A stretch of 61,181 bases of DNA from a virus. A program made the translations under genes and the position numbers. The notes beneath the pieces were generated by a model. That model had not been told where the DNA came from and did no database searches. It saw only the letters and a program-made list of their open reading frames with translations. Below are positions 1 to 61,181 of this stretch, in pieces (position 1 is the stretch's first letter; each line of letters opens with the position of its first letter). The stretch is taken from positions 1-61,181 of the IMG/VR virus record IMGVR_UViG_3300035698_020078; one strand, given 5' to 3'.

Positions 1-244
1 CTCAGAACGTGAGTGTGACATTGTGATTCTGGCGGATTGTCGCTTTCCGAACGAAAAAGAGTGGACAGAACGAAGCTCGGGTGTTACAATTCGTGTGGAC
101 AGAGAAACTGACTCCACCGACAGCCACCCTAGCGAAGTGGCACTGGATGACGCCGTTTTTAGAATTCGCTTCGACAATAACGGAACGCTTGACGATATGG
201 AAGCATTCGCAGACGAGTTAGTAGAGAATCAATTACCGCTATGA
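1..244 (+). CDS. deoxynucleoside monophosphate kinase, C-terminal part (5' end outside window)
   Basis: The reading frame is open from the left edge, so only about the last 80 residues are present. They contain the block DCRFPNE followed by a valine-rich strand, then a DSHPSE block and a closing helix with a DD pair. This is the typical C-terminal half of phage dNMP kinases of the T4 gp1 type, which phosphorylate dNMPs to dNDPs for DNA synthesis. The P-loop would lie upstream of the window. A GTG at 23 could be mistaken for a start, but coding similarity continues upstream of it. The stop overlaps the next ATG (ATGA). The family call is from recognised motifs, not an alignment. Confidence 0.72.
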   Translation, partial: SERECDIVILADCRFPNEKEWTERSSGVTIRVDRETDSTDSHPSEVALDDAVFRIRFDNNGTLDDMEAFADELVENQLPL

Positions 245-405
245 GTGAAGCAAACTTTAATCTTACAGGTGATCAGGCACGCCTACTCATGACTGCATTA
301 GCAACGTCAGAGGCAAATATGCCCGCAAAAGAATCTATTATTATGTACTTACGACTGGCAAGTATCAGTGAAGTACAACCACCACAAAAGCAAGAAAATG
401 AATAA
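241..405 (+). CDS. small hypothetical protein (54 aa)
   Basis: This 54-residue frame starts with an ATG overlapping the stop of the dNMP kinase (ATGA) and ends inside the first codons of the next gene. It fills a stretch that would otherwise be non-coding in a gapless operon, which is the main argument that it is real. It is acidic to neutral with a helical middle and a Gln/Pro-rich tail. No family is recognised. Confidence 0.6.
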   Translation: MSEANFNLTGDQARLLMTALATSEANMPAKESIIMYLRLASISEVQPPQKQENE

Positions 406-844
406 CATTGCATACTCGCACCGCCCCATCGCTGGGGTTAGTGTCGCCGCCGTCCAAGAAGGTGGCAAACTTTACTTTGCGGCAAGCATCGTGAATAACG
501 GCTACACGCTTTCTGGTAACTACGAGTGGGAGCGTCATGACGTTTTCAGTCGTGCCCAGGCTCGCAAAATTCTCAATGGTCGTCTTGAAAAAATGATCGA
601 AGAAGGGGAAGCGTCGCACATGGGATTCGTCTTCGAGACCGACATGGGTGGACGTAGCTTTATTGCCAAGTTTCGTCAAGTGTTTAAGCCTGACTACATG
701 GAAAACGATGACATTCTTTATGATGTTATGGAACTTGCAGGAACCAAGGTTTCGGGACGCAAGGAGGCGAGCGACATTTGGAACATCGTTGCCGACATGG
801 CAAATACTGTCGTGGCCGAATACGCCGAGGTTTGCACCGAATGA
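398..844 (+). CDS. hypothetical protein (148 aa)
   Basis: The function is not recognised. The ATG at 398 is preferred over a GTG at 368 because it gives the short overlap typical of this operon (it overlaps the previous stop at 403-405). The stop overlaps the ATG of the exonuclease gene (ATGA at 841-844), so the two are translationally coupled. The protein is a mixed alpha/beta chain with a conserved-looking EWERHDVF segment and an acidic C-terminal helix. It shows no signal peptide, membrane segment or zinc motif. Confidence 0.65.
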   Translation: MNNIAYSHRPIAGVSVAAVQEGGKLYFAASIVNNGYTLSGNYEWERHDVFSRAQARKILNGRLEKMIEEGEASHMGFVFETDMGGRSFIAKFRQVFKPDYMENDDILYDVMELAGTKVSGRKEASDIWNIVADMANTVVAEYAEVCTE

Positions 845-1440
845 AAGTAATGGTATATGATACGGAGACTGGCGGACTAGACTCTACTAAGCATAGTGTC
901 TTTTCCGTTGGTGCTCTCGTGGGTGACTTAGACACTGGTGAAATTCTAGATATGTTTGAGGCATATCATCGTCTACCGAGTGTAAACGACTATGTTTATG
1001 GTCCTAAGGCAATTGAAATTCACGGCATCACACCACAACAAGCTTTTGACAATGGTATCTCTACCGAAGAGATTCAGGCTAAGTTTGTTGATATGTGGAA
1101 TGACCACTGTCCATCCCTGCTCGGTGGGCACAACGAATTTTTTGACCGCTGCATGATGAGTGATCAAATTTTCCAATGCTCTCGACAAGAGTTTGAAGCC
1201 AATTTTAGTTATCGTGCCATCGACACACTGCCAGTCATTAGGCTTATTACCGGACACGACAATGTTGCCTCTGGTGCATCCTTGACGCAGGCTATTAAAC
1301 TTCTGAATATTGATATGAGCGATTATGGTAAGAATAAGTTCCACGCCGCTTTGTTCGATAGTATCTGTACATTCCGAGTCGCACACAAGGTTCGCTCGGT
1401 TTTCAAAAACGCTGACGTAGCAAAACTTTTAACAAAATGA
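841..1440 (+). CDS. DnaQ-like 3'-5' exonuclease (DEDDh family)
   Basis: This 199-residue protein has all three exonuclease motifs of the DEDDh superfamily. Exo I is DTETGG with D7 and E9, Exo II is HNEFFD with D102, and Exo III is H168-x4-D173. These residues bind two metal ions for hydrolysis of single-stranded DNA or RNA from the 3' end. It could serve as a stand-alone proofreader for the phage DnaE-type polymerase at 46976-50278 (a DnaE needs a separate DnaQ-type subunit), or as a RNase T or ExoX-like trimming enzyme; the partner is inferred. The ATG at 841 is chosen because it overlaps the previous stop and begins directly at the first beta strand. Confidence 0.85.
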   Translation: MKVMVYDTETGGLDSTKHSVFSVGALVGDLDTGEILDMFEAYHRLPSVNDYVYGPKAIEIHGITPQQAFDNGISTEEIQAKFVDMWNDHCPSLLGGHNEFFDRCMMSDQIFQCSRQEFEANFSYRAIDTLPVIRLITGHDNVASGASLTQAIKLLNIDMSDYGKNKFHAALFDSICTFRVAHKVRSVFKNADVAKLLTK

Positions 1441-1628
1441 AACAACGAGAAAGAGATTATCAACGTACTGTCCTCCAGGCTAATGGATGGACCTCTGGCA
1501 ATGGACTTAAGAAAAACGGATCCTTCAAGTGGATTTGGATTCATCCTAGTCGTACTAAGGCATATAGTCGCCAAGAAGCTTTTGACATTGTTCAAAAGCA
1601 ACTTTCCCGCAAAGGCGTGCGGGTGTAA
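1437..1628 (+). CDS. small basic hypothetical protein (63 aa)
   Basis: The ATG overlaps the stop of the exonuclease gene. The 63-residue product is strongly basic and rich in Arg, Lys and Trp, with a KWIWIHP core, and could bind nucleic acid. No family is recognised. Its place between two nuclease genes suggests a role in DNA metabolism, but this is context only. Confidence 0.6.
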   Translation: MKQRERDYQRTVLQANGWTSGNGLKKNGSFKWIWIHPSRTKAYSRQEAFDIVQKQLSRKGVRV

Positions 1629-1631
1629 TGC

Positions 1632-2117
1632 ATGAATTACAGATTCGACAGCCGTAGCAAAGACCAGTTCGAGCAAGACATTAAGGACCGCACACTCAAA
1701 GAGCGTGACCTATTTTTTGCCTGGCTCGACTACGTTGAAACTCAGTCTGGAACTAGGCCGGAATTCACCGAGACAGGATGCGGAAATCATGGAGATTTTC
1801 TAGATGACGCAGACGTATCGACGGCACCAGACTTCAATGTAGAGGGATACGGACATGTCGAAGTCAAGTACTCAGACCCACTAATTAAGCGTGACTTTCA
1901 TTTGAAAGCTAATCAAGTGAAGGCATACGAAAAGATGGGGGCAACAATTTTGATGTTTAACGGTTGCCGAGAAGAAACGCCAGTATTTACGATGCTTAAG
2001 CCTGAGGACTTGAAAGAAATTATTGATTCATACCCAGTGATTCACTTTCAGGGCTTCGGTGGTAAGCCGTCGTATAAAATTCCCGTGTCAGAATACATTT
2101 GGAGATCAGTTAAGTAA
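1632..2117 (+). CDS. PD-(D/E)XK superfamily nuclease
   Basis: This 161-residue protein contains a textbook PD-(D/E)XK site: P66-D67, then after nine residues E77-V-K79, followed by a helix with K92 and Q95 where this fold usually has its motif IV residues. Such enzymes cut DNA with Mg2+ bound by the Asp and Glu. The gene sits directly upstream of the SMC/Rad50-like ATPase (TAATG junction at 2115-2119), an arrangement expected for end-processing nuclease-ATPase pairs in recombination. A joint role is inferred. The N-terminal 50 residues are charged and helical, with no known domain recognised. Confidence 0.72.
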   Translation: MNYRFDSRSKDQFEQDIKDRTLKERDLFFAWLDYVETQSGTRPEFTETGCGNHGDFLDDADVSTAPDFNVEGYGHVEVKYSDPLIKRDFHLKANQVKAYEKMGATILMFNGCREETPVFTMLKPEDLKEIIDSYPVIHFQGFGGKPSYKIPVSEYIWRSVK

Positions 2118-3331
2118 TGAAAATTATTAAGCTATATGCAGAAAACGTTAAACGTATTCGGGCAGTAACCATTGAGCCCACAAGTAACACGGTAGTTATC
2201 TCTGGCATGAACGAGAACGGAAAAACTTCTGTTCTCGATACTATTTGGCTAGCCCTTAAGTATCGTGCCGCCTCAAAGGAAATCCCCAATCCTATTCGTG
2301 CCGGTGAGGACGAGGCTATCATTGACCTCGACCTTGGAGAGTACATCGTTACTCGTAGAATTACGGCAGACGGAGTTCGTCTTGAGGTTCGGGCACCAGA
2401 CGGCAATAAGATTTCTTCGCCCCAGACGCTATTGGACGGAATGGCTGGTGACCTTTCGTTTGATCCATGGGAATTCTCCAGGATGAAGGAGCCCGAGCAA
2501 CGCAAGCTGCTAGGCGATCTACTTTATCGTTTAACGGAGGGCGAGGTTGATTTGGCCGAATACGATGCTCTAATCGAAAAGGCTAAAGAAGAACGAAAAG
2601 ACGTTAACAAAGAACGTAAACGCTTAAGTACTGTTCTTAGTACGTTAGCTCCACCTAAGGCCGACGAGCCCACGATTGAGGTTTCTTCAACAGACTTAGT
2701 GGACAAGCTTGAAAAGTCAAAAGAAATTGAGGATGCTCAGGCTCGATTGATTGAGTTCGAAAAAGAGATCGACAGGATTGAAAAAGAGCGTGTCTTGATT
2801 AAGGACTGGTTGGGCAAGAATGCCGATCAGCACGTTCCTCAGGATCAAATCAAGGATCAAATTGAATCGCTTGAAAAAACAAACAAGAGGGTTCGCGAGA
2901 TTCAGGATTACAACAAAAATAGAGACGCCTTAGTTGACGCTGAGGCTAAATACAAAGAGTACAATGACACGATCGAATTGGCTCAAATTAATAAAGATGA
3001 GGCCCTAGAGAATTCTCCTCTGCCGGTCAAGAATATTCGCCTTACGCCCGATGGTCTTATGGTTGTTACTAAGGGTGGTCACGAAGTTCCGTTCCGCCAG
3101 GCATCGGCCGCACAACGCCTCAAGATTTCGCTTGGAATTGCCATGGCCACGAACCCTGCCCTTCGCGTGATTAGGATCGCTGATGGATCACTTCTGGATG
3201 ACGAAAGCATGCAGATTATTCGCGACATGGCGGACGACGAAGACTTTCAAGTTTGGATCGAATACGCATCAAGAAACGCAAACGATAGAATCGGTGTGTA
3301 CATCGAGGATGGTCTAATTGTCCCAGATTAG
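2117..3331 (+). CDS. SMC/Rad50-like AAA ATPase
   Basis: The 404-residue protein starts with a beta strand and a P-loop GMNENGKTS (residues 30-38). It continues with a long charged region predicted as coiled coil (about 150-300) and ends with a serine-rich signature-like SAAQRLKISLG segment and a weak Walker B. This is the layout of small phage Rad50/SbcC or RecF-like ATPases that work with nucleases in double-strand end processing, as T4 gp46 does. The coiled coil is much shorter than in cellular Rad50. The Walker B region (VIRIADGS) lacks the usual DE pair, so the catalytic glutamate is uncertain. A nuclease gene lies immediately upstream. Confidence 0.78.
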   Translation: MKIIKLYAENVKRIRAVTIEPTSNTVVISGMNENGKTSVLDTIWLALKYRAASKEIPNPIRAGEDEAIIDLDLGEYIVTRRITADGVRLEVRAPDGNKISSPQTLLDGMAGDLSFDPWEFSRMKEPEQRKLLGDLLYRLTEGEVDLAEYDALIEKAKEERKDVNKERKRLSTVLSTLAPPKADEPTIEVSSTDLVDKLEKSKEIEDAQARLIEFEKEIDRIEKERVLIKDWLGKNADQHVPQDQIKDQIESLEKTNKRVREIQDYNKNRDALVDAEAKYKEYNDTIELAQINKDEALENSPLPVKNIRLTPDGLMVVTKGGHEVPFRQASAAQRLKISLGIAMATNPALRVIRIADGSLLDDESMQIIRDMADDEDFQVWIEYASRNANDRIGVYIEDGLIVPD

Positions 3332-3344
3332 TGTAATTAGAGGC

Positions 3345-3351
3345 AAGGAGG
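3345..3351 (+). promoter_or_regulatory. strong ribosome binding site AAGGAGG
   Basis: AAGGAGG lies 8 bases before the ATG at 3360. It decides the start of the gene 3360-3743 against a TTG at 3318 and is one of the few full-length Shine-Dalgarno sequences in the plus block. Confidence 0.85.
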
Positions 3352-3359
3352 CATCCCTA

Positions 3360-3743
3360 ATGACGCTCAAATTGAATTGGAACAGACTTACAGACATTAA
3401 CACACGCCTCAATGAAGATAAGGATTTTGAGTCAACCGACCAAATGAACTTCATTATCATCCTTAAAGATGAAAAGGTAATAAATACTAGTGTTGACCTT
3501 AAACACTTCTTAGTATTTATGTGGAAAATAACAGAACGTAAAGGCAAAGAAATAATTGGTCTTATCGTAAAAGATCCTTGCGGCATAGAGGTGTTTCGAT
3601 ATAAGAGAGTTAATCGCGGGAACGAAGAAATCCCAGAAGGCGGCAACTGCGATGCGGTTATCAATTGGAATTCGTTAAGTCGGCTTGAAAAAGACGTATA
3701 CATCAAACTACTTATTTCGCAAATTAATGGAAGAACTGAATAA
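3360..3743 (+). CDS. hypothetical protein (127 aa)
   Basis: The start is fixed by the AAGGAGG eight bases upstream. The 127-residue protein is a mixed alpha/beta chain without cysteine pairs, signal peptide or membrane segment. It is not recognised. It lies between the SMC-like ATPase and a sigma-like factor, and its end overlaps the sigma-like gene by 17 bases. The strong ribosome binding site suggests it is made in larger amount than its neighbours. Confidence 0.7.
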   Translation: MTLKLNWNRLTDINTRLNEDKDFESTDQMNFIIILKDEKVINTSVDLKHFLVFMWKITERKGKEIIGLIVKDPCGIEVFRYKRVNRGNEEIPEGGNCDAVINWNSLSRLEKDVYIKLLISQINGRTE

Positions 3744-4272
3744 TCCCATCGAAAGTGTTCCCCATAATGAATGGGATGCTATCGTAAACTCAACAATTAG
3801 ACGTTTTGTTCCAATCTGTGCTAGAGATAATATCTTGTCCATTGATGACCTAAGGCAAGAAGCCTGGATAGGAATTCTCAGTGCTCGACAAAAATACGAC
3901 CATACAAGAGGAACAAAATTTGTTAGTTATGCAATTAGTTGGATTAACTGGCACATCCTTCGTTTAATTGACCATAAACTAAAATTGAGGAAGAAACCTC
4001 GCTGGGTTTCGGAAGAAATCATTGATGATGAGCAGTGGTATGTCAATGAGAATAACAATGAAGAGGTCATGGATACCGCTATCGAATATCTGAGCGATCA
4101 AAAACACATTGACATGTTTATTGACCATTTCGTAAAAGGCGAAACATTTCAATCGATTGGCAAAAGATACGACTTATCTCGTCAACGTGTGCATATGATC
4201 GTAACAAATATGGTCAGCACTTTAAAGCTTAAAATGAATAATGAGAACGCCGAAGACTCTTGTACTTATTGA
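3727..4272 (+). CDS. sigma-70 family-like transcription factor
   Basis: This 181-residue protein resembles small sigma-70 family proteins. Residues 38-82 match sigma region 2, with a DDLRQEAWIGIL helix followed by a YDHTRGTKFVSYA block, the part that binds core RNA polymerase and the -10 element. Residues about 140-165 form a helix-turn-helix (SIGKRYDLSRQRVHMIV) as in region 4, which reads the -35 element. It probably redirects host RNA polymerase to phage promoters. The ATG at 3727 is preferred over the TTG at 3685. A second, different sigma-like gene is at 46121-46771. Region 3 is absent. Confidence 0.78.
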   Translation: MEELNNPIESVPHNEWDAIVNSTIRRFVPICARDNILSIDDLRQEAWIGILSARQKYDHTRGTKFVSYAISWINWHILRLIDHKLKLRKKPRWVSEEIIDDEQWYVNENNNEEVMDTAIEYLSDQKHIDMFIDHFVKGETFQSIGKRYDLSRQRVHMIVTNMVSTLKLKMNNENAEDSCTY

Positions 4273-4453
4273 ATGTCGCCTATGTCACGGCTCCTATTAT
4301 GGCGGAGAGAATAATCTCATGCTGCGGGCCGGTAGCGAAAAAGAACTGCCTGACGAAGTGTCGATTGTGGTTCGCAAAGTAGCAAGATGCACAAGTTGCA
4401 AAGAAGTCGCAGACAGGACATATGGTAGTAAACGTAAAAGATTTGAACGCTAA
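4241..4453 (+). CDS. small zinc-ribbon protein (70 aa)
   Basis: Two CxxC pairs (C12-C15 and C50-C53) frame a 34-residue loop, the pattern of a zinc ribbon. The C-terminus is basic. It overlaps the end of the sigma-like gene by 32 bases and the start of the next gene by the same amount. Such proteins often bind nucleic acid or RNA polymerase, and the sigma-like neighbour makes a transcription role plausible, but no family is recognised. Confidence 0.68.
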   Translation: MRTPKTLVLIECRLCHGSYYGGENNLMLRAGSEKELPDEVSIVVRKVARCTSCKEVADRTYGSKRKRFER

Positions 4454-5378
4454 AGACTATACTCACGTTTCCCAATTAGAAGAAGGGAAAGTGTATGAGC
4501 AGATTTTCCATGTGGCTGGCGTTGACCATAATCTCGGCATGGTTGCTGGAAATGGCACGGCTTTCGCACAGATATTATTGTCTGACGTAAGTGGTGAAGT
4601 CAACCTGGTGATCTGGGGATTCACAAAAGGGCTCGTTGAGATTGGGGATTTTGCTCGCATTCGTGCCGAAGTAAAGGTCTTCAAGGGCGAACGCCAACTG
4701 ACATGTCAGAGCTTCAACGTAACTAAAATTGACAGAACCCCAGAGAATTTCTACGATTACTTTGCGGGGGTCACTGATTCGCAGCTAGACTCTTATGCCC
4801 TGGAGCTTCAAGAGACACTGGAATATCTAACAGACGACGACTATCGCACCTTTTCGTGCGTAGCCATTCATAACTACAATATTATCAAGCTATTGCGTCA
4901 ATCTCCGTTTGGTCTTAGAGGACCATTAGCATACAGGGGCGGACTACTGGTGCATGTTGTCCATTCAATCAGGCTCGCACGAGCCGCCTGCAATCAGGCA
5001 CGCATTCTGGAGCCAAACATAAATGAGTCACTTGTTTTAATGGCTTGTGCTTTTAGACAGTTGGGCTATTGCACAACGACCGAGTTTGTTGACGGAACAC
5101 TAACTGAGAAAGATTCTTACAGGCTGAATGGCATTGAGAAATCTACCTTCGCCATCCTGACTCAAATCTTTTCAAGCAATAGAGAGTGTATCTCGCCAGA
5201 AAAGTATAACGCACTAGTTAATTGCTGTAACTATACCGACATTTTAGTTTTGGAAGGCAAGATTGCTGATAATTGTGCTTTGTTAGCAAAAACTATCGAC
5301 TTTGGCGTGTTCAAACTTAGTAATATAAAAAACCAGCACTGGGTCAATAACTACTACGTGGGTCACCTGTGCGAATAG
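4422..5378 (+). CDS. OB-fold plus degenerate HD protein (YhaM-like)
   Basis: The 318-residue protein has an OB-fold nucleic-acid-binding region (about 15-100) followed by a helical domain containing GGLLVHVVH (173-181). This is the order of the YhaM/CBF1 3'-5' exoribonuclease family, in which an OB fold feeds RNA to an HD hydrolase. The first histidine (H178) is kept. At the position of the defining HD pair (LLHDIGK in YhaM) the sequence reads FRQLGY (211-216), so the His-Asp pair is replaced by Arg-Gln. The protein probably binds RNA or DNA but may not hydrolyse it. An AGGA lies six bases upstream of the chosen ATG. Confidence 0.65.
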   Translation: MVVNVKDLNAKDYTHVSQLEEGKVYEQIFHVAGVDHNLGMVAGNGTAFAQILLSDVSGEVNLVIWGFTKGLVEIGDFARIRAEVKVFKGERQLTCQSFNVTKIDRTPENFYDYFAGVTDSQLDSYALELQETLEYLTDDDYRTFSCVAIHNYNIIKLLRQSPFGLRGPLAYRGGLLVHVVHSIRLARAACNQARILEPNINESLVLMACAFRQLGYCTTTEFVDGTLTEKDSYRLNGIEKSTFAILTQIFSSNRECISPEKYNALVNCCNYTDILVLEGKIADNCALLAKTIDFGVFKLSNIKNQHWVNNYYVGHLCE

Positions 5379-5959
5379 ACGCCCTTAAAGAAATAGTCAA
5401 AGATTGCACTAAGTGTGATTTATGCAAGACTCGCACCCAGGTTGTGTTCGGAGAGGGTAGTTCGTCTCCAAAGGTTCTATTAGTTGGTGACTCGCCAGAT
5501 GACGTTGAGGATGCCGAGGGCAAGATGTTCCTCGGAGACGGCGGAATCAAATTGGACAGAATCCTAGCCTATCTCGGAACCGACAGATCGGAAGTGTATC
5601 TGACCAACGCCATTCTGTGCAATACTCCATTAAATAGATATCCTCGACAAGAGGAATTAGCAGCCTGTAGATGGCGTCTTTTAGAGCAAATTAACATTCT
5701 AAAGCCAGACCTAATCGTGGCCCTGGGTCGAGCGGCATTTGAGCAGCTTCGGGGCGAAAAGATTAAAGGTGCCTTAAGCAATTTCTTTCCCGACAAAATA
5801 GACGCCGATTGGATTAAGTATACTACGGACGAACATGAGTGTATAATGGCTGTAACTTATCATCCTAATTATCATTTAAGATCACCAGAAAGAGCATATA
5901 AGGTAACTTTATCCCATTGGAAGAAAATAAAGGAATGGTTAAATGAATATCAGCAGTGA
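5369..5959 (+). CDS. uracil-DNA glycosylase, family 4 (Fe-S type)
   Basis: The 196-residue protein has the four cysteines that hold the 4Fe-4S cluster of family-4 UDGs (C13, C16, C84, C100). It also has the active-site loop at 40-48 (GDSPDDVED, related to the usual GEAPGxxED), an NR.P..EE..AC block and the late HPNY (H165-Y168) motif. These enzymes remove uracil from DNA; some phage relatives act in replication or repair. The loop differs from the family consensus where a Gly is replaced by Asp, so substrate preference may differ. GTG is used as start, within the end of the previous gene. Confidence 0.85.
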   Translation: MRIDALKEIVKDCTKCDLCKTRTQVVFGEGSSSPKVLLVGDSPDDVEDAEGKMFLGDGGIKLDRILAYLGTDRSEVYLTNAILCNTPLNRYPRQEELAACRWRLLEQINILKPDLIVALGRAAFEQLRGEKIKGALSNFFPDKIDADWIKYTTDEHECIMAVTYHPNYHLRSPERAYKVTLSHWKKIKEWLNEYQQ

Positions 5960-6719
5960 CCACCGGAAGGCATGTACCGTTAATACTAAAGCAATTAACG
6001 CGGGACTCCTAGAATGTAAAGAAGGTGTATCAACGCTAGAAATTGATGCCGCAATCGAAAAATATATTCGTGAAAACGACTGTATTCCAGCCTTCAAGAA
6101 TTACCGTCCGCTAGGCACCCCATATGCTTTTCCAGCAACGGCCTGCATTAGCGTTAATGACGCTATGGTTCACGGAATTCCAAACGACTATAGGCTTGTT
6201 AATGGAGACATCGTAACAGTAGACGTTGGAACCAATTGCAACGGATGGTTCGCAGATTCGGCCAGAACAATAGTAATTGGCAAAAACCCAGAGGCAGAAA
6301 AACTTGCTTACGCTGCGGAAGCCGTGCTGTTTGCTCAGATCGAAGAAGTCAAGCACGGCGTTACGATTACAGATTTAATTCTAGCTTCGGAGCGAGAGGC
6401 CAAAAAACTAGCGGTTAATATCATGTCTCCTTGGTGCGGACACGGAATTGGACAAAAACTGCATGACGAACCGCTCATTCCCGCTACAATTGATAGTAGA
6501 CTGAGTAGCTTGAAAAGAAAGTTAGAGGAGAAGAAATATCGCCGCGTCACTCTTATTGAGGGGCAGACGATCTGCCTTGAGCCAGTGATCAGTTTCGGTC
6601 AAGACAACATGTTTCTTGACAAGGATGGCTGGACCGTCCGACAAACAGAAAAAGCATTGACCGCTCACTCCGAGCGATGTGTATTAGTAACTAGCAACGG
6701 ATTTGAAATTCTATCGTAA
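5943..6719 (+). CDS. map: methionine aminopeptidase
   Basis: The 258-residue protein matches type I methionine aminopeptidase, which removes the initiator methionine from new proteins. All five metal ligands are present (D94, D105, H167, E213, E244), as is the substrate histidine H77. Length fits the short bacterial type I form, with an insert of about 20 charged residues near 185-203. It overlaps the UDG gene by 17 bases and is followed with one shared base by a peptide deformylase gene, so the phage carries both steps of N-terminal methionine excision. It has no N-terminal zinc-finger extension. Confidence 0.95.
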   Translation: MNISSDHRKACTVNTKAINAGLLECKEGVSTLEIDAAIEKYIRENDCIPAFKNYRPLGTPYAFPATACISVNDAMVHGIPNDYRLVNGDIVTVDVGTNCNGWFADSARTIVIGKNPEAEKLAYAAEAVLFAQIEEVKHGVTITDLILASEREAKKLAVNIMSPWCGHGIGQKLHDEPLIPATIDSRLSSLKRKLEEKKYRRVTLIEGQTICLEPVISFGQDNMFLDKDGWTVRQTEKALTAHSERCVLVTSNGFEILS

Positions 6720-7378
6720 TGGAAACAAACTCAGAAGATATCACCGAGCCGCAAGAAGTCGCTCCGCAGGTCGAAGAGATTTCTCGATCAACAGCATTGC
6801 GTCAGGCGGTTATTGCCGTTAACGACCAACGCTTCCCGCTACTCGAAATGGAGTCGTCAGACTGTAGCGTGCCTCTTAGTGCCGATGACGAAGATGCACT
6901 GTCCCTAATGAATGACGTTATGGAAGAACTGAACGACGAAGCGGCGGGATTAGCTGCTGTTCAGATCGGCTATCCAAAACGAATCTTTATTCTGAGGAAA
7001 GACGGCGAGAACGTCGCTTACATCAATCCTTCTATTGTGGCAGTTAGTTCTAGTGCCAAAAAAGATTTTGAAGCCTGTCTGTCTATTCCCGGCGGCGTTG
7101 TTCGTACTGCTCGCCCAAAGTGGGTTACTCTGCAATTCATCAATATTGACGGCAGGGTTGAAACCGAAACCTTTAGTGGGTTCTGGGCTCGTGCTGTCAT
7201 GCATGAAATGGATCACCTAAACGGTACGCTGATCGTCAAGTATTTAGAAAAAGAAATTTCCAAGCGTGTCAATACGACTAGTTTTGGAATGAAGGTTACC
7301 CCCGCAAAAATTAACCAAATCGCACGGCGTCGTGCAAAAAACCGTCGAGCCAAAATGGCCCGTCGAACCAATAGATGA
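6719..7378 (+). CDS. def: peptide deformylase
   Basis: The 219-residue protein contains the three deformylase motifs: GLAAVQIG (77-84), EACLS (118-122, where most have EGCLS) and HEMDH (162-166). These provide the metal ligands C120, H162 and H166 and the catalytic E163. It removes the formyl group from initiator fMet, the step needed before methionine aminopeptidase can act, and the aminopeptidase gene is directly upstream. An acidic N-terminal extension of about 25 residues and a very basic C-terminal tail (ARRRAKNRRAK) are additions to the family core; the tail might contact the ribosome. Confidence 0.95.
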   Translation: METNSEDITEPQEVAPQVEEISRSTALRQAVIAVNDQRFPLLEMESSDCSVPLSADDEDALSLMNDVMEELNDEAAGLAAVQIGYPKRIFILRKDGENVAYINPSIVAVSSSAKKDFEACLSIPGGVVRTARPKWVTLQFINIDGRVETETFSGFWARAVMHEMDHLNGTLIVKYLEKEISKRVNTTSFGMKVTPAKINQIARRRAKNRRAKMARRTNR

Positions 7379-7393
7379 TACCTGGGAGGTAGC

Positions 7394-8056
7394 ATGAATA
7401 AGCTTGATTTCCTTCTGCCGAAAGAAGGACAAGAGGAGTACGTGGCATCCATTCGTGAGAATGTAGTGACCATCTGTACTGGACTAGCGGGAACCGGCAA
7501 GACAATCCTAGCGTTGTCGGAGGGCATTAGATTGCTCAAGAACAATAATAGCGGCATTGAAAAGATTATCATTGTTCGTCCTTATATGTCCAGTAATACG
7601 GGCGAAAAGCTCGGTGCCTTGCCTGGCGATCTAAAGGACAAGGTGACTCCCTATGCTCTGGCGGTCAGAGACAATCTTGAGACTATTTTACATCGCAAGC
7701 ACGACATTGACGAGGCGATGAAGAAAATTGAGTTCTCTATCTTAAGTATGTGTAGAGGTAGATCGTTTAACAACGCCTATATCATTATCGAAGAGGCACA
7801 AAATGTTCCTCTGAATGGAGATGCTATGAAAATGTTGTTGACAAGGATCGGAAAAAACTCTAAGATGGTAATTCAAGGAGACCTTGATCAGATGGACATT
7901 TACTCCGAGGATAGTGCATTGCCGGAAACACTTAACATTTTACAAGATGTTCCCAATGTAGGTATCGTAGAAATGACGGATATCAAATGTGTTCACAGGT
8001 CGGGTATTGTAAGAGATATCTTGCAAGCATACGACAGAAAAAACCACCACCACTAA
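7394..8056 (+). CDS. phoH: PhoH-like ATPase
   Basis: The 220-residue protein has a P-loop GLAGTGKT (30-37), the VRPYMSSNTGEKLGALPGDL stretch typical of PhoH (61-80) and a Walker B IIIEEAQN (131-138), with Glu for the more usual Asp. PhoH proteins are P-loop ATPases related to helicase cores and very common in phages; the role is thought to lie in RNA or nucleotide metabolism and is not settled. A GGGAGG ribosome binding site lies just upstream of the ATG. The C-terminus ends with four residues of Asn and His, a natural His run. Confidence 0.93.
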   Translation: MNKLDFLLPKEGQEEYVASIRENVVTICTGLAGTGKTILALSEGIRLLKNNNSGIEKIIIVRPYMSSNTGEKLGALPGDLKDKVTPYALAVRDNLETILHRKHDIDEAMKKIEFSILSMCRGRSFNNAYIIIEEAQNVPLNGDAMKMLLTRIGKNSKMVIQGDLDQMDIYSEDSALPETLNILQDVPNVGIVEMTDIKCVHRSGIVRDILQAYDRKNHHH

Positions 8057-8058
8057 AA

Positions 8059-8619
8059 ATGGCTAAAAGAATTATTCACGAGTGCGATCTTACCAAAAGA
8101 GAGTACGACCCAGAGGACACTGTTAAGATCACTATTACTCGAAAGAGTAAGAAGGGTCGTGCATATGAAATTTCCTCCGACGCCGCTGAAATGCTTGAAA
8201 AACAATTGGTAGCTGGCGAAGAGCTTGTCGAAGGATGGGACTTTCATGGTGTCGAACAGATATACTCTCCTCAGGAAGTTTCTCCTGCTCCTAGACAAGA
8301 AACAAAATTTATTGCCGAAGAAGAAGATAGTGAGCTTAAAGCTATTCTTGAAAAGAAACGTCGTATTCAAGCTAACGATGAAGAAGAACACCCTAAGCGT
8401 GCGGCTAAAAAGGAAGACTGGTCTGACTACCAACCGAAGAGAAGGCTCGGTGACTGTATGCACATGAATAAAGGCGGCATTCAATTTAAAGATGACGCCG
8501 CTTATAGAGTGTGTAAAAATTGTGGTGCAAAAGTGCCAGAGAAAAAACGTACCGAACAAAGCGAATACATGGGTGCCAAGCCCGCCGCTGGTACAAAATT
8601 AAAGGACTATAACAAATGA
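8059..8619 (+). CDS. hypothetical protein with C-terminal Cys/His zinc site
   Basis: The ATG at 8059 lies three bases after the phoH stop and is preferred over an in-frame ATG at 7987 inside phoH. The 186-residue product has a highly charged, Lys/Glu-rich middle and a C-terminal part with GDCMHM and CKNCG, probably one zinc-binding site. No family is recognised. It overlaps the lipoprotein gene by four bases. Confidence 0.65.
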   Translation: MAKRIIHECDLTKREYDPEDTVKITITRKSKKGRAYEISSDAAEMLEKQLVAGEELVEGWDFHGVEQIYSPQEVSPAPRQETKFIAEEEDSELKAILEKKRRIQANDEEEHPKRAAKKEDWSDYQPKRRLGDCMHMNKGGIQFKDDAAYRVCKNCGAKVPEKKRTEQSEYMGAKPAAGTKLKDYNK

Positions 8620-9173
8620 AAAAATGGCTAGGAATTATTGGCCTCGTATCGGTTCTAGGTATGGCCCCACTTGCGGGTTGTATATCTACTCCTGATGGCC
8701 CAGGTGTTGAATTTATTGAGGAATTTAACGAGCAGGAGTTCTTTAAGTTTCAGACTTACTTACGTCTTAGTGTGAAAATCGCTACAAATAGACTCCTAAC
8801 TGACGGTGACGTTACGATGGAAGAAATTAACATGATCGCAGACATTGTTGATCAAGCTACTAACACGCCTATCTTTGAAAGCACTACTTCTTTAATTGGC
8901 CCTCTTCTTGAGGATGCGGGACTAATCGAAGACGAGATTGCCCTTATGGTTCTAATTGTAGAACAAGAGCTTATTTCTCGCGGTGCCCTTGACTGGCTAG
9001 ACCCCATTACCGGGGCCGCTGGTCTTTCTCCGAGAACACGAGAACTGCTTACGACTATCGTAAGTACGCTGCGTGCTTCGGAACCCATTACTTTTGAGGA
9101 AGAGGCCGAAATGAGTGCTGCCATGCGTCAAGCAGAAGCAGAGGTTCAGTTTATCGACCTGTCTAGCAATTGA
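8616..9173 (+). CDS. predicted lipoprotein (185 aa)
   Basis: The N-terminus has two lysines, a hydrophobic stretch and a lipobox LAGC (19-22), so it should be exported, lipidated on C22 and anchored in a membrane. The mature part is acidic and mostly helical, with no known domain recognised. Phage lipoproteins of this kind are known to work as superinfection-exclusion factors, receptor blockers or outer-membrane spanins. The gene is far from the holin-like gene in transcription terms, so spanin is only one option. Overlap of four bases with the upstream gene suggests co-translation. Confidence 0.72.
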   Translation: MKKWLGIIGLVSVLGMAPLAGCISTPDGPGVEFIEEFNEQEFFKFQTYLRLSVKIATNRLLTDGDVTMEEINMIADIVDQATNTPIFESTTSLIGPLLEDAGLIEDEIALMVLIVEQELISRGALDWLDPITGAAGLSPRTRELLTTIVSTLRASEPITFEEEAEMSAAMRQAEAEVQFIDLSSN

Positions 9174-9643
9174 TTGTAATACTGTTTAACGAAAACGGTT
9201 ACCACGTTTCGGGGGAGAACGTTGAGGCAACTCAGCGAGTCTCCCCCGCGACGACTAATGAAGGGGACAAAATCTTTCAGCCGTTACATCATACGTACAA
9301 AGTGCTACACTTGGCACTGTCGGAAATTCACAGCAAGTCTATTCAGGACGACGTTGTGGTGTACGGTGACTCTAGAATTATTGACGAACTCAATGGAGTC
9401 ACTAAACCGCTAGACGAAGTATGCGAACAATGGGTCAATGTAATACGACGACACGTTTTGCCAGAAATCAAGGCAATCGTTTTCTTTCGCAAGAAGACAG
9501 TCAACGACAAAATTACAACAGCCCACACAAAAATGATCCCCGACGAGCGAACGTCTCTCCCGCAGCTAGAGGATCAATCAATCAAAACAAAGAGAGAGGC
9601 CGTAAAAAGACTCAAGGAGAATTGGTTCTATGGCAAAAAATGA
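9170..9643 (+). CDS. RNase H-fold-like protein
   Basis: The start is TTG, overlapping the lipoprotein stop (TTGA). The 157-residue protein begins with a beta strand and hairpin (VILFNENGYH), then has a helix (HTYKVLHLALSEIH) leading into VVVYGDSRIIDELNG, then another helix-strand unit. This matches the RNase HI order, in which a helix precedes a strand ending in DS. The usual first catalytic Asp would be Asn here (FNENG), so catalysis is doubtful. The call rests on pattern only. Confidence 0.42.
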   Translation: MIVILFNENGYHVSGENVEATQRVSPATTNEGDKIFQPLHHTYKVLHLALSEIHSKSIQDDVVVYGDSRIIDELNGVTKPLDEVCEQWVNVIRRHVLPEIKAIVFFRKKTVNDKITTAHTKMIPDERTSLPQLEDQSIKTKREAVKRLKENWFYGKK

Positions 9644-9869
9644 CGTACCCGCAACCCTAGATCGTATCCTGAGAGAGCGTCTAGATCAATTTGACGTGCC
9701 TACAGAAGTTCGTCAAGAAATCCGCAGGGAAATTCTGGCTTTCTTTCAACGTCCAGAGAAAAAGCCTTTTGGTGCGGCAGTAATGACGCCCGCCGCTAGC
9801 ATTGCGGCTGATCAGGCTAGAAAAGAAGGAAGGAACGCGGGCCCCGAAGGTCGCCCGGAAATTATCTAG
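9630..9869 (+). CDS. small hypothetical protein (79 aa), last gene of plus block
   Basis: The ATG lies within the last codons of the previous gene. The product is charged and helical in its first half (RILRERLDQFDVPTEVRQEI) and Ala/Gly-rich at the end. It is not recognised. Its TAG stop (9867-9869) overlaps the stop of the convergent minus-strand gene, so this is the end of the plus-strand transcription unit. Confidence 0.62.
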   Translation: MAKNDVPATLDRILRERLDQFDVPTEVRQEIRREILAFFQRPEKKPFGAAVMTPAASIAADQARKEGRNAGPEGRPEII

Positions 9870-10210
9870 CGGCCTTCCGCCTTACGCTCCATTCGTTCGA
9901 GCGTAGTATTAATACTTTTGACGACCATTGTTAGGTCGGCAGTTACGCGGGTCGTGCTTTTCACGAGTTCCGCGTATTCTTTTGTCGTCTCTTTCTGGCT
10001 GTCAATGTTCATTACGTTGCTCTTTTCGAGCCTTTCAGCAAGAGCATTAATTCGCTTGTCACAGGCGGTACGCTCTTCTTTATTCTCTTTTTTCAATTGC
10101 ATAAAAAGATAAACGAAGATTGCCGTCAGTCCTCCGCTTGGGCCGAGAGCCTTGACTAATTCAAACAAAGTCGTGTCTGATACTATGTCTTGCATAAATG
10201 ATAATAGCAT
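9866..10210 (-). CDS. holin-like small membrane protein
   Basis: The 114-residue protein has one clear membrane segment (about residues 25-38, GGLTAIFVYLFMQL) near the N-terminus, followed by a long charged helix with coiled-coil character. This topology matches BhlA/UviB-type holin-like proteins and other small phage membrane proteins. It is the last gene of the minus-strand block, after the fibre genes, a usual place for lysis functions. No endolysin gene is visible next to it. An AGAGGA ribosome binding site sits six bases before the ATG at 10210. Confidence 0.5.
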   Translation of the reverse strand: MLLSFMQDIVSDTTLFELVKALGPSGGLTAIFVYLFMQLKKENKEERTACDKRINALAERLEKSNVMNIDSQKETTKEYAELVKSTTRVTADLTMVVKSINTTLERMERKAEGR

Positions 10211-10211
10211 G

Positions 10212-11636
10212 TCAATTCCTCTTTGGTCCTACGTATTCAATCCAAAATACTACACCTCTTGCAACCACTATTGCCGTTCCGGCTGCTGACGCTTTTGAAA
10301 CATCGATGGAAATTAAGCTTCTGGCATTGGCATGCACCAATGCGGAGAACCCTATTCCGCCCGCCACACCATTGATCGCACGAATAGAGGACTTTGCGGA
10401 TACGCGAGTACCATCTACGTCCACGTAAACATTATGAGTATTAGCTCCACCAGTAGTGGAAGTAGTCACGGATCCATGTACTCGATACAGCCCCGGAACA
10501 AAAATACGTACTCCAGTACTAGAGGAATCATAAGACATATATTGATCTCTTTGATACCCCCTATTATTAGCAAGTACTTTATTTGTGCTAGGATCAACTG
10601 CCGTAAAGGTTTGGTTAGAAACGCCATTTGAAAATTCCTGAATACCAGACGTATGTGCAAGAGTAATAATACCCGATCCGGTAGTAACAGCCAGCGTATC
10701 AATGCCGAGAGATTTGGCCGCTGGACTATCGTTAACGCCTAATCCGGCATTACGACCTAACTGCCCATGAGTCATCATAGTGACCCCATAACGACGAGTG
10801 TCTTGCGGAAGGGTGGTAATACCGGAAACTACAAGTGGCGGATTATCACCAGTCAGCGTGCCTAATGCTAATGTAGCATCGTCCACATTAACAGTGAGAT
10901 CAAAACCAGTTATCGACAGATTAGGGCCAGCTTCGTAAGCTTCTTGAAGATTAGCTACACCGCCAGCGTTTTCCAGAATCATTTGGAGCACATGGCCCGA
11001 GTGTGGAATGGGAACAAAATCATTATTTCCGGCACCTACATAAGTATGCCAAGCCTCGTTCGGTCCAAACAAGTAACGTAAATTGCCGCTACCATTAGTA
11101 GTCGTGCTGCCAAAAGCACTAAGAATAACGTTTCCTTGAGCACCAATTTGAACGTCGCTATTACTAGAAAGAAATTGAACCGTGTTTTTTGCTGTAGCAA
11201 CGATACCGCCTTCTGCCGCACTTAAAATTATAGGTGCAACGCCACTCGTAGACAGCCTCAGTATGTTGTCGCCATTAATTTCAATTTCGGGCGATTCAAG
11301 CCTTAGTTCCGTCCCTGTAATAATATTGGCAGCGGTCGGAACATGTAGATCAAAAACTCCATCTATCAAGCATGTTACTCTTGGAATATACCCAAAGTTC
11401 GCCCCGACGCCAACGTCCGCACCACAGAATTGAAGCTTATCATATGAACGTCCTTCTCGAAAACGAAGAACACCCGAGGTTCCCATCATTGGGTCGTGCA
11501 GAATGCCACTATTGCAATGAATATGGGCAAAAGGAAATAATTCCTCATGATTGAATCCACCGAATCCAATCTGATCTACGCCAAGGCTGGCGGTACCACT
11601 TCCACGCGGTACTAAATCACCTACAAATTGAGCCAT
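10212..11636 (-). CDS. virion fibre-like protein with C1q-like C-terminus
   Basis: The 474-residue protein has an N-terminal module (GDLVP..SGTASLGVDQ, later LHDP..GTSGVLRF) shared with the next gene upstream (11638-12420). A beta-rich, low-complexity middle follows, and then a C-terminal domain of about 120 residues with alternating hydrophobic strands (VPGLYRVHGSV and related) resembling C1q/TNF jelly-roll heads of phage fibres. The shared N-terminus probably docks both proteins to the same virion site, and the head would bind a receptor. ATG at 11636 is preferred to GTG at 11645 because it aligns with the start of the paralogue. Confidence 0.68.
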   Translation of the reverse strand: MAQFVGDLVPRGSGTASLGVDQIGFGGFNHEELFPFAHIHCNSGILHDPMMGTSGVLRFREGRSYDKLQFCGADVGVGANFGYIPRVTCLIDGVFDLHVPTAANIITGTELRLESPEIEINGDNILRLSTSGVAPIILSAAEGGIVATAKNTVQFLSSNSDVQIGAQGNVILSAFGSTTTNGSGNLRYLFGPNEAWHTYVGAGNNDFVPIPHSGHVLQMILENAGGVANLQEAYEAGPNLSITGFDLTVNVDDATLALGTLTGDNPPLVVSGITTLPQDTRRYGVTMMTHGQLGRNAGLGVNDSPAAKSLGIDTLAVTTGSGIITLAHTSGIQEFSNGVSNQTFTAVDPSTNKVLANNRGYQRDQYMSYDSSSTGVRIFVPGLYRVHGSVTTSTTGGANTHNVYVDVDGTRVSAKSSIRAINGVAGGIGFSALVHANARSLISIDVSKASAAGTAIVVARGVVFWIEYVGPKRN

Positions 11637-11637
11637 A

Positions 11638-12420
11638 TCAGACACATCCCATTACAAGGACTTCACCTGCTTGTGGAGTATTGAAATTTACAGTTAATGC
11701 GTTAACGCTTGAAATTGAAATGCCATCGGGGAAGATGATTCGGCGTGGTACACCGGCACTATTGAATACCGTCACTGATACGTCTGCCGTGCCTAGATTA
11801 TGCGTGACAGACCACGAAGTAGACGCGGTAAATGATTCGGAGTAGCACGTAGCTAGTCCACCACCGATAGCTGGGCCAATCGTTAGAGTCTGTCCAACCA
11901 GGTCCACGGAAATACCGGACGCACCGACAAGCGAGATCGTTCCTTGTGACTCTGTGCCATTAGCATCGGTCAGGGAGTTAACAACTTTTCCATTGAATCC
12001 TTGGGTGGGGAAATCCCAAAGTCCAGAAAGGCCAAGTTGATCAACAGCGAATTGAATCGGACTGGCGTTTGCCGTATCGAAGATTGCCAAGAAGCCGCTC
12101 GAAGCAGCCGAAGCTAGGTCAATATTTCCGGTTAAATTGGTGTCGCCAAGGACTCCGACGCTATCAACACCAGCACCGGCAGATAGTTGAGCAAAGCTAG
12201 CACCACCATCAACAGAAACTTCAAAAGCTGCCGCCTGATGGTTGAATCGCATAACCCCAGACTGCCCTTGCAATGGGTCGTGAAAAACGCCACTGATTTG
12301 GTGAATCTGCAAATACGGGGCCAAAGTTGTGATGTCAAATTCACCAGCATTGACCCCCTGATCAATACCAATGCTAGCCGCCCCAGATGCGGACGGGATA
12401 AGATCGCCGTTAATTATCAT
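11638..12420 (-). CDS. virion fibre-like protein, paralogous N-terminus
   Basis: The 260-residue protein begins with the docking-like module GDLIPSASGAASIGIDQ and a HDPLQGQSGVMRF segment, matching the gene at 10212-11636. Its last 65 residues (from W-S-V-T-H-N-L-G on) match the C-terminus of the gene at 12425-13189, the HNLG beta-sandwich often found at the tip of phage fibres. It therefore looks like a mosaic between its two neighbours. It lies one base from the next gene. The role as a virion appendage is inferred from domain type and context. Confidence 0.68.
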   Translation of the reverse strand: MIINGDLIPSASGAASIGIDQGVNAGEFDITTLAPYLQIHQISGVFHDPLQGQSGVMRFNHQAAAFEVSVDGGASFAQLSAGAGVDSVGVLGDTNLTGNIDLASAASSGFLAIFDTANASPIQFAVDQLGLSGLWDFPTQGFNGKVVNSLTDANGTESQGTISLVGASGISVDLVGQTLTIGPAIGGGLATCYSESFTASTSWSVTHNLGTADVSVTVFNSAGVPRRIIFPDGISISSVNALTVNFNTPQAGEVLVMGCV

Positions 12421-12424
12421 GTTT

Positions 12425-13189
12425 TTAACCTATAATGATGACCGAGCCGGTAAACGCCCTATTAAATAGTACTCTAACCGTGTTTATATCATCCATAATA
12501 ATACGATCTGGAATGATTACTTCTGTTACACCAACAGTGTTAATAACTTGCGTATGGATATCAAAACCACCAAAGTTATGCACGCAGGTTGCTTCCGTTA
12601 CGCCGGAAAAAGCCTGGCTAAACTTGCTGACGCCAGATACGGCTGCCCCATCAATTTGAATTTGTCCGTTTCCAAGCGGATTAACCTCGATGCCGTTAAT
12701 GCCAACTAGGTCAATATTTGGACCAAAATCTCCATTGATCGCATTGATGCCGCTTCCGTCTAACGTAGGAATCAATCCGCTAATAGCGGCACCATCAATC
12801 GTTAGTACATTTTCTGCACTGACGGTAACAGAGATTCCGTTGGTGCCACCTACTTCAAGGGCTGGTCCAATCTGACCATTAATCGAGCCAATCCCACCCG
12901 AAGGTGTGATCAAGCCGGAAAGAGCAATGCCATCTACTACAAAATCGCCGCCAATTTGATTGACGTTAATACCATTGACACCAAGCACTCCAGACTGAGA
13001 AATGTCCCCAGTGAAGCCGATGTTAATTTGTCCAGCAAAAACTGGAGACACGACAATGCCGCTTGTGCCAACAAGTGCAATACTGGGAGTAGTCAGTCCA
13101 TTTAGCTCTTGAATACCGCTATTGCTGCCACTGCCCCCGCCAGAACCGCCTGAGCCACCGACAGATACGATGCTGCCCATCCCAACCAT
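12425..13189 (-). CDS. virion fibre-like protein with tandem NGxxGP repeats
   Basis: The 254-residue protein starts with a Gly/Ser linker (residues 10-24), followed by degenerate repeats of about 40-50 residues built on the pattern GI..(I/L)NG..GP.I.L.G.NGI.V....N.I.I.GAA.SG. Such repeats are common in trimeric beta fibres of phages. The C-terminal 65 residues form an HN-F/L-G beta-sandwich shared with the gene at 11638-12420. It is expected to be a thin trimeric shaft with a tip. A GGAG lies about ten bases before the ATG. Confidence 0.68.
   Translation of the reverse strand: MVGMGSIVSVGGSGGSGGGSGSNSGIQELNGLTTPSIALVGTSGIVVSPVFAGQINIGFTGDISQSGVLGVNGINVNQIGGDFVVDGIALSGLITPSGGIGSINGQIGPALEVGGTNGISVTVSAENVLTIDGAAISGLIPTLDGSGINAINGDFGPNIDLVGINGIEVNPLGNGQIQIDGAAVSGVSKFSQAFSGVTEATCVHNFGGFDIHTQVINTVGVTEVIIPDRIIMDDINTVRVLFNRAFTGSVIIIG
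12629..13117 (-). repeat. degenerate tandem repeat coding for fibre shaft
   Basis: Within the fibre gene, three recognisable copies (residues 25-60, 99-139, 147-187) share the NG..GP/TP..(I/L).L.GxxGI.V and (I/L).IDGAA.SG segments. The repeat is clear at protein level and diverged at DNA level, so it is an old structural repeat, not a recent slippage product. Confidence 0.6.
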
Positions 13190-13190
13190 G

Positions 13191-13628
13191 TTACGATAGC
13201 TCCATTATCCTAACGTTGCAACTACCTACGCAAATTGCATAAACGGTAACGTTAGGGGTATTTTGAATATCAAAAGCGATTTTTTCACCCGCTGATAACG
13301 GCAATCCACTATCTACGGTCACTGTAGATTCACCGAGGAAAATATCTGTTACGCCATTATTATGCACGACTAATGCCCTTCTGTTTTCTAGCGGATTAAC
13401 AGGAAGGGCAACTGCACTTGAAGTGACTGTAATAGCAGAAGACCTTATTCCCAAAGAAACAGAAAAGTCTTCTGGATTAAGAATCACCGAACCACTGCCG
13501 CGACGAGCACGAAGTGCCGCAGACTGACATGGAACGGGGTAAGTCCCCTCTGGAATGTTATGAGCCAGACCATGCCCAATATGGGGCAGTGTTCCAGATC
13601 CAATAATTGTTGAGTATTCTATATTCAT
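13191..13628 (-). CDS. small virion-associated beta protein, paralogue of 13658-14104
   Basis: The 145-residue protein has an N-terminal GSGTLPH segment, an NPEDF motif and a C-terminal beta domain with NPLENRRALVV, IFLGES and LSAGEKI, a pattern seen in small phage virion proteins in which a short beta sandwich begins with NRR or similar. The upstream gene has the same order (GSGTIPF, NPEDV, NPLPRCRAIII), so the two arose by duplication. A structural role is inferred from this and from the fibre genes that follow. Confidence 0.6.
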   Translation of the reverse strand: MNIEYSTIIGSGTLPHIGHGLAHNIPEGTYPVPCQSAALRARRGSGSVILNPEDFSVSLGIRSSAITVTSSAVALPVNPLENRRALVVHNNGVTDIFLGESTVTVDSGLPLSAGEKIAFDIQNTPNVTVYAICVGSCNVRIMELS

Positions 13629-13657
13629 GGGGAATCCTCATCAGGGAAGATTTCCCA

Positions 13658-14104
13658 TTAGTAAATAATCATCTTAATGTCGGCTGAGCCAGCATCGGCT
13701 GCGGCCCAAATGCTTACGTTATGAAGCAATGGTAACTTTAAGTTTCTATCGGGATTAATAATTGTTCCAGATTCCAACACAAATCCTTCACTCGCTACTT
13801 TATCTGGATCGTGGGCAATACGAACTATGTCACTATTGCTACCAACCTGAATAATAATGGCCCTACATCTGGGCAATGGATTTGAATGGGGTCCTACAAT
13901 TTCGATTGGAGTAGTTCCAATACTAATGCCCGAAGCTACAAAAGTATCAACGGCAACAACGTCTTCGGGATTGCCGATCATGACCTGGGTTCCTTCTCGA
14001 ACTCCACGGCCAGTAGATTCTACCCCACGATCTGCCGGGCTTAAAATACCACGTACAAACGGGATTGTGCCAGAACCAACCTGGCTAAATGCTCTGCTAC
14101 TCAT
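13658..14104 (-). CDS. small virion-associated beta protein, paralogue of 13191-13628
   Basis: The 148-residue protein shares GSGTIPF, GNPEDV and the closing beta domain with the next gene. It is the first gene after the terminator at 14159-14187 and has the best ribosome binding site of the minus block, AAGGAGGT with six bases to the ATG, so high-level expression as a virion protein is likely. No enzymatic motif is visible. Confidence 0.62.
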   Translation of the reverse strand: MSSRAFSQVGSGTIPFVRGILSPADRGVESTGRGVREGTQVMIGNPEDVVAVDTFVASGISIGTTPIEIVGPHSNPLPRCRAIIIQVGSNSDIVRIAHDPDKVASEGFVLESGTIINPDRNLKLPLLHNVSIWAAADAGSADIKMIIY

Positions 14105-14110
14105 ACTATT

Positions 14111-14118
14111 ACCTCCTT
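14111..14118 (-). promoter_or_regulatory. strong ribosome binding site AAGGAGGT
   Basis: On the minus strand AAGGAGGT lies six bases upstream of the ATG at 14104. It marks the start of the fibre gene group. Confidence 0.85.
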
Positions 14119-14158
14119 ACGGATTACAAAAAACAAACTGAGCCACCCCTAAAATACA

Positions 14159-14187
14159 CTAAGGCGGACCCATAGGATCCGCCTTAG
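14159..14187 (-). terminator. probable intrinsic terminator between adhesin-like gene and fibre genes
   Basis: A perfect 10-bp inverted repeat (CTAAGGCGGA / TCCGCCTTAG) with a 9-base loop lies in the 108-base gap 14105-14212. On the minus strand it is followed by TGTATTTTA, a short T-rich tail. It sits just after the stop of the YadA-repeat gene and before the fibre genes. The tail is weak, so partial read-through is possible. No clear promoter is seen in the rest of the gap. Confidence 0.72.
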
Positions 14188-14212
14188 ATACCGAAACTTT
14201 AGCGAGAATATC

Positions 14213-15274
14213 TCAGTTGTCTTCGTCAATTCCACCGGCTAACCAGTCATGCTGACCGTCGAAAGGACCAGCAAACTGAGAGATAAATCTAAAACGACCA
14301 CCGCTCAATACAGAGAAGGCTGTATTTTCAGCCACAGTATTAGTCTCGCCACCCACAAGAACATTGTAATCACCAGTGACAGAATTCAATCGTCCACCAA
14401 CAATCACGCCTTGCAGACAGTCGTCGTTCAATTGCGGAAGATCATTTTGGCTACCGCCCACAATAACGCCGTTGCGATATAATGTTCCTCCACGCATACC
14501 GTTACTCTTTCCGCCAACGATAACAGAGTTGTTGTTATTGCCAAGGAAAGTTCTAACGACGTTAAACTCACCGCCAACGGCAACAGCACCTCTTACTTCA
14601 TTTCCGCTTTCGCTGAAAACATTGTTGGTAAAGCCGCCGACGATAACAGAGCGAGAAATATTCGATGGAGACCCAATCGTGCCGATACGTGAATTAGCAC
14701 CGCCCACAATAACATTATAGTTCTCTTCGATCACACCGTCAGAAGTCGAGTCGTCAGTAACTTGGTTGCCGACACCGCCAAGAATTGCTCCCGAGTCTCC
14801 CAGTACAAGCTGGTCGAAGCCCGAGACAATCATCGACGCATCACCATTGACGACGTTGTTCTCGCCAGTCAGAACGCTAGAATATGCACCTTCAACCGCA
14901 TGATCTCGTCCACGAATAACGCCGCCAAATCCTTCATAGGTATTTTCTTGACCGACAACAATGTTGTGCGATCCAGTACGACACTCGTCAACGCCAGCGT
15001 CTTCGTTGTAGCCAAGAACAAGATTGCCAAGACCATTCGAAGTTTCAGTAGCACCAAGGCCGTTAATCAGTCTTAGATTTACACTGCTAACGGTAATCGT
15101 CTTATACGATGCACCAGTGCAATCAGTCTCAGTACTAAGACTAAAGTGACGTAAAATGTCTGCCTGCTCCTGAGTAAGAGCGGGCGGGGCTGCGGGTGTA
15201 GAAACGGCAGTCGCACCGCCCATTCCGCAAGCTGCCGAAACGATAGCAATCATAAGTGAGGGAATAATTTTCAT
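14213..15274 (-). CDS. secreted YadA-head-repeat protein
   Basis: The 353-residue protein starts with a signal-peptide-like N-terminus (MKII, hydrophobic to about residue 15, then AAC at 14-16, a possible but weak lipobox). From about 79 to 330 it has 14 short repeats of the type (V/I)I VGG xxN, the left-handed beta-roll repeat of YadA/Hia heads in trimeric autotransporter adhesins. It lacks the membrane anchor of those adhesins and any phage chaperone domain. ATG at 15274 is preferred over TTG at 15301. It probably makes a trimeric beta roll exported from the infected cell or used on the virion; the signal peptide favours export. It is closed by a terminator. Confidence 0.68.
   Translation of the reverse strand: MKIIPSLMIAIVSAACGMGGATAVSTPAAPPALTQEQADILRHFSLSTETDCTGASYKTITVSSVNLRLINGLGATETSNGLGNLVLGYNEDAGVDECRTGSHNIVVGQENTYEGFGGVIRGRDHAVEGAYSSVLTGENNVVNGDASMIVSGFDQLVLGDSGAILGGVGNQVTDDSTSDGVIEENYNVIVGGANSRIGTIGSPSNISRSVIVGGFTNNVFSESGNEVRGAVAVGGEFNVVRTFLGNNNNSVIVGGKSNGMRGGTLYRNGVIVGGSQNDLPQLNDDCLQGVIVGGRLNSVTGDYNVLVGGETNTVAENTAFSVLSGGRFRFISQFAGPFDGQHDWLAGGIDEDN
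14285..15040 (-). repeat. 14 YadA-head-like repeats
   Basis: The encoded units (for example VIVGGANS, VIVGGFTN, VAVGGEFN, VIVGGKSN, VIVGGSQN, VIVGGRLN, VLVGGETN) recur every 14-25 residues, with variable loops between them. The DNA copies have diverged. Confidence 0.75.
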
Positions 15275-15290
15275 ATTAATAATTTGTTGT

Positions 15291-15911
15291 TTAGTATCCA
15301 AAGGCTTTCAGAGACTTATCAAAGTCTCCAGTCTGTCTAATAAGCTCCAGCATAGTCTGGGCTATTTCTCTAATTTCAAGCTGAGAATGTGGATCGTTAC
15401 GCAAGCCTTGAAAATGCATAAACGACCTGAAATTAAAGCTTACGTCTAATGTTAGCTGATTGGCATATGGAAGATAAAACCTTGCTGATTCTTTCGCCCT
15501 CTTCCGATCTATGCCGCGATCAACTAATTCGTCAAGAACTTCGTGATACTTCACAAAAGAAGCCTCAACGTCTTCGAGGAAGTCATTCCTCATGTCATCG
15601 GGCCAATCGCTTGGAATATAAATCTTGTCCTGCTTTAGCTCTTTATACCGTGCAGATTCGCCATTAATACTGACGCCAATTCTATGTTTGATAAAGTGAA
15701 TATGGCTGGCCGTATCACAAGTGACTAGAAAATGCAGAGTGCTTTTTTCAAATGGAGTATGATGTCCATTCTCAGCAAGCATCGCAAGAAGCTTGTGCAT
15801 GCGTTCACGTTTCTTATCTGTGAGATCGCGACTAGTCGAGGTCCAGGCACTAAGTGCGTGCGATTCGTCGCCGCCATAGGTGCCGATAAGTTCTACAGTA
15901 TTGTTATTCAT
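15291..15911 (-). CDS. thyX: flavin-dependent thymidylate synthase
   Basis: The 206-residue protein carries the ThyX signature as KHRIGVSINGESARY (75-89), the lysine-first, one-residue-longer variant seen in phage ThyX proteins. It converts dUMP to dTMP with methylene-tetrahydrofolate, FAD and NADPH. The ATG at 15911 overlaps the previous gene by eight bases and is preferred to an upstream in-frame start at 15959. It sits with RNR and MazG in a nucleotide-supply group. Confidence 0.95.
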   Translation of the reverse strand: MNNNTVELIGTYGGDESHALSAWTSTSRDLTDKKRERMHKLLAMLAENGHHTPFEKSTLHFLVTCDTASHIHFIKHRIGVSINGESARYKELKQDKIYIPSDWPDDMRNDFLEDVEASFVKYHEVLDELVDRGIDRKRAKESARFYLPYANQLTLDVSFNFRSFMHFQGLRNDPHSQLEIREIAQTMLELIRQTGDFDKSLKAFGY

Positions 15912-16176
15912 GGTATCCAGAGATATGAAATCCCGCTCCAAGCTTTTCGATCCAATCAACAGTAGTCTTGGTTTCGCAGCCAGAGTCTTGAAAGAAAAGA
16001 GTTAGAAGGTAATCAGACGGCATTGGTGCGACAAAATAGTCATCTAGCTCAACATCGTCTAGCCACTCTTCTACAGAGGCGTACTTAAACTCTCGTAAAA
16101 AAGCTTTTAGTGCCTTGTCTTTATTGCGTGCTATAACAAGATGCTGTTCAACATCTTGAATTAGAAACATTTTCAC
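15904..16176 (-). CDS. hypothetical protein (90 aa)
   Basis: The start is either GTG at 16176, which overlaps the previous stop, or ATG at 16170. The protein is acidic with an EEWLDDVELDDYF segment. It is not recognised. It lies between RNR and ThyX in a fully overlapping series, so it is likely co-expressed with them. Confidence 0.58.
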   Translation of the reverse strand: MKMFLIQDVEQHLVIARNKDKALKAFLREFKYASVEEWLDDVELDDYFVAPMPSDYLLTLFFQDSGCETKTTVDWIEKLGAGFHISGYHE

Positions 16177-16460
16177 GGCTTTACAATGGTTGGGCGAATA
16201 ATGTCGCTTAAGATCAAATCTAGCTGCTTTTTAATCTCGGCAATGATCTCGTGAGCATCAAAGGTTCTCGCAAGAGTAACCTCCATAGTGTACTGCCCGG
16301 CCATTCCAAAGGCATCAATTCCATCCATATCAAGCATTTTCTGAATGCCAGTATCTACTTCTTTGATTCGCTTAGAAAGCGTGAGCATGAAACGGTGCGG
16401 AATGTCTTCGCCGTTTTGATCTTTGGCGAAAGTAAAGATGTATTTTTCAGTAGTTTTCAT
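16173..16460 (-). CDS. hypothetical protein (95 aa)
   Basis: A small protein of mixed alpha/beta type directly after RNR, overlapping its stop by four bases. No motif is recognised; there are no cysteines, so it is not a glutaredoxin-like electron donor for RNR. Translational coupling to RNR is likely. Confidence 0.6.
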   Translation of the reverse strand: MKTTEKYIFTFAKDQNGEDIPHRFMLTLSKRIKEVDTGIQKMLDMDGIDAFGMAGQYTMEVTLARTFDAHEIIAEIKKQLDLILSDIIRPTIVKP

Positions 16461-18418
16461 AATTCACATTGATCTCCATCACAAAAACGAGGACTTTGTG
16501 TATTTTCTTGGTATTGATCAAAATTGATCGGTTGAATATTTGCCGTCATTTCTTGGTACTGCTCCTCAGTGATAGTCTCGTATGGAGCCTGCTCGTAACC
16601 ATGATCGTTCAGAGGTAGGAAAGAAATACCCTTGAGGGAATCCTCGTTAAGCTCAAGTACATGCTTAATGTCATCTGCTTCTTGCTTGTTAAAAGTCACG
16701 GTAATAGAGACCTGATTATCGGCCCAGTACTTTTGGTACATGACGGCATTAGCAGTCTGCTCCCAAATCGACACTTCGTCCTTACCTTTCTTGAAAAAAT
16801 CTTCATGGATAGGGAATTCCACTACCATGGTTGACTCTTTCTGAGTAACGTCTGGCTCGACTTTGTAGCCAGCGGCCTCTGCCATACGCCAAAGGTTAGA
16901 ATGGATGCCTACGCGAATCCTGCGAATGTAGAACTCGGAGTGAGGGTAGTGGATGCCGGGCGGCTCGCCAGGTAGCAGACTAATCGTTCCACTCGGCTTA
17001 ACACTGGTCTTTTTAATACTGCGTGGTACGCCCAACCAGTTGGAGTACTGAATGTCTAACCCGTTAATAAACTCATATCCCTTGTCACACCATCGCGTCA
17101 ATTCGCGACGACCGTGACGACCAAACGCCTTAATGATACCACTCTGGCTCAATCCAATCCGACGATTCTTAGACATGACGGAATTGGTTTGCTCCCAATG
17201 CGTAGGAACAAGGGTCACAGTTTTTGCGTATAGATAAGCAATCTTAAGCGTTTCTAAAAACTCTTCCATGCTGTCGTGACGGGCGGGAAAAGTTTCTACT
17301 AGCGTGCAAAGCTCCAGGTGATGAAGAGTTTGTTCTAGACAAGGGTTACCACCGACGGCATCAATATCTAGCCAATTCGCCGGATCAATCATGCGGCCAA
17401 AGGCACGAGCATTGTAAAGCCATTCATAGCCAGGCTCTCCATTTACCGAAGTCTGTTCTGCATGCCATGAGTAATCCATGCCAATCTCTGCGAAAATACT
17501 ATTGTTTGAAGCCCAGCGATGATTTTTAAGCTTGGCCTTATCTTGCTTCATAAGGGAAAACGCTAAATCATCAGGGTCTCCGAACGCAATCTCGGCAGAA
17601 CGACGAACGTTACCGGCAACAACACATTTGCCAATAAAGTTTTGAATGTCCGTAATATCAACAGAGTTTAACTTACCACCAATTCGATTTTCTAGAGTCT
17701 CATGAATCTCAGAAAGCATAACACGCAAAGGCTCTGGTCCGCTAGCGGTCCCTCCAAAACCACGAATAGGTTCGCCCGCTCCTCTAATTTCGCTATAGTC
17801 AAACTCAGGAAGACCAGAATCCTCAATCAGATAAGCAGCAAGTAAAAGACGAAGTGCCTCAACCCAACCTTCGCGAGAATCGGGAATAACGTAGGTGTGC
17901 TTTAATAGTGCATTGGGTTGCATTACTGATGCTTGTTCGGACCCTTTGGTATCAAAGCCTACACCTACGCCAACCATCGACATATCCATCAAGAACGTAA
18001 AGGGCGTTAGCGGATCAGACGCTAAATACTGAGTGCTTGTAAAGGCACAATTGTTTAATGCAGCACCGCCACAGCGTTCAATGTAATCTGTTCCCATCGC
18101 CCATAGTCCACGACCGGGCGGAAGAAATTTGAATTCCCACATAAGCTCAAACATGCGTTTAGCTGTACGCTGAGCCTTTCTCTCGTCCCAAGGAAGGCGA
18201 CATCTTTTGCAGTGATTTCTTTGAATAGAAAAACATCCCTCAACTACACGTTGACATGTTTCCCAGTATTCTTCTACGCGATCTCCCTCGATGTTACGTG
18301 CGTATGTTCGCTTGTAAGTGAAATAACCAACGGGACCCCAGTCGGGCTGCTTTCCTTTAAAACGCTTTAAGAATGAGTCGGGAAGAGAAAAACAATGGCG
18401 TGCGATATCAAAATTCAT
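16457..18418 (-). CDS. adenosylcobalamin-dependent ribonucleoside-triphosphate reductase (class II)
   Basis: The 653-residue protein resembles the monomeric class II enzyme of Lactobacillus leichmannii type. Key cysteines are all present with the right spacing: C124 in NNCAF, the radical cysteine C360 in NPCLE with E362, its partner C371 eleven residues later, and a C-terminal redox pair C646-x4-C651. It reduces NTPs to dNTPs and needs coenzyme B12, so the host must make or import cobalamin. It is somewhat shorter than the Lactobacillus enzyme. It overlaps both neighbours by four bases. Confidence 0.93.
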   Translation of the reverse strand: MNFDIARHCFSLPDSFLKRFKGKQPDWGPVGYFTYKRTYARNIEGDRVEEYWETCQRVVEGCFSIQRNHCKRCRLPWDERKAQRTAKRMFELMWEFKFLPPGRGLWAMGTDYIERCGGAALNNCAFTSTQYLASDPLTPFTFLMDMSMVGVGVGFDTKGSEQASVMQPNALLKHTYVIPDSREGWVEALRLLLAAYLIEDSGLPEFDYSEIRGAGEPIRGFGGTASGPEPLRVMLSEIHETLENRIGGKLNSVDITDIQNFIGKCVVAGNVRRSAEIAFGDPDDLAFSLMKQDKAKLKNHRWASNNSIFAEIGMDYSWHAEQTSVNGEPGYEWLYNARAFGRMIDPANWLDIDAVGGNPCLEQTLHHLELCTLVETFPARHDSMEEFLETLKIAYLYAKTVTLVPTHWEQTNSVMSKNRRIGLSQSGIIKAFGRHGRRELTRWCDKGYEFINGLDIQYSNWLGVPRSIKKTSVKPSGTISLLPGEPPGIHYPHSEFYIRRIRVGIHSNLWRMAEAAGYKVEPDVTQKESTMVVEFPIHEDFFKKGKDEVSIWEQTANAVMYQKYWADNQVSITVTFNKQEADDIKHVLELNEDSLKGISFLPLNDHGYEQAPYETITEEQYQEMTANIQPINFDQYQENTQSPRFCDGDQCEL

Positions 18419-19641
18419 TTACAAAACCTCTGCGGATTAAATAGTTCGTTTCCGATAATGTGACTTTTCTCAGCAACGAGGTAATCTTTTAGCACAAGAC
18501 TACTCATTAGGGAGTGAGAAAATCCGTAGCCATTAAAGCCACACATCATAAATTGGTTATGTCGATTGGGTACAGGGCCAATCAACGGTAGCCCGTCATT
18601 AGTCGCACACATAATGCCTGACCAAGTATGACTGAATTTAGTTCCTTTCAGAACTGGCAATGCTTTCATAGAGAAGTCTCGTAACTTGTCATAAATTGAC
18701 CGACTAATTTCTCCATCATATACAATACCTTCCTGTTGACCGCGAATACTTTGTCGCATACCGCCAACAAGAAGGCGTCCATCATGCAAGCGAAAGTACT
18801 CGCTGCCATTATTACAGCTAAGAGCCATCGTAGGTAGTGCTTCGATTACGTCATCACTTAAGGAATCGGTCGCAGCAATTTGCCCCCTAAAAGGACTCAT
18901 CCAGTCTTTTGTTTCGGGCAAAAGATCATGCGTGTAGGCGTTAGTACAATACACTACACGTTTGGCCCGAATGATTCCTTTGTGACGAATTGAAACAGCC
19001 AAACTATCGCCTGTCGTCGGAACCACAGATTCTACCTGACAGTTAGAGAGAATTCTTTTTCCGCGTCTACAAACCAAGTCCGCTAATCCGTTTGTTAGTT
19101 TATACGGATTGAAAGTAGATTCATTGGGAACAAACATTCCTCCAATAAAAGCATCTGACTTGGTAATCACGCACGCCTCTTTATCAGACAACATGACGCA
19201 ATCAACCCCCGTGTGTTCGCGTATAAAGGCTGACTCTTGCTTTAAAAGAGAAAGATCATCTACGTTTTGGGCAAGTCGCAGCCCGCCCGTCTCGCGAAAC
19301 TGACAGTTAAAGTTGGCCGAACGAAGTCCTTTCGTCATGCGACCAATACTTTCAGCCATAAATTTGGCGTATTGAATACCCTGCTCGACCGGCAGTTCGC
19401 TGAATAAGGGTTGACCCCTCATTATTAGATGCCCACTACTGCGGCCCGAGGCATGAAAGCCCACCGTCTCTTCTTCGACTAGATATGTATCAGTAAGCCC
19501 AGCGTTAATTAGCTGATACAAAAGGGTGAGTCCAATAATTCCGCCGCCGATAATAAGAACGTCCGCGTTTTTTATGACGCTGGACGTTGTTCCGTAACGG
19601 GTCGGATGAGTATCGAACCAATAATTCGACTGATTAACCAT
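18415..19641 (-). CDS. FAD-dependent oxidoreductase, DAO family
   Basis: The 408-residue protein has the Rossmann fingerprint IIGGGIIGL (30-38), an ASGRSSGH FAD-contact block (about 64-71), and C-terminal GLPLIGPVPN and GFNGYGFSHS blocks, all typical of the DAO/glycine-oxidase/PuuB group. These enzymes oxidise amines or amino acids, or process modified nucleobases (MnmC domain). The substrate cannot be read from the sequence. A DAO oxidase is unusual in a phage and sits between a zinc-ribbon gene and RNR. A role in nucleotide or DNA-base modification is possible, but no hydroxymethyl-dU kinase or transferase is visible here. Confidence 0.85.
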   Translation of the reverse strand: MVNQSNYWFDTHPTRYGTTSSVIKNADVLIIGGGIIGLTLLYQLINAGLTDTYLVEEETVGFHASGRSSGHLIMRGQPLFSELPVEQGIQYAKFMAESIGRMTKGLRSANFNCQFRETGGLRLAQNVDDLSLLKQESAFIREHTGVDCVMLSDKEACVITKSDAFIGGMFVPNESTFNPYKLTNGLADLVCRRGKRILSNCQVESVVPTTGDSLAVSIRHKGIIRAKRVVYCTNAYTHDLLPETKDWMSPFRGQIAATDSLSDDVIEALPTMALSCNNGSEYFRLHDGRLLVGGMRQSIRGQQEGIVYDGEISRSIYDKLRDFSMKALPVLKGTKFSHTWSGIMCATNDGLPLIGPVPNRHNQFMMCGFNGYGFSHSLMSSLVLKDYLVAEKSHIIGNELFNPQRFCK

Positions 19642-19935
19642 CTACAATAATTCTTCTAGTGATTCGCCTTCTTCAAGCTTTGTGCTGGTATCATGAAGTC
19701 CTTTTAAGACTCGTCTGATATCTGCCTTACTGGGCTCAAAATACAGTTTAAAGTTTTTGCGTTGACATTTGTCGCAAGTATTTACGTGCAGTGAAACAGA
19801 ACTACCGTCTCGCGTCTTGTATTCTTGTTTTTCAAGCGAATACTCAAAATCAATAGGACGCAGCATCCTGTATTCGCCACACTGGGGACACTTAAATGTC
19901 TTTTTGTCTACGGTTTTAGATGTAAGGCGTCTCAC
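19642..19935 (-). CDS. zinc-ribbon protein (97 aa)
   Basis: CPQCG near residue 15 and CDKC near residue 54 form a two-pair zinc ribbon with a basic beta-rich loop between. The C-terminus is acidic. The start is GTG, overlapping the mazG stop (GTGA). The function is not known; nucleic-acid binding is the usual guess. Confidence 0.65.
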   Translation of the reverse strand: MRRLTSKTVDKKTFKCPQCGEYRMLRPIDFEYSLEKQEYKTRDGSSVSLHVNTCDKCQRKNFKLYFEPSKADIRRVLKGLHDTSTKLEEGESLEELL

Positions 19936-20267
19936 CGATTATCTCCGCTCCCTTTTAGGGTACCACGCTCTTTGCGACTTGCAAGCTTGTCAAGGTTGTT
20001 TTGTGCAACCTCGCCCAAGTTTCCGCCAAGCTCTTCGGTCAGTTGAGCCAGATACCACAGCACGTCGCCACACTCTGCCAAAATGTCTTGACGCTTCTCT
20101 TCGCTTAGAACTCCGCTGTCGTCACGAAGGATTTTCTTTACTTTACCCTGAATCTCGCCCGTTTCACCGAGACCAAGAGCGGTATAAAGAAGGCCAGTAA
20201 GCTCGCCGCGACCAGGATAAATGGCCGTATCACCAGTACGTTTCTGATATTCTTCAAATGATAGCAT
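19932..20267 (-). CDS. mazG: MazG-like NTP pyrophosphohydrolase
   Basis: The 111-residue protein has the all-alpha NTP-PPase pattern: GETGEIQGK on one helix and ECGDVLWYL on a later one, which give the EExxE and ExxD metal-binding residues. Such phage MazG proteins hydrolyse (d)NTPs and may shape nucleotide pools or ppGpp levels. ATG at 20267 shares one base with the upstream stop (TAATG) and is chosen over an in-frame start at 20288. Confidence 0.9.
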   Translation of the reverse strand: MLSFEEYQKRTGDTAIYPGRGELTGLLYTALGLGETGEIQGKVKKILRDDSGVLSEEKRQDILAECGDVLWYLAQLTEELGGNLGEVAQNNLDKLASRKERGTLKGSGDNR

Positions 20268-20593
20268 TACTTCTTTTCTCCGTTCCACTTGACCCAGCCG
20301 CCATTCTTGAGGTAGCCGCCATCTTCATCTTTAAGCTTGGGAAACAAAGTGTCTCCTTTTTTATGCTGTCCAAAAGCAAGTTTGGCACGACAATTCAGAT
20401 TCGTACAATGCATTTCATAAAAATCATTATCTTCTACGACCCGACGAACAAACCGAGCGGCGGAATCACAGCACTGGCACTTCGTGTGAGAAAAAATCTC
20501 CTGGAACGTTGCCAGGTCGCCAAAAATATCCTTCTGATTTCCTTCCATATGAAGCTGGAAGGTTCCCGTTTGAGAACTGTATACTACTTTCAC
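20267..20593 (-). CDS. small zinc-binding protein (108 aa)
   Basis: CQCC near residue 40 and HCTNLNC near residue 62 probably bind one zinc ion. The C-terminus has a GQHKKGDTLFPK and GGWVKW pattern familiar from small phage proteins found beside recombination genes. Here it follows the ERF/Rad52-like gene with a four-base overlap. A single-strand DNA or recombination accessory role is inferred, not shown. Confidence 0.58.
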   Translation of the reverse strand: MKVVYSSQTGTFQLHMEGNQKDIFGDLATFQEIFSHTKCQCCDSAARFVRRVVEDNDFYEMHCTNLNCRAKLAFGQHKKGDTLFPKLKDEDGGYLKNGGWVKWNGEKK

Positions 20594-21246
20594 TGACTTA
20601 ACTCCTTCTTTCTTGCGTCTCGTTTATCTTTGGCCGTCAATTTAGCGGGCTTCAAAGAGTTCAGGTATTGCATAGCCGCCTGACCTTCGGCTTGTGTTAA
20701 CTGATTTAGCTTAAAAACGCTGGCGTTACGCTCAGAGTCCTTAACAACCTCGTCCAGCAGGGCGGCTAGTTCGATGCTATGAGAATCACAAAGTTTCTCA
20801 ATAGCTGCCACTACACTGGTGTCAATAGCCTTCGAAGGGGCTGACTCAAACGAATAAATAGCTTCCGAGAATCCGATTTCTTCGCTGGCAAGCATTTCAA
20901 TCCCCAGTGCCTTTTTAAGACACCGAGCCTCTGCACGCGATTCCGCAACAGAGGTGGGAAAATTAGAATACGGCTTAGTAGTGTTATTGGCGGAACAGTC
21001 TCCACATCCAACAAAAGTCACGTTTTCAACATTATCGCGGGTAAAAGTCGCTGTAAAAACAGCCTGAACCATAGTTGAGCTTGGAGTCAAGATACGACAG
21101 TCTTGAGACACGATGCCCGCTGCACGAGCTAGACGCTGTAAAGCTTTAAGCAATACAACAGGAATCTCTTCGTCGTTCCTTCGACGAATCGCGGTGTCGC
21201 CATCTTGTAGTTCGGCGTTCCAATCTGTTTCAAAAATATCTTTCAT
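20590..21246 (-). CDS. ERF/Rad52-like single-strand annealing protein (putative)
   Basis: The 218-residue protein has a beta-rich core with an AESRAEARCLKKALGI helix (about residues 101-116), similar to the TAxTRAxxRAL(G) helix of ERF, Sak and Rad52-like annealing proteins. After a linker it has a C-terminal helical region ending in a LTQAEGQAAMQYLNSLK motif, also common at the end of such proteins. It would pair complementary single strands in phage recombination. RecA is encoded separately at 55374-56540, so this would be a second recombination route. No alignment was possible. Confidence 0.5.
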   Translation of the reverse strand: MKDIFETDWNAELQDGDTAIRRRNDEEIPVVLLKALQRLARAAGIVSQDCRILTPSSTMVQAVFTATFTRDNVENVTFVGCGDCSANNTTKPYSNFPTSVAESRAEARCLKKALGIEMLASEEIGFSEAIYSFESAPSKAIDTSVVAAIEKLCDSHSIELAALLDEVVKDSERNASVFKLNQLTQAEGQAAMQYLNSLKPAKLTAKDKRDARKKELSQ

Positions 21247-21962
21247 AATTTTACTGTAGCGTGATTATTGCCTGATTCGTCAAGCAGTTTAATTTGTTCT
21301 GCTGCACGCTTGCAGCGAGCAATTGATACTGAGTTGGAGGAATCGATAATAACTAGAACCCTATATTTTTGATCGTTGAGTTCTTTAATGATGCGATCAT
21401 AGCGTACATCCAACTTGTGTTCAGCTTCTTTTCCATAAACCGATACCGGCAAAACAAGCTCGACTACAACTCTTCTCTCTGGAAGCATAATGTCAGAAAC
21501 ATGGTCCGTAGTCAACTTCAATCCAGAAACAACTTTCTCAGACTCGGAAAGAAACTCCACTAACTTCTTGCCAAATTTAGATAACGTTCCGGGTATAGGC
21601 TTATCGCTATTAACCAGTCTATTGACAACCTTACGCTTCTTGGCAGAAGAAGCATTTTTCCATTCTTCTTTTCTCGCCTCGGCCAGCCTATCTTTTTGAA
21701 GCTTGCCTTCTTCTGATTCCCAAAATGATTTAGCACCATCCTGTATTTTCTTCTTTGATTCTTCTGTGTGACCACGACCCAAACGCTGATGACCATGTTT
21801 TTTGGTGTATGATTTTTGAGCGGCACTTTTGGAGCGACGCTTAATGCCTAACTTCGACATATGATAGTAAAGAGTTGACCGAGCCATTCCAAGATGGTCA
21901 GCCAACTCCTGTATAGACATTTCAGCATACAGTCGCTCTAGCTCTAGCTTGGTCAACTTCAT
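21243..21962 (-). CDS. HTH plus NUMOD3-like DNA-binding protein, possible nuclease
   Basis: Residues 1-45 form a helix-turn-helix (SIQELADHLGMARSTLYYHM). Next come GRGHTEESKKKIQDG, a NUMOD3-type DNA-binding helix common in homing endonucleases, and a C-terminal alpha/beta domain (about 125-215) with VVVELVLPV and YRVLVIID strands that could be a degenerate PD-(D/E)XK or Vsr-like fold. No GIY-YIG, HNH or LAGLIDADG motif is seen. It may be a free-standing homing-type endonuclease or a regulator. It overlaps both neighbours. Confidence 0.55.
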   Translation of the reverse strand: MKLTKLELERLYAEMSIQELADHLGMARSTLYYHMSKLGIKRRSKSAAQKSYTKKHGHQRLGRGHTEESKKKIQDGAKSFWESEEGKLQKDRLAEARKEEWKNASSAKKRKVVNRLVNSDKPIPGTLSKFGKKLVEFLSESEKVVSGLKLTTDHVSDIMLPERRVVVELVLPVSVYGKEAEHKLDVRYDRIIKELNDQKYRVLVIIDSSNSVSIARCKRAAEQIKLLDESGNNHATVKL

Positions 21963-22624
21963 TAACGACGAACGTTATCCCAGTCGATATTTAGGCCAAG
22001 GCGATGTGCTTCAAATCGAACTTGACGGGCGAGTGCATTATACTTATTGCAAGTAAAGCGAACACCGTGACTGGAGATATCTCTCCTAAATCGATCGATA
22101 GCTTCTTGACGCTGCCCATCGGAACCGTCCATCGGAAGGTGCCAGTCTTGATCGGGCTCAGGAGGACTCATTGCGTTCTGCCTATTGAAGCGACGCTGGC
22201 GTTCTGCATCTTCCTGACGAATATCATTAACGTCAATCTTGTTGCGAACCTTCTTAGACTCTCGTTCCGCGTTCGCCAGCCTGATCTCTTCGAGTCGCAC
22301 GTTGGCTACGTCAGCAGCTTCTTGTTGGCGACGAGTCTCTTCTGTAATTCTAGCCTCAATCAAGGCGATATTCTCAGACTCCAACTTTCGTATTACGCGA
22401 CGAGCATCGTATTGACTTTCAATATCAAGCTCTTTGCGATAATGATTGATATCTGAACTACTAAGACCAAGTTTTCTATCAAACTCGGAGCCACTCGCCA
22501 TTTTGGCCACAAGTTTTAGAAATACGATCTTTTCGCCTGTCGTTAAATTGGGGCGTTGATGAGAAGTCTTTCTCTCTTTCCCCTCTCGCCAAGCTTTCTT
22601 GGCTCTTTCGGAAATTTCATCCAT
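21962..22624 (-). CDS. hypothetical HTH and coiled-coil protein
   Basis: The 220-residue protein has a basic N-terminal region with a possible helix-turn-helix (FDRKLGLSSSDINHYRKEL), then a long charged helix (about 75-140) with coiled-coil pattern and a C-terminal part with several tryptophans. It starts next to the HTH/NUMOD3 gene (shared base), so a DNA-binding or terminase-small-subunit-like role could be considered; nothing specific is recognised. Confidence 0.55.
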   Translation of the reverse strand: MDEISERAKKAWREGKERKTSHQRPNLTTGEKIVFLKLVAKMASGSEFDRKLGLSSSDINHYRKELDIESQYDARRVIRKLESENIALIEARITEETRRQQEAADVANVRLEEIRLANAERESKKVRNKIDVNDIRQEDAERQRRFNRQNAMSPPEPDQDWHLPMDGSDGQRQEAIDRFRRDISSHGVRFTCNKYNALARQVRFEAHRLGLNIDWDNVRR

Positions 22625-22633
22625 TTTGTTTCC

Positions 22634-23653
22634 TCAAAATAAGTATTGATCTGCCTTCTTGGCAATATCTGGATTTGGGGATTGTAAGTGATAGTCATAA
22701 TCGCACATCTTGGCAACTAAGCTATCGAAATTACATTCTGGCTTCCAGCCTAGCTCACGTTGAGCTTTAGAACTATCGCCAAGTAAAACCTCTACGTCTT
22801 TTGGACGCATAAATTTAGGATTTACCTTATACACTTTCTCTGGATCAAGCTGGAAATACTGACAACAAGCGTCAAAGAATTCTCTTACTGAGTAACTATG
22901 CCCCGTGGCAATTACAAAATCCTCTGGCTCATCACGCTGCAATATTGCATGCATCGCTTTTACGTAGTCGCCCGCGAAACCCCAGTCGCGTTTGGCGTCC
23001 ATATTTCCAAGTTCCACGCAATCCTGTAGTCCCCAATATACGCGAGCTAATCCTCGGCTAATCTTCCGAGTCACAAACTCTTCTCCTCGAACCGGGGACT
23101 CATGATTGAAAAGTATGCCCGTCGTAGCAAACATATTGAAACTGCGTCGATACACGCGAGTCATGTCGTGACCAAAACACTTTGCTGCCGCGTATGGAGA
23201 TTCTGGCTCCATGGGAGAAAGCTCATTCAGGCTGGCAGTTTTACCGTCTACAATCGGATTGCCAAATTGCTCACTACTGCCAGCCTGGTAAAATCGACAA
23301 TCAGGCTTTTCTTGTTTAATTGCTTCAAGACAATTGAGAACTCCTAGCCCAGTAATTTCTGATGTAGCAATAGGATATTCCCAAGACATTCCCACATGAC
23401 TCTGAGCCGCCAAACCATAAAATTCATCAGGCTGAAATTGTTTTACAATTCTTTGAATGCTGGAAATATCAGTGATGTCGCCATGCAGGATGTGCAAGTT
23501 GGGCGAGCCTCGCAGAGTGCGGAGTCGTGCGTCCGTGGGGAGGGATGTGCGGCGAGTCAGGCCGACCACGCGATATCCGAGATCAAGCAGGTAATGAGCC
23601 AGGTAAAATCCATCTTGGCCCGTGATGCCGGTAATAATTGCTGTTTTACTCAT
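22634..23653 (-). CDS. gmd: GDP-mannose 4,6-dehydratase
   Basis: The 339-residue protein is full length. It shows the NADP-binding GITGQDG (9-15), the catalytic SSEQFG block (126-131), Y154-xxx-K158 and an RRSFNMFATTGILFNHESP stretch typical of Gmd. It converts GDP-mannose to GDP-4-keto-6-deoxymannose, the first committed step to GDP-L-fucose and related sugars. The second enzyme is encoded just upstream at 23874-24818. GDP-mannose must come from the host unless made by genes outside the window. Confidence 0.96.
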   Translation of the reverse strand: MSKTAIITGITGQDGFYLAHYLLDLGYRVVGLTRRTSLPTDARLRTLRGSPNLHILHGDITDISSIQRIVKQFQPDEFYGLAAQSHVGMSWEYPIATSEITGLGVLNCLEAIKQEKPDCRFYQAGSSEQFGNPIVDGKTASLNELSPMEPESPYAAAKCFGHDMTRVYRRSFNMFATTGILFNHESPVRGEEFVTRKISRGLARVYWGLQDCVELGNMDAKRDWGFAGDYVKAMHAILQRDEPEDFVIATGHSYSVREFFDACCQYFQLDPEKVYKVNPKFMRPKDVEVLLGDSSKAQRELGWKPECNFDSLVAKMCDYDYHLQSPNPDIAKKADQYLF

Positions 23654-23870
23654 CTTGTTCTTCTAGGTATTCTTGTGGAATAGAAACATATCTATCTTGG
23701 TATGGCTTAAAACAAGTGAATATGTATTTATCGTCTACGATTTGGTCGAGCCATACATGGCTGCCTGACGCTAATAAGCCGCCGTCACCAATCTTAGATG
23801 ATTTGTTAAATTTTTGTGCGAATAATCCTACTCGGATCTTCACTACGTCACCCTCATTAATTTTCATCAT
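23646..23870 (-). CDS. small hypothetical protein between fcl and gmd (74 aa)
   Basis: The protein starts with two Met codons, has a small-beta-barrel-like sequence (INEGDVVKIRVGLF, GSHVWLDQI) and overlaps the gmd start by eight bases. It is not recognised. Its place between the two GDP-fucose genes may be accidental. Confidence 0.58.
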   Translation of the reverse strand: MMKINEGDVVKIRVGLFAQKFNKSSKIGDGGLLASGSHVWLDQIVDDKYIFTCFKPYQDRYVSIPQEYLEEQDE

Positions 23871-23873
23871 TTA

Positions 23874-24818
23874 TTACCTGGCTCCATATTGTCTATACCA
23901 ATTAATAGTTTTTGTCAATAGATCGTCAATACTAGTCCGTGCCTGCCATCGCAACACATTCTTGGCTCGTGTTACGTCCATGCAGCGGCGAGGTTGACCA
24001 TCGGGTTTAGAGTTGTCCCAAATAATTTCAGAACTATACCCGCCAATCTTCTTGATCTTTTTAGCAAGATCGCGAATCGTAATTTCTTGCCCAGTGCCCA
24101 GATTGATTGGCTCGGACCCCGTGTTCTTTTCTAAAGCAATAGCAATAGCTTTAGCACAATCTCCAGCGTAAAGAAACTCTCGCGATGCAGAGCCAGTTCC
24201 CCACAACGTTACGGGCAGGACGCCATCCTTTACGTCCTCAAACTTATGAATCAAGGCCGGGATCACATGACTGCTATAGAGATCAAAGTTATCAAACTCG
24301 CCAGCCATATTGACGGGCACTAGATTGGTTACGTCCATTCCATATTGCTGAGAATAGGCTTTGCCCATTTCCATGATTGTCTTTTTGGCAATACCGTATG
24401 GAGCATTAGTCTCTTCTGGGTATCCGTTCCAAATGTCTTCTTCTTTAAATGGAATAGAAGCGAACTTGGGGTATGCACAAACGGTGCCGAGATTCACGAC
24501 TTTTTTAACGCCCGCTTGCCTCGCTGCTTCCAAGACATTAATACCCATCTGGAGATTTTCGTAGATGAAACGGCCCGGATTATCTTTATTGATTCCAATG
24601 CCTCCACAAGTGGCAGCAAGATGCACTACAGCGTCAATTTTGTGATCATTTAAAAAATACTCAAGATGCTCTAGTCCATCGGACATGCTAGAGCCATCAA
24701 GTAGATTAAGAACCGTAGAAGATGGATCCAATACGTCGTGTCCTAAGTTCTGTAGTTCTTTAACTACGTGTTTGCCCAGAAAACCTGATCCACCCGTTAC
24801 TAATATTCTCATTTCCAT
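23874..24818 (-). CDS. fcl: GDP-L-fucose synthase
   Basis: The 314-residue protein is an extended SDR with GGSGFLG (9-15), GTVCAYPKFA (111-120) and Y141-xxx-K145, closely following the GDP-fucose synthase pattern. It performs the 3,5-epimerisation and 4-reduction that turn the Gmd product into GDP-L-fucose. ATG at 24818 or ATG at 24812 (ATGA overlap with the previous stop) are both possible starts. With gmd it forms the complete two-step pathway. Confidence 0.92.
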   Translation of the reverse strand: MEMRILVTGGSGFLGKHVVKELQNLGHDVLDPSSTVLNLLDGSSMSDGLEHLEYFLNDHKIDAVVHLAATCGGIGINKDNPGRFIYENLQMGINVLEAARQAGVKKVVNLGTVCAYPKFASIPFKEEDIWNGYPEETNAPYGIAKKTIMEMGKAYSQQYGMDVTNLVPVNMAGEFDNFDLYSSHVIPALIHKFEDVKDGVLPVTLWGTGSASREFLYAGDCAKAIAIALEKNTGSEPINLGTGQEITIRDLAKKIKKIGGYSSEIIWDNSKPDGQPRRCMDVTRAKNVLRWQARTSIDDLLTKTINWYRQYGAR

Positions 24819-25900
24819 AATACATAAAAAAAGCGATCCGGACTAAGGGGGCCAGAAATAAGTTTAGCTTTCATTCCGAGTTCTTTAAAAATAGCTTCAT
24901 AATATTTACGAGTGTTAATGCCTAAAACAGTCCCTCGATTAATGGCTTGATACTGATCTTTCATGCGTACTTCTAAAATCATAGCCTTCTTGTTCTTTGC
25001 TACTTTATGTAGAAAAATGGCAGGGTCTTCCATATGATGAAGAATCGACAAACCCATGGCAAAATCATAAGGACTGTAGTCTACTTCACCCCAGGGTGAA
25101 GAAAAGAAATCTACATCGATACGTTTGTGCTTTGCACGCATTATCAAGCCGCGAACGATACGTCCTAGCTCTAAATCCACACCAGTCATTTTGTTCGCAA
25201 GCTTGCCTGCTGCCCAAAACGAATATGCACCTTCGGCACAGCCAATGTCAATGCCATGTTCTAAATTCAGATTAAGGCTACGAACAAACCTAAGACATAG
25301 ATCCAAATGTTCTTTTTTATGATCATTTGCAAGACTATCAAAAGCTGCTTCTGAAAACCACACGCCCTTACTGTCTTCCGTTTGAGCGTCAGACCAAAAT
25401 GAACTACTGTAGTTAGAATTGTAATGCTTGCTATAATCAATAGGCAGGTCCATATGATATAAACAATAAACCTCGGCCTTGACCTTGCGTTCTAATTCTT
25501 CGCAACACACGAGCCTATGATGACCTTCAAAACAGTGAAGATCATTTAATTCAGGATCATTTAACAGAGGGTCAATTGGCTTGTTTGTATTTACAGTATA
25601 GTGATCCGTGACAACAATGGGAACCAATTGCCCATTTTCCTTAATTGACTCTCGCAGTGTGTCTCGATTATATTCGTCGCGGCTTTCGCCTCGAACGTCA
25701 GTAAGAAATGAAGTAGCATGAATATCTGCCGTATCTAATTCAGCGTTATACTTATTGTAAATAAGACAAACATGATTTGTGCCACTCGTACTCCCTGTGT
25801 CGGGATCATCAAAGAAAAACCATGGTCTATACAGGTCTCCAATCCCGCAGTGATTCGGATCGATTCGCTGATTACGGCGATTATCTTCTTTAATATTCAT
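24809..25900 (-). CDS. ParB-like domain fused to SAM methyltransferase
   Basis: Residues about 78-145 carry the ParB/sulfiredoxin-type pattern: NRDTLRESIKENGQLVPIVV, then FEGHHRLVCCEEL. Residues about 195-363 form a class I methyltransferase with motif I DIGCAEGAY (218-226), motif II GVDLE (240-244) and a late LSILHHMEDP motif IV/V. ParB-like domains of this kind bind CTP or NTP or act as nucleases or nucleotidyl enzymes; the methyl acceptor is unknown. The fusion lies in a sugar-nucleotide cassette with two more methyltransferases downstream in the genome text (upstream in transcription), so sugar or lipid methylation is possible. DNA modification is an alternative. Confidence 0.78.
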   Translation of the reverse strand: MNIKEDNRRNQRIDPNHCGIGDLYRPWFFFDDPDTGSTSGTNHVCLIYNKYNAELDTADIHATSFLTDVRGESRDEYNRDTLRESIKENGQLVPIVVTDHYTVNTNKPIDPLLNDPELNDLHCFEGHHRLVCCEELERKVKAEVYCLYHMDLPIDYSKHYNSNYSSSFWSDAQTEDSKGVWFSEAAFDSLANDHKKEHLDLCLRFVRSLNLNLEHGIDIGCAEGAYSFWAAGKLANKMTGVDLELGRIVRGLIMRAKHKRIDVDFFSSPWGEVDYSPYDFAMGLSILHHMEDPAIFLHKVAKNKKAMILEVRMKDQYQAINRGTVLGINTRKYYEAIFKELGMKAKLISGPLSPDRFFYVLWK

Positions 25901-26391
25901 CTTTTTTCTACCATCACCATGAATGAATAATTAAGGTCTCGCTCACTAATGAAAAATTTCGTTTGTCCAGAATCTTCAAGATAACATTTAATAATTTCAG
26001 GAGATAGCACATGCTTGTGTTGACGATTATGCCAAGGTCTCCAATAAACTTGCTCGAAATGTGGTAAGTATAAAAATAAAACTCCACCAGCCTTAATGTG
26101 CTCAAGCCACAAATCTAGTGTTTCAACCCAGTCGTCCAAATGTTCTAAACAGTGACTACTATAAATGTAATCAACTATTTCATCGGGAAGACTATTAGCA
26201 CTGTATGGCGTATTATCTTTAATGTCTATGCCAATAGAACCCGGTAGCATCCAGTCTGAATGCGAATAACCAATATCGTAACCTTTTCCCTTGCAAACTA
26301 ACTTTGCAAATGGAATCGCAAATTGAGAAGCGTTCCCCTCGGCTTGAAACATCGGATATTCTATCCCTTTGAAAACTATAGTGTCAATCAT
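25897..26391 (-). CDS. SAM-dependent methyltransferase (type 11-like)
   Basis: The 164-residue protein has a short motif I variant (GYDIGYSHSDW), an IGIDIKDN motif II and an IYSSHCLEHLDDW motif that is typical of type 11 methyltransferases. It is smaller than most family members and lacks extra domains. Four-base overlaps tie it to both neighbouring methyltransferase genes. Its place among glycosyltransferases suggests a sugar or glycolipid acceptor. Confidence 0.75.
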   Translation of the reverse strand: MIDTIVFKGIEYPMFQAEGNASQFAIPFAKLVCKGKGYDIGYSHSDWMLPGSIGIDIKDNTPYSANSLPDEIVDYIYSSHCLEHLDDWVETLDLWLEHIKAGGVLFLYLPHFEQVYWRPWHNRQHKHVLSPEIIKCYLEDSGQTKFFISERDLNYSFMVMVEKR

Positions 26392-26960
26392 TTTGGCCTT
26401 ACCACAATGTATCCTTCGTGGGCGTAGTCACGCACGATGGTATGGGTTTCTTGAAACAGGCGATAAATAAAGTCTATACCGTCACCGCCCATTGTTTTTC
26501 TATCTTTCCAATTGCCAGACGTAAATGGTCCATCTTCGTAAATGCGAAGATCATCAATCAAGAAACAATCCCTCGAAGTGTCTCTGCCCTCTTTAATAAT
26601 AACAAGTTCACGCTCCAATGGCAACCTCAAACTCATGTTTTTTTCATGGTCATAAGGTAGGCCGTGCATTTCGCCGGGAAAGTGTGCGTCTAGCCAAAAC
26701 ACAATAGGTTTGTCGTGTTTGTAGATAATTTTAGGTAGCACACTGTACGAAGGACCGCATAAAACCATAATACGTTCATCGTCTTCAAAACGTTTGGCGG
26801 CATTATTAGCACACGTAGGATCAATTTCAATAGAGTAAAGATGCTCAAAACCATGCTTCGCGGCATAACTTAATGAATCACCATTGGCTGTACCAGTCTC
26901 CACAAAAATGAAGTTTTCGAATAAATATTCTGACAAGTTAAAATGTTGTAATTGACCCAT
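26388..26960 (-). CDS. class I methyltransferase-like protein
   Basis: The 190-residue protein starts with a strand and glycine loop (FVETGTANGDSLSYA) followed by YSIEIDP, which fit motif I and the acidic end of strand 2 of SAM methyltransferases. FWLDAHFPGE would be the active-site strand 4. It resembles small methyltransferase-like proteins in phage and bacterial glycan clusters. The acceptor is unknown. Confidence 0.68.
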   Translation of the reverse strand: MGQLQHFNLSEYLFENFIFVETGTANGDSLSYAAKHGFEHLYSIEIDPTCANNAAKRFEDDERIMVLCGPSYSVLPKIIYKHDKPIVFWLDAHFPGEMHGLPYDHEKNMSLRLPLERELVIIKEGRDTSRDCFLIDDLRIYEDGPFTSGNWKDRKTMGGDGIDFIYRLFQETHTIVRDYAHEGYIVVRPK

Positions 26961-27646
26961 TATAGCTCCACGTAATTGATATTATCGAATTTAAATATGT
27001 TTTTAGGAACAGACATAAAAACCGTGGTATACGGCGTTAGCCCCATGTGTTCTAAGGCGGCAGCGGCAACAGCACCGCCACTCATGAGACACACGAATTC
27101 AGGACAGCTAGCCAGGCAGTCAATGTACTCAAAAATAGAACTTACTACATGCGTGGGATAACGGCCTTCTGCATATAAATCAGTGCCTATGTCATTGGCA
27201 AAAGCAATTTGTACTACATCACTGCGACCTTTAAGTTTTTTGTCAATGGCAGGCATAAGTTTGTCATCTTCATATGTGTCCGAAATGGCTGACAAATCTA
27301 GTACCACTTTGTTGCTTAAAGATGTAACGGTTTTGGGTCTATAGTAAATTTTAGGATACTTATTAAACACTTGACCAAAATGAGCTAATTCCCAATTCGA
27401 AACTACAGAAGTAGTAGTATTTTGAACAGACACAACACTTCCTACATTAGAAGGCTTGTCTATAAACCCCTTTACAAACGGATTTGTTCCCCATACCAAA
27501 TCTTTGATTTCTTGGTTACGATATATGCAGTCTTCATTTACAAATACATCATGACCACTAAGCGTCAAAATTTCCGGCAAAGTTGAAAACTGCAAGTGAT
27601 CTCCCAATCCGGACCAAGAATTACCTAAAACAGCCATGGGTTTCAT
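26960..27646 (-). CDS. glycosyltransferase-9-like protein (putative)
   Basis: The 228-residue protein opens with a SWSGLGDHLQFSTLPEIL stretch resembling the GLGD start of GT9-type heptosyltransferases and related glycan proteins. Near the end it has a CLMSGGAVAAAALEHMG segment that fits the nucleotide-sugar site in GT-B enzymes. It is shorter than complete GT9 enzymes, so it may be a reduced form or a relative with another job. Confidence 0.5.
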   Translation of the reverse strand: MKPMAVLGNSWSGLGDHLQFSTLPEILTLSGHDVFVNEDCIYRNQEIKDLVWGTNPFVKGFIDKPSNVGSVVSVQNTTTSVVSNWELAHFGQVFNKYPKIYYRPKTVTSLSNKVVLDLSAISDTYEDDKLMPAIDKKLKGRSDVVQIAFANDIGTDLYAEGRYPTHVVSSIFEYIDCLASCPEFVCLMSGGAVAAAALEHMGLTPYTTVFMSVPKNIFKFDNINYVEL

Positions 27647-28611
27647 AGGACACCCACTTCCTTAAAAATATTCTCAAACCTATGCTTCCACTGATGCTCT
27701 CGTAACATTCTCTCGTGTCCAGCTAAAGCAATAGCTTCTCGTTCTGCGTCATTTTCAATATAGTAGCGTGCCTTCTCAACAAGCTCGCCCGCGTTATTTG
27801 CAATGACTATTTCTTTATCGTTTTCAAAGTAGGTTTCTAAATCGTCCGCATGAGTACAAAGCTGAAAACTTCCTGTTTGCGGAATTTCAAAGTGACGCCC
27901 TTTAATCTGAGGCATAGTGCCGTGATGCCAAGAATTAGAAATATTGAGGCACATTTTGCTTTCGCTAAAAATCCTGACAACCTCAGAAAACTCTTTAATA
28001 TAGCCGTCCCAATTGGCATAGCCATCCCAATAACTTCCAAAGAGACGAATGTCAATGTTTGCCGCCATAAGGGCATCAATGATTTCTGCCCTCAAAAAAG
28101 ATCCGTCTGGCATACGTCCATGCTTTTGTCCGATAAAGGTTGCATCATACTTCTTATCAGCTTGACCACTAAGGTAGTTAGGAGACCCCGCCCACTGAGA
28201 ACGAATAACATTCATTCCTTGTTTCTCGTACCAATCAACAGTAGAAGAATGAGTTGTAACAAAGTGACTTACTCTATCTCTTCTGGGGGCAATCCAGTTT
28301 TGAAAACGCCACGATGCGTCGCAGTCCCATTGAATAACAGGAATGTCTTGTTTTAAGGCAAGCTTGGCTGCCACCTCTGGAAAATCTAAGCTTTCATTAA
28401 ATGCGACATGAAAGACTGCATCAAAATTACCGCTTAAAACGAGTTCGCTAGCCTCGGCATTGATATCTTCGCATTCGTCTGGATAAAGACAATGAACATC
28501 ATCAATAATCCCACAGTCTTTAATTCCCGCCTCTAGATTAAAGTGCTCGTAAGAAAACCCCTCTTCTTTTTTGCCGTAATTGTAAAGTAGTCCTACGTAA
28601 AGAATTCTCAT
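27643..28611 (-). CDS. glycosyltransferase, CgeB-like (GT-B)
   Basis: The 322-residue protein has an N-terminal Rossmann half and a C-terminal half with an IFSESKMCLNISNSW block, GRHFEIPQTGSF and the acidic C-terminal helix seen in CgeB/spore-maturation-type glycosyltransferases. The nucleotide sugar and acceptor are unknown. It is translationally coupled to its neighbours by four-base overlaps. Confidence 0.75.
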   Translation of the reverse strand: MRILYVGLLYNYGKKEEGFSYEHFNLEAGIKDCGIIDDVHCLYPDECEDINAEASELVLSGNFDAVFHVAFNESLDFPEVAAKLALKQDIPVIQWDCDASWRFQNWIAPRRDRVSHFVTTHSSTVDWYEKQGMNVIRSQWAGSPNYLSGQADKKYDATFIGQKHGRMPDGSFLRAEIIDALMAANIDIRLFGSYWDGYANWDGYIKEFSEVVRIFSESKMCLNISNSWHHGTMPQIKGRHFEIPQTGSFQLCTHADDLETYFENDKEIVIANNAGELVEKARYYIENDAEREAIALAGHERMLREHQWKHRFENIFKEVGVL

Positions 28612-29051
28612 CGGTTTTTGTTTCCTGTGTTCATTCTTTTTTTAATGATAGATGAACTGATGTCATCCGTGTAAACAACATAAACTAAGCTAATGTTTTG
28701 ATAGTCAAGCCATTTTTGATCAAACATCATTTGAGAATAATAGTCTTTTTTAGCCCAATCCGACCCCACGACAATAAAATCAGGATCAACTGAAAGAATG
28801 GTTGGTCTAGAGTCAATTCCATAGGTGTTTAATACAACTTCATCAACATATCTACAGGACAATAACACGCCTTTTCTTTCTTCGTAATTGCACGCCGGAA
28901 ACTTTCCCTTGCACGATTTAATAAATTCGTCACTATTAAGGGCAACAACAACCTTTCCATGACTACCAGCAATTTTTTTACATTGCCTTAAAAGCTGTAC
29001 ATGTCCAATATGAAATAAATCAAACGTTCCACCAGTATAGACAATATTCAT
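28608..29051 (-). CDS. cytidylyltransferase-like nucleotidyltransferase
   Basis: The 147-residue protein has the HxGH motif as HIGH (14-17) after GGTFDLF and the late ISSSIIKKR motif (about 129-137), both diagnostic of the glycerol-3-phosphate cytidylyltransferase/TagD-like family. It would join CTP to a phosphorylated alcohol or sugar to make a CDP-activated precursor. Its size fits the family. It implies that this cassette handles a CDP-linked unit as well as GDP-fucose. Confidence 0.9.
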   Translation of the reverse strand: MNIVYTGGTFDLFHIGHVQLLRQCKKIAGSHGKVVVALNSDEFIKSCKGKFPACNYEERKGVLLSCRYVDEVVLNTYGIDSRPTILSVDPDFIVVGSDWAKKDYYSQMMFDQKWLDYQNISLVYVVYTDDISSSIIKKRMNTGNKNR

Positions 29052-29695
29052 TTTGGCTTACAAATTTTGTATGGACTACCACTATCTAAGATGGCAATAT
29101 TATTGTTTTGCATATGCAGTCTAAAAAAGGTCTCCGCATGAAGGTACCCAAGCTGAGCATAAAGGGCATCAAAATGCTCAAAACATGAACTAAAAAGCTT
29201 CATTGTTTTTGCGGTAGAATATGCAAATTGATCTCCACTTGTACCTCTATGTTCAATGTACAGTACCTCATCAGATACGTCTTTAAAATTCACAAAGTCA
29301 TTAAAACAAAGGTCCGCTCTACAGTGAACAACAATATCGTAATCATTTTCACCATACAATGAATGCGACTTTTGTAAAGAATACGTAAAACTCAATAAGT
29401 TAAAAACTGGAGAATGAGCTTTTTTGTACTTAGATGTGTCAAAATTGACTTGTTCTTCAAATAAATAAGCCGATGGATTTGTCCACTCTAAAATTTTGTT
29501 ATCTTCTATTACTTGCCAGTTTCGATCTCTATCATCACCAAAACAGTGCGACTCTAAAGGATGAGATGTCCAAAAATGAAAAAACAAATCCGCATTATTG
29601 TTTTCTACGAGATATTTTTTAATCGTAGGCCAAGATAACTCAAAATTCCTTGGCTGACCATATAAACAAACCGCAACTCTTAAATTCTCTTTCAT
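29048..29695 (-). CDS. putative glycosyltransferase-like protein (215 aa)
   Basis: The protein starts with RVAVCLYGQPRNF and has an IVVHCRADLCF segment in the middle, a pattern shared by a group of small glycan-cluster proteins in phages and bacteria. The RAD block might act like a DxD metal site, but no GT family can be assigned. The DNA here (about 28600-30800) is visibly richer in A and T than in surrounding genes. Confidence 0.55.
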   Translation of the reverse strand: MKENLRVAVCLYGQPRNFELSWPTIKKYLVENNNADLFFHFWTSHPLESHCFGDDRDRNWQVIEDNKILEWTNPSAYLFEEQVNFDTSKYKKAHSPVFNLLSFTYSLQKSHSLYGENDYDIVVHCRADLCFNDFVNFKDVSDEVLYIEHRGTSGDQFAYSTAKTMKLFSSCFEHFDALYAQLGYLHAETFFRLHMQNNNIAILDSGSPYKICKPK

Positions 29696-30369
29696 TATCT
29701 TGCTACACTTGTTCCTAAGCTATAAATGTATAATCTTTCGGGCACCTTGGCAAAAATATAACCACCCCTCACCCCCTTCATCCAAAGGTCCCAATCTTCT
29801 TGTCCGAGATTCTCTGGAGAAGTATCGTAACCACCCAGTGCTCGTAGAGCACTGGACCTAATCATCATACTCCCGTGACACATAATATTTTCGTGCGGCA
29901 ACCTCTGAATGATCTCATGATGCTCACGATAATCATCAACGCTAAAACAGTTTGGATACATTTTTTCATCGATGAAATCCCAGGCGTTCGTGCTACAAAA
30001 ATCTACAGCGGGATGGTCAAGTAAGAAGTTTCTTTGAACCTCTAGTTTGCAATCTAAATACTGATCATCAGCATCAAGATAAGCAATCCAATCACCAGTG
30101 CAGTGTTGTAATCCAAAATTCTTGGCTGCCGCGAGACCTTCTTTCTTCGGACGCTTAAGAACGGTAGCCTTCATTTGATGACCAAGTTTTAATACGGAAT
30201 ACAAGACACCCTCGGTGTTGTTCCAGCATTCATCTAAGACTACAACTAATTCAAACTCACGAAAACTTTGATTACTCAATGACCTAATTGCCCTAGCTAA
30301 CAAGTGGTCGTTTTTATACGAAACACTATGAACACAAACTAAAACGCTGATTTTATCAGTTATTTTCAT
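29695..30369 (-). CDS. glycosyltransferase family 2
   Basis: The 224-residue protein has the GT-A start ISVLVCVHSV, a LAAAKNFGLQHCTGDWIAYLDADD stretch in which D99-A-D101 is the metal/nucleotide DxD site, and a late GQEDWDLW block that would provide the catalytic Asp (ED). It transfers a sugar from a nucleotide donor with inversion. It is a compact single-domain enzyme without membrane segments. Confidence 0.9.
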   Translation of the reverse strand: MKITDKISVLVCVHSVSYKNDHLLARAIRSLSNQSFREFELVVVLDECWNNTEGVLYSVLKLGHQMKATVLKRPKKEGLAAAKNFGLQHCTGDWIAYLDADDQYLDCKLEVQRNFLLDHPAVDFCSTNAWDFIDEKMYPNCFSVDDYREHHEIIQRLPHENIMCHGSMMIRSSALRALGGYDTSPENLGQEDWDLWMKGVRGGYIFAKVPERLYIYSLGTSVAR

Positions 30370-30806
30370 TCGTCACGCTCAGGCCCACATTCTAAAAATA
30401 TAGGGAGAAAATGCTTTGGAATCTTATCTAAATATGGTTTTTGCGGCCTCATCTTTCTTTTACGACAACAAAATAATAATAAGCCCCAATCGCTAGATGA
30501 ATGTTCTACAAAACTAACAGTACTATCTCGATCGTGAATCATCACTCCCTGAGCACCGTCACAAATGGATTTTTTCAATAAATCAATATCTTCTAAAGTA
30601 ATCTGTTCGGCATCTGCACATCCCCAAAAGAATAAGTCACTGCATGTGACATAAATTTCTAATGGATAATCACTATTGTCAGACTTCTTAAAAATAAAGT
30701 CTTCTTCAAGGTCGCACTCAAAGTAAGGACCAAACACTTCCCAACTGTCTGTTTTGATAGCCTTAAGAAATTCAGTGTAAAATGTTACTAAGTCAGCGTC
30801 TTTCAT
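30366..30806 (-). CDS. hypothetical protein (146 aa)
   Basis: ATG at 30806 is chosen because it forms an ATGA overlap with the upstream stop. An FFWGCADAEQIT segment and several cysteines (FCCRKRK) stand out. The protein is not recognised; it may assist the flanking glycosyltransferases. Confidence 0.6.
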   Translation of the reverse strand: MKDADLVTFYTEFLKAIKTDSWEVFGPYFECDLEEDFIFKKSDNSDYPLEIYVTCSDLFFWGCADAEQITLEDIDLLKKSICDGAQGVMIHDRDSTVSFVEHSSSDWGLLLFCCRKRKMRPQKPYLDKIPKHFLPIFLECGPERDE

Positions 30807-31663
30807 TTTATAATCTCCAGAATTGTTTCGCAACGATCTCGATACGTGTCATGCTTAAAAACAGCTTTCTGCTGCCTCTTGGCAATCATTGTCCACTCTC
30901 CATATTCCATCATGTAATGATAATGTTTAGCGATATCATCAATAGAGGAATAGCTTAAAATAGAAGAATCATAGGGAGAATTGTGTGATAAGTCGCTTTC
31001 TTGTTCTATGAGTACCGCCCCCGCAGCCCTGGCTTCGTAGTGACGCATATTTAAGAGGCCGCGACCAGCATCGGGATTTTGATTAATCACAAACTTGCAA
31101 TCCGAAAGTGCGTCGATATACTCTTCGCGAAATACGCCGCTAATCAATTTTGCCGGAACGCCTTTCATATTTAAACTGCGAATAAGCTGGCGACGATCTT
31201 CTCTGTCAGAACCAATCAGTGCAATATCAATTGGTTTATTTTCTTTCCAGCCTCTACCGTGAACCTCTGGATCACAAGCGTAAGGCAAATAATACCCATT
31301 GGAAAATCTTGCAACATTTAGAGGATTGGCAATAAACTGATGATCGAAATCAAAGTGATTGGCTAGGCCAGTTAGGTGGTCGGGATAATACGACGTATCG
31401 AAGAACCAACATACGCTAGTCTCACATTGATTTTTAAGCTCGAAATACTGATCGTCACCATCGTTGCATTCCACGTACACAAGAAGGTCGGCACTGTTTA
31501 CGTCCTGTAGCTCGGGCCTTCCTTCAACCCAACGATCTTCTTGATAGTATTTAGCATAAGGAATGACCTCGTGACCAAAGTCTCGAAAAGCCTTAACCGC
31601 CAAGTCGCCAGTTGCCCAATCCGGAGACTGAGAAATGCCGCGATAGCTAACTACAATTTTCAT
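30803..31663 (-). CDS. glycosyltransferase, GT-B (CgeB/GT1-like)
   Basis: The 286-residue protein has a Rossmann-type N-terminus and a C-terminal half with IALIGSDREDRRQLI, CKFVINQNPDAGRGLLNMRHYEARAAGAVLIEQ. That last region is the donor-binding site of GT-B enzymes of the CgeB group, with an E-x7-E-like arrangement. Its acceptor is unknown. Confidence 0.78.
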   Translation of the reverse strand: MKIVVSYRGISQSPDWATGDLAVKAFRDFGHEVIPYAKYYQEDRWVEGRPELQDVNSADLLVYVECNDGDDQYFELKNQCETSVCWFFDTSYYPDHLTGLANHFDFDHQFIANPLNVARFSNGYYLPYACDPEVHGRGWKENKPIDIALIGSDREDRRQLIRSLNMKGVPAKLISGVFREEYIDALSDCKFVINQNPDAGRGLLNMRHYEARAAGAVLIEQESDLSHNSPYDSSILSYSSIDDIAKHYHYMMEYGEWTMIAKRQQKAVFKHDTYRDRCETILEIIK

Positions 31664-33165
31664 TTAATAAAGTCTTGAACGCCAAGCAATTTAGGAGCAA
31701 GAATCCATGTCGAAGGATCTTGGTTTTCTACGAGACCCCAGGCACCCCACTGACTAGCTTGATCAACAGACCTAAACATGACAGTCAAGTCGCAATACTC
31801 ATCTAAAACTTTAAGATACTGATTGTAAATTGTTCTCATTCGCGGACTACGATTAATTTCAACAAACAAATCCGTTAGTTGTTGGTTCCAGACATTGCCG
31901 CCAACGCCAACTAAGTGTTGTCCAGCCTCATAACAAGAAAGACGAAGTTCGTGCTCGTCTGCTAAATCTCCATGGGCCTTCATCCAGGAGCGAATATTAG
32001 TTTCAATTTGTTCTTCGCAATCATCAAGAATACCCTCGACCCCACGGCTCAGAGCTAATTCAGGCTCAGTGCCAAAATTACCGCCAAAATAAGGTGCAAT
32101 ACTTAGTTCGTCGGCTTGCTCCGCAACACCAGGAACTTCTAGGGCTTTTTCTAGAAAATAAGTATTGGCCGCTTGACCAGCAAGAACCATTACCAGGTCG
32201 CCTTCTCTGTTGTGAGCCTTGAATACATCCCTTACAATTTCTGCAACTTGCTGAAAACGAATGCCATACATTTTAGCCTGTGCTCCAAACGAATCTGGAG
32301 CTAGTCCTAGTGCGTTACCATACTGAGCGGCTAACTGAGCTTGTGTAAATTGAAGATTCCACACTTCATTAGAAAGCTCGAAACGACATTCTCCAGGAGG
32401 AGCCTGTCTCGCTACATACGTGGCAAAAAGCTTTACATAATCATTGTTTGCAAAATGTGGAAGGCAGAACCACGGATTAACATTGAGTGTATCACACAAA
32501 TCAACCATATGATAAATAGACACGCCGAGTGGACCAGTTTGGGTATAGTGCTCCTTGCCAATCGATTGGGCAGGCACAATAACCGGATTGCCATTGCCGC
32601 CATCTTCACCATTGGTCATTTGCCAATCCATAAATCTGACAACCGTAAAATGATTGTCGATTAGATCAAGAAAATCCTGACGAAAAGGAAAGGCGTTTAA
32701 ATCGGTTTCTTCGTCTTCGATAGGCACAATTCTCACGTTATGTACATGATTACCCTTTGTTGAGCGAATAATCCTCATATGAATACCGCCACTACTGGGG
32801 CTCACATTGATGACTACTCTTCCGGGATCGCTAGAAACAACAGCCGCGTCAAAAGAGAATTCAATTTCCCCCTCTCCATCGTAAAGACAGACGTACAGTC
32901 CGCCAGGGTAAGTGTCTAAACCGCGAGCCATTAAAGACGCAACAACCTGAGGTGCCGACGCCCCAGCGACGGGGTAAGGAAGCTCCAACGGGTATCCATT
33001 TTGATCTTTTGGAATGGCATTAATATAACCAGTGTTCCACGGGTTTCCGTCAGACGACCAAGTTGCATTCTGACTACGCCAAGCTTCGCTTTGGTTGGCA
33101 AGATTTCGCCACGGAAACTGTTGAATCCAGTACGTAGCGGGCGATAAGTTAATTCCTAATTGCAT
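31660..33165 (-). CDS. glycoside hydrolase-like protein (clan GH-A-like)
   Basis: The 501-residue protein has an N-terminal beta-rich part (to about 150) and a TIM-barrel-like part with VRFMDWQMTN (176-185), a catalytic-type ELSNEVWN with N266-E267, and CYEAGQH with E413. These two glutamates sit where clan GH-A glycosidases keep acid/base and nucleophile. Similar bacterial proteins are often called cellulose-binding. No signal peptide is seen. It could cut host polysaccharide or be a virion enzyme. A GGGAG ribosome binding site and TAATG junction favour ATG at 33165 over an upstream start at 33228. Confidence 0.65.
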   Translation of the reverse strand: MQLGINLSPATYWIQQFPWRNLANQSEAWRSQNATWSSDGNPWNTGYINAIPKDQNGYPLELPYPVAGASAPQVVASLMARGLDTYPGGLYVCLYDGEGEIEFSFDAAVVSSDPGRVVINVSPSSGGIHMRIIRSTKGNHVHNVRIVPIEDEETDLNAFPFRQDFLDLIDNHFTVVRFMDWQMTNGEDGGNGNPVIVPAQSIGKEHYTQTGPLGVSIYHMVDLCDTLNVNPWFCLPHFANNDYVKLFATYVARQAPPGECRFELSNEVWNLQFTQAQLAAQYGNALGLAPDSFGAQAKMYGIRFQQVAEIVRDVFKAHNREGDLVMVLAGQAANTYFLEKALEVPGVAEQADELSIAPYFGGNFGTEPELALSRGVEGILDDCEEQIETNIRSWMKAHGDLADEHELRLSCYEAGQHLVGVGGNVWNQQLTDLFVEINRSPRMRTIYNQYLKVLDEYCDLTVMFRSVDQASQWGAWGLVENQDPSTWILAPKLLGVQDFIK

Positions 33166-34265
33166 TATAGTCTCCCTTTTCCATGTGGTTTTCCTTCGGC
33201 TACACCAGCAGCCGTAATTTTCGTCCATCTGGCACGCTCTCTAATTTGAGAAATGTTATTAGCACCACAATAAGTAAGCCCGCTTCGAATTCCCCCCATG
33301 AGATCGCCAATAATTGCTTCGACCGGCCCCTTGGCGTCTACTTGTATTTCAATGCCTTCCGCCGTTTTCCACTCGCTCATGCTTCCCATGTGGTCATCCT
33401 GTGCTTCTTTAGATGCCATGCCACGAAATACTTTACGACCAGGAGTAGGTTTTCCCATTCCACGAGTAGCATACTGAACTTCTCCTGGCGTCTCGTCTGT
33501 TCCGGCCAGCATGCCGCCAAGCATAATCGCGTCAGCCCCCGCTGCAAAAGCCTTTACGGCATCGCCTGGGGTTCTAATTCCACCATCGGCAATAAGAAAA
33601 CAATTAACATGACGGCATTCTTGAATCGCAGTAAACTGCGGAATTCCGAAGCCGGTCTTAATTCTCGTAGAACAAACACTACCGGGGCCAATACCAACCT
33701 TGATAGCCTGAGCACCTTTGTCAGCCAAGTACTCAGCACCCTCGGAAGTACAGACATTCCCAGCTACAATAAACGCATCATCATGAGCTTTACGCATTAA
33801 CGTAATAATGTCACCAACCGCCTTGGAGTGTCCGTGAGCTACGTCTACGCAGAAATATCGAGCCCCAGCCTCATAAAGTGCTTCGAAACGATCGAGTCCT
33901 TCATTTACGCCAACAGAAATAACTGCTTTACGGACAGAAGGAACAGCTTTACGACCCCATGTCTCATAACGCAAAGTTCGTTCGTCCCAAAATTTTTCCT
34001 CTTCAAGAACAATTTCATGTATAGAATTTTTGTACATACGAACATTGTCTTCTACCGAACAAAAACGATGCAAGAATCCAAGTCCACCAAGCTCATACAT
34101 CTTATGAGCCATTCTTGGACCAGTAATGCTATCCATATTTGCTGAAAATACAGGAATTTCCAGCAAGAGTTCGCCAAACTGAACCGACGTATCTACGTCT
34201 TTTCGGCTGGCGATATTATTGTAGCGGGGGACGAGTTGGATGTCGTCAAACGAAAGAGCTTTCAT
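33165..34265 (-). CDS. IMP dehydrogenase / GMP reductase family enzyme
   Basis: The 366-residue protein has the phosphate-binding and catalytic loop GIGPGSVCST with C198, the DGGI block, MLGGMLAGT, FRGMASKEAQ and a C-terminal GGIRSGLTYCGA. It lacks the CBS pair that many IMP dehydrogenases carry. The flap region (AEGIEIQVDAKGPVE) is intermediate between IMP dehydrogenase and GMP reductase, so direction is uncertain. It acts in guanine nucleotide supply, which would also feed GTP to GDP-sugar formation. It is rarely seen in phages. Confidence 0.88.
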   Translation of the reverse strand: MKALSFDDIQLVPRYNNIASRKDVDTSVQFGELLLEIPVFSANMDSITGPRMAHKMYELGGLGFLHRFCSVEDNVRMYKNSIHEIVLEEEKFWDERTLRYETWGRKAVPSVRKAVISVGVNEGLDRFEALYEAGARYFCVDVAHGHSKAVGDIITLMRKAHDDAFIVAGNVCTSEGAEYLADKGAQAIKVGIGPGSVCSTRIKTGFGIPQFTAIQECRHVNCFLIADGGIRTPGDAVKAFAAGADAIMLGGMLAGTDETPGEVQYATRGMGKPTPGRKVFRGMASKEAQDDHMGSMSEWKTAEGIEIQVDAKGPVEAIIGDLMGGIRSGLTYCGANNISQIRERARWTKITAAGVAEGKPHGKGRL

Positions 34266-34759
34266 TTTTTAATCTTAATGTCCAAAAGGCTTGTCAGGCT
34301 CACATGATGACCATGATTTTCTAGATCATAAATCATGAAATTAGACAAATCAGCATCACAATTAAGAATATCGCGTACAAAAATGAGAAGATTCTTATTG
34401 GTTAAAATATCAAGCTCTAGACATTCATGACTAAACAAGAAGTAACGTCCTTTTTTAAGTTTTATACAACCTATATGATCTTTCAAAGTGCTTAACGTAC
34501 AGCCAGTCTCGCCGTAAAAAATCTCGGCGGCTACTTTAATTCGTCCAGAAAGAGAATCGATGTACTCTTCTGTCTCAACTTCCAAGTCTATGCTTTCTTC
34601 CGCATAAAGACTAGAAATTTCTTCTTCAATTTCTTTTTTCGCTTTTAATAGCTTGTCTAACTTGTCCATAACTTTATTACACTTCCTGCATTCCTGATAA
34701 AACATGGTAGGTGAATCACTAACTCGCTGTACCCACGCATGATCACATTCCTTCTGCAT
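34262..34759 (-). CDS. hypothetical protein with N-terminal zinc site (165 aa)
   Basis: CDHAW at residues 5-9 and ECRKC at 23-27 suggest a small zinc knuckle, followed by a charged helix and an alpha/beta C-terminal part. It is not recognised. It overlaps the upstream gene by 17 bases. Confidence 0.6.
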   Translation of the reverse strand: MQKECDHAWVQRVSDSPTMFYQECRKCNKVMDKLDKLLKAKKEIEEEISSLYAEESIDLEVETEEYIDSLSGRIKVAAEIFYGETGCTLSTLKDHIGCIKLKKGRYFLFSHECLELDILTNKNLLIFVRDILNCDADLSNFMIYDLENHGHHVSLTSLLDIKIKK

Positions 34760-35447
34760 CTTTCAACATTTGAATGTGTTCGTCAACTCGATTCTCGTTT
34801 TCATCGAACGACTCTCCTACAAAATTAGCTTCGCTATTGCGAGGCGTCGGAAATGGCTGAGTCCAGGGTTCCATCGCAACGTGAGAAGCGTGTATCATAG
34901 AGTTGCGAGCGACATTAGGATAGATACAACTATTCAAGAATTCTTGATCTGTTTGCCAGCGATCTTCTGCCTTCCAGCCTCTCATTAGCTCCCCAAACTC
35001 AGGTAGACAGTCCCGCTTCATGCCCCACATACCGCCAAGAATTTGTGAGGTATGCCAGGGATGGTCTCGCATAATGTGAAACCCCTTATCGCTGGCAAGC
35101 CATTCGTCTACCGCAGCCTTTTCACGTTCATTAAGTCGTGAATCACAATCTCGACTAATCATGACTTCGATCTGCGAGTCCGTAGCTGGCTGAAAACGCC
35201 AAAACATTCCTCGCCAGTCGGGTTCTGCGAACCCTCCTGTCGGAGACAGATGCATAGGCACAATCGTAACGTTAGGCATTTGATCTAATTCTTCATAAAT
35301 CTCGGGCGGACCGAACACGCCATGACGACTGCAATAAACCAAGCAATGCCAGTCTGGATAAATACGCTTCGCAAGCTCAGCGTTACGTAGCATGCCGACG
35401 CTGTACTTGGGGTCATCGCCCCATAAGGAAAAACTAATAACTTTCAA
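34743..35447 (-). CDS. glycosyltransferase-like protein (234 aa)
   Basis: The start is TTG, overlapping the upstream stop. A MISRDCDSRLNERE block provides a DxD-like site, and RDHPWHTSQILGGMWGMK fits the acceptor/donor loop seen in a group of small GT-A-like proteins in glycan clusters. Neither donor nor acceptor can be read. Confidence 0.68.
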   Translation of the reverse strand: MKVISFSLWGDDPKYSVGMLRNAELAKRIYPDWHCLVYCSRHGVFGPPEIYEELDQMPNVTIVPMHLSPTGGFAEPDWRGMFWRFQPATDSQIEVMISRDCDSRLNEREKAAVDEWLASDKGFHIMRDHPWHTSQILGGMWGMKRDCLPEFGELMRGWKAEDRWQTDQEFLNSCIYPNVARNSMIHASHVAMEPWTQPFPTPRNSEANFVGESFDENENRVDEHIQMLKDAEGM

Positions 35448-36592
35448 TTAAAAACACTTCTGTAAATTTGTTGCAACTGTCCAGTCACACAGTCTGCTGC
35501 AAAATACCTCATTGCTCTACGACGAGCTTCACGGCCAAAGTAATCACGCATCCTTACACGACCTTTTTCGTCCTCCTCAGCTAATTCAGGGTTATTGATT
35601 AAGCTGAGAAGTACGTCACGATAAGCAATATGATCGCCTAGCGGTACGACAAAACCAGCGTTACCAATAATTTCCGACTGACCATTGTAGATGGCAGACT
35701 CGTGCGAAACGACGGGGAGCCGGTGCATCATGGCTTCCTGAATATTGCAAGGGCAGCACTCGCCATCATGACGAGCATGAGCATAAATATCCAGTCCCAT
35801 GTAAAACTTAGACAACTCTATGTCGTCTACGATGGGCTCGCCAAAACGAATATTCTTAATTCCCAAGCGATCAGCCGTCTCACGCCATTTCTTGCATGGA
35901 TTAATGACGACATAGAAGGCGTTATCAAACTGCTGCTCTACTTCAACAAAGGCATTTAGAGAAATTGGATCGAAGTTATCAGCCCTACCCACACGACCAA
36001 GGATTATAGCATTATTGGGCAGCTTAAAATGTTCAATGAGACGTTGGCGGCAGGTCAGTTGGTTTGCCCCCGTCATATCTAGGTAAGGCTGCTCGATAGG
36101 ATTGAATAGCACTGGGCCGTCGGGTCCGCCTTTTTCGCGAGCCAAGCCGCGAATGTAGTCGGAAATATAGACGTTGACATCGATTTGTCTTTCGGGCGTA
36201 TTGTCCCGATATCCAAAGATGTTGGTCTCAACCCACTTTGCTCTTGGTGCCATATACCTGAATGCAGGCCATTCGGCATACCCACTTCGATGCACATGAA
36301 CAATGTCTGGGTCGATCTGCTTTAAAACGTTGTCGAGGCTGCTGGACTCGGGAACATACGGAGCAGTTCTGCCCTGGTCGCCAGGCTCCCAGTCGTATCC
36401 AATAACGTGACTATCGCCAATCCAATCGCGAATAACTCCTAGGCGAGTGTTCGCGGCATCGTCGTTCCTGTAAAGGTAGAATGGCTCGAACTCGTCGCTC
36501 TGCTCAAGATACTTGCAGAAAAGCTGTGCGGTCCTATCGGTACCGCTATAGCCTGCGGTCTTGGCGTGGTGTGCTACGCGGATCTTATTCAT
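35444..36592 (-). CDS. glycosyltransferase family 4 (GT-B)
   Basis: The 382-residue protein has a HVHRSGYAEWP acceptor-side motif and the donor site NIQEAMMHRLPVVSH, a variant of the E-x7-E motif of GT4 enzymes. It is a paralogue of the gene at 37425-38501, with the same (H)VHxSGYAE and EAMMH blocks, so the pair arose by duplication. It is a soluble retaining-type glycosyltransferase. Confidence 0.88.
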   Translation of the reverse strand: MNKIRVAHHAKTAGYSGTDRTAQLFCKYLEQSDEFEPFYLYRNDDAANTRLGVIRDWIGDSHVIGYDWEPGDQGRTAPYVPESSSLDNVLKQIDPDIVHVHRSGYAEWPAFRYMAPRAKWVETNIFGYRDNTPERQIDVNVYISDYIRGLAREKGGPDGPVLFNPIEQPYLDMTGANQLTCRQRLIEHFKLPNNAIILGRVGRADNFDPISLNAFVEVEQQFDNAFYVVINPCKKWRETADRLGIKNIRFGEPIVDDIELSKFYMGLDIYAHARHDGECCPCNIQEAMMHRLPVVSHESAIYNGQSEIIGNAGFVVPLGDHIAYRDVLLSLINNPELAEEDEKGRVRMRDYFGREARRRAMRYFAADCVTGQLQQIYRSVFN

Positions 36593-36743
36593 TGTCTAAA
36601 TATCGTTTGGTGATAATTACTAAATCTTCTAGACATTCTTGCATGTCTTCGTCTGGATCAACAAAATAGTTTTTCCAAATGTCATAATCAATCTCTTGAA
36701 TCAAGTCACTGAGTATGGCCAAAATATTTTCGTCACTAATCAT
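36585..36743 (-). CDS. small acidic hypothetical protein (52 aa)
   Basis: ATG at 36743 shares a base with the upstream stop (TAATG) and is preferred to the start at 36773. The protein is acidic and helical. It is not recognised. Confidence 0.5.
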   Translation of the reverse strand: MISDENILAILSDLIQEIDYDIWKNYFVDPDEDMQECLEDLVIITKRYLDNE

Positions 36744-37180
36744 TATACACAATTCCAAATTTTCTGTCCACATGGATTAATCCAATAGAACGGCTTGTTA
36801 TTTTCTACTAATTGCTGCACACAATTATGAGTTCCGCCCTTGTTTCCATCCCAAACAACAATGCAGGCATCACACGACTCAATCATATGAGAATTTCTGA
36901 CTTGTTTAACCTGTGAAGCAGATGATATTAAAGATAAACGCAATTCACGTTCAAAACTCTCAACCCGCTCTTGTTGTTCTTCAAAGGGTATGCAGGCGAT
37001 GTAGGGAACACTTAGTTCTCGCAATATTTGACAATACCATAAGTCAATACCACTAGCCATGCCAGACACGCCTATGCCAATTGGCAAATCTACGCATAAG
37101 TTCTTCAAAGAATCCCTTAGCCATTTTAGATTATAATTTTCAAGCTTATACAATCTATGTCCAGTGATTGCGATCTTCAT
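36743..37180 (-). CDS. SLOG-superfamily nucleotide-binding protein
   Basis: The 145-residue protein has TGHR (6-9), SGMASGIDLW (39-48), a CIPFEEQ strand and CDACIVVWDGNKGGTHNC (103-120). These are marks of the SLOG fold (YpsA, DprA and lysine-decarboxylase-like group), which binds nucleotides or nucleotide-derived ligands. SLOG proteins occur as sensors in antiphage defence and as stand-alone enzymes. Here it sits in a glycosyltransferase cassette not far from an Acb2-like gene. Function is unknown. Confidence 0.75.
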   Translation of the reverse strand: MKIAITGHRLYKLENYNLKWLRDSLKNLCVDLPIGIGVSGMASGIDLWYCQILRELSVPYIACIPFEEQQERVESFERELRLSLISSASQVKQVRNSHMIESCDACIVVWDGNKGGTHNCVQQLVENNKPFYWINPCGQKIWNCV

Positions 37181-37428
37181 TCGTGAATTCCCGTAACTTC
37201 TTCGTGCGACATTCCATCAAACTCCCAACCGCCCAAACATTCGGGAACCCCTATGACATGGGCTTCGACCTTGTACATTACTTTTCCCATTATTCGAAGC
37301 TGCTTCATCGTCATAGGTTTTTTGTTTTTAAGCTGACTTAAAACGCTGGCAACAAAGCCTTTTTCCCATTCGCCAAGAACATTCATGTATTCTGAGTGCT
37401 TATCGAAAAATTCAATAGGGTCTTTCAT
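37177..37428 (-). CDS. small hypothetical protein (83 aa)
   Basis: ATG at 37428 gives an ATGA overlap with the upstream stop and is preferred to TTG at 37434. It has a helical N-terminal half (WEKGFVASVLSQL) and a GGWEFDGM segment. It is not recognised. Confidence 0.57.
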   Translation of the reverse strand: MKDPIEFFDKHSEYMNVLGEWEKGFVASVLSQLKNKKPMTMKQLRIMGKVMYKVEAHVIGVPECLGGWEFDGMSHEEVTGIHE

Positions 37429-38501
37429 TTGCAAATTTCCTCGTAAATTTTACCTAATTTTTCAGCACATACAGATGCTTTAAAAAGACGTAACGCCTTA
37501 GTCCTTCCTGCAAGAGAAGCCTTAGAATATTCTTCTTCATCAAGTATTAGTTCCTCGGCTACGTTGGCGTATTCGATCGGACAATGCGAACTAATTCTAC
37601 CAACATTCTCAACAAGATCGATCTGTGCTTGAAAAACCCCCATACCAGGGTGTGCGGGAACAGCCACATGGGTAATTACTGGCACATGGTGCATCATTGC
37701 TTCTTCGATACAAACTCCGCATGTTTCGCCATCCAGTCTAGCATGGAAAAACAAACCAAGAGTATTGTAAAATTTAGTTAGAACGACTGGATCCGTCGTG
37801 GCTTCAATAGCCCGATACGGAATTCCCAGCCGCTCTAAATCCTTAATCATATTCGGAGGTGGTGCAAGCACCAGGAATCGAATATCGTATCCACGTTCAC
37901 GAAGTATAGCCGCAGCCTCTACATTGATTGGATCGTAGATGCCGTTTTCTGGACGACCCGACCTACCTACAATAATGCAGTCTTCTGGCCATTCTAGTTC
38001 GTCTCTAAAACTATCAAACGACATGGATTGTACTTCTACTGGATTGTCAATGTATGTAAATTTTGGATCATTGTAGCTCCATCCACAAACCGACCTAAGC
38101 AACCACTTGCTCATAAAGATGTGTCTATCGATCCTGGGATTTGTATCAACAAAACCAAACACGTTTGTAATGACGAAGTGAGGAACGTCGATATGAATGC
38201 CGGGTCTAGGATATTCTGCATATCCACTTTGATAAACATGTACAATGTCTATTGCCTTATCTTTAATAACGGCTTGTAAATCAGTGGCGTCAGGACTGTC
38301 GGCCCTGAATGAATCTACCTCAATCAAGTTATCGCCAAGGATTTCCTGAAACAAAGACAAGCGAGGATGGTCGCCCGACTTTTCGTAGGCTACATACACT
38401 TCGAACTTGTCGCGATCTAGGTACTTCGCAAAAAGCTGACAAGTCTTTTCTGTGCCCCCCAAAGACAGGTGGCGTAGATAGTGAAGAACCTTAATCTTCA
38501 T
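37425..38501 (-). CDS. glycosyltransferase family 4 (GT-B)
   Basis: The 358-residue protein has LSLGGTEK at 13-20 (acceptor side), VHVYQSGYAE, a VGRSGRPENGIYDP hinge region and CIEEAMMHHVPVITH, the donor-binding EAMMH variant of GT4. It is the paralogue of 35444-36592. The start ATG overlaps or abuts the small gene before it. Confidence 0.9.
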   Translation of the reverse strand: MKIKVLHYLRHLSLGGTEKTCQLFAKYLDRDKFEVYVAYEKSGDHPRLSLFQEILGDNLIEVDSFRADSPDATDLQAVIKDKAIDIVHVYQSGYAEYPRPGIHIDVPHFVITNVFGFVDTNPRIDRHIFMSKWLLRSVCGWSYNDPKFTYIDNPVEVQSMSFDSFRDELEWPEDCIIVGRSGRPENGIYDPINVEAAAILRERGYDIRFLVLAPPPNMIKDLERLGIPYRAIEATTDPVVLTKFYNTLGLFFHARLDGETCGVCIEEAMMHHVPVITHVAVPAHPGMGVFQAQIDLVENVGRISSHCPIEYANVAEELILDEEEYSKASLAGRTKALRLFKASVCAEKLGKIYEEICK

Positions 38502-38683
38502 TTCATCGGCCCACAGCGATATGGAGAACCAGACAGTTCCGCCACTCTATTTAATAGTCGCATATTTTCCTCTACAAGATTTTTGTTCTCGTCGCGTAAA
38601 ATATTGTTTCTCTTGGCGACACGAAGCAAGGCATTAAGAGTATAAAGGTAGTTACGACGATACCTATCCCTATTGTGGTTCAA
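38498..38683 (-). CDS. small hypothetical protein (61 aa), start uncertain
   Basis: The frame is open up to a TTG at 38785, but that would overlap the previous gene by over 100 bases. A TTG at 38683 gives the short overlap normal here. The product is basic at the start and has a helical LRDENKNLVEENMRLLNRVAEL coiled-coil-like stretch. It is not recognised. Confidence 0.45.
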   Translation of the reverse strand: MNHNRDRYRRNYLYTLNALLRVAKRNNILRDENKNLVEENMRLLNRVAELSGSPYRCGPMK

Positions 38684-39044
38684 TTCCGTTATGACGCAGT
38701 TGTGCTTCAAGTTCTTGAACTCTAAATTTAGTAGCACGATTACGACTAGGGGCAACCATTTGGGCCAAGGGGCCTTCACCTGCAATCATTCTTAAACGCA
38801 TAAGTTCGCGTGCTATCTTTACATCACCTTCTAACGCAGTGGCGATAACTTCTTCTGTGTCCTTACGTGCTTCGTCTAAAAGAATAGCATTACGATCCCT
38901 GAACTCTGACATTTTTTTCTCTGCAAGACCAGCGGTCTCCATCGCTGTTTCAAAATATTCGGAAAATTTATCCCGATCAGCAACAATTCGCGGTGCCAAA
39001 AACTCTTGTAGCTTATACAGCCAATTCTTTTTTACTTTATCCAT
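38670..39044 (-). CDS. hypothetical charged protein (124 aa)
   Basis: The protein is helical and highly charged throughout, with alternating Arg/Glu blocks. Its ATG lies inside the last codons of the glycosyltransferase remnant at 39032-39199, the usual overlap style of this operon. This shows that the remnant frame was the original upstream neighbour. No family is recognised. Confidence 0.58.
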   Translation of the reverse strand: MDKVKKNWLYKLQEFLAPRIVADRDKFSEYFETAMETAGLAEKKMSEFRDRNAILLDEARKDTEEVIATALEGDVKIARELMRLRMIAGEGPLAQMVAPSRNRATKFRVQELEAQLRHNGIEPQ

Positions 39045-39199
39045 TTTTGTCTAGCCTTCATTACCTTGACCCATGTGTCCTGTGATGGACGAAAATTAAA
39101 ATCGCGAAACTCTTGTGTGTGCTTCAACTCTCCATCTAGATTATACCCGAAGAACTCCGAAACGTCAATGTCTACAAAAGCTTTCTTTTCAGGCTGTTT
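39032..39199 (-). pseudogene. orphan 3' end of a glycosyltransferase gene
   Basis: This 55-codon frame has no plausible start. Its product, read from the end of the homing endonuclease gene, contains FVDI..SEFF, LKHTQEF and W-x2-VMKARQKW. These line up one for one with the C-terminus of the glycosyltransferase at 39932-40798 (FVSI..EYF, LKKHQEF, W-x2-VMRQGKKW). It is therefore the tail of a homologous gene, cut off by the endonuclease insertion between them. The stop overlaps the next gene in the normal way, so this tail is probably the ancestral end of the gene at this place. Confidence 0.7.
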
Positions 39200-39954
39200 T
39201 TATTCTGAGCAAATCGAGACAATACTTTTTTTGCCTTTTTGCCATGAACACGATACATACAAGCATTAGAATGTTTGGTATTTTTATATGGCAATGACGT
39301 ATCTATATCAAAATATCGATTAATAACTACCCTTAGTTCTTTTAAAAATGTTTCGCTGCCAACAAATGTAATTGTTAAATAACTACGCTTGTCGTGATAA
39401 ACACAACCATCACCATCAAAGTATCCAGAAATGTAATCAATTAGTAGTTCATCTTCAACGTCTGGTAACTCTAAAATATGAGATTTCTTGCCAGAGGGAA
39501 TATTCCATACATCATTTAGTGCCTTACATAAATCCACAGACTGAACCAAAAGAACGACACGACCAAAGACTCCAAAATTAGTTTTACGGTCACTTTGAAC
39601 ATTAATTGGCCCACCATAACGCAAATACTTTTTTAAAGAACTCAGGTGATTCTTATCTTTTAAAGCAAGACCAACATTCAGTTGTGAACCCAAGGTAATA
39701 TGTCCATCGGCAGCAATAAAACCAGCCCAATAAGCTGCGTTAGGTGTAAAATCACTAAAAGCATCAAACCACAAATCATACTGACGATTTGAATTTCTTG
39801 AGTCTCCTTTTAACCCCAAGAAAAAAGCTTTCATTGAAATTGCATCATACGAACGTCCAGGCAGTTTTTCAAGTAGTTCGACTCTAGAACGACACTGACC
39901 ATAGTATTTAGTCAACATTGATATCTCTTCACTACTCCATTTCTTGCCACCCAT
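39172..39954 (-). CDS. LAGLIDADG homing endonuclease
   Basis: The 260-residue protein has two LAGLIDADG helices, AYWAGFIAADGHI near residues 74-86 and LIDYISGYFDGDGCV further on, so it is a monomeric double-motif endonuclease that cuts a long asymmetric DNA site. The N-terminal 50 residues form a helix-turn-helix-like DNA-binding part (WSSEEISMLTKYYG). ATG at 39954 has GGAG eight bases upstream, inside the end of the preceding glycosyltransferase gene. It is free-standing: no intein splice residues are present. The gene is richer in A and T than its neighbours, which fits recent arrival. Confidence 0.92.
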   Translation of the reverse strand: MGGKKWSSEEISMLTKYYGQCRSRVELLEKLPGRSYDAISMKAFFLGLKGDSRNSNRQYDLWFDAFSDFTPNAAYWAGFIAADGHITLGSQLNVGLALKDKNHLSSLKKYLRYGGPINVQSDRKTNFGVFGRVVLLVQSVDLCKALNDVWNIPSGKKSHILELPDVEDELLIDYISGYFDGDGCVYHDKRSYLTITFVGSETFLKELRVVINRYFDIDTSLPYKNTKHSNACMYRVHGKKAKKVLSRFAQNKNSLKRKLL

Positions 39955-40798
39955 AATCATTTCTCCATTTTTTACCTTGCCGCATAACATCAGACCACAT
40001 TGTTCTGTCTGGAACCTGTGGCCAACGCTCTACGAATTCTTGATGTTTTTTAAGATGGGTCTCAAAATGGTGAGGAAAATATTCTGCAATCGACACGAAT
40101 GTATCCCAGTTATTAAGCCATTTATTAGAGTTCTCTAAAGAATCTGGGCGTTGCGTGTAAATAGTGATAAAGTCTTGAATCACATGGCCATAATACCCAA
40201 GAGACATAAAATACAACCATAATCCATAATCGAATCCAGATGTTAATACACTAGCTCGTCTTTCGAGATGTTCCCAATTCAGAGAATCGCGGAACTCCTT
40301 GTCATTACGCCATATCACCTGTGGACCAGCCCAACACTCTCTGGTCATAAGCTCGAAATCAAACGGAGGCTTTAGCCCGCGTCCTTTTACTCTACCAGAC
40401 TCATCGATGATTGTCAAGCCGCCGTATCCAAATCCGATCTTATTTGGTGGCCCCAAAGGACCTACAGCAAGCTTCATGTGCTTGAAAACTGTTTCCGTCG
40501 TGTGCGGCTCGTGATAATCGTCCGTATTGCTATTCATCACGAAGTCGCCCGTCGCAGCTTCCCACGCACGTAGCCATGATGCACCGTATGGCTCGCGTTT
40601 TTCGTAGAAAATATACTTAACGCGGGGATCTTGAATTTCCCATTTGCGAGCAATAATATCGTCTGTTCCGGGAGAATCTGGATTGACAATAACAATCTCA
40701 AAATCAGGATCAGTCTGACGATCAATAAGATCGGCCATATGGCGATCTAAAAAGTGACCAGAGTCATAAGTTGAAACTAAATAACTAACTTTAGTCAT
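39932..40798 (-). CDS. glycosyltransferase family 2
   Basis: The protein (about 288 residues) has the GT-A start VSYLVSTYDSG, an IVIVNPDSPGTDD strand, WLRAWEAATGDFVMNSNTDD, in which NTDD is the DxD-type site, and a C-terminal helical part. It directly precedes the homing endonuclease, and its last 47 residues have a second, diverged copy beyond that endonuclease (39032-39199). The C-terminus may thus have been supplied by the inserted element. ATG at 40798 (TGATG) is preferred to GTG at 40801. Confidence 0.88.
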   Translation of the reverse strand: MTKVSYLVSTYDSGHFLDRHMADLIDRQTDPDFEIVIVNPDSPGTDDIIARKWEIQDPRVKYIFYEKREPYGASWLRAWEAATGDFVMNSNTDDYHEPHTTETVFKHMKLAVGPLGPPNKIGFGYGGLTIIDESGRVKGRGLKPPFDFELMTRECWAGPQVIWRNDKEFRDSLNWEHLERRASVLTSGFDYGLWLYFMSLGYYGHVIQDFITIYTQRPDSLENSNKWLNNWDTFVSIAEYFPHHFETHLKKHQEFVERWPQVPDRTMWSDVMRQGKKWRNDYGWQEME

Positions 40799-41001
40799 CA
40801 CTTATTTCTCGCAATACCTGCATTCGCCCACATTGACGTTTCTTTAAGTTTAATGAGAGCAAGAGAACGCTCGCGAGACTCTGGCACGTTTTCTACGATA
40901 AGCTCCGCAAGCTCCTTCGCTGCTGCACGAAGCAAGACATAACGATCAGTCTGGTCACCCTTATGTGCGTGATAAGTAAAGTTATTCTCTAAGTTATTCA
41001 T
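40798..41001 (-). CDS. Acb2-like anti-CBASS cyclic-nucleotide sponge
   Basis: The 67-residue protein closely matches the pattern I know for the Acb2/Tad1-hairpin family: an N-terminal FTYHAHKGDQTDRY segment, a helix AAKELAELIVENVPESRERSLALIKLKE and a closing MWANAGIARN. Acb2 forms hexamers that sequester cyclic di- and trinucleotides made by CBASS defence systems, keeping the effectors off. The match is from memory of the family, not a search. The gene is tucked between two glycosyltransferase genes and overlaps both, so it would be co-expressed with them. It has no membrane segment or cysteines. Confidence 0.75.
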   Translation of the reverse strand: MNNLENNFTYHAHKGDQTDRYVLLRAAAKELAELIVENVPESRERSLALIKLKETSMWANAGIARNK

Positions 41002-42028
41002 TGATAGTCATCCCATTGTGATAGTGCTGCATTTTAGGGGTCGCCTGTCCCGTCATGCATAAGTAAATGTTTCCGTATTCTTCCCTAGCAAGAACCTTAC
41101 TGTAAAATGGATCATCTTTCCAGTTGACAGTAACATTTGGCTTGTGAGAACTAATCATACTCGGCAGTGGCTTTCCATCTTCCGCAAAGTAAATATCAAG
41201 CCAGGGATTTGGTCCATCGTAAGACAAGACCGGCTCAGTTCCATCAAACCAATCTGTAACCTTTTGATCAAACTTCTTGTTAGCTCCACCATGGGCGGCA
41301 AGTTCTTTCTCATAGTACTCCTGTTTCTCCTTCATGATTTCGTTCATGCCACGACGAGCGTAGCCATAATGATAAATGAAGAAGTCATTCAACATAACGC
41401 GGCGGTGCTGGTAATGAGGAGAAAAGTAAGTGCAGTGACCAGCCGGATCGGTCACAACAGGATGACTATTGTATTTCATGCCACGCACGTACTTAAAGAT
41501 GCGTTGATGCTGCGGTTGCCATTCGGGGCCAGGAACGGCAATATGATTACAGTCTCCATAGAAATGTAGAAAGCTAGGAACAAACTCGCAAGCGTGCGGG
41601 TTTAAATCGATAGCACGCCGTAAGCGTCTAATATCCTCTGGAAGATAAAACTCGTCAGCGTCATTGATAATCAACCAGTCGCCAGGAACAGACATGTCGA
41701 GGAATGTTTGCTTCATTTCCTCTAAGTTTTTCCATGGCTTTTTAATGGAGATTACTAGTACTTTATTGTCGGGATCTTTATTTGCTTTAAAGTCCGCAAT
41801 GATCTCGGCGGTGCGATCCGTAGAGTGGCCATCCTTTGTAGAGTTGGGGCGACTCTCGACTGCACCCTCAATAACGATAATACGGTCTACCTCGTCGTAG
41901 ATCGATCCAAGGACAGCTTCCGCAAACTCCTCCTCATTATGCATTTGAATACATTGAACAAGGCGAATAGGGCGATTGACACGATCGGCAATCGACTTCA
42001 TTTGGGGTTCGTAATAGATTTGATTCAT
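40994..42028 (-). CDS. glycosyltransferase family 2-like
   Basis: The 344-residue protein has a HNEEEFAEAVLGSI block, a RIIVIEGA strand, and a DWLIINDADEFYLP motif, in which DAD is the metal-binding DxD. A C-terminal HYQHRRVMLNDFFIYHYGYARR region is seen in GT2-like proteins that act on glycans (GT92/GT2-like). Donor and acceptor are unknown. It overlaps the Acb2-like gene by eight bases. Confidence 0.85.
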   Translation of the reverse strand: MNQIYYEPQMKSIADRVNRPIRLVQCIQMHNEEEFAEAVLGSIYDEVDRIIVIEGAVESRPNSTKDGHSTDRTAEIIADFKANKDPDNKVLVISIKKPWKNLEEMKQTFLDMSVPGDWLIINDADEFYLPEDIRRLRRAIDLNPHACEFVPSFLHFYGDCNHIAVPGPEWQPQHQRIFKYVRGMKYNSHPVVTDPAGHCTYFSPHYQHRRVMLNDFFIYHYGYARRGMNEIMKEKQEYYEKELAAHGGANKKFDQKVTDWFDGTEPVLSYDGPNPWLDIYFAEDGKPLPSMISSHKPNVTVNWKDDPFYSKVLAREEYGNIYLCMTGQATPKMQHYHNGMTINE

Positions 42029-43263
42029 TGTTCTAACGTTTGTTTGTCTCCCTCGAATTGAACGAAGCCACTTTTCGCGTAGCTTTCAACAGCCTTCTCT
42101 ATCTGCTCACAGATTTTTTCTGAAACCCTTCTGTAGTCAAATCTATCGGCAACGTTCTTGGCGTTCTCTCGCCTATTAAGTACGCTCTGCCATTCTTGTG
42201 CGTTTTGCTCATTTAACTGACCGGCCTCGTGACCTTTCTTAAGCATGTGAAACCTTTGCATGGTAATAGCCATTTCTGCAACAGACGGCTCAAAACATTG
42301 TTCAAGACCAGTGAATAGTCCTGGATCCTGATGTGGCATATTGTAGAAGAAGCCCATTGATCCGCTATAGACTAAGGCATTGTCTGGCGTAACAAACTCG
42401 GCCAGTCCGGTTTGATTATGACTAATGACCGTATTGCCATAGGCTAAGGCATCAAATACAGGAATACCCCATCCTTCTGCCCGACTAGAACAAACATATG
42501 CGTCACCGCGAGTATGCAGACCAGCGATTTCTTCATCGGTCATGGTATACACGACTGGAAGAACCGGAGGAAGCTCGGCAGGAATTCGACACTTTGCCTT
42601 AACGTCGTTAATGTATCCCTTGACAATTTCCATGTCGTTGTCGCGGCCCTGCATATTGACGTAAGTCTTAAGAACTAATAGTACGTCATCTTTCATACCA
42701 GCAAATGCGGCATAGTAAGCACGAAGAAGCGAATCAACCCCCTTCTTAGAACTTAGCTGGCAAATGTTATAGAACACAGTACGATCACCGGCCTGATCAA
42801 TGGCAAAAGGAGTGACTTCTTTTTCGTACAAATCTTTGTCACACGGCGGCGACGCGACTAGAATAGGCTTCTGAATACCAGACTTAAGTAGGGTCTCGGC
42901 GTTATATCTAGAAGGCACAATTAGAAAGTCAAATTCGTTTGCTTTCTGGGCCCAGGTGACTTGCAATCGATCGGTCTCAAAGAATGTGTAAAGTCCATTG
43001 ACGATCCCCGGAACTGGGTTGGCTTCAATATTGCACGTAGTCATTTGAATGGCTACGTCTACGTCCATTAGGTCTTTCTCAAGACACTCTGTCATCCATT
43101 GTGGTGCTTCAAATAATTGACCAGCATCTAGCTGATCATATTTGAGACTACGAGCAACTACATCAATTTTATCACTTTCAAGCAAGGCCCTCATGAACTC
43201 GCGAGAAGCATGGGCAAAGCCACTAAAGTCTTGAAGGGGTCCAGTAAATAATAGCTTCATCAT
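42025..43263 (-). CDS. glycosyltransferase family 4 (GT-B)
   Basis: The 412-residue protein has an N-terminal GPLQDFSGFAHASREF acceptor-side motif, ICQLSSKKGVDSLLRAY at the start of the donor half and SSRAEGWGIPVFDALAYGNTVISHN, the classic GT4 donor motif (E-x7-E-like with E and D). A C-terminal helical extension of about 70 residues is present. Start is ATG-ATG at 43263, overlapping the previous stop. Confidence 0.9.
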   Translation of the reverse strand: MMKLLFTGPLQDFSGFAHASREFMRALLESDKIDVVARSLKYDQLDAGQLFEAPQWMTECLEKDLMDVDVAIQMTTCNIEANPVPGIVNGLYTFFETDRLQVTWAQKANEFDFLIVPSRYNAETLLKSGIQKPILVASPPCDKDLYEKEVTPFAIDQAGDRTVFYNICQLSSKKGVDSLLRAYYAAFAGMKDDVLLVLKTYVNMQGRDNDMEIVKGYINDVKAKCRIPAELPPVLPVVYTMTDEEIAGLHTRGDAYVCSSRAEGWGIPVFDALAYGNTVISHNQTGLAEFVTPDNALVYSGSMGFFYNMPHQDPGLFTGLEQCFEPSVAEMAITMQRFHMLKKGHEAGQLNEQNAQEWQSVLNRRENAKNVADRFDYRRVSEKICEQIEKAVESYAKSGFVQFEGDKQTLEQ

Positions 43264-46121
43264 ACAAATTCCTGAGTTTTTCTTTCGGGTGCTTTAACGC
43301 CACTGATTTGTCTACGGACATTATCTCGATACTTACTAGCGTCCGATTGCTGGTTGCCGATTGAAACAAACTGATTCATAAGCTGCTCGCGGGTCGCCCC
43401 CATTTCTAAATGCTTCACCCATGTCTTAGCTCCTTCCGAATCAACGGAAGGATATTTAAGAACTGCCGTATACAGCCAATCAACAAACTGCTCATTACTT
43501 AATCCAGCAGGCACTTGAGCGGGAACAATATCTACATGGCTTTCAATAGGAGAATTCCAGGTGGTCTCACGATTGAGAGGCTTAATGTTCTCCAAAACGT
43601 AATCCCACTGTTTCCATAGCTTATTCCAATCGTAGTTTTCTTCGGCACACTCTCTCGCCTCGACGCCCATTTTCTTGAGACGTTGCTCGTCTGACAGAAG
43701 GGCGAACATTTTGTCCGCAAGATCACTAACGTCCGGGTGAGCACGCTTACAGCTAGTCTCTGGCTCGTAGTAATATCGGCCAACATCAATCACTTCGCCG
43801 CCCTTATCTAAGGTGTAATTGGACTCGTTCATTCCGATATCCTCGAAGTGATCGTAGTCGGGATAACGTCCCTTTTCTCTCATTGCCGTGTAGTCCGTCA
43901 CAAGGGTAGGTACACCGCAAGCTTTGGCTTCCTGAATAGGCATGCCGTCTCCTTCACAGATAGAGCACTGAACATATAGGTCTAGAGAATTATAGAGCTT
44001 AGAAAGTTCTTCTCTGCTAAAACCAACGCTAGTATTCGGCGGTGACGCCTCCTGTTGTCCACAGTGAGGACACGGAAGCTTGATACGCCCATCTTGAATC
44101 GGCTGATTATGCAAGTTCATCGCAAAGGTCATGGAGCTTTGGCCGCACCCATGACAATACATGCTTTGCATGATGCTACCACGAATTCCTTTGTGATAGT
44201 GATCCATCCACGGGTACGACTCAAGACGCATGATATGTCTCGGGTAATCAAACGAGTGAGCATTATCTGGCCACGAAGAATGAATAACAAGCACAGCCTT
44301 GTCGGCTACGTCATTACCCTTGTAACGCTTCTTCATTAATGCGAAAGCGTCAATGAGATCGGGGTATAGCTTGCGGCTTTGATTACGCATGACCGTTCCA
44401 ACAATAGGAAGACCGGGATTTAAATTCCAATAGTCACGAACTTCTTTCTTGTCCATCGGCTTAAAAGTCTCAAGATCAACCCCAGGACGCATAGCCTTAG
44501 GAAAAATCTTCATCTGACGTTTACCATTAGGAAGAGTTACGGTTTGATTTCTAAGAGTATGAACACCGTAATCAGAATAAGCTAATACGACATTTGCATT
44601 CTCGTAAGTTTTAATCCATTCTTCTAGCTGTGGCTCGGCGTCTACGGTTGGCATAATACAATTATGTACGGCACAAGTTGTTATAAACGAATGATCTTTT
44701 TCAACTTCAAGGTCATAAACTCGAAGCTCGTCGTTGTATAATTTTATATCTACAACGGGCATAAATAAATAATTCTGTTTATTCAAAACTCTTGTAAACT
44801 GTTTTTGAGCTAGTTGAGTATTTCTAGATTGATAACTTATTAATTCCTTTTTAAAATCTAAAACACCATGATCGCTAAGACGAATAGTATATCCTTCTTG
44901 ATTTCTACGATCACCTAGTCGCACTGAATATCCTAATCTTGATAATAAATTACTAACCTGACAAGCCAACGTCTTAGATTTACTAAACATTTCAATAGAC
45001 GGCGTGTTATGATTAGTTTTAGTAACACAACCGTCACCATCAAAGTATCCATTCAGCAAAATACGTGCTTGTCGATCATCAAGATTATAAAAGCACGAAG
45101 GTATAATTTTATTGCCACAAGAGTCATAAAATTGACTAAAATACGTCTGTAATTTCTTACTATTGATGCGAATACTTGTTCCTTTATCAGACGTTTGTTT
45201 ATGTTCTATCTTATAATCAGAAAAGAATTCACTAATTCTATTTTGCGTCTCAATTTCATCAATATGAAAAGCAAACGATATACGATTACGATCTCTAGCA
45301 CAACCGTCGGCTAAAAAATGACCAATAACCCATAGTAATTCATCATCAACATCAACATGCTCAATGTCTTCTTTATCGCATGGTACTAACAAATAGTCCC
45401 CTTTTTGTACGTCAGATGCTTTTATAAACCTAGCATTTTCAATTGACACCGCAGACGCTACTGTATCGTATCTCCTGCGATCGTTATTCCATGGTCGCAC
45501 GCACTTAGGAACTACTAGAATTTCATGGTCAGCAGTACTAGTCATGGGTTCGGCCATACCTTCCGCTGTCAAACGAACCATGTTACCATTATAAATATGA
45601 CTAGATGTATTTGTCACGCAACGAGATTGACCAGTGTGAGAAATAACGGTATCACCAATATTAATATCTTCAATATTAGAAACTTGATTATATTGTCTTC
45701 GAACCGGAGTGCCAGCAGGAAAACACCATTTATACCAATCTCTAAAGGCACTACGTTCTTGGTACTCAAGCATCCACCAGTCACGAATATCTACAACAAT
45801 GTCTGGCTGAAAATCAGCGAGAACACCGTCAAACTTATACTCTCCAAACTGGTTGGTGTTTTGACCACGCCCTCTTGGGTGAGCACACGGCTGATTAAAA
45901 GCTCGTGCCTCTTCGTCGTTCGTGGGCATTACTCCGTAAAACTTCCAGCGGCCCTGAATGAACTCATGGGCCCGAACGTCGTCCTGACGAACATAAGAGC
46001 CTAACTCCGCAAGTTCATATTTTCCAGTAGCAGCCAAACGAACCAAAAGTTCACGATAGTAAGTTGAAAAACCAGTGTTCAAAAAACTAGCTTCACCAAT
46101 AAATAAAATTCTCTTTTTCAT
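43260..46121 (-). CDS. glycosyltransferase (GT-B) interrupted by an intein
   Basis: The reading frame of 953 codons holds a glycosyltransferase in two exteins. Residues 1-132 are the N-terminal Rossmann half. Residues 488-953 complete it, with VGTVMRNQSRKLYPDLIDAF and a donor site CSICEGDGMPIQEAKACGVPTLVTD, the GT4 E-x7-E pattern. A Cys-rich zinc knuckle (CHGCG and CPHCG) lies between, and a C-terminal region of about 90 residues resembles DUF4214-type repeats. Splicing out 355 residues would give a 598-residue enzyme joined as WYKW|CIMPT. The start is TAATG-coupled to the sigma-like gene. Confidence 0.92.
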   Translation of the reverse strand: MKKRILFIGEASFLNTGFSTYYRELLVRLAATGKYELAELGSYVRQDDVRAHEFIQGRWKFYGVMPTNDEEARAFNQPCAHPRGRGQNTNQFGEYKFDGVLADFQPDIVVDIRDWWMLEYQERSAFRDWYKWCFPAGTPVRRQYNQVSNIEDINIGDTVISHTGQSRCVTNTSSHIYNGNMVRLTAEGMAEPMTSTADHEILVVPKCVRPWNNDRRRYDTVASAVSIENARFIKASDVQKGDYLLVPCDKEDIEHVDVDDELLWVIGHFLADGCARDRNRISFAFHIDEIETQNRISEFFSDYKIEHKQTSDKGTSIRINSKKLQTYFSQFYDSCGNKIIPSCFYNLDDRQARILLNGYFDGDGCVTKTNHNTPSIEMFSKSKTLACQVSNLLSRLGYSVRLGDRRNQEGYTIRLSDHGVLDFKKELISYQSRNTQLAQKQFTRVLNKQNYLFMPVVDIKLYNDELRVYDLEVEKDHSFITTCAVHNCIMPTVDAEPQLEEWIKTYENANVVLAYSDYGVHTLRNQTVTLPNGKRQMKIFPKAMRPGVDLETFKPMDKKEVRDYWNLNPGLPIVGTVMRNQSRKLYPDLIDAFALMKKRYKGNDVADKAVLVIHSSWPDNAHSFDYPRHIMRLESYPWMDHYHKGIRGSIMQSMYCHGCGQSSMTFAMNLHNQPIQDGRIKLPCPHCGQQEASPPNTSVGFSREELSKLYNSLDLYVQCSICEGDGMPIQEAKACGVPTLVTDYTAMREKGRYPDYDHFEDIGMNESNYTLDKGGEVIDVGRYYYEPETSCKRAHPDVSDLADKMFALLSDEQRLKKMGVEARECAEENYDWNKLWKQWDYVLENIKPLNRETTWNSPIESHVDIVPAQVPAGLSNEQFVDWLYTAVLKYPSVDSEGAKTWVKHLEMGATREQLMNQFVSIGNQQSDASKYRDNVRRQISGVKAPERKTQEFV
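44661..45725 (-). mobile_element. intein with LAGLIDADG endonuclease domain
   Basis: The 355-residue insert starts with C133 in block A (CFPAGTPV) and has block B TADHEIL (197-202 region). Two LAGLIDADG-type helices follow (VIGHFLADGCA about 264-274 and LLNGYFDGDGC about 354-363), then block F (RVYDLEVEKDHSFIT) and the C-terminal AVHN (484-487), followed by extein Cys488. All residues for class 1 protein splicing are in place (Cys1, block B TxxH, penultimate His, terminal Asn, +1 Cys). The DNA is visibly richer in A and T than both exteins. The nucleotide borders follow from codons 133 and 487. Confidence 0.94.
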
Positions 46122-46771
46122 TAAACTGCCTCCTGAATGGCACGTTGAATTTTCTCTTTTAATAATGCCTCAATCTGATAAACCTTATTAACTGAAATCA
46201 ATAAGTCATCCGACAGTGATTGTGCTGAATCAGTCCCCATAATTCTTCTACTAACGATTTCTTGTTCCGTGTCGTTTGTGATTACGCTTGAAATAATGTT
46301 AGAAATGATTAGCTCGTCTCCGCTGGGGTCTTCGATATTGTCATCTTGCGTTGAGTAAACGAAGCGTCTATCGTAAGCCAACTTTAATGCCGCAACATGT
46401 GATTCGGAAATATTACGACTACTGGTAGCAGTTAGCTTTTCGGCAATCTCACTTTGCGATAATCCTTCTTCACTTAATTTGTTAACTTTTGAGGCCAACC
46501 CCGTAGTTCTAAAATCTACAGTGAACACGCCTAGAAATCTAGCGGCCTCGTTGTATATGTCGCGGCGTACAGTGCGAGCGACAAAAGACTTAATTGACAT
46601 ACCCTTAGTAGGATCGTAAGCGTCAATGGCCCGCAAAACTGCTACGTTGCCAACTTGGTGTAAATCATTTATATCTAGAGCATTAGAAGAATAACGTGCT
46701 GAAAGAGCAATACGCCTAACGATTGGGGCATACTCTTTTAACAGTGCTTCAATATCAAGATCATGATACAT
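46121..46771 (-). CDS. sigma-70 family-like factor
   Basis: The 216-residue protein has a region-2-like helix pair (IVRRIALSARYSS, then DINDLHQVGNVAVLRAIDAYDPTKGMSIKSFVARTVRRDIY), as in sigma-28/70-type factors, and a later region (about 90-125) with GLSQSEIAEKL like region 3/4 helices. It differs in sequence from the plus-strand sigma-like protein. ATG at 46771 is chosen because it overlaps the previous gene slightly; an in-frame start at 46888 would overlap it fully. It lies between the replication and glycan genes and could switch on either. Confidence 0.78.
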   Translation of the reverse strand: MYHDLDIEALLKEYAPIVRRIALSARYSSNALDINDLHQVGNVAVLRAIDAYDPTKGMSIKSFVARTVRRDIYNEAARFLGVFTVDFRTTGLASKVNKLSEEGLSQSEIAEKLTATSSRNISESHVAALKLAYDRRFVYSTQDDNIEDPSGDELIISNIISSVITNDTEQEIVSRRIMGTDSAQSLSDDLLISVNKVYQIEALLKEKIQRAIQEAV

Positions 46772-46979
46772 TAGCTTTCTTTGTGGCTCTCTTGGGCTTT
46801 TTAAACCATAGCATCGGTGCTGAGAATGGATAGAGTGCTTCCCATCCATCTGCTCCGCGTCTATTAATAATGTCACGAATGATACCATTAATCTTTTCCA
46901 AGTTGGCTATTCCAACCTGCATTGCGGCCTGATCCTCTTCTGATAGAGGAATATTCTCAAAGTCGTATTCGTATTTCAT
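46761..46979 (-). CDS. small hypothetical protein, DUF4177-like (72 aa)
   Basis: The core (INRRGADGWEALYPFSAPMLWFKKP) has the glycine-x-x-Gly-Trp-Glu pattern of DUF4177-type small proteins. The rest is helical with a basic tail. It overlaps the polymerase stop by four bases. The function is unknown. Confidence 0.55.
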   Translation of the reverse strand: MKYEYDFENIPLSEEDQAAMQVGIANLEKINGIIRDIINRRGADGWEALYPFSAPMLWFKKPKRATKKANVS

Positions 46980-49900
46980 TTCAGTCTAGTTACATTATCA
47001 GCGATCAGGGACCCCCTGTCATTAATTTTCCCAGAAATCTTAACAACATTTCCGGGCTCTAGTAGCCTCTTGACTTTATCAAACACTCTAGGAAAAACTA
47101 CAAAGTCGTTCATCATATAAGTATCGTCTTTCACAGTCAAGAATGCCATGGGTTCCTGATTCTTGGTAAGGATTTCTCGCATGCCATCTACGCATACGGC
47201 AACCTCAAAACGCATTCCGTCATAGCCGTTCCTAACAAGGTCTATACATTTATGCTGACTCTTGTAAACATCGGCCTCACTACCGCTCAGGGATAGGCCC
47301 AAGAAATTGTGTTCCCAGGCAATGTTTTGAGCACGACTATCGAAAATATCGTACTGATCGTATTCGACTAGAAGCTGGCGAATTGCTTCTCGACGCCGAC
47401 TATTAGGAACTTTAACGCCATATCTCTCTTTAACGATATCTACCTTACCTTCGTCGGACAAAGCACGGACGAAACGAACCCAGTCATCAACCTCAGCATT
47501 CTGAGACATCAATTCTTGAATCGTTTCAAGCTCCTTAGCTGTCATGCTATTGAGTAGAGTATAATTAGCAAGACAACGAACACGATGTTCTTCTATGTCA
47601 TCAAACGCACCGCCTTTAATCAGTGCGTTCATAACGGTAGAAGTAACTTTTGTTTTAGATGTAGCAATAGACCATATTACTTGGTCAAAGTTGCTGCATT
47701 TCTTAGTCACTCTTGTTAGATCGTTAATGGCGGCAGCACCTACCCCTTTGAGGGCAGATAAGCCAAACGCAATGCTAGAATCATTAACAACTTCAAACGT
47801 TTTGTTTCCAAGCGAAGCCCTCGGCGGCACGACATCTAGTTCAAAAAGCTTGCCGTCATAAACAAGGGCACTCATTTGTTCAAACTTATCGGGATGACTT
47901 TCTGAGTGTCTAAGTTTAGCACAGAAAAATTCAACTGGATAATTTGCTTTCAAGTACGCTGTTTCATAGGCGAGTAGAGCATAACCAACGCCGTGAGACT
48001 TGTTGAATCCATAGCCAGCAAACTTTTCAATGTAGCCCCAAATTTGATCCGCAATAGAGGTTTCAATCCCTCCCCTCGAGCACCCATCCACAAAAAGCTC
48101 CTTCCATTTACGCATTTCTTCTGGCTTCTTCTTACCCATGGCCTTGCGTACTTTGTCGGCGTCAATCAAAGACATCCCAGACAATTGCTTGCAGATTTCA
48201 ATGACTTGCTCCTGATATAAGAGAGCAGAATACGTACTGGACATGATCGGCTCCAACGAGGGATGAATATAACTGGCGTCGCCGCCGTTCTTGACATTTT
48301 TGTAGAACTCATGCATGCCGCTTTCCATCGGCCCAGGTCGAATAATCGAGATAAGGTCAGACAATTGCTCAATGTTGAACGGCTGCAAATTCTTGCTCCA
48401 CGTTCGACCAAGCTGCTTTTCAATCTGAAAAATACCAACGGTAAAGCCCTGGGAAATCATGGCCCAGGTTTTTTCGTCATCCTTGGGAATACTCTTGCGT
48501 TTAATGGCAATGTCATGCCTGGTTTTTACTAGATCGCAAGTAACCTGAATATCATCGAGGGTGGTTAGGCCAAGAATATCAAGCTTAAGAAGACTTAGGG
48601 AATCAACAGTGCCCATGTCCCAGCCAAAGATCAGATTACCATCTTTTGATCTGGTGAGCGGATACCAACTCTCGTCAAATGGCTCATCGGAAATTACTAC
48701 GGCAGCAGCATGAATGCCCGTACTCTTGTAACAGCCTTCAAGAGATAGTGCAATCTTGAACCACGGAGTATACTTGTCGTAATACTCTTTAAGCTGGGGA
48801 ACCGTATCAATTGCTTCTTGCAGTGTGATTGGAATGTGTTCGTCGTTCTTAGACGGCACAAGGCTTGTAATGGCATTGGCCTCATCGAACGGCATATCAT
48901 AAACTCTAAAAACCTCTTTGAGAACAGCCTTTGCCTGTAGTCCACTGAGCGTAACAAGTTGGGCAACATTGCCACTGCCAAACCTTTCTCTAATGTAGTC
49001 TAGAACCTTTTGTCTTTTCGACCGAGGAATGTCTGAGTCAATATCCGGCAAGCCGCCACGACCTTTGTTAAGGAATCTTTCCCAAATAAGACCGTACTCA
49101 ATAGGATCAATTTCAGTAACACCCAGAGAATAACTAACAAGGCTACCCCCCGCACTACCCCTTCCATAGCCAACCATAATGCTTTGGCTCCTAATCCAAG
49201 ACACAACGTCGTGAACGATGAGGAAGTAGTCGGCAAATCCCATTTCTGAGATGTCTTTGAGTTCCCGGTGGAGCCTTTCGTCGTATGTTTCAAAATCATC
49301 CCCCTTTTTGCCATTAAGACCAAGCTCAATCATGCCCGCCTCGCAGAGTTCCGTCAAGTAATCCATAGCATTCTTGCCCTCTGGAATAAACTTGTACTTA
49401 GGAAGACGACGAGCTTTTAGGTCGATCTCCACGTTGCATCGTTCGGCAATATCTACCGAAGCCGCAAGTTCAGATTCTTCAATATCTAATCCATCAAAAT
49501 CTTCAACACTCTTTAAGTAGTATTCTTCGGCTGAAAAATCTGCTCGCGTAGACTTGCTGAATTTGTTTTGATTCATTTCCAACAGTGTTCTATGAGCCTC
49601 GGCGTCATGCTGCTGAACATAATGAACGTTGTTACTTGCTACGGTCTTAACGCCATACTTTTGTGCAAGAGTACGTAAACGAGGATTAATGATCTTCTGG
49701 TCCGCAAGACCGTGATCCTGAACCTCAAGAAAGAAATGCTCTTTGTCGTAAATCTTAAGGAATCTACGAACTAAACCGTCAGCCTTAAATAAGGCGGCGG
49801 GCGAAAAAATCTCACCGTGATCATCTTTCTTGTCGTAAAGATTTGAAGAAATAACTCCGTCAAAACTACTTCCAGTAAGACAGATTACGCCCTCGCTGTA

Positions 49901-50278
49901 TTTTTCTAGTAGGGCAAAATCAACACGAGGATTGTAGTAATAATAATCAGGTGAATGGGCGTCAGAAACAAGCCTGGCAATATTCTTCCACCCCTTTTCA
50001 TTCTCTGCCAAAAGAACAATATGAGAAACCTGACGTACTTTTTGATCCTTGGCTTCTTTGGCGTCCTCGCAAAAGAATAGATCAATACCCATGATAGGCT
50101 TGATGCCAGCGTTCGTAGCCTCTCTGTAGAAGGTGATTGCATTGTACAGATTTGAATAATCTGTCAAGGCTACTGCCGACTGCCCTAGCTCCTTGGCTCT
50201 TGCTACGACGTTTTTAACATCGGCAGAGCCATATAGCATGGAGGCTTTAGAACGTACACTCAGGTTTACAAAACTCAT
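46976..50278 (-). CDS. dnaE: DNA polymerase III alpha subunit (DnaE-type)
   Basis: The 1100-residue protein is a complete C-family polymerase. It starts with a PHP domain (1-260), followed by the palm with GYGRGSAGGSLVSY (370-383) and the catalytic PDIDSDIP (411-418), in which the first two aspartates match E. coli D401 and D403. Fingers follow, with a C-terminal OB-like region ending in VVKISGKIND. The PHP site looks inactive: the HxH motif is replaced by VRS (8-10), and Y41 stands where TDH is usual. Proofreading would therefore need a separate exonuclease, such as the DnaQ-like protein at 841-1440. Confidence 0.95.
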   Translation of the reverse strand: MSFVNLSVRSKASMLYGSADVKNVVARAKELGQSAVALTDYSNLYNAITFYREATNAGIKPIMGIDLFFCEDAKEAKDQKVRQVSHIVLLAENEKGWKNIARLVSDAHSPDYYYYNPRVDFALLEKYSEGVICLTGSSFDGVISSNLYDKKDDHGEIFSPAALFKADGLVRRFLKIYDKEHFFLEVQDHGLADQKIINPRLRTLAQKYGVKTVASNNVHYVQQHDAEAHRTLLEMNQNKFSKSTRADFSAEEYYLKSVEDFDGLDIEESELAASVDIAERCNVEIDLKARRLPKYKFIPEGKNAMDYLTELCEAGMIELGLNGKKGDDFETYDERLHRELKDISEMGFADYFLIVHDVVSWIRSQSIMVGYGRGSAGGSLVSYSLGVTEIDPIEYGLIWERFLNKGRGGLPDIDSDIPRSKRQKVLDYIRERFGSGNVAQLVTLSGLQAKAVLKEVFRVYDMPFDEANAITSLVPSKNDEHIPITLQEAIDTVPQLKEYYDKYTPWFKIALSLEGCYKSTGIHAAAVVISDEPFDESWYPLTRSKDGNLIFGWDMGTVDSLSLLKLDILGLTTLDDIQVTCDLVKTRHDIAIKRKSIPKDDEKTWAMISQGFTVGIFQIEKQLGRTWSKNLQPFNIEQLSDLISIIRPGPMESGMHEFYKNVKNGGDASYIHPSLEPIMSSTYSALLYQEQVIEICKQLSGMSLIDADKVRKAMGKKKPEEMRKWKELFVDGCSRGGIETSIADQIWGYIEKFAGYGFNKSHGVGYALLAYETAYLKANYPVEFFCAKLRHSESHPDKFEQMSALVYDGKLFELDVVPPRASLGNKTFEVVNDSSIAFGLSALKGVGAAAINDLTRVTKKCSNFDQVIWSIATSKTKVTSTVMNALIKGGAFDDIEEHRVRCLANYTLLNSMTAKELETIQELMSQNAEVDDWVRFVRALSDEGKVDIVKERYGVKVPNSRRREAIRQLLVEYDQYDIFDSRAQNIAWEHNFLGLSLSGSEADVYKSQHKCIDLVRNGYDGMRFEVAVCVDGMREILTKNQEPMAFLTVKDDTYMMNDFVVFPRVFDKVKRLLEPGNVVKISGKINDRGSLIADNVTRLK

Positions 50279-50940
50279 TGTTGCTTTGGCTTTCGATTGT
50301 AAATCTTGTCTGTGGGCTTATCAAGACGCTTGCCCGGCATTTTGCTTTCCGGCGTATTGCGTTTTTGCATCTTTCTTAAACGATCCTTATTGGACTTCTC
50401 GCTTTTCGTTTGGTGATAATGCCCATCGCCATCGTAATGGCCGGGTCTAACAGGGTCAATACCGTTCTTATCCCAAAGATCGCCCACTCGAACACGAGTC
50501 TTAAAACTGACTTCACCAGCGTAAGAAAGAAAAGAGTCATCAATGGCCGTTAGTTTGCCAGTACAGACGTTCTCTTCTTCGTCTTCATACTGACACGAAA
50601 GATCACCACTGTCAAGCATTGTTTCCATATCTTCGATACGCCCTTCAATGTTAGTGTGGCTACGATGGCCGGTACGGATGTGTAACCATCCATTATTAAA
50701 AGCACCGACAACATTAACGTGCCCGTGCTCGCAGATAAAGACTTTGCCGGGATTATAGAGAGTTTCTCCTCTTGAAATAAAGATTGGTTGGTTGCCGCGT
50801 TCTTCGGCCCTACAGCGAGGACATACGGCCTTCATTTCGGGGATCTTCTTTTCCAGAGAATCCTCCTGGCGACGATTCATGATCATCGTTTCTACGTGTC
50901 CGCATGTCCAGCATGTAATGTCTACTTCGTGTTTGGCCAT
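50275..50940 (-). CDS. zinc-binding hypothetical protein (221 aa)
   Basis: CWTCG (10-14) and CPRCR (40-44) form an N-terminal zinc ribbon; CEHGH and a later CQYEDEEENVC add more cysteines. The C-terminus is basic and probably disordered (KMQKRNTPESKMPGKR). It sits between ClpP and the polymerase. It may bind nucleic acid; no family is recognised. Confidence 0.6.
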   Translation of the reverse strand: MAKHEVDITCWTCGHVETMIMNRRQEDSLEKKIPEMKAVCPRCRAEERGNQPIFISRGETLYNPGKVFICEHGHVNVVGAFNNGWLHIRTGHRSHTNIEGRIEDMETMLDSGDLSCQYEDEEENVCTGKLTAIDDSFLSYAGEVSFKTRVRVGDLWDKNGIDPVRPGHYDGDGHYHQTKSEKSNKDRLRKMQKRNTPESKMPGKRLDKPTDKIYNRKPKQQ

Positions 50941-50942
50941 TC

Positions 50943-51527
50943 TTAATCTCCTTCTTTTTCATCCCAAATGTGATCGACAATGCCCCACTCAAGGGCCTGA
51001 TAAGCACTAAAGAACTTGTCGCCCACGGCATTACAGTGTCTCTTCCAGAATTTCCCATCCTGATTTGTATGCTTTTCCATTAGGCCATACCACCCCTGCC
51101 CCATTTCCTCGTAATGCTTGAGTTCCTTTTGCACCTCATCAGTACGTCGTGGACCAAACTCTGACCAAGACTGGTGAACCATAAACCAGGTATTTGGTGT
51201 GGCCCACCGCTTGCCAGTCTCGCCACATGCAACAAGAAGTGGTGCGGCACTCATACATTTGCCAATGGCGACGGTATGAATTGGTGCTTTTAAAGTTCTA
51301 ATAACATCATACAGGGCAAACATTTCGTATTCGCTACCACCAAAAGAGCCGATAAAAAGCTCGATTGGCTGAGTGTTATCTTGAGCATTCATGTAATAAA
51401 GTCCTTTAATGACTGTACCAATTGAGCCCTCATCAACATCATCAAGCATAAAAATGCGTCGGTTTTCCTTGTCAATACCATAATCAAAATAGGCATCAAT
51501 CCAATCTTTAGTAATTCTAGCTCTCAT
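50943..51527 (-). CDS. clpP: ClpP-like serine protease
   Basis: The 194-residue protein has the ClpP core with serine S93 in GKCMSAAP and histidine H118 in MVHQ, spaced 25 residues apart as in E. coli ClpP (S97, H122). At the place of the triad aspartate (E. coli D171) there is asparagine N167. It may therefore be weak, or act in a modified way, as in some ClpP paralogues. ATG at 51527 overlaps the previous gene slightly and is preferred to an upstream start at 51752. Phage ClpP-like proteins can act in head maturation or in targeted proteolysis; here it is in the replication cluster. Confidence 0.85.
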   Translation of the reverse strand: MRARITKDWIDAYFDYGIDKENRRIFMLDDVDEGSIGTVIKGLYYMNAQDNTQPIELFIGSFGGSEYEMFALYDVIRTLKAPIHTVAIGKCMSAAPLLVACGETGKRWATPNTWFMVHQSWSEFGPRRTDEVQKELKHYEEMGQGWYGLMEKHTNQDGKFWKRHCNAVGDKFFSAYQALEWGIVDHIWDEKEGD

Positions 51528-52482
51528 TGATATTAAACCTTCCTTTCCAATTGTTTTTACATACTTCGGCGTCACAGAGAGAACGACACTTCCAATGAGA
51601 CCTCTTAGATAGATCAGCGTCGGTACGAACGATTCTTTCGATCCATTCCGTAGATTCAATCTCTTCGATTTTTCTACGTACATAGTCTTCCGTCTTCGCG
51701 TCTTCTTCGGCTGAGAATGCAAGAGTGATAGGCTTCTCCGTGAAGTAGTCAAAAGTCAAGAGTACGTTCTTAAACTTGTACCCTTTATTGTTGACATCCT
51801 CGATAAACTCTTTTCTACAGGCGAGAGAATAAATTCTAACCTGAATATCTTTTCGACACTCGTCGTAGGATTGCGTCCAAGTACCACTCTTGTAATCGAT
51901 AACCTCAATAGTGTCTTCGTTTTCAATCGCCACTAAATCAATAATACCAATGGCCGGTACATCTGTTCCGGGAATTTTGATATTAAATTGATACTCGCAA
52001 CCAATCATCTTGCCTTCTTCGTCCTTGAGTGTGCGAGGCCAAATCTCTTCGTATCGACGCATCGTATCTTCGATCATCGAGATAGATCCGTCGAACAGGT
52101 CTCGCGGACAACCCGTCAGATTGTCGAGAGGTTCTTTAGAGATAGTACATTTATCTTCACTGGCGTAAGGACACGTATCGCAAAATGGCTTCTTGTCGTG
52201 ATAATCTTTTGTCTTAGCCCAAACGAGCGGAGATTCCATGGTCTCTGGGTCGCCATAACGACCAAGTGTTTCTAGCGTGCCGCCATAACCACGGTAAAGC
52301 CTGTCCACCCAGTCAAGATCATTGCCATTAACGTAGTTCTCAAGAACATCATGAATAAGAGATCCGTGAGCAGCACCCCAGTTAGATTTTAGCTTTAGCT
52401 TAGTATGATAAGTTAGCCAATACTTGAATTTACACATGTCGAACGTCTTGATTCGACTAGGAGAGATAGACTTTAGTTTCAT
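51517..52482 (-). CDS. PD-(D/E)XK exonuclease, Cas4/RecB-like
   Basis: The 321-residue protein starts with SISPSRIKTFDMCKFKYW, then has HGSLIHDVLENY (39-50), IDLVA (181-185) and VIDYKSG (194-200), in which H44, D182, D196 and K198 form the RecB-type active site. Cysteines in CDTCPY (101-106) and near the C-terminus (CRSLCDAEVC) may hold an iron-sulfur cluster, as in Cas4 and AddB. It probably trims DNA ends in recombination or replication. It lies directly after primase. Confidence 0.85.
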   Translation of the reverse strand: MKLKSISPSRIKTFDMCKFKYWLTYHTKLKLKSNWGAAHGSLIHDVLENYVNGNDLDWVDRLYRGYGGTLETLGRYGDPETMESPLVWAKTKDYHDKKPFCDTCPYASEDKCTISKEPLDNLTGCPRDLFDGSISMIEDTMRRYEEIWPRTLKDEEGKMIGCEYQFNIKIPGTDVPAIGIIDLVAIENEDTIEVIDYKSGTWTQSYDECRKDIQVRIYSLACRKEFIEDVNNKGYKFKNVLLTFDYFTEKPITLAFSAEEDAKTEDYVRRKIEEIESTEWIERIVRTDADLSKRSHWKCRSLCDAEVCKNNWKGRFNINES

Positions 52483-53561
52483 TTAATATCACCGAAAAGG
52501 TCTTTAGTTTGTTCTACTGTTAGATCGCCACAGTCCTTACCCATGGGAAGCTCGACAACGTGAATTTCAAAAAGGTCCCCCACTATTCTACGCAAACGCT
52601 TAACGGCACGCTCAGCGGGTGCTACGTTTTCTTTATAGTTGGAGGGATCATCGTGATCGTATGCAACATACAGTTCCCGAACTCCGTACTTAACGAGTAA
52701 GGTTCGGTGGGCAGCACAAAAATTAGTACTAAGTGTCGCAACCCAATTCCTAATACCAGACTCCTCTAGACGCATGCCGTCAAGAGGTCCTTCGACCAAA
52801 ATCATCTTCTTGTGGGGTTCAATCCAATTTTTAGCACGGTTTAGATTAAAAAGAATGGACCCAGTGTGAATGCGTGCAGTAAATTCATCTTTCTTCTTGG
52901 GCCAAACACTATAGCTACGACCATGCACCCACTTTCTAAACGCAACACCTTTTTCTTGAAAGTAAGACTCTGAACGAACAGTTCTGCCGGTATATCCAAT
53001 TAGATAATTTTCATTATCCCTAACAGGAAAGACAACTCGATCGTGCATAAAAGACCCCAGTCTGGACCAAGTGCCAACTTCATACTTCCTAAGAGTGTCG
53101 GGATCGAACCCACGATCAATGAGATATCTAGGGTCGGGCTGCAAAAACTTTAGGTTATCTTCGCTTAGCGGATCGTGAACGTACAGCGTATCTTTACGCC
53201 CTTCGTCCTCCGTTACTTCTTGATGAACATCGATATCTTCATCGTTTAAGACTTTCTCAATCCAGGTAATAGTCTCTCGAAAATTAGTTCCAAGAACGCT
53301 ACTGACTAATCCTAAAATGTCGTTACCGCGAACCTCTTCGCAGTGATGCGACCAGCAGACCCAACCGCCAATATCTCCACGCCAACTAAAGGCAGTCTCA
53401 TTGTCTCGGTCTCCGGGATGCTGCTTGCAGGGGCAACACGACTGAATCACGCCATCCCCCCTGTCGTAATACTGCATTCCAAGCTTCTCAAAAATCTTAT
53501 GACCATTGCGAGAAGCGTGCTTTTTTAATTGATCAATCTTCGTCTTCGGAATTGTTGTCAT
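52479..53561 (-). CDS. DNA primase (DnaG-type, TOPRIM)
   Basis: The 360-residue protein has an N-terminal zinc-binding domain (CCPCKQHPG at 42-50 and WVCWSHHC at 67-74) and a TOPRIM domain with ILVEGPLDG and YVAYDHDD plus a GKDCGDL end. It lacks the C-terminal helicase-interacting domain of cellular DnaG, as is usual in phage enzymes. It makes RNA primers for the DnaB and DnaE type replisome encoded next to it. Confidence 0.9.
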   Translation of the reverse strand: MTTIPKTKIDQLKKHASRNGHKIFEKLGMQYYDRGDGVIQSCCPCKQHPGDRDNETAFSWRGDIGGWVCWSHHCEEVRGNDILGLVSSVLGTNFRETITWIEKVLNDEDIDVHQEVTEDEGRKDTLYVHDPLSEDNLKFLQPDPRYLIDRGFDPDTLRKYEVGTWSRLGSFMHDRVVFPVRDNENYLIGYTGRTVRSESYFQEKGVAFRKWVHGRSYSVWPKKKDEFTARIHTGSILFNLNRAKNWIEPHKKMILVEGPLDGMRLEESGIRNWVATLSTNFCAAHRTLLVKYGVRELYVAYDHDDPSNYKENVAPAERAVKRLRRIVGDLFEIHVVELPMGKDCGDLTVEQTKDLFGDIK

Positions 53562-54978
53562 TATTGTTTCCTCTGTCTACGCTGCCAATTTCGAGTTCTT
53601 GGAATTGACCACAGCTAAGGTCTGCTTCAAAGTTAATATATGCATCATAAAGTCCCTTGCCGAATCTAGATTTCCAGATGCAAAACTTATGAGTGCCAAC
53701 AGGATCTTCTGCACGCTCTCTATCGTCTTTACGTTTAAGATAAATAACCGAGTCAGCATTTTCACTGATTCTCTTGCCACCCGCAACAGCACGAATACCA
53801 TTGTCGGCTTCATTGTTAGTCTGGCCAAAGGCAATCATAGGAATGTTATACTTCTGGATAAAGTCGTGCAACTGGGCTACAAACAAACCATTCTGCTGCC
53901 ACTCTTGTAGAACACCCCTGCTTAGCTCTTTTGTCATAGAGAGCTTAATGTAGTCGTACACAATAAGACACTGCGGCATCTGTGCGTCTCGCGTTGGCTT
54001 AACATGAGTGAGTAGCCAACGACGCATGTGTGGTTCAACGTCTGGAACACTTAGGCCGCTGATTGATTGGTAATAGATCGGAAGCTTCTCAACTCGTTCC
54101 CAAAGCTTGGGGTCAGTCAGTCTACGACCACACGCCAAAATTTCTTCAATCCTAGATGGATCTAAATTCTGCTGACGCAACTGGCTTTCGTTCATTTTCC
54201 ATAATCCGCTTTCAACAATGTCAAAAGGAACTCGCGTCAGAATGGCGGCCATTCGAATCCATTGAGAATTCTTATCAAGCTCGCTATCTAGGTAAAGAAC
54301 AGGTAACCCCTGTAATGCCGCTGCTAAGGCGGCATCAAGACCAAACTGACTTTTTCCACTGCCAGTAGTAGCCACAACAAATTGCAAAGATCCATTACGA
54401 ATTCGTCCAATTCTTTCCTGGAGGATAGGATACCCAAGATCAAGACCGATGTGACCAGGATCATCAGCAACGCTCTCAAGAAATTCCTTGAATCCCTCAC
54501 GCATGTCTACAATAGCATGCTCGCCCTTGTCAACCAAATTAACCTGATTGATGATCGTGTTCTCAACCATGGAAATAACAGCCGATAGATTATCGTTAGT
54601 AGTGCTTAAGTAATCGTTGAGATCCTTAAACCTAGCCTTGTATGCACGACTAATAGACTGTCGCTTTACCTCAAGAAAATGACTGCCGATTTCATTAGCG
54701 GTGATTTTCTCCTGTAGAAGATCGTCTACCCACTCGCCATTTTTAGTGGCCGCTAGATAATTCTGATTACCAAGAGCACGAGCCTCAGCTACAATCTTCG
54801 TCTTCGTTATCTTCTGTGCTTCCTTGTCAATAACCAACGACCGCAAAGCACTATATGTCATTTTAGTGACAGAATGTTCAAAATCGTCTTCATCCAAGTA
54901 TTCGGCATACTCAAAAAACTGATCTGGAAATTGAACAACGCCAGCTAAGAATACCTTTTCCGCCGCAATATTACTCAT
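53533..54978 (-). CDS. replicative DNA helicase (DnaB-type)
   Basis: The 481-residue protein has the DnaB layout: an N-terminal helical domain (1-110), a linker and a RecA-fold motor with P-loop TTGSGKSQ (204-211), LYLDSELDK, a LIVYDYIKLS Walker B and the IAFGQTNNEADNG and ENADSVIYLKRK blocks that close the site. It would form a hexamer that unwinds DNA 5' to 3'. It overlaps the primase gene by 29 bases, which fits co-regulation. Confidence 0.92.
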   Translation of the reverse strand: MSNIAAEKVFLAGVVQFPDQFFEYAEYLDEDDFEHSVTKMTYSALRSLVIDKEAQKITKTKIVAEARALGNQNYLAATKNGEWVDDLLQEKITANEIGSHFLEVKRQSISRAYKARFKDLNDYLSTTNDNLSAVISMVENTIINQVNLVDKGEHAIVDMREGFKEFLESVADDPGHIGLDLGYPILQERIGRIRNGSLQFVVATTGSGKSQFGLDAALAAALQGLPVLYLDSELDKNSQWIRMAAILTRVPFDIVESGLWKMNESQLRQQNLDPSRIEEILACGRRLTDPKLWERVEKLPIYYQSISGLSVPDVEPHMRRWLLTHVKPTRDAQMPQCLIVYDYIKLSMTKELSRGVLQEWQQNGLFVAQLHDFIQKYNIPMIAFGQTNNEADNGIRAVAGGKRISENADSVIYLKRKDDRERAEDPVGTHKFCIWKSRFGKGLYDAYINFEADLSCGQFQELEIGSVDRGNNNDNNSEDED

Positions 54979-55396
54979 CGTCAGACTCTCGTGCTTCCGT
55001 AATTAGATTCATTAGATCGTCAATCGTCACTTGTCCTCGAACCTCAACTAATACTATGTCGTTAACCTCACACCAAAAACGCTTACGCTGGTCTCTAGCA
55101 ACAGACTTTTCATACCCTTGTTTGTCGCCATGAAAAAACTTATTAAACTTATCGTGCTGCTCGCCCTGATACTCAAATGCAAGTTTATGATGCGGCATAA
55201 AAAAATCAATCCATAGGCGTTCCTCTGGAATAGGAAACTCCTCTAAGATCAAGGCACCAAAGCCGTAAACCTTCCTGATAAGTCTACCAAGAAGATATTG
55301 ACCATTGGACTTAGATTCTTCTCTCGATCGAACAGGATAGTTCGCAGGAAGAATCTCCAGTCTAATCTCTCTGTCACTCAGGGTCTTGAACTTCAT
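54971..55396 (-). CDS. EDxHD/Vsr-like endonuclease
   Basis: The 141-residue protein has IDFF (63-66) and AFEYQGEQH (73-81), with D64, E75, Q77 and H81, followed by DQRKRFWCEVNDIVLVEV. This matches the Vsr/EDxHD or DUF559-like nuclease fold, where D and E-x-Q form the metal site. Such proteins act as free-standing homing endonucleases or repair nucleases. It sits between recA and dnaB, a common place for both. Which of the two roles applies is not clear. Confidence 0.7.
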   Translation of the reverse strand: MKFKTLSDREIRLEILPANYPVRSREESKSNGQYLLGRLIRKVYGFGALILEEFPIPEERLWIDFFMPHHKLAFEYQGEQHDKFNKFFHGDKQGYEKSVARDQRKRFWCEVNDIVLVEVRGQVTIDDLMNLITEARESDDE

Positions 55397-56540
55397 TAAT
55401 CAGGCTATCCATAGGATCAACAGCCTCGGGAGAAAATGCCTCACTAAGCATTTTTGTTAAGATTTCAGTCAGTGTGGAATCCATCAGCAATTTTCTAGCT
55501 GCTTGGAATTGGGACATGCAGGCGGAAACTACTTCGTCATTCTCTTCGAGAAACTGGCCGGTCTCCCTGTTCATCTTCGGTAGATAAACCTGCTTGCCGC
55601 CCTTGCCGCCCATCCTTAGAATGCCAAAATTACAGCACTGTTGAATAAGCTCCATTTCTTTAAAGACGCCGTTCTTAAACAATACCAAGAACGACCCTTC
55701 GTTGCCGTCGGGAGCAACTTTGTTTTTGACAATCTTGTAACGAATTTCAACACCAATACGCTCGCCATCGGGGTCCACGATAGTCTGTGCTTTACCGGGC
55801 TTTTGTAGTTTAATACGTTGAGAAGCGTAGAACTTTAAAGCTCGACCGCCAGGCGTATCAGAGGGGTCGCCATACATCGTGATCTTATCTCGCATTTGAT
55901 TAACGAAGATCAACGCAACCTTATTTGTCTCGGAGGTATCAATGAGCTTTCTCATAGCGTCAGACATTAGCTTTGCCAGATTGCCAACCTTCTGCTCTCC
56001 AATTACACCAGACAAAACAGCGTCTGGTTGAGCGGCATCGATCGAGTCTAGGATTGCCACGCCTCGCGGACACATGCTGGAAAACTTCCTCATGACTTCT
56101 AAGCCCTGCTCTCCATTCTTGGCGTTAACAATCCAGAATGGACAGTTTTCGGAAACCTTTCCATTTGCCATCGCTTCCAGGGCTTCATCTAGGTATGGAC
56201 GAAGACTGCGAATGGTTCGCATGAGAGATAAGTTAAGGTTTTTCTCCATATTAACGAACAGTACTTTTTTACCGTTTCTAATAGCTTGCCCAGCTACCTC
56301 AAGGGTTAGTGTTGTCTTGCATGTGCCCTCGTCTCCAAAAACTTCTGTAATTCTTCCTTCTGGAAATGGAATACAGAGGTCATAGTCCAGATTAAAGGAG
56401 CCTGATCGATTTGGATTGGGGTCCCCAATTTCATGAGCTTCCATTAAACGAACGTCGTCGTTCTCAACTTCTTGTTTAAAGAAATTGAAGTTAACGTCCC
56501 CATGATCAACTGTTTCCGCCTTAGTTTTTTTCTTCGCCAC
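55374..56540 (-). CDS. recA: RecA-like recombinase
   Basis: The 388-residue protein is a full-length RecA with a P-loop GDEGTCKTT (69-77), a VAILDSIDAAQP Walker B-like strand, an IFVNQMRDKITMYGDPSDTPGGRALKFYAS region (the L2/ssDNA-binding signature) and an acidic tail. The P-loop is unusual, as Cys74 replaces the second glycine of GxxxxGKT, and the usual E-x-x-G-K-T is otherwise kept. Catalysis may be altered. It would drive strand exchange for phage recombination. It follows the small gene 56521-56958 with an overlap. Confidence 0.9.
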   Translation of the reverse strand: MAKKKTKAETVDHGDVNFNFFKQEVENDDVRLMEAHEIGDPNPNRSGSFNLDYDLCIPFPEGRITEVFGDEGTCKTTLTLEVAGQAIRNGKKVLFVNMEKNLNLSLMRTIRSLRPYLDEALEAMANGKVSENCPFWIVNAKNGEQGLEVMRKFSSMCPRGVAILDSIDAAQPDAVLSGVIGEQKVGNLAKLMSDAMRKLIDTSETNKVALIFVNQMRDKITMYGDPSDTPGGRALKFYASQRIKLQKPGKAQTIVDPDGERIGVEIRYKIVKNKVAPDGNEGSFLVLFKNGVFKEMELIQQCCNFGILRMGGKGGKQVYLPKMNRETGQFLEENDEVVSACMSQFQAARKLLMDSTLTEILTKMLSEAFSPEAVDPMDSLINEVQDPE

Positions 56541-56958
56541 GTTCCAACTCCCTTAAGAATGTAAGTAATGTTTTGGACTTTTCTTGCTTTTGCCCAATGG
56601 ACTCTAGGCCAGAGCTACTTAGTTCTTTGCGTCTGTCTAGGTATAATTGACGAACTTGATTGAGGTCGAGGGGCTCAAAAAGCTTTCGAGCGACCACGGC
56701 CATTTTGGCAAATTCGAATGGATTAATGTTGCGAGGCTTACAACGCCAAATGTAGAATGCAATCTGCTGTGCGGAAAGCCCATAGGGCTCCTTCATCAGC
56801 TTCTTGATTGCAGAGATGGTCCTGCCCCACTCTCTACCATTCTCCCCTCTCCACGGGTAAATGTCAGATCGAATGTCGCGGTTCAACCAGACGAACTCCG
56901 TAAGGGCATTTGCCGCATCGTGTTCTATCTCTGGAGTAGTTATAGATTCGTATCTCAT
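56521..56958 (-). CDS. hypothetical protein (145 aa)
   Basis: A mainly helical protein with a WRGENGREWGRTISAIKKLMKEPYGLSAQQIAFYIWRCKPRNINPF stretch that is rich in aromatic and basic residues and looks like a winged-helix or helicase-loader type surface. No family is recognised. It overlaps recA by 20 bases and begins the replication group after 56955-57404. Confidence 0.58.
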   Translation of the reverse strand: MRYESITTPEIEHDAANALTEFVWLNRDIRSDIYPWRGENGREWGRTISAIKKLMKEPYGLSAQQIAFYIWRCKPRNINPFEFAKMAVVARKLFEPLDLNQVRQLYLDRRKELSSSGLESIGQKQEKSKTLLTFLRELERGEEKN

Positions 56959-57404
56959 GCCGGGGGATTATTCACGATTACGGCTAAGTCGCCGGGCTTA
57001 TACTCTCTAAGCTCTTGTCGAACGAGGCCGTCTTGGCCAACCCAGGTAATGACAATTTCCTTAGCCTTCAAGTAGCCGATACCAACTTCACTGTATTGTC
57101 CTCCCGGACCGCCCAATAGAGCTTGTAATCGCTTGCTATGCCAGTAGCCGTTTAACTGAGGTTCGCCGCTGGCATCCTTGTATGGAACTAATATGACTTG
57201 GCGACCATAAGACTCAAGACGCAAGTTCGTCACCTTAAGCTTGTGTTTCTCTACGTATTCGCACAGACGCAGCCAGGCCGACTTTTGACCAGGAGCAATA
57301 TCTTCAAATACAGTCGTGCCATCAGAAAGAGAGGCAATCCATCGACTGCCTCCTTCTTTGGGATTGGGTACGTGCTCGTCCTTCGAGCTAAATGATAGCT
57401 TCAT
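56955..57404 (-). CDS. hypothetical protein, first gene after promoter (149 aa)
   Basis: The protein is beta-rich, with a WIASLSDGTTVFEDIAPGQKSAWLRLCEYV motif found in a family of conserved phage proteins of unknown function. It is the first gene behind the promoter at 57413-57441, so it would be the first early-gene product of this unit. The start codon is only about two or three bases from the expected transcription start, and no ribosome binding site is present. Confidence 0.65.
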   Translation of the reverse strand: MKLSFSSKDEHVPNPKEGGSRWIASLSDGTTVFEDIAPGQKSAWLRLCEYVEKHKLKVTNLRLESYGRQVILVPYKDASGEPQLNGYWHSKRLQALLGGPGGQYSEVGIGYLKAKEIVITWVGQDGLVRQELREYKPGDLAVIVNNPPA

Positions 57405-57412
57405 GTGTATGC

Positions 57413-57441
57413 ATCATACATAGAAGAATAGGCGGCGTCAA
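57413..57441 (-). promoter_or_regulatory. sigma-70-type promoter, near-leaderless
   Basis: On the minus strand TTGACG (57441-57436) and TATGAT (57418-57413) are separated by exactly 17 bases. This is five of six matches at each element with ideal spacing. The expected start point lies about seven bases after the -10, at or next to the ATG at 57404, so the replication-operon mRNA would have almost no 5' leader. The promoter directly follows a terminator. Confidence 0.85.
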
Positions 57442-57442
57442 C

Positions 57443-57475
57443 AAAAAAAGCGAGACGACCGAAGTCGCCCCGCTT
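57443..57475 (-). terminator. intrinsic terminator after the virion gene group
   Basis: On the minus strand a 12-base-pair hairpin, AAGCGGGGCGAC and GTCGTCTCGCTT with two G-U pairs, is closed by a TTCG tetraloop and followed by seven Ts. This is a textbook rho-independent terminator. It lies 22 bases after the stop at 57497 and just before the promoter at 57413-57441, which separates virion from replication genes. The rest of the 92-base gap holds only these two signals. Confidence 0.93.
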
Positions 57476-57496
57476 GCAAAATGGATGTTCTAAAGC

Positions 57497-58198
57497 TTAT
57501 AGGAATTCAAGCTCCACGTAATAAGCAAAGTTAATCTTTCTTCCGGCGGCGGTTGGAGACCCACTAATTAATAGGGCGAAATCATGAACGTGTGCTTCCA
57601 TCCCCTGATCTGCAAGAGCGAGTGCGGCTCCACCGCTTGAAACTTCGGACCAAGCGGCATCAGCGGCATTGCCAGCCGTATCCGCTAGCTGTGCGGCCTG
57701 AATAGTAACACCAGTTGCTAGGTCAGCAATACTAGGGGCACCTGAGCCAGCGTCAAGATTAATTGCTCGAAAAGTTGCAGATTGAGTAATAACGGGTGTG
57801 CCGTTAGGCTCAGTAAATCTACATAACAGAGTTCCCGACTCAGCAGGAATCGAGGCAATAGGGACGGAAGCCAGGACGCCATTAGGACCAAATGTTCCAG
57901 AGTTAGTAACACTAGATGAGTTAATAAACCTATTGTCAATCATCGGACCTAAATCGCTTCCAACCGCATCAGTGCGATGAGTTGTTTGTTGGTATTGACC
58001 AACAACAACGGCAGAATTGGGAGCACCGGCGGAGCCGAAGAACCCCATCCTATTTGGGCTATCTGTAGCACTAATCTCAAAATTGTAAATCTCTAAGAGC
58101 GGCTCGTACTTATCAATAGTGGTGGGATCGTCTCCACCGATATTACCAAGCATTCCAAGTGCCCCAGAGCACGCAAAAAATCTAATTCCTGATACCAT
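57497..58198 (-). CDS. virion structural protein (233 aa)
   Basis: The protein starts with GIRFFACSGALGMLGN, a motif met in small phage structural proteins, and is beta-rich, low in charge and rich in Ser, Gly and Ala. It is the last gene before the terminator and lies after two long structural genes. An 86-base gap to the upstream gene contains no clear promoter. A virion function is inferred from composition and position. Confidence 0.6.
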   Translation of the reverse strand: MVSGIRFFACSGALGMLGNIGGDDPTTIDKYEPLLEIYNFEISATDSPNRMGFFGSAGAPNSAVVVGQYQQTTHRTDAVGSDLGPMIDNRFINSSSVTNSGTFGPNGVLASVPIASIPAESGTLLCRFTEPNGTPVITQSATFRAINLDAGSGAPSIADLATGVTIQAAQLADTAGNAADAAWSEVSSGGAALALADQGMEAHVHDFALLISGSPTAAGRKINFAYYVELEFL

Positions 58199-58284
58199 AA
58201 TTTTTCGTAAGTCTTTGCTGTGTTATGCTTTAGCAATACATCTGGCAGGACTAGCTATGCAGAACAACGCTATCTAATAGTACA

Positions 58285-60396
58285 CTAGAAGTCTAATTTA
58301 ATAAAGAAAGCTGGTCTAAAAAGAGCATCTGGAAAAGAATCAGTATTATTATAAAAATTATTAATGGCGTTCATATTCTTGTCACTTCCGTATAATTCTT
58401 GCACAACCCACTTTCCTCCAGTTAGTTCAATTCTTCCAATGTAAATATCCGGGTTTGAAACATCTATAGAAGGAATGATATAATTTGCACTCGGTCTAAA
58501 AGTCGGCTCCTCTCTGAACATGCACCAAATACCATCACTTAATGGTCCCACAGTAGTCTCAACAACCTCAATTGCGATAGGTTGAGCTGGCATATTTAAT
58601 CCAACTGAAGAAATATCAAGTTCAGCATAATCACCTAACGACCATCCATTAGGAGTTCCAGTCACGAGTCTAACCTCCGCGAAACCAGAAGCGGCAGTAC
58701 TGTTGGCGACAGTCGTAGATGCAAAGGGAACGGCAGCCATGTAATTAGTTCCACCTTCATTAAACCCTAACGTAAACGCATTAGAATTAGCTGATGGAGA
58801 AAATAAGCGAACTTCCGTAGAATCAACACCCTGTGCTTCATATTCAACAGCGTCAGAATTAGTAAAGGTAGAAGATGTCCAGTGATGCAGTATTAGACCA
58901 CTTGTCGTTCCTTCGTAAAGAAACGTTCCTCCTGCGTCATCAGGCCAAAAGAATTTAGCTCCATCAAACAGAATAATCGTACTGCTGTTAGAATCATTAG
59001 CTTCAACTTCAGACACAACATTAAGACTATGATCCCAATTAATGAAAGCCGCACGACCAGTCCCGTTCTCAAATAAACTCACTAATTTGCTAGAACTGTA
59101 TCTATGCATATCAGTATTATCGGCAAGATTATTAAAACCAACAGACGTGGGACCAGCGAACTTAATAAATAAGCCATCGCCATTCAATGGTGACGACAGT
59201 ACCATTCCATCGTCAGTCTCATTCGTTACGTTTAACCATAATCCAGCATCAAATGAATCTACTGCATTTTCTTTAGAGCTAATTCTAACGCCAGAAGCAA
59301 TTGGTGTTCCATTATTTCGAACAAAAAAATCATGTTGTCCTTGCGACAAAGCCGGAGGATCAACAAACACTCGATTGATTGCGGGAAGCCCAGGCAAAAT
59401 AGTTAATGAACCAGTTCCCATTCTTCGAATACCGGATTCAGCAAAAGTTGCATCTTCTAATTGATTGAATACATAATCTCCATCAGCAAGTAATACATCT
59501 CCGTCTACCCGAAGATGTCCACTAGGAATATGAGCGTAATTAAAATCAATATCATTAGCGGCAATAATATCACGAGTAGTAAGACTAATAAGACTACCGT
59601 CCGTCTTGGTGAACGCTGGAAAAACAGGCGTTACCCTGCTTATAACTGTCGTGTCTTGAGATCCAAAAGTTTCCGATGACGTTCCTCTCAATCTTGGATA
59701 TGGCTGATAATAAACTTCATCAAAATCAATATCGTAAATAACTCCAGATGATCCCAAAAACCCTTGAGGAATTTCGCCACCGATAGGATAGTATTCTCTA
59801 GTCCAATTCTTCTGACCCCACGGCAATCTACCGCCTGGATGTCCTTTTGTTCCTAACCAGTCTTGCAAAGGATCATCACTAGTGTCAGCCTGAATACCTT
59901 GTGGCGATCCAGTACTATTTAAAAATAAGCCAGGAAATCCGGGATCAGGAAAACCAAAATTAAACGGAGTGCCAGACATGTAAACTCTCATATCGTTGAT
60001 AATATCAGGCATCGCTGCCTTACCAACGGCTAGTCCAGACGAACTTGTTCCCGGAGTAGTTCCGGGCTGAAACAAATCGCCCGAAAAATATCTACCAAGA
60101 ATATCAACTTCACTTAATGCGTAATCTCCTCTTTCGTCACGCAAAAGAATCTCTTCGTACGTTTTATCAAAATCAGTTTCAAACCCCGGTATTCCAGATG
60201 GATGACGATACCCTTGAAAAGCAGGAGAAAACGATGCTCGCGGGAATTGCAAATAACGAGCATACTCAGCCATGAGTACCCACATGGCCTGCTCAATCAT
60301 CACGCCGCTAAAACCAACGGCCTCATTTGACTCAATAACCATTGGGTAACGACCCGTATAACAATACGGAATGACACCCGAACTAGGGAAACTCAT
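58285..60396 (-). CDS. large virion structural / fibre-like protein (703 aa)
   Basis: The protein has a helical N-terminal part (about 20-60), a Pro/Gly/Ser-rich middle and a long beta-rich part that contains jelly-roll-like stretches. Its composition and length match phage fibre, spike or baseplate appendage proteins. No enzymatic motif is clear. It repeats the tripeptide SG followed by a hydrophobic residue nine times, as other virion proteins here do. It overlaps the upstream gene by four bases. Confidence 0.58.
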   Translation of the reverse strand: MSFPSSGVIPYCYTGRYPMVIESNEAVGFSGVMIEQAMWVLMAEYARYLQFPRASFSPAFQGYRHPSGIPGFETDFDKTYEEILLRDERGDYALSEVDILGRYFSGDLFQPGTTPGTSSSGLAVGKAAMPDIINDMRVYMSGTPFNFGFPDPGFPGLFLNSTGSPQGIQADTSDDPLQDWLGTKGHPGGRLPWGQKNWTREYYPIGGEIPQGFLGSSGVIYDIDFDEVYYQPYPRLRGTSSETFGSQDTTVISRVTPVFPAFTKTDGSLISLTTRDIIAANDIDFNYAHIPSGHLRVDGDVLLADGDYVFNQLEDATFAESGIRRMGTGSLTILPGLPAINRVFVDPPALSQGQHDFFVRNNGTPIASGVRISSKENAVDSFDAGLWLNVTNETDDGMVLSSPLNGDGLFIKFAGPTSVGFNNLADNTDMHRYSSSKLVSLFENGTGRAAFINWDHSLNVVSEVEANDSNSSTIILFDGAKFFWPDDAGGTFLYEGTTSGLILHHWTSSTFTNSDAVEYEAQGVDSTEVRLFSPSANSNAFTLGFNEGGTNYMAAVPFASTTVANSTAASGFAEVRLVTGTPNGWSLGDYAELDISSVGLNMPAQPIAIEVVETTVGPLSDGIWCMFREEPTFRPSANYIIPSIDVSNPDIYIGRIELTGGKWVVQELYGSDKNMNAINNFYNNTDSFPDALFRPAFFIKLDF

Positions 60397-61181
60397 GACT
60401 GAACAAATCTCTCAAATCCTTCGCGGGCAATTTGAACAAAGCTAGTTACACCACTTCCAACTGACGCGGCAGTTAAGAAGCCTTGATCACCAACTCTAGC
60501 CAAATGTCTATTAGGAATAGGAATGACTCCGCTTGTAATAGATCCAGCAGCACTCTTATTTCCATTTTCATCCAAAGCCTGAACAATCGCCACGGCAGTA
60601 CCGCCACCAATACCTGAGATTGAAGTAATCTCTACTGGAACTACTCCCGCACCAGCCGCAGCAGTACCATTAATAAAAACGCCGCCGTCATCTGATCCAG
60701 GTTTAATTGGACTATCACCTTGAGCGGCAAGAGTTGTTTTATCTCCAATACTTACTGTTCCATTAAGAATAGGAACATTCTTAATGGCACGAACAATACC
60801 TCCAGTATCAGCAGTTGGATCAACAATTGTTACATCATAATTTTCAGGAGAATCTGAGTTAGTTTGAACCACCTCAACAATCGTTCCATTTGCAAAAGCA
60901 CGCCCCTGAGTAAAGTAACGCGAAACACTATTTCCCCCCGGCAACTCAAAGTCGTCGGTATGATACATGGCGTCATCGCCAATATTCAAGAATCCGTCAA
61001 TACAAATTGCACCATCTACAAAATCTGGATTAGACGAACCAAAAGCTCTGGGCGGTTTAGTATATCTCTGCTGATCTATGCCTCTGTACCTTTCTTCTTC
61101 AAAAATCGTAGAAGACAAAGTAAAGACATTGTTAACATCGGTAATTGTTACGCGAACAGCCCTTTGAGAAGAATCAAAGAA
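60393..61181 (-). CDS. virion structural protein, 5' end beyond window
   Basis: The frame is open to the right edge, so the gene continues outside. A TTG at 61118 could be taken as start, but the upstream codons form a regular beta-like segment with no stop. The visible 262 residues are beta-rich, with a Gly/Ala-rich middle and ISGIGGGTAVAIV and TSGVIPIPNRHLA blocks typical of phage appendage proteins. A structural role is inferred from composition and neighbours. Confidence 0.58.
   Translation of the reverse strand, partial: FFDSSQRAVRVTITDVNNVFTLSSTIFEEERYRGIDQQRYTKPPRAFGSSNPDFVDGAICIDGFLNIGDDAMYHTDDFELPGGNSVSRYFTQGRAFANGTIVEVVQTNSDSPENYDVTIVDPTADTGGIVRAIKNVPILNGTVSIGDKTTLAAQGDSPIKPGSDDGGVFINGTAAAGAGVVPVEITSISGIGGGTAVAIVQALDENGNKSAAGSITSGVIPIPNRHLARVGDQGFLTAASVGSGVTSFVQIAREGFERFVQS

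Follow-up and report, generated by a model that had tools for sequence, protein, structure and literature searches.

Peptide deformylase (PDF) and, after it, methionine aminopeptidase (MAP) act on nascent chains at the ribosomal tunnel exit, deformylation being a prerequisite for the removal of methionine (PMC8185961), and for this reason the coupled synthesis of the two enzymes makes biochemical sense. That phages encode PDFs is well established (PMC5591237; PMC7162821), and a review includes in a list homologues of methionyl aminopeptidase from phages or viral metagenomes (PMC10452541). In E. coli, binding of PDF to the ribosome is mediated by helix alpha-3, and according to a 2017 study the C-termini of all viral PDFs identified are shorter and do not include the ribosome-interacting region (PMC5591237). 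On the side of the host, a single mutation in its methionine aminopeptidase (MetAP) is enough to stop cos-type phages in Streptococcus thermophilus, where the block is at a late step, and in S. mutans (PMC6761271), which shows that phage production can be limited by methionine excision. Searching the open-licence literature, we found no description of MAP and PDF as a unit. The map and def genes of E. coli do not lie next to each other.

The locus studied here lies on a 61-kb IMG/VR fragment, the whole of which we call the window, and belongs to a lineage of bacterial viruses that are large and uncultured. Encoded in the window are a DnaE-type DNA polymerase, a DnaB-like helicase, a primase, a UvsX-like recombinase and a ribonucleotide reductase, together with a sigma factor, all within a large gene set; tRNA genes were not found in it. 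Sixteen related IMG/VR contigs, 63-183 kb in length, carry the pair as well, and the terminase of one of them is at best approximately 24% identical, over most of its length, to those of the phages in a collection of 50,697 records. Bacterial contamination was considered and rejected, since the block recurs in these 16 viral contigs, shares its contig with a terminase in 10 of 14 cases searched, and is absent from the 80 best bacterial def hits. The order of the genes in the block, UDG-MAP-PDF-PhoH, is conserved, and its features are as follows:

5369..5959, plus strand: family-4-type uracil-DNA glycosylase (UDG; Pfam UDG 8.6e-25; TIGR00758 136 bits, above cut-off)
5943..6719, plus strand: type I methionine aminopeptidase (MAP), 258 aa (Pfam, TIGR00500, active-site alignment, AlphaFold)
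6719..7378, plus strand: peptide deformylase (PDF), 219 aa (PF01327; three catalytic motifs; structure matches)
7268..7375, plus strand: C-terminal extension of PDF, approximately residues 184-219, strongly basic and conserved (alignment; tail comparison; model)
7394..8056, plus strand: PhoH-like ATPase, next after PDF (Pfam PhoH 7.4e-54; conserved gene order)

PhoH follows PDF in all 14 contigs checked for neighbours and UDG precedes MAP in 13 of them, L016 being the exception, while in the window the 3' end of UDG overlaps MAP by 17 nt. By reading, the window UDG has GDSPD at the catalytic GEAPG motif of its relatives and may therefore be inactive or altered. Ahead of UDG, and kept there across the lineage, is an OB-fold protein (4422-5378 in the window) that weakly matches the 3'-5' exoribonuclease YhaM. 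Farther away, the genes for ribonucleotide reductase, an FAD-dependent oxidoreductase (a strong match, DAO, 5.8e-56) and sugar metabolism lie together (16457-18418, 18415-19641 and 21-46 kb, minus strand), and this stretch, which also holds two nucleotide-sugar epimerases and several glycosyltransferases, is possibly a surface-sugar pathway. One glycosyltransferase gene (43260-46121, minus strand) is split by an intein-like insertion with matches to Hint/intein splicing and LAGLIDADG domains, an unusual host gene given that inteins usually sit in replication genes.

MAP matches Pfam Peptidase_M24 (E=1.7e-37) and, at 189.5 bits, exceeds the cut-off of 171.35 for the NCBIfam TIGR00500 type I methionyl aminopeptidase equivalog; as this family is clearly the best-scoring one, an M24 paralogue such as prolidase was rejected. 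Its AlphaFold model (pLDDT 95.6) shows the pita-bread fold with a TM of approximately 0.87 to E. coli MetAP, the 50 best among the PDB matches listed in a structure search with this model are MetAPs, and the nearest solved structures by sequence are those of E. coli and related MetAPs. What is more, E. coli residues H79, D97, D108, H171, H178, E204 and E235, of which D97, D108, H171, E204 and E235 are the metal ligands, correspond to H77, D94, D105, H167, H174, E213 and E244 of MAP, and the five ligands, as well as H77 and H174, are invariant in 14 aligned phage sequences. MAP is, judging from its sequence, a type I (M24A) methionine aminopeptidase with a predicted methionine-removing activity. 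Between the active-site residues H174 and E213 it bears an extra helix (residues 189-200; 6507..6542, plus strand), which is confident in the AlphaFold model and, according to the alignment, is specific to the lineage and not present in E. coli MetAP.

PDF, in turn, matches PF01327 with E=2.8e-31 and 108.7 bits (gathering cut-off 22.8), and its catalytic motifs AGLAAVQ, EACLS and HEMDH (consensus GxGLAAxQ, EGCLS and HExDH) are intact, the second one having Ala for Gly in nearly all members of the lineage. Residues G77, Q82, C120, H162, E163 and H166 are invariant across 14 aligned phage sequences, so that for both enzymes the claim of the first-pass annotation that all catalytic residues are kept is borne out. 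The score against NCBI TIGR00079, 91.3 bits, is below the naming cut-off of 103.95, which is an annotation threshold and no biochemical criterion, and the whole catalytic core is aligned. The nearest solved structures are PDFs, with which the predicted fold agrees in the core, and the protein is a peptide deformylase for which deformylase activity is predicted. In one relative, L181 (6741-7400), the third motif reads HEMAH instead of HEMDH, with both His and the Glu retained; the PDF of L180 (2328-2987) has the same score as that of L181, the HEMAH itself having been read in L181.

The stop of MAP and the start of PDF overlap by 1 nt in TAATG (6717..6721, plus strand), and since no Shine-Dalgarno sequence is evident ahead of the window PDF, the latter is likely translated by re-initiation; from this arrangement we infer that the two genes are translationally coupled. 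The overlap is 1-4 nt in about half of the 16 relatives, the others having mostly inserted ORFs or short gaps. In particular, seven relatives have an ATGA overlap (L004, L010, L016, L020, L021, L022 and L181), the genes are 21 nt apart in L011 and 65 nt apart in L009, L008 has a small ORF inserted, and an HNH-like ORF is inserted in L002, L003, L017, L018 and L019, the call in L017 and L019 being a by-eye likeness to the ORF of L002, itself a weak Pfam match. The two last-named contigs are more than 99% identical upstream, and their HNH-like ORFs (L017 9326-9937; L019 9274-9867) differ; their MAP genes (8494-9300 and 8453-9259, respectively) are only 62-72% identical over the last third and identical over the remainder. 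This drop in identity beside the differing ORF likely marks a co-conversion tract of a homing endonuclease.

How common is such an arrangement? The tandem pair had been placed at 5943-7378, and these coordinates proved exact; moreover, as it recurs in 16 other viral contigs, it is not a product of chance. MAP is immediately upstream of PDF and on the same strand in 16 of 16 relatives, in some with the intervening ORF, at a protein identity of approximately 38-54%, and the 14 records searched hold one M24 and one PDF gene each. Among 40 other PDF-bearing viral contigs, many of them short fragments, not one record contains an M24 gene, which supports the view that the pair is unusual among viruses, the scan for viral PDFs having covered the best 80 loci. 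Likewise, map is within 6 kb of def in none of the 80 best bacterial def loci among the matches listed. The scans of IMG/VR were profile-based, with short conserved patterns followed by tblastn, because of which more distant pairs could be missed; a single-sequence MAP scan of the viral contigs found nothing, and alignments were required. In an annotated phage collection the window MAP has few matches, at 35% identity or less and several of them in bacterial-looking records. Two phages with both genes are known to us, namely Vibrio phage V6Aob (PV454620.1; MAP 41188-41991, PDF 55062-55514, unlinked and approximately 13 kb apart) and the 595-kb phage LR756511 (approximately 100 kb apart), and hence carrying both is not unique. 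Since none of the papers found in the searched literature describes the pair, it does not count as widespread and already characterised. At this sensitivity, both genes in one virus are rare and the coupled pair is a hallmark of this lineage; as a fixed trait it was found only here, whereas PDF-bearing viruses themselves are common. Being cultured, V6Aob is a practical laboratory system for phage N-terminal processing.

The first-pass annotation had also singled out a very basic C-terminal tail of PDF, and this tail turned out to be both conserved in the lineage and extreme compared with those of other viral PDFs. Namely, the part that follows HExDH measures 46-58 residues in the lineage (53 beyond HEMDH in the window), with a net charge of +10 to +16, whereas the medians for the remaining viral PDFs are 26 residues and +2, and those for bacterial PDFs 32 residues and +5; the E. 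coli tail has 32 residues and +6. A few other viral PDFs (L071, L091 and L068) also have long or basic tails, which makes that of the lineage extreme and not unique. Its pattern is conserved, a linker FGMKxTPHR being followed by a basic helix RRAKNKRAKxxRR, and a helix is predicted with moderate confidence at residues 195-218 (7301-7372; pLDDT approximately 74-86). With this tail and predicted helix, the window PDF departs from the typical viral PDF with a short C-terminus (PMC5591237). The tail is not alignable to E. coli alpha-3 except in its basic character, and by analogy with alpha-3 the helix probably docks PDF at the ribosomal tunnel exit. When searched for by itself, the tail had no phage match and no convincing counterpart elsewhere in the window, and the idea of a module common to other proteins was rejected on these grounds.

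Both genes are under purifying selection (dN/dS of approximately 0.11 for each, L010 versus L020). Their pairwise distances correlate with those of four neighbouring core genes (0.94 for MAP and 0.84 for PDF), from which we conclude that the pair is old and vertically inherited; individual tree splits agree partially (5-7 of 11), as is expected of short proteins.

What could the substrates be? The suggestion that the pair serves the maturation of virion proteins gains some ground from the fact that, in three relatives, a methionine followed by a small residue (Met-small) begins 31 of the 46 genes after the terminase (67%) and 48 of the 132 elsewhere (36%; Fisher p=0.0005), where the genes were called from the first ATG and the orthologues are not independent. 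Among orthologues at conserved positions, the second residue stays small (MALx, M(A/P)GE, MSLx, MVxL, MGLE). On the other hand, the only candidate for the major head protein, which is weakly matched, starts with Met-Asn and is thus no predicted MAP substrate, so the suggestion is consistent with the data but tentative. Structural genes of phages that lack MAP are commonly enriched in Met-small starts, too. No wide bias of this kind is seen in the window's own proteins, 24-27% of whose ORFs start Met-small, and accordingly most early proteins are not predicted to be MAP substrates. A phage formyltransferase that would complete the cycle was looked for in 14 records and rejected, none being encoded, so the two enzymes rely on host formylation.

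It is our belief that MAP and PDF probably constitute a translationally coupled, ribosome-directed module of N-terminal methionine excision, which sustains protein maturation during infection. Phage PDF would deformylate nascent chains emerging from the ribosome, its long basic helix probably docking at the tunnel exit in the manner of E. coli alpha-3, and phage MAP would next remove methionine where the second residue is small; N-terminal processing would thereby be kept from limiting the output of phage proteins, with Met-small virion proteins the likely main clients. This explanation is directly supported by the intact genes and catalytic residues, the overlap, the conservation of the pair, purifying selection, the conserved tail and the predicted folds, whereas enzyme activity, ribosome docking, timing and benefit are what we infer. 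Against it stand the small number of Met-small early proteins, the Met-Asn capsid candidate and the PDF score below the TIGR00079 cut-off. In a bolder version, which we consider unlikely, the module would be self-sufficient, the PDF tail and the MAP insertion enabling it to oust the host's PDF and MetAP from the tunnel exit; if that were true, the virus would control the co-translational processing of all proteins made in infection.

Alternatively, the pair could replace host PDF and MetAP that are depleted by shut-off, inhibited or mutated, and be needed only then. The late arrest of cos-type streptococcal phages by one host MetAP mutation (PMC6761271) fits such a role, and a sigma factor of the phage's own and a large gene set are consistent with host shut-off, but the same streptococcal study found N-terminal processing unchanged by infection (PMC6761271) and most phages do without MAP, so that we regard this as decidedly unlikely. 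Very improbable, in our judgment, is an auxiliary pair that keeps up the turnover of a particular host protein, as in the hypothesis already proposed for phage PDF (PMC7162821) and exemplified by cyanophage PDF and photosystem II D1. The hypothesis exists, too, for host MetAP, whose expression is kept up in cyanophage infection (PMC10452541), but no photosynthesis genes were found among the window proteins scanned, which were part of the ORFs, and the pair sits amid DNA-metabolism genes (UDG, PhoH and AAA). Least probable of all is a repurposing of the PDF tail and MAP insertion for RNA or DNA binding or for translation regulation with catalysis secondary, for although the tail is far more basic than E. 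coli alpha-3 and has a conserved FGMK linker, and although MAP bears the extra helix, all catalytic residues are invariant despite approximately 50% MAP divergence in the lineage, and selection is purifying.

The preferred reading, a coupled excision module, bears on why phages encode deformylases. Since MAP has been kept beside PDF over that same divergence, complete methionine excision, and not deformylation alone, appears to have been selected, which provides a link to the host MetAP requirement of some streptococcal phages. Furthermore, docking at the ribosome can be put to a direct test by way of the PDF tail and the MAP insertion.

Finally, we compare the pair with known systems. Huge phages whose genomes encode PDF along with further translation factors (PMC7162821) represent a similar viral investment in late steps of translation, but the main text of that paper does not mention methionine aminopeptidase, which the present lineage has. 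V6Aob and LR756511 each encode, like the window, an M24 MAP and a PDF, but with the genes apart and in no operon, and they are unrelated lineages by best-hit identity (MAP 29-31%). The cyanophage and marine viral PDFs (S-SSM7 PDF, 3uwa; type 4 marine viral PDFs) are sequence relatives with the same GxGLAAxQ, E(G/A)CLS and HExDH motifs, but their C-termini are reported to be short and without the ribosome-interacting region (PMC5591237), while the tail of the window PDF is long and basic and a MAP is linked to it. The PDF of Vibrio phage Vp16T (5mtc), the smallest active PDF, was found by structure search and shares the viral PDF fold; it differs in having 137 residues, no C-terminal helices and no reported MAP partner. 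With E. coli Map and Def the pair has in common the type I MetAP fold and active site and the PDF core, and at the end of Def, too, there is a basic helix that binds the ribosome; that said, the phage MAP has its extra helix, and the phage PDF tail is longer and more basic and follows a conserved FGMK linker. The enzymes as such are therefore ordinary, and what is new is the coupled pair, its fixation in the lineage and the tail of the PDF.

Follow-up and report, generated by a model that had tools for sequence, protein, structure and literature searches.

Intein hosts are biased to DNA metabolism and ATP-binding proteins. A survey of mycobacteriophages found inteins in terminases, nucleases and nucleotide enzymes, with several insertion sites per gene and seven in terminase-like proteins (PMC5050341). 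In haloarchaea, some invasions of the MCM helicase gene require co-conversion of the +1 residue, the first residue after the intein (PMC10643990). The locus described here lies in a 61,181-base virus record, the whole of which is called the window, and its host protein is a glycosyltransferase (GT).

Precursor, intein and gene neighbourhood

The frame at 43260-46121 on the minus strand of the window encodes 953 residues with no internal stop. It had been annotated in a first pass as a GT-B glycosyltransferase that contains a complete class 1 LAGLIDADG intein, and profiles, motifs and empty-site homologues agree with that reading. The features of the locus are as follows (bases of support in brackets).

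43260..46121, minus: glycosyltransferase precursor, GT4-type, GT-B fold, C-terminal DUF4214 (profiles; fold from the model of the relative L002)
45726..46121, minus: N-extein, residues 1-132, ending DWYKW (alignment to intein-free homologues)
44661..45725, minus: class 1 LAGLIDADG intein, 355 residues, CFPAG...CAVHN, site a (profiles, structure model, alignments)
45723..45725, minus: block A Cys1, precursor Cys133 (sequence)
45525..45536, minus: block B TxxH, here TADH, intein residues 64-67 (alignment)
45303..45335, minus: first LAGLIDADG motif, LWVIGHFLADG, intein residues 131-141 (profile and alignment)
45030..45059, minus: second LAGLIDADG motif, LLNGYFDGDG, intein residues 223-232 (profile and alignment)
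44679..44720, minus: block F, VYDLEVEKDHSFIT (TIGR01443 match and alignment)
44658..44672, minus: block G and +1 residue, AVHN/C, His486, Asn487 and Cys488 (TIGR01443 match and alignment)
43260..44660, minus: C-extein, residues 488-953, starting CIMPTVDAEPQ (alignment to intein-free homologues)
42025..43263, minus: second GT4 gene, which follows the GT directly in the majority of distant relatives examined as well (profiles and synteny)
46121..46888, minus: sigma-70-like factor, between DnaE and the GT (profiles and synteny)
46976..50278, minus: phage DnaE-type DNA polymerase, conserved upstream neighbour, intein-free (profiles and synteny)

The intein comprises precursor residues 133-487 and is inserted after Trp132, between ...DWYKW and CIMPT..., so that the 953-residue precursor is predicted to become 598 residues upon splicing. 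The lengths given in the first-pass annotation (355 residues for the intein and 598 for the joined exteins) proved correct on recount, and Cys133, His486, Asn487 and Cys488 all stand where it had placed them. The Glycos_transf_1 profile scored 42.7 bits on the precursor (cut-off 26.4), the GT domain of the C-extein, which has the EX7E motif at E723 and E731 (precursor numbering), remaining above the profile cut-off despite the intein. The extein also matched phrog_2170 (E 4e-21).

On the intein itself LAGLIDADG_3 (PF14528) scored 44.6 bits (cut-off 22.5) and intein_Cterm TIGR01443 26.5 bits (cut-off 15.6), and Pfam Intein_splicing gave 31.9 bits, slightly below its cut-off of 35.8. Cys1, TxxH, the C-terminal His-Asn pair and Cys+1, which define class 1, are all present together with two LAGLIDADG motifs that retain acidic residues (LADG and DGDG). 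Cys1 is invariant in all those inteins at sites a, b, c and d (see below) whose N-terminus is covered, and the inteins of the window and of L026 share one more Cys, at intein position 351. The PI-SceI/VMA, PI-PfuI and PI-PkoII inteins share Cys1, TxxH, block F, His-Asn/Cys and the two LAGLIDADG motifs. A structure model of moderate confidence (pLDDT 67, built from three sequences) resembles the solved PI-SceI, TliVMA and PhoVMA inteins (best E 4e-16), matching PI-SceI and the VMA inteins across its full length, as expected of a Hint fold. The best structural matches were of the PI-SceI/VMA type (1vde, 7qsu and 1jva), with sequence matches to 1dq3 and 2cw7. From these motifs and matches we infer that the window intein both splices and acts as a nuclease. 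The solved inteins differ from it in host protein, here a glycosyltransferase, and identity to them is only about 15%. Relatives in bacterial and archaeal genomes are mostly about 25% identical, higher values being seen over short stretches only. Among 50,697 phage records 69 were similar to the intein; the 30 of these that were listed are mainly DNA methylases, ribonucleotide reductases, helicases and a portal protein, none is annotated as a glycosyltransferase, and their identity to the window intein does not exceed 26%. DnaE, DnaB, RecA and ribonucleotide reductase had been described as intein-free, and the 61-kb record indeed gave no second Intein_splicing match.

The GT gene belongs to a sugar cluster (22634-46121) of at least eight glycosyltransferases plus a GDP-mannose 4,6-dehydratase and methyltransferase- and IMPDH-like genes, which adjoins replication genes. 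The cluster also contains a free-standing LAGLIDADG gene (39172-39990, minus; PF14528 36 bits) that overlaps the end of a GT2 gene, is weakly similar to the intein (29% over 97 residues) and has an ortholog in the same place in L002 (80% identical). Diverged LAGLIDADG genes are found elsewhere within the GT clusters of L024 and L003.

Empty and occupied sites in relatives

A search of a viral collection gave 24 viral loci encoding relatives of the joined exteins. The nearest, L002, has an empty site and is 83% identical across extein residues 1-598 in a gapless alignment, both coding sequences being 1797 nt when the window exteins are joined. A clean 355-residue gap in homologues had been set beforehand as the test of the intein call, and L002 supplies it. 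Gene order is also the same in the two (primase-like gene, DnaE, sigma factor, GT, second GT4, GT2, GT2). Before junction-directed scans were made, an insert was seen in only the window, L024 and L026 among the 132 distinct GT translations listed, and about 120 further family members were likewise without the window-type intein. Scanning for MPTVDAxPQ, a conserved stretch, covered at least 120 contigs, and intein frequencies are therefore approximate. All GT relatives are metagenomic contigs of uncultivated phages; no named phage with this GT was found, INPHARED phage records included.

The junction-directed scans of the viral collection brought further inteins to light, giving four sites: a (W132/133), b (M117/118), c (V109/110) and d (366/367, at the EX7E motif). 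Sites a, b and c fall within 24 residues. GT inteins are present in about nine or ten viral lineages, one of which has two (c and d). Site a is occupied in the window and in L026 at the identical codon boundary, the inteins being 52% and the exteins 37% identical; a general HN-x-x-MPTV search gave chance matches only and no additional site-a intein. L024, a close relative of the window GT, has a different intein at site b, 15 residues upstream of a and after DIRDWWM; further site-b carriers are L183 and L179/L184/L185. The site-c inteins (L182, L244 and L243/L245/L246) end just upstream of DIRDxWM, and those at site d (L245/L246/L249, L247/L248 and L250) are inserted at the EX7E motif. The GT with both c and d inteins has 1333 residues in two metagenomes (L245 7446-11447 and L246 7427-11428), and L243/L249 are pieces of it from a third metagenome record.

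Several observations concern individual carriers. The site-d inteins of L245, L248 and L250 end in Gln rather than Asn (VYQ/C, TFQ/C), an uncommon C-terminus. The site-c intein of L182 has apparently lost its LAGLIDADG acidic residues, and an HNH-type free-standing ORF lies directly upstream of the GT gene (about 9864-10560), which could possibly provide homing in trans. In L026 the DnaE gene is apparently fractured (1267-4157): its N-half closes with the N-part of an intein (CLDPETVVY...), next comes a separate ORF resembling an endonuclease (2115-3036), and the ORF after that begins with an intein C-part that precedes the DnaE C-half (MVVSN/SHSVAYAKD), a layout that we take to resemble the published 'fractured gene' split-intein arrangement. 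LAGLIDADG_3 matches in other long frames (600-1100 residues) of the records behind L250 (G012), L185 (G008) and L244 (G009) suggest more inteins in other genes of those phages.

The sites were placed on a structure model of L002 (mean pLDDT 88), which has two Rossmann-like domains and a predicted GT-B fold, its best PDB match being 3oy2 (E 2e-17), with MshA and BshA also found, all GT4-type. Sites c and a lie inside beta-strands of the N-terminal Rossmann-like domain, site b lies in the helix between those strands, and site d directly precedes the first Glu of EX7E, whose E368 and E376 are invariant. Conservation at the four junctions ranks between the 80th and 96th percentiles of 589 junctions (the top 20%), and the chance that four random junctions would be equally conserved is about 0.002. 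The first-pass annotation had placed the insertion at a conserved segment and argued that splicing is needed for activity. The segment is conserved and site a is mid-strand in the L002 model, and splicing is for that reason very probably needed: 355 residues placed inside a core strand would be expected to abolish the activity of the unspliced form. As an unspliced copy should be dead, the GT presumably matters to these phages.

The residue at +1 in intein-free members differs by site. Ser or Cys is found at site d in 75 of 76 aligned members, and this site thus supplies a ready-made nucleophile. At site c 34 of the 76 have Cys, and at site a 23 have Cys, Ser or Thr. Cys is present at site b in only 2 of 76, so there it largely accompanies the intein. 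L107, L117, L180, L181 and L083 are intein-free GTs with Cys at +1 of site b or a, which could be native or the scar of a lost intein.

Horizontal movement and rival readings

In the intein tree sequences cluster by site (support 100/100 for a, 99/99 for b, 100/100 for d and, weakly, 46/80 for c). In the extein tree the two a-bearing GTs, those of the window and L026, are far apart, and an AU test rejected joining them (p = 2e-7). For b-bearing exteins one pair was rejected (p 1e-33) and another was not (p 0.16). Since its exteins are so distant, the site-a intein appears to have moved horizontally between homologous sites in a homing-like manner. Inteins were more similar than their exteins in eight of nine same-site pairs, the exception involving L182, although common descent with losses should leave inteins at least as diverged as exteins. 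The window intein has 34.6% GC, compared with 45.2% for its extein and 43.5% for the whole window. Together, tree, identity and GC form the pattern that horizontal, site-specific homing would predict. Compared codon by codon, the inteins of the window and L026 differ at 143, 101 and 211 of 353 first, second and third positions (40, 29 and 60%), which shows constraint at the protein level. The idea that extein sequence was co-converted along with the site-a intein (CIMPT in the window, VVMPT in L002) was rejected as no tract was seen, DNA identity to L002 near the site being at background. L083, in the same clade and 69% identical, has Cys at +1 of site a without an intein, and an older native Cys is therefore just as likely as co-conversion.

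We consider it very likely that the window insert is a selfish element, namely a class 1 intein that carries a LAGLIDADG homing endonuclease domain and excises itself to restore a 598-residue GT4 enzyme. The precursor would be translated in frame, after which the Hint domain would excise itself by the N-S shift at Cys1, transesterification to Cys+1 and Asn cyclisation, joining ...DWYKW to CIMPT... to give an ordinary 598-residue GT4 glycosyltransferase. In a mixed infection, copies of this GT gene that lack the intein would be cleaved by the endonuclease domain, and the allele with the intein would then serve as the repair template. DIRDxWM, KWxxMPTVDA and EX7E, all conserved in the GT, offer stable targets, and site-specific intein lineages have invaded four sites in different phages.

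That the 355 residues are instead an ordinary domain of the GT, or a chimera made in assembly, is almost certainly wrong. We found nothing in favour of it, and it is already contradicted by the gapless junction in intein-free homologues, by L026, from an independent metagenome, where a related intein interrupts the gene at exactly the same codon boundary, and by the two-intein (c and d) GT in three metagenome records (L243/L249, L245 and L246). A degenerate intein that has lost splicing or only cleaves, leaving the GT inactive or working as two halves, would account for the Intein_splicing score a little below cut-off. It is nevertheless most improbable given that every class 1 residue is present, the 953-codon ORF is intact, the C-extein GT domain scores above cut-off and L002, an intact homologue with no intein, matches the exteins at 83% identity.

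The suggestion in the first-pass annotation that splicing is a timing switch for glycosylation found no support. A selfish homing element suffices for everything seen: nearly all relatives lack the intein, which is AT-rich against its host gene, keeps both LAGLIDADG motifs and has moved between distant phages. An intein kept as a post-translational switch, in which conditional splicing (for example redox control via Cys1 and Cys+1) times GT activation during infection, would fit the Cys nucleophiles and the extra Cys at position 351 shared with L026, and conditional splicing is known for other inteins, such as that of Mycobacterium smegmatis DnaB (PMC6195587). However, the intein is dispensable in nearly all relatives, the 83% identical L002 among them, its distribution tracks site and homing rather than phage lineage, its LAGLIDADG motifs are retained, and PMC4031507 reported that, as of 2014, no evidence of physiologically relevant conditional splicing had been discovered; we therefore think this very unlikely. 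Also unlikely, if conceivable, is that some of these phages have turned splicing at the active-site motifs into a switch that responds to conditions and controls an essential GT, whose gene is usually just downstream of that for DNA polymerase and whose product perhaps modifies phage DNA or the virion. If true, this would explain the repeated invasion at four sites.

On the selfish-intein reading, a strongly conserved and probably needed phage GT can match helicases or terminases as an intein target. Family members with an empty site and those with a, b, c, d or c plus d together form a natural collection for testing homing specificity, which also suits tests of neighbouring-site exclusion and of acquisition of the +1 residue.

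Relation to described inteins and glycosyltransferases

The extein is of a familiar kind: phrog_2170 and the GT4 enzymes MshA, BshA and the chlorovirus NY2A GT (3oy2) share its GT-B fold, EX7E motif and extein match, although the phage family to which the window GT belongs has no match in INPHARED phage records. Full-text searches of papers available without subscription gave no description of an intein-bearing glycosyltransferase. The mycobacteriophage inteins in terminase, DNA methylase, ribonucleotide reductase and portal genes (PMC5050341) have the same patchy presence and the same placement in conserved functional motifs, whereas most of their host proteins are enzymes that act on nucleic acids or NTPs, and no word starting with 'glycosyl' occurs in that paper. 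The haloarchaeal MCM helicase (PMC10643990) likewise has four neighbouring intein sites in one gene, in a different host protein; in the GT family few intein-free members have the +1 Cys of site b. The window intein is thus of the ordinary and well-known class 1 LAGLIDADG kind. Its host-protein family is unusual, and the notable part is the multi-site hotspot that this GT family forms outside the usual DNA-handling proteins.
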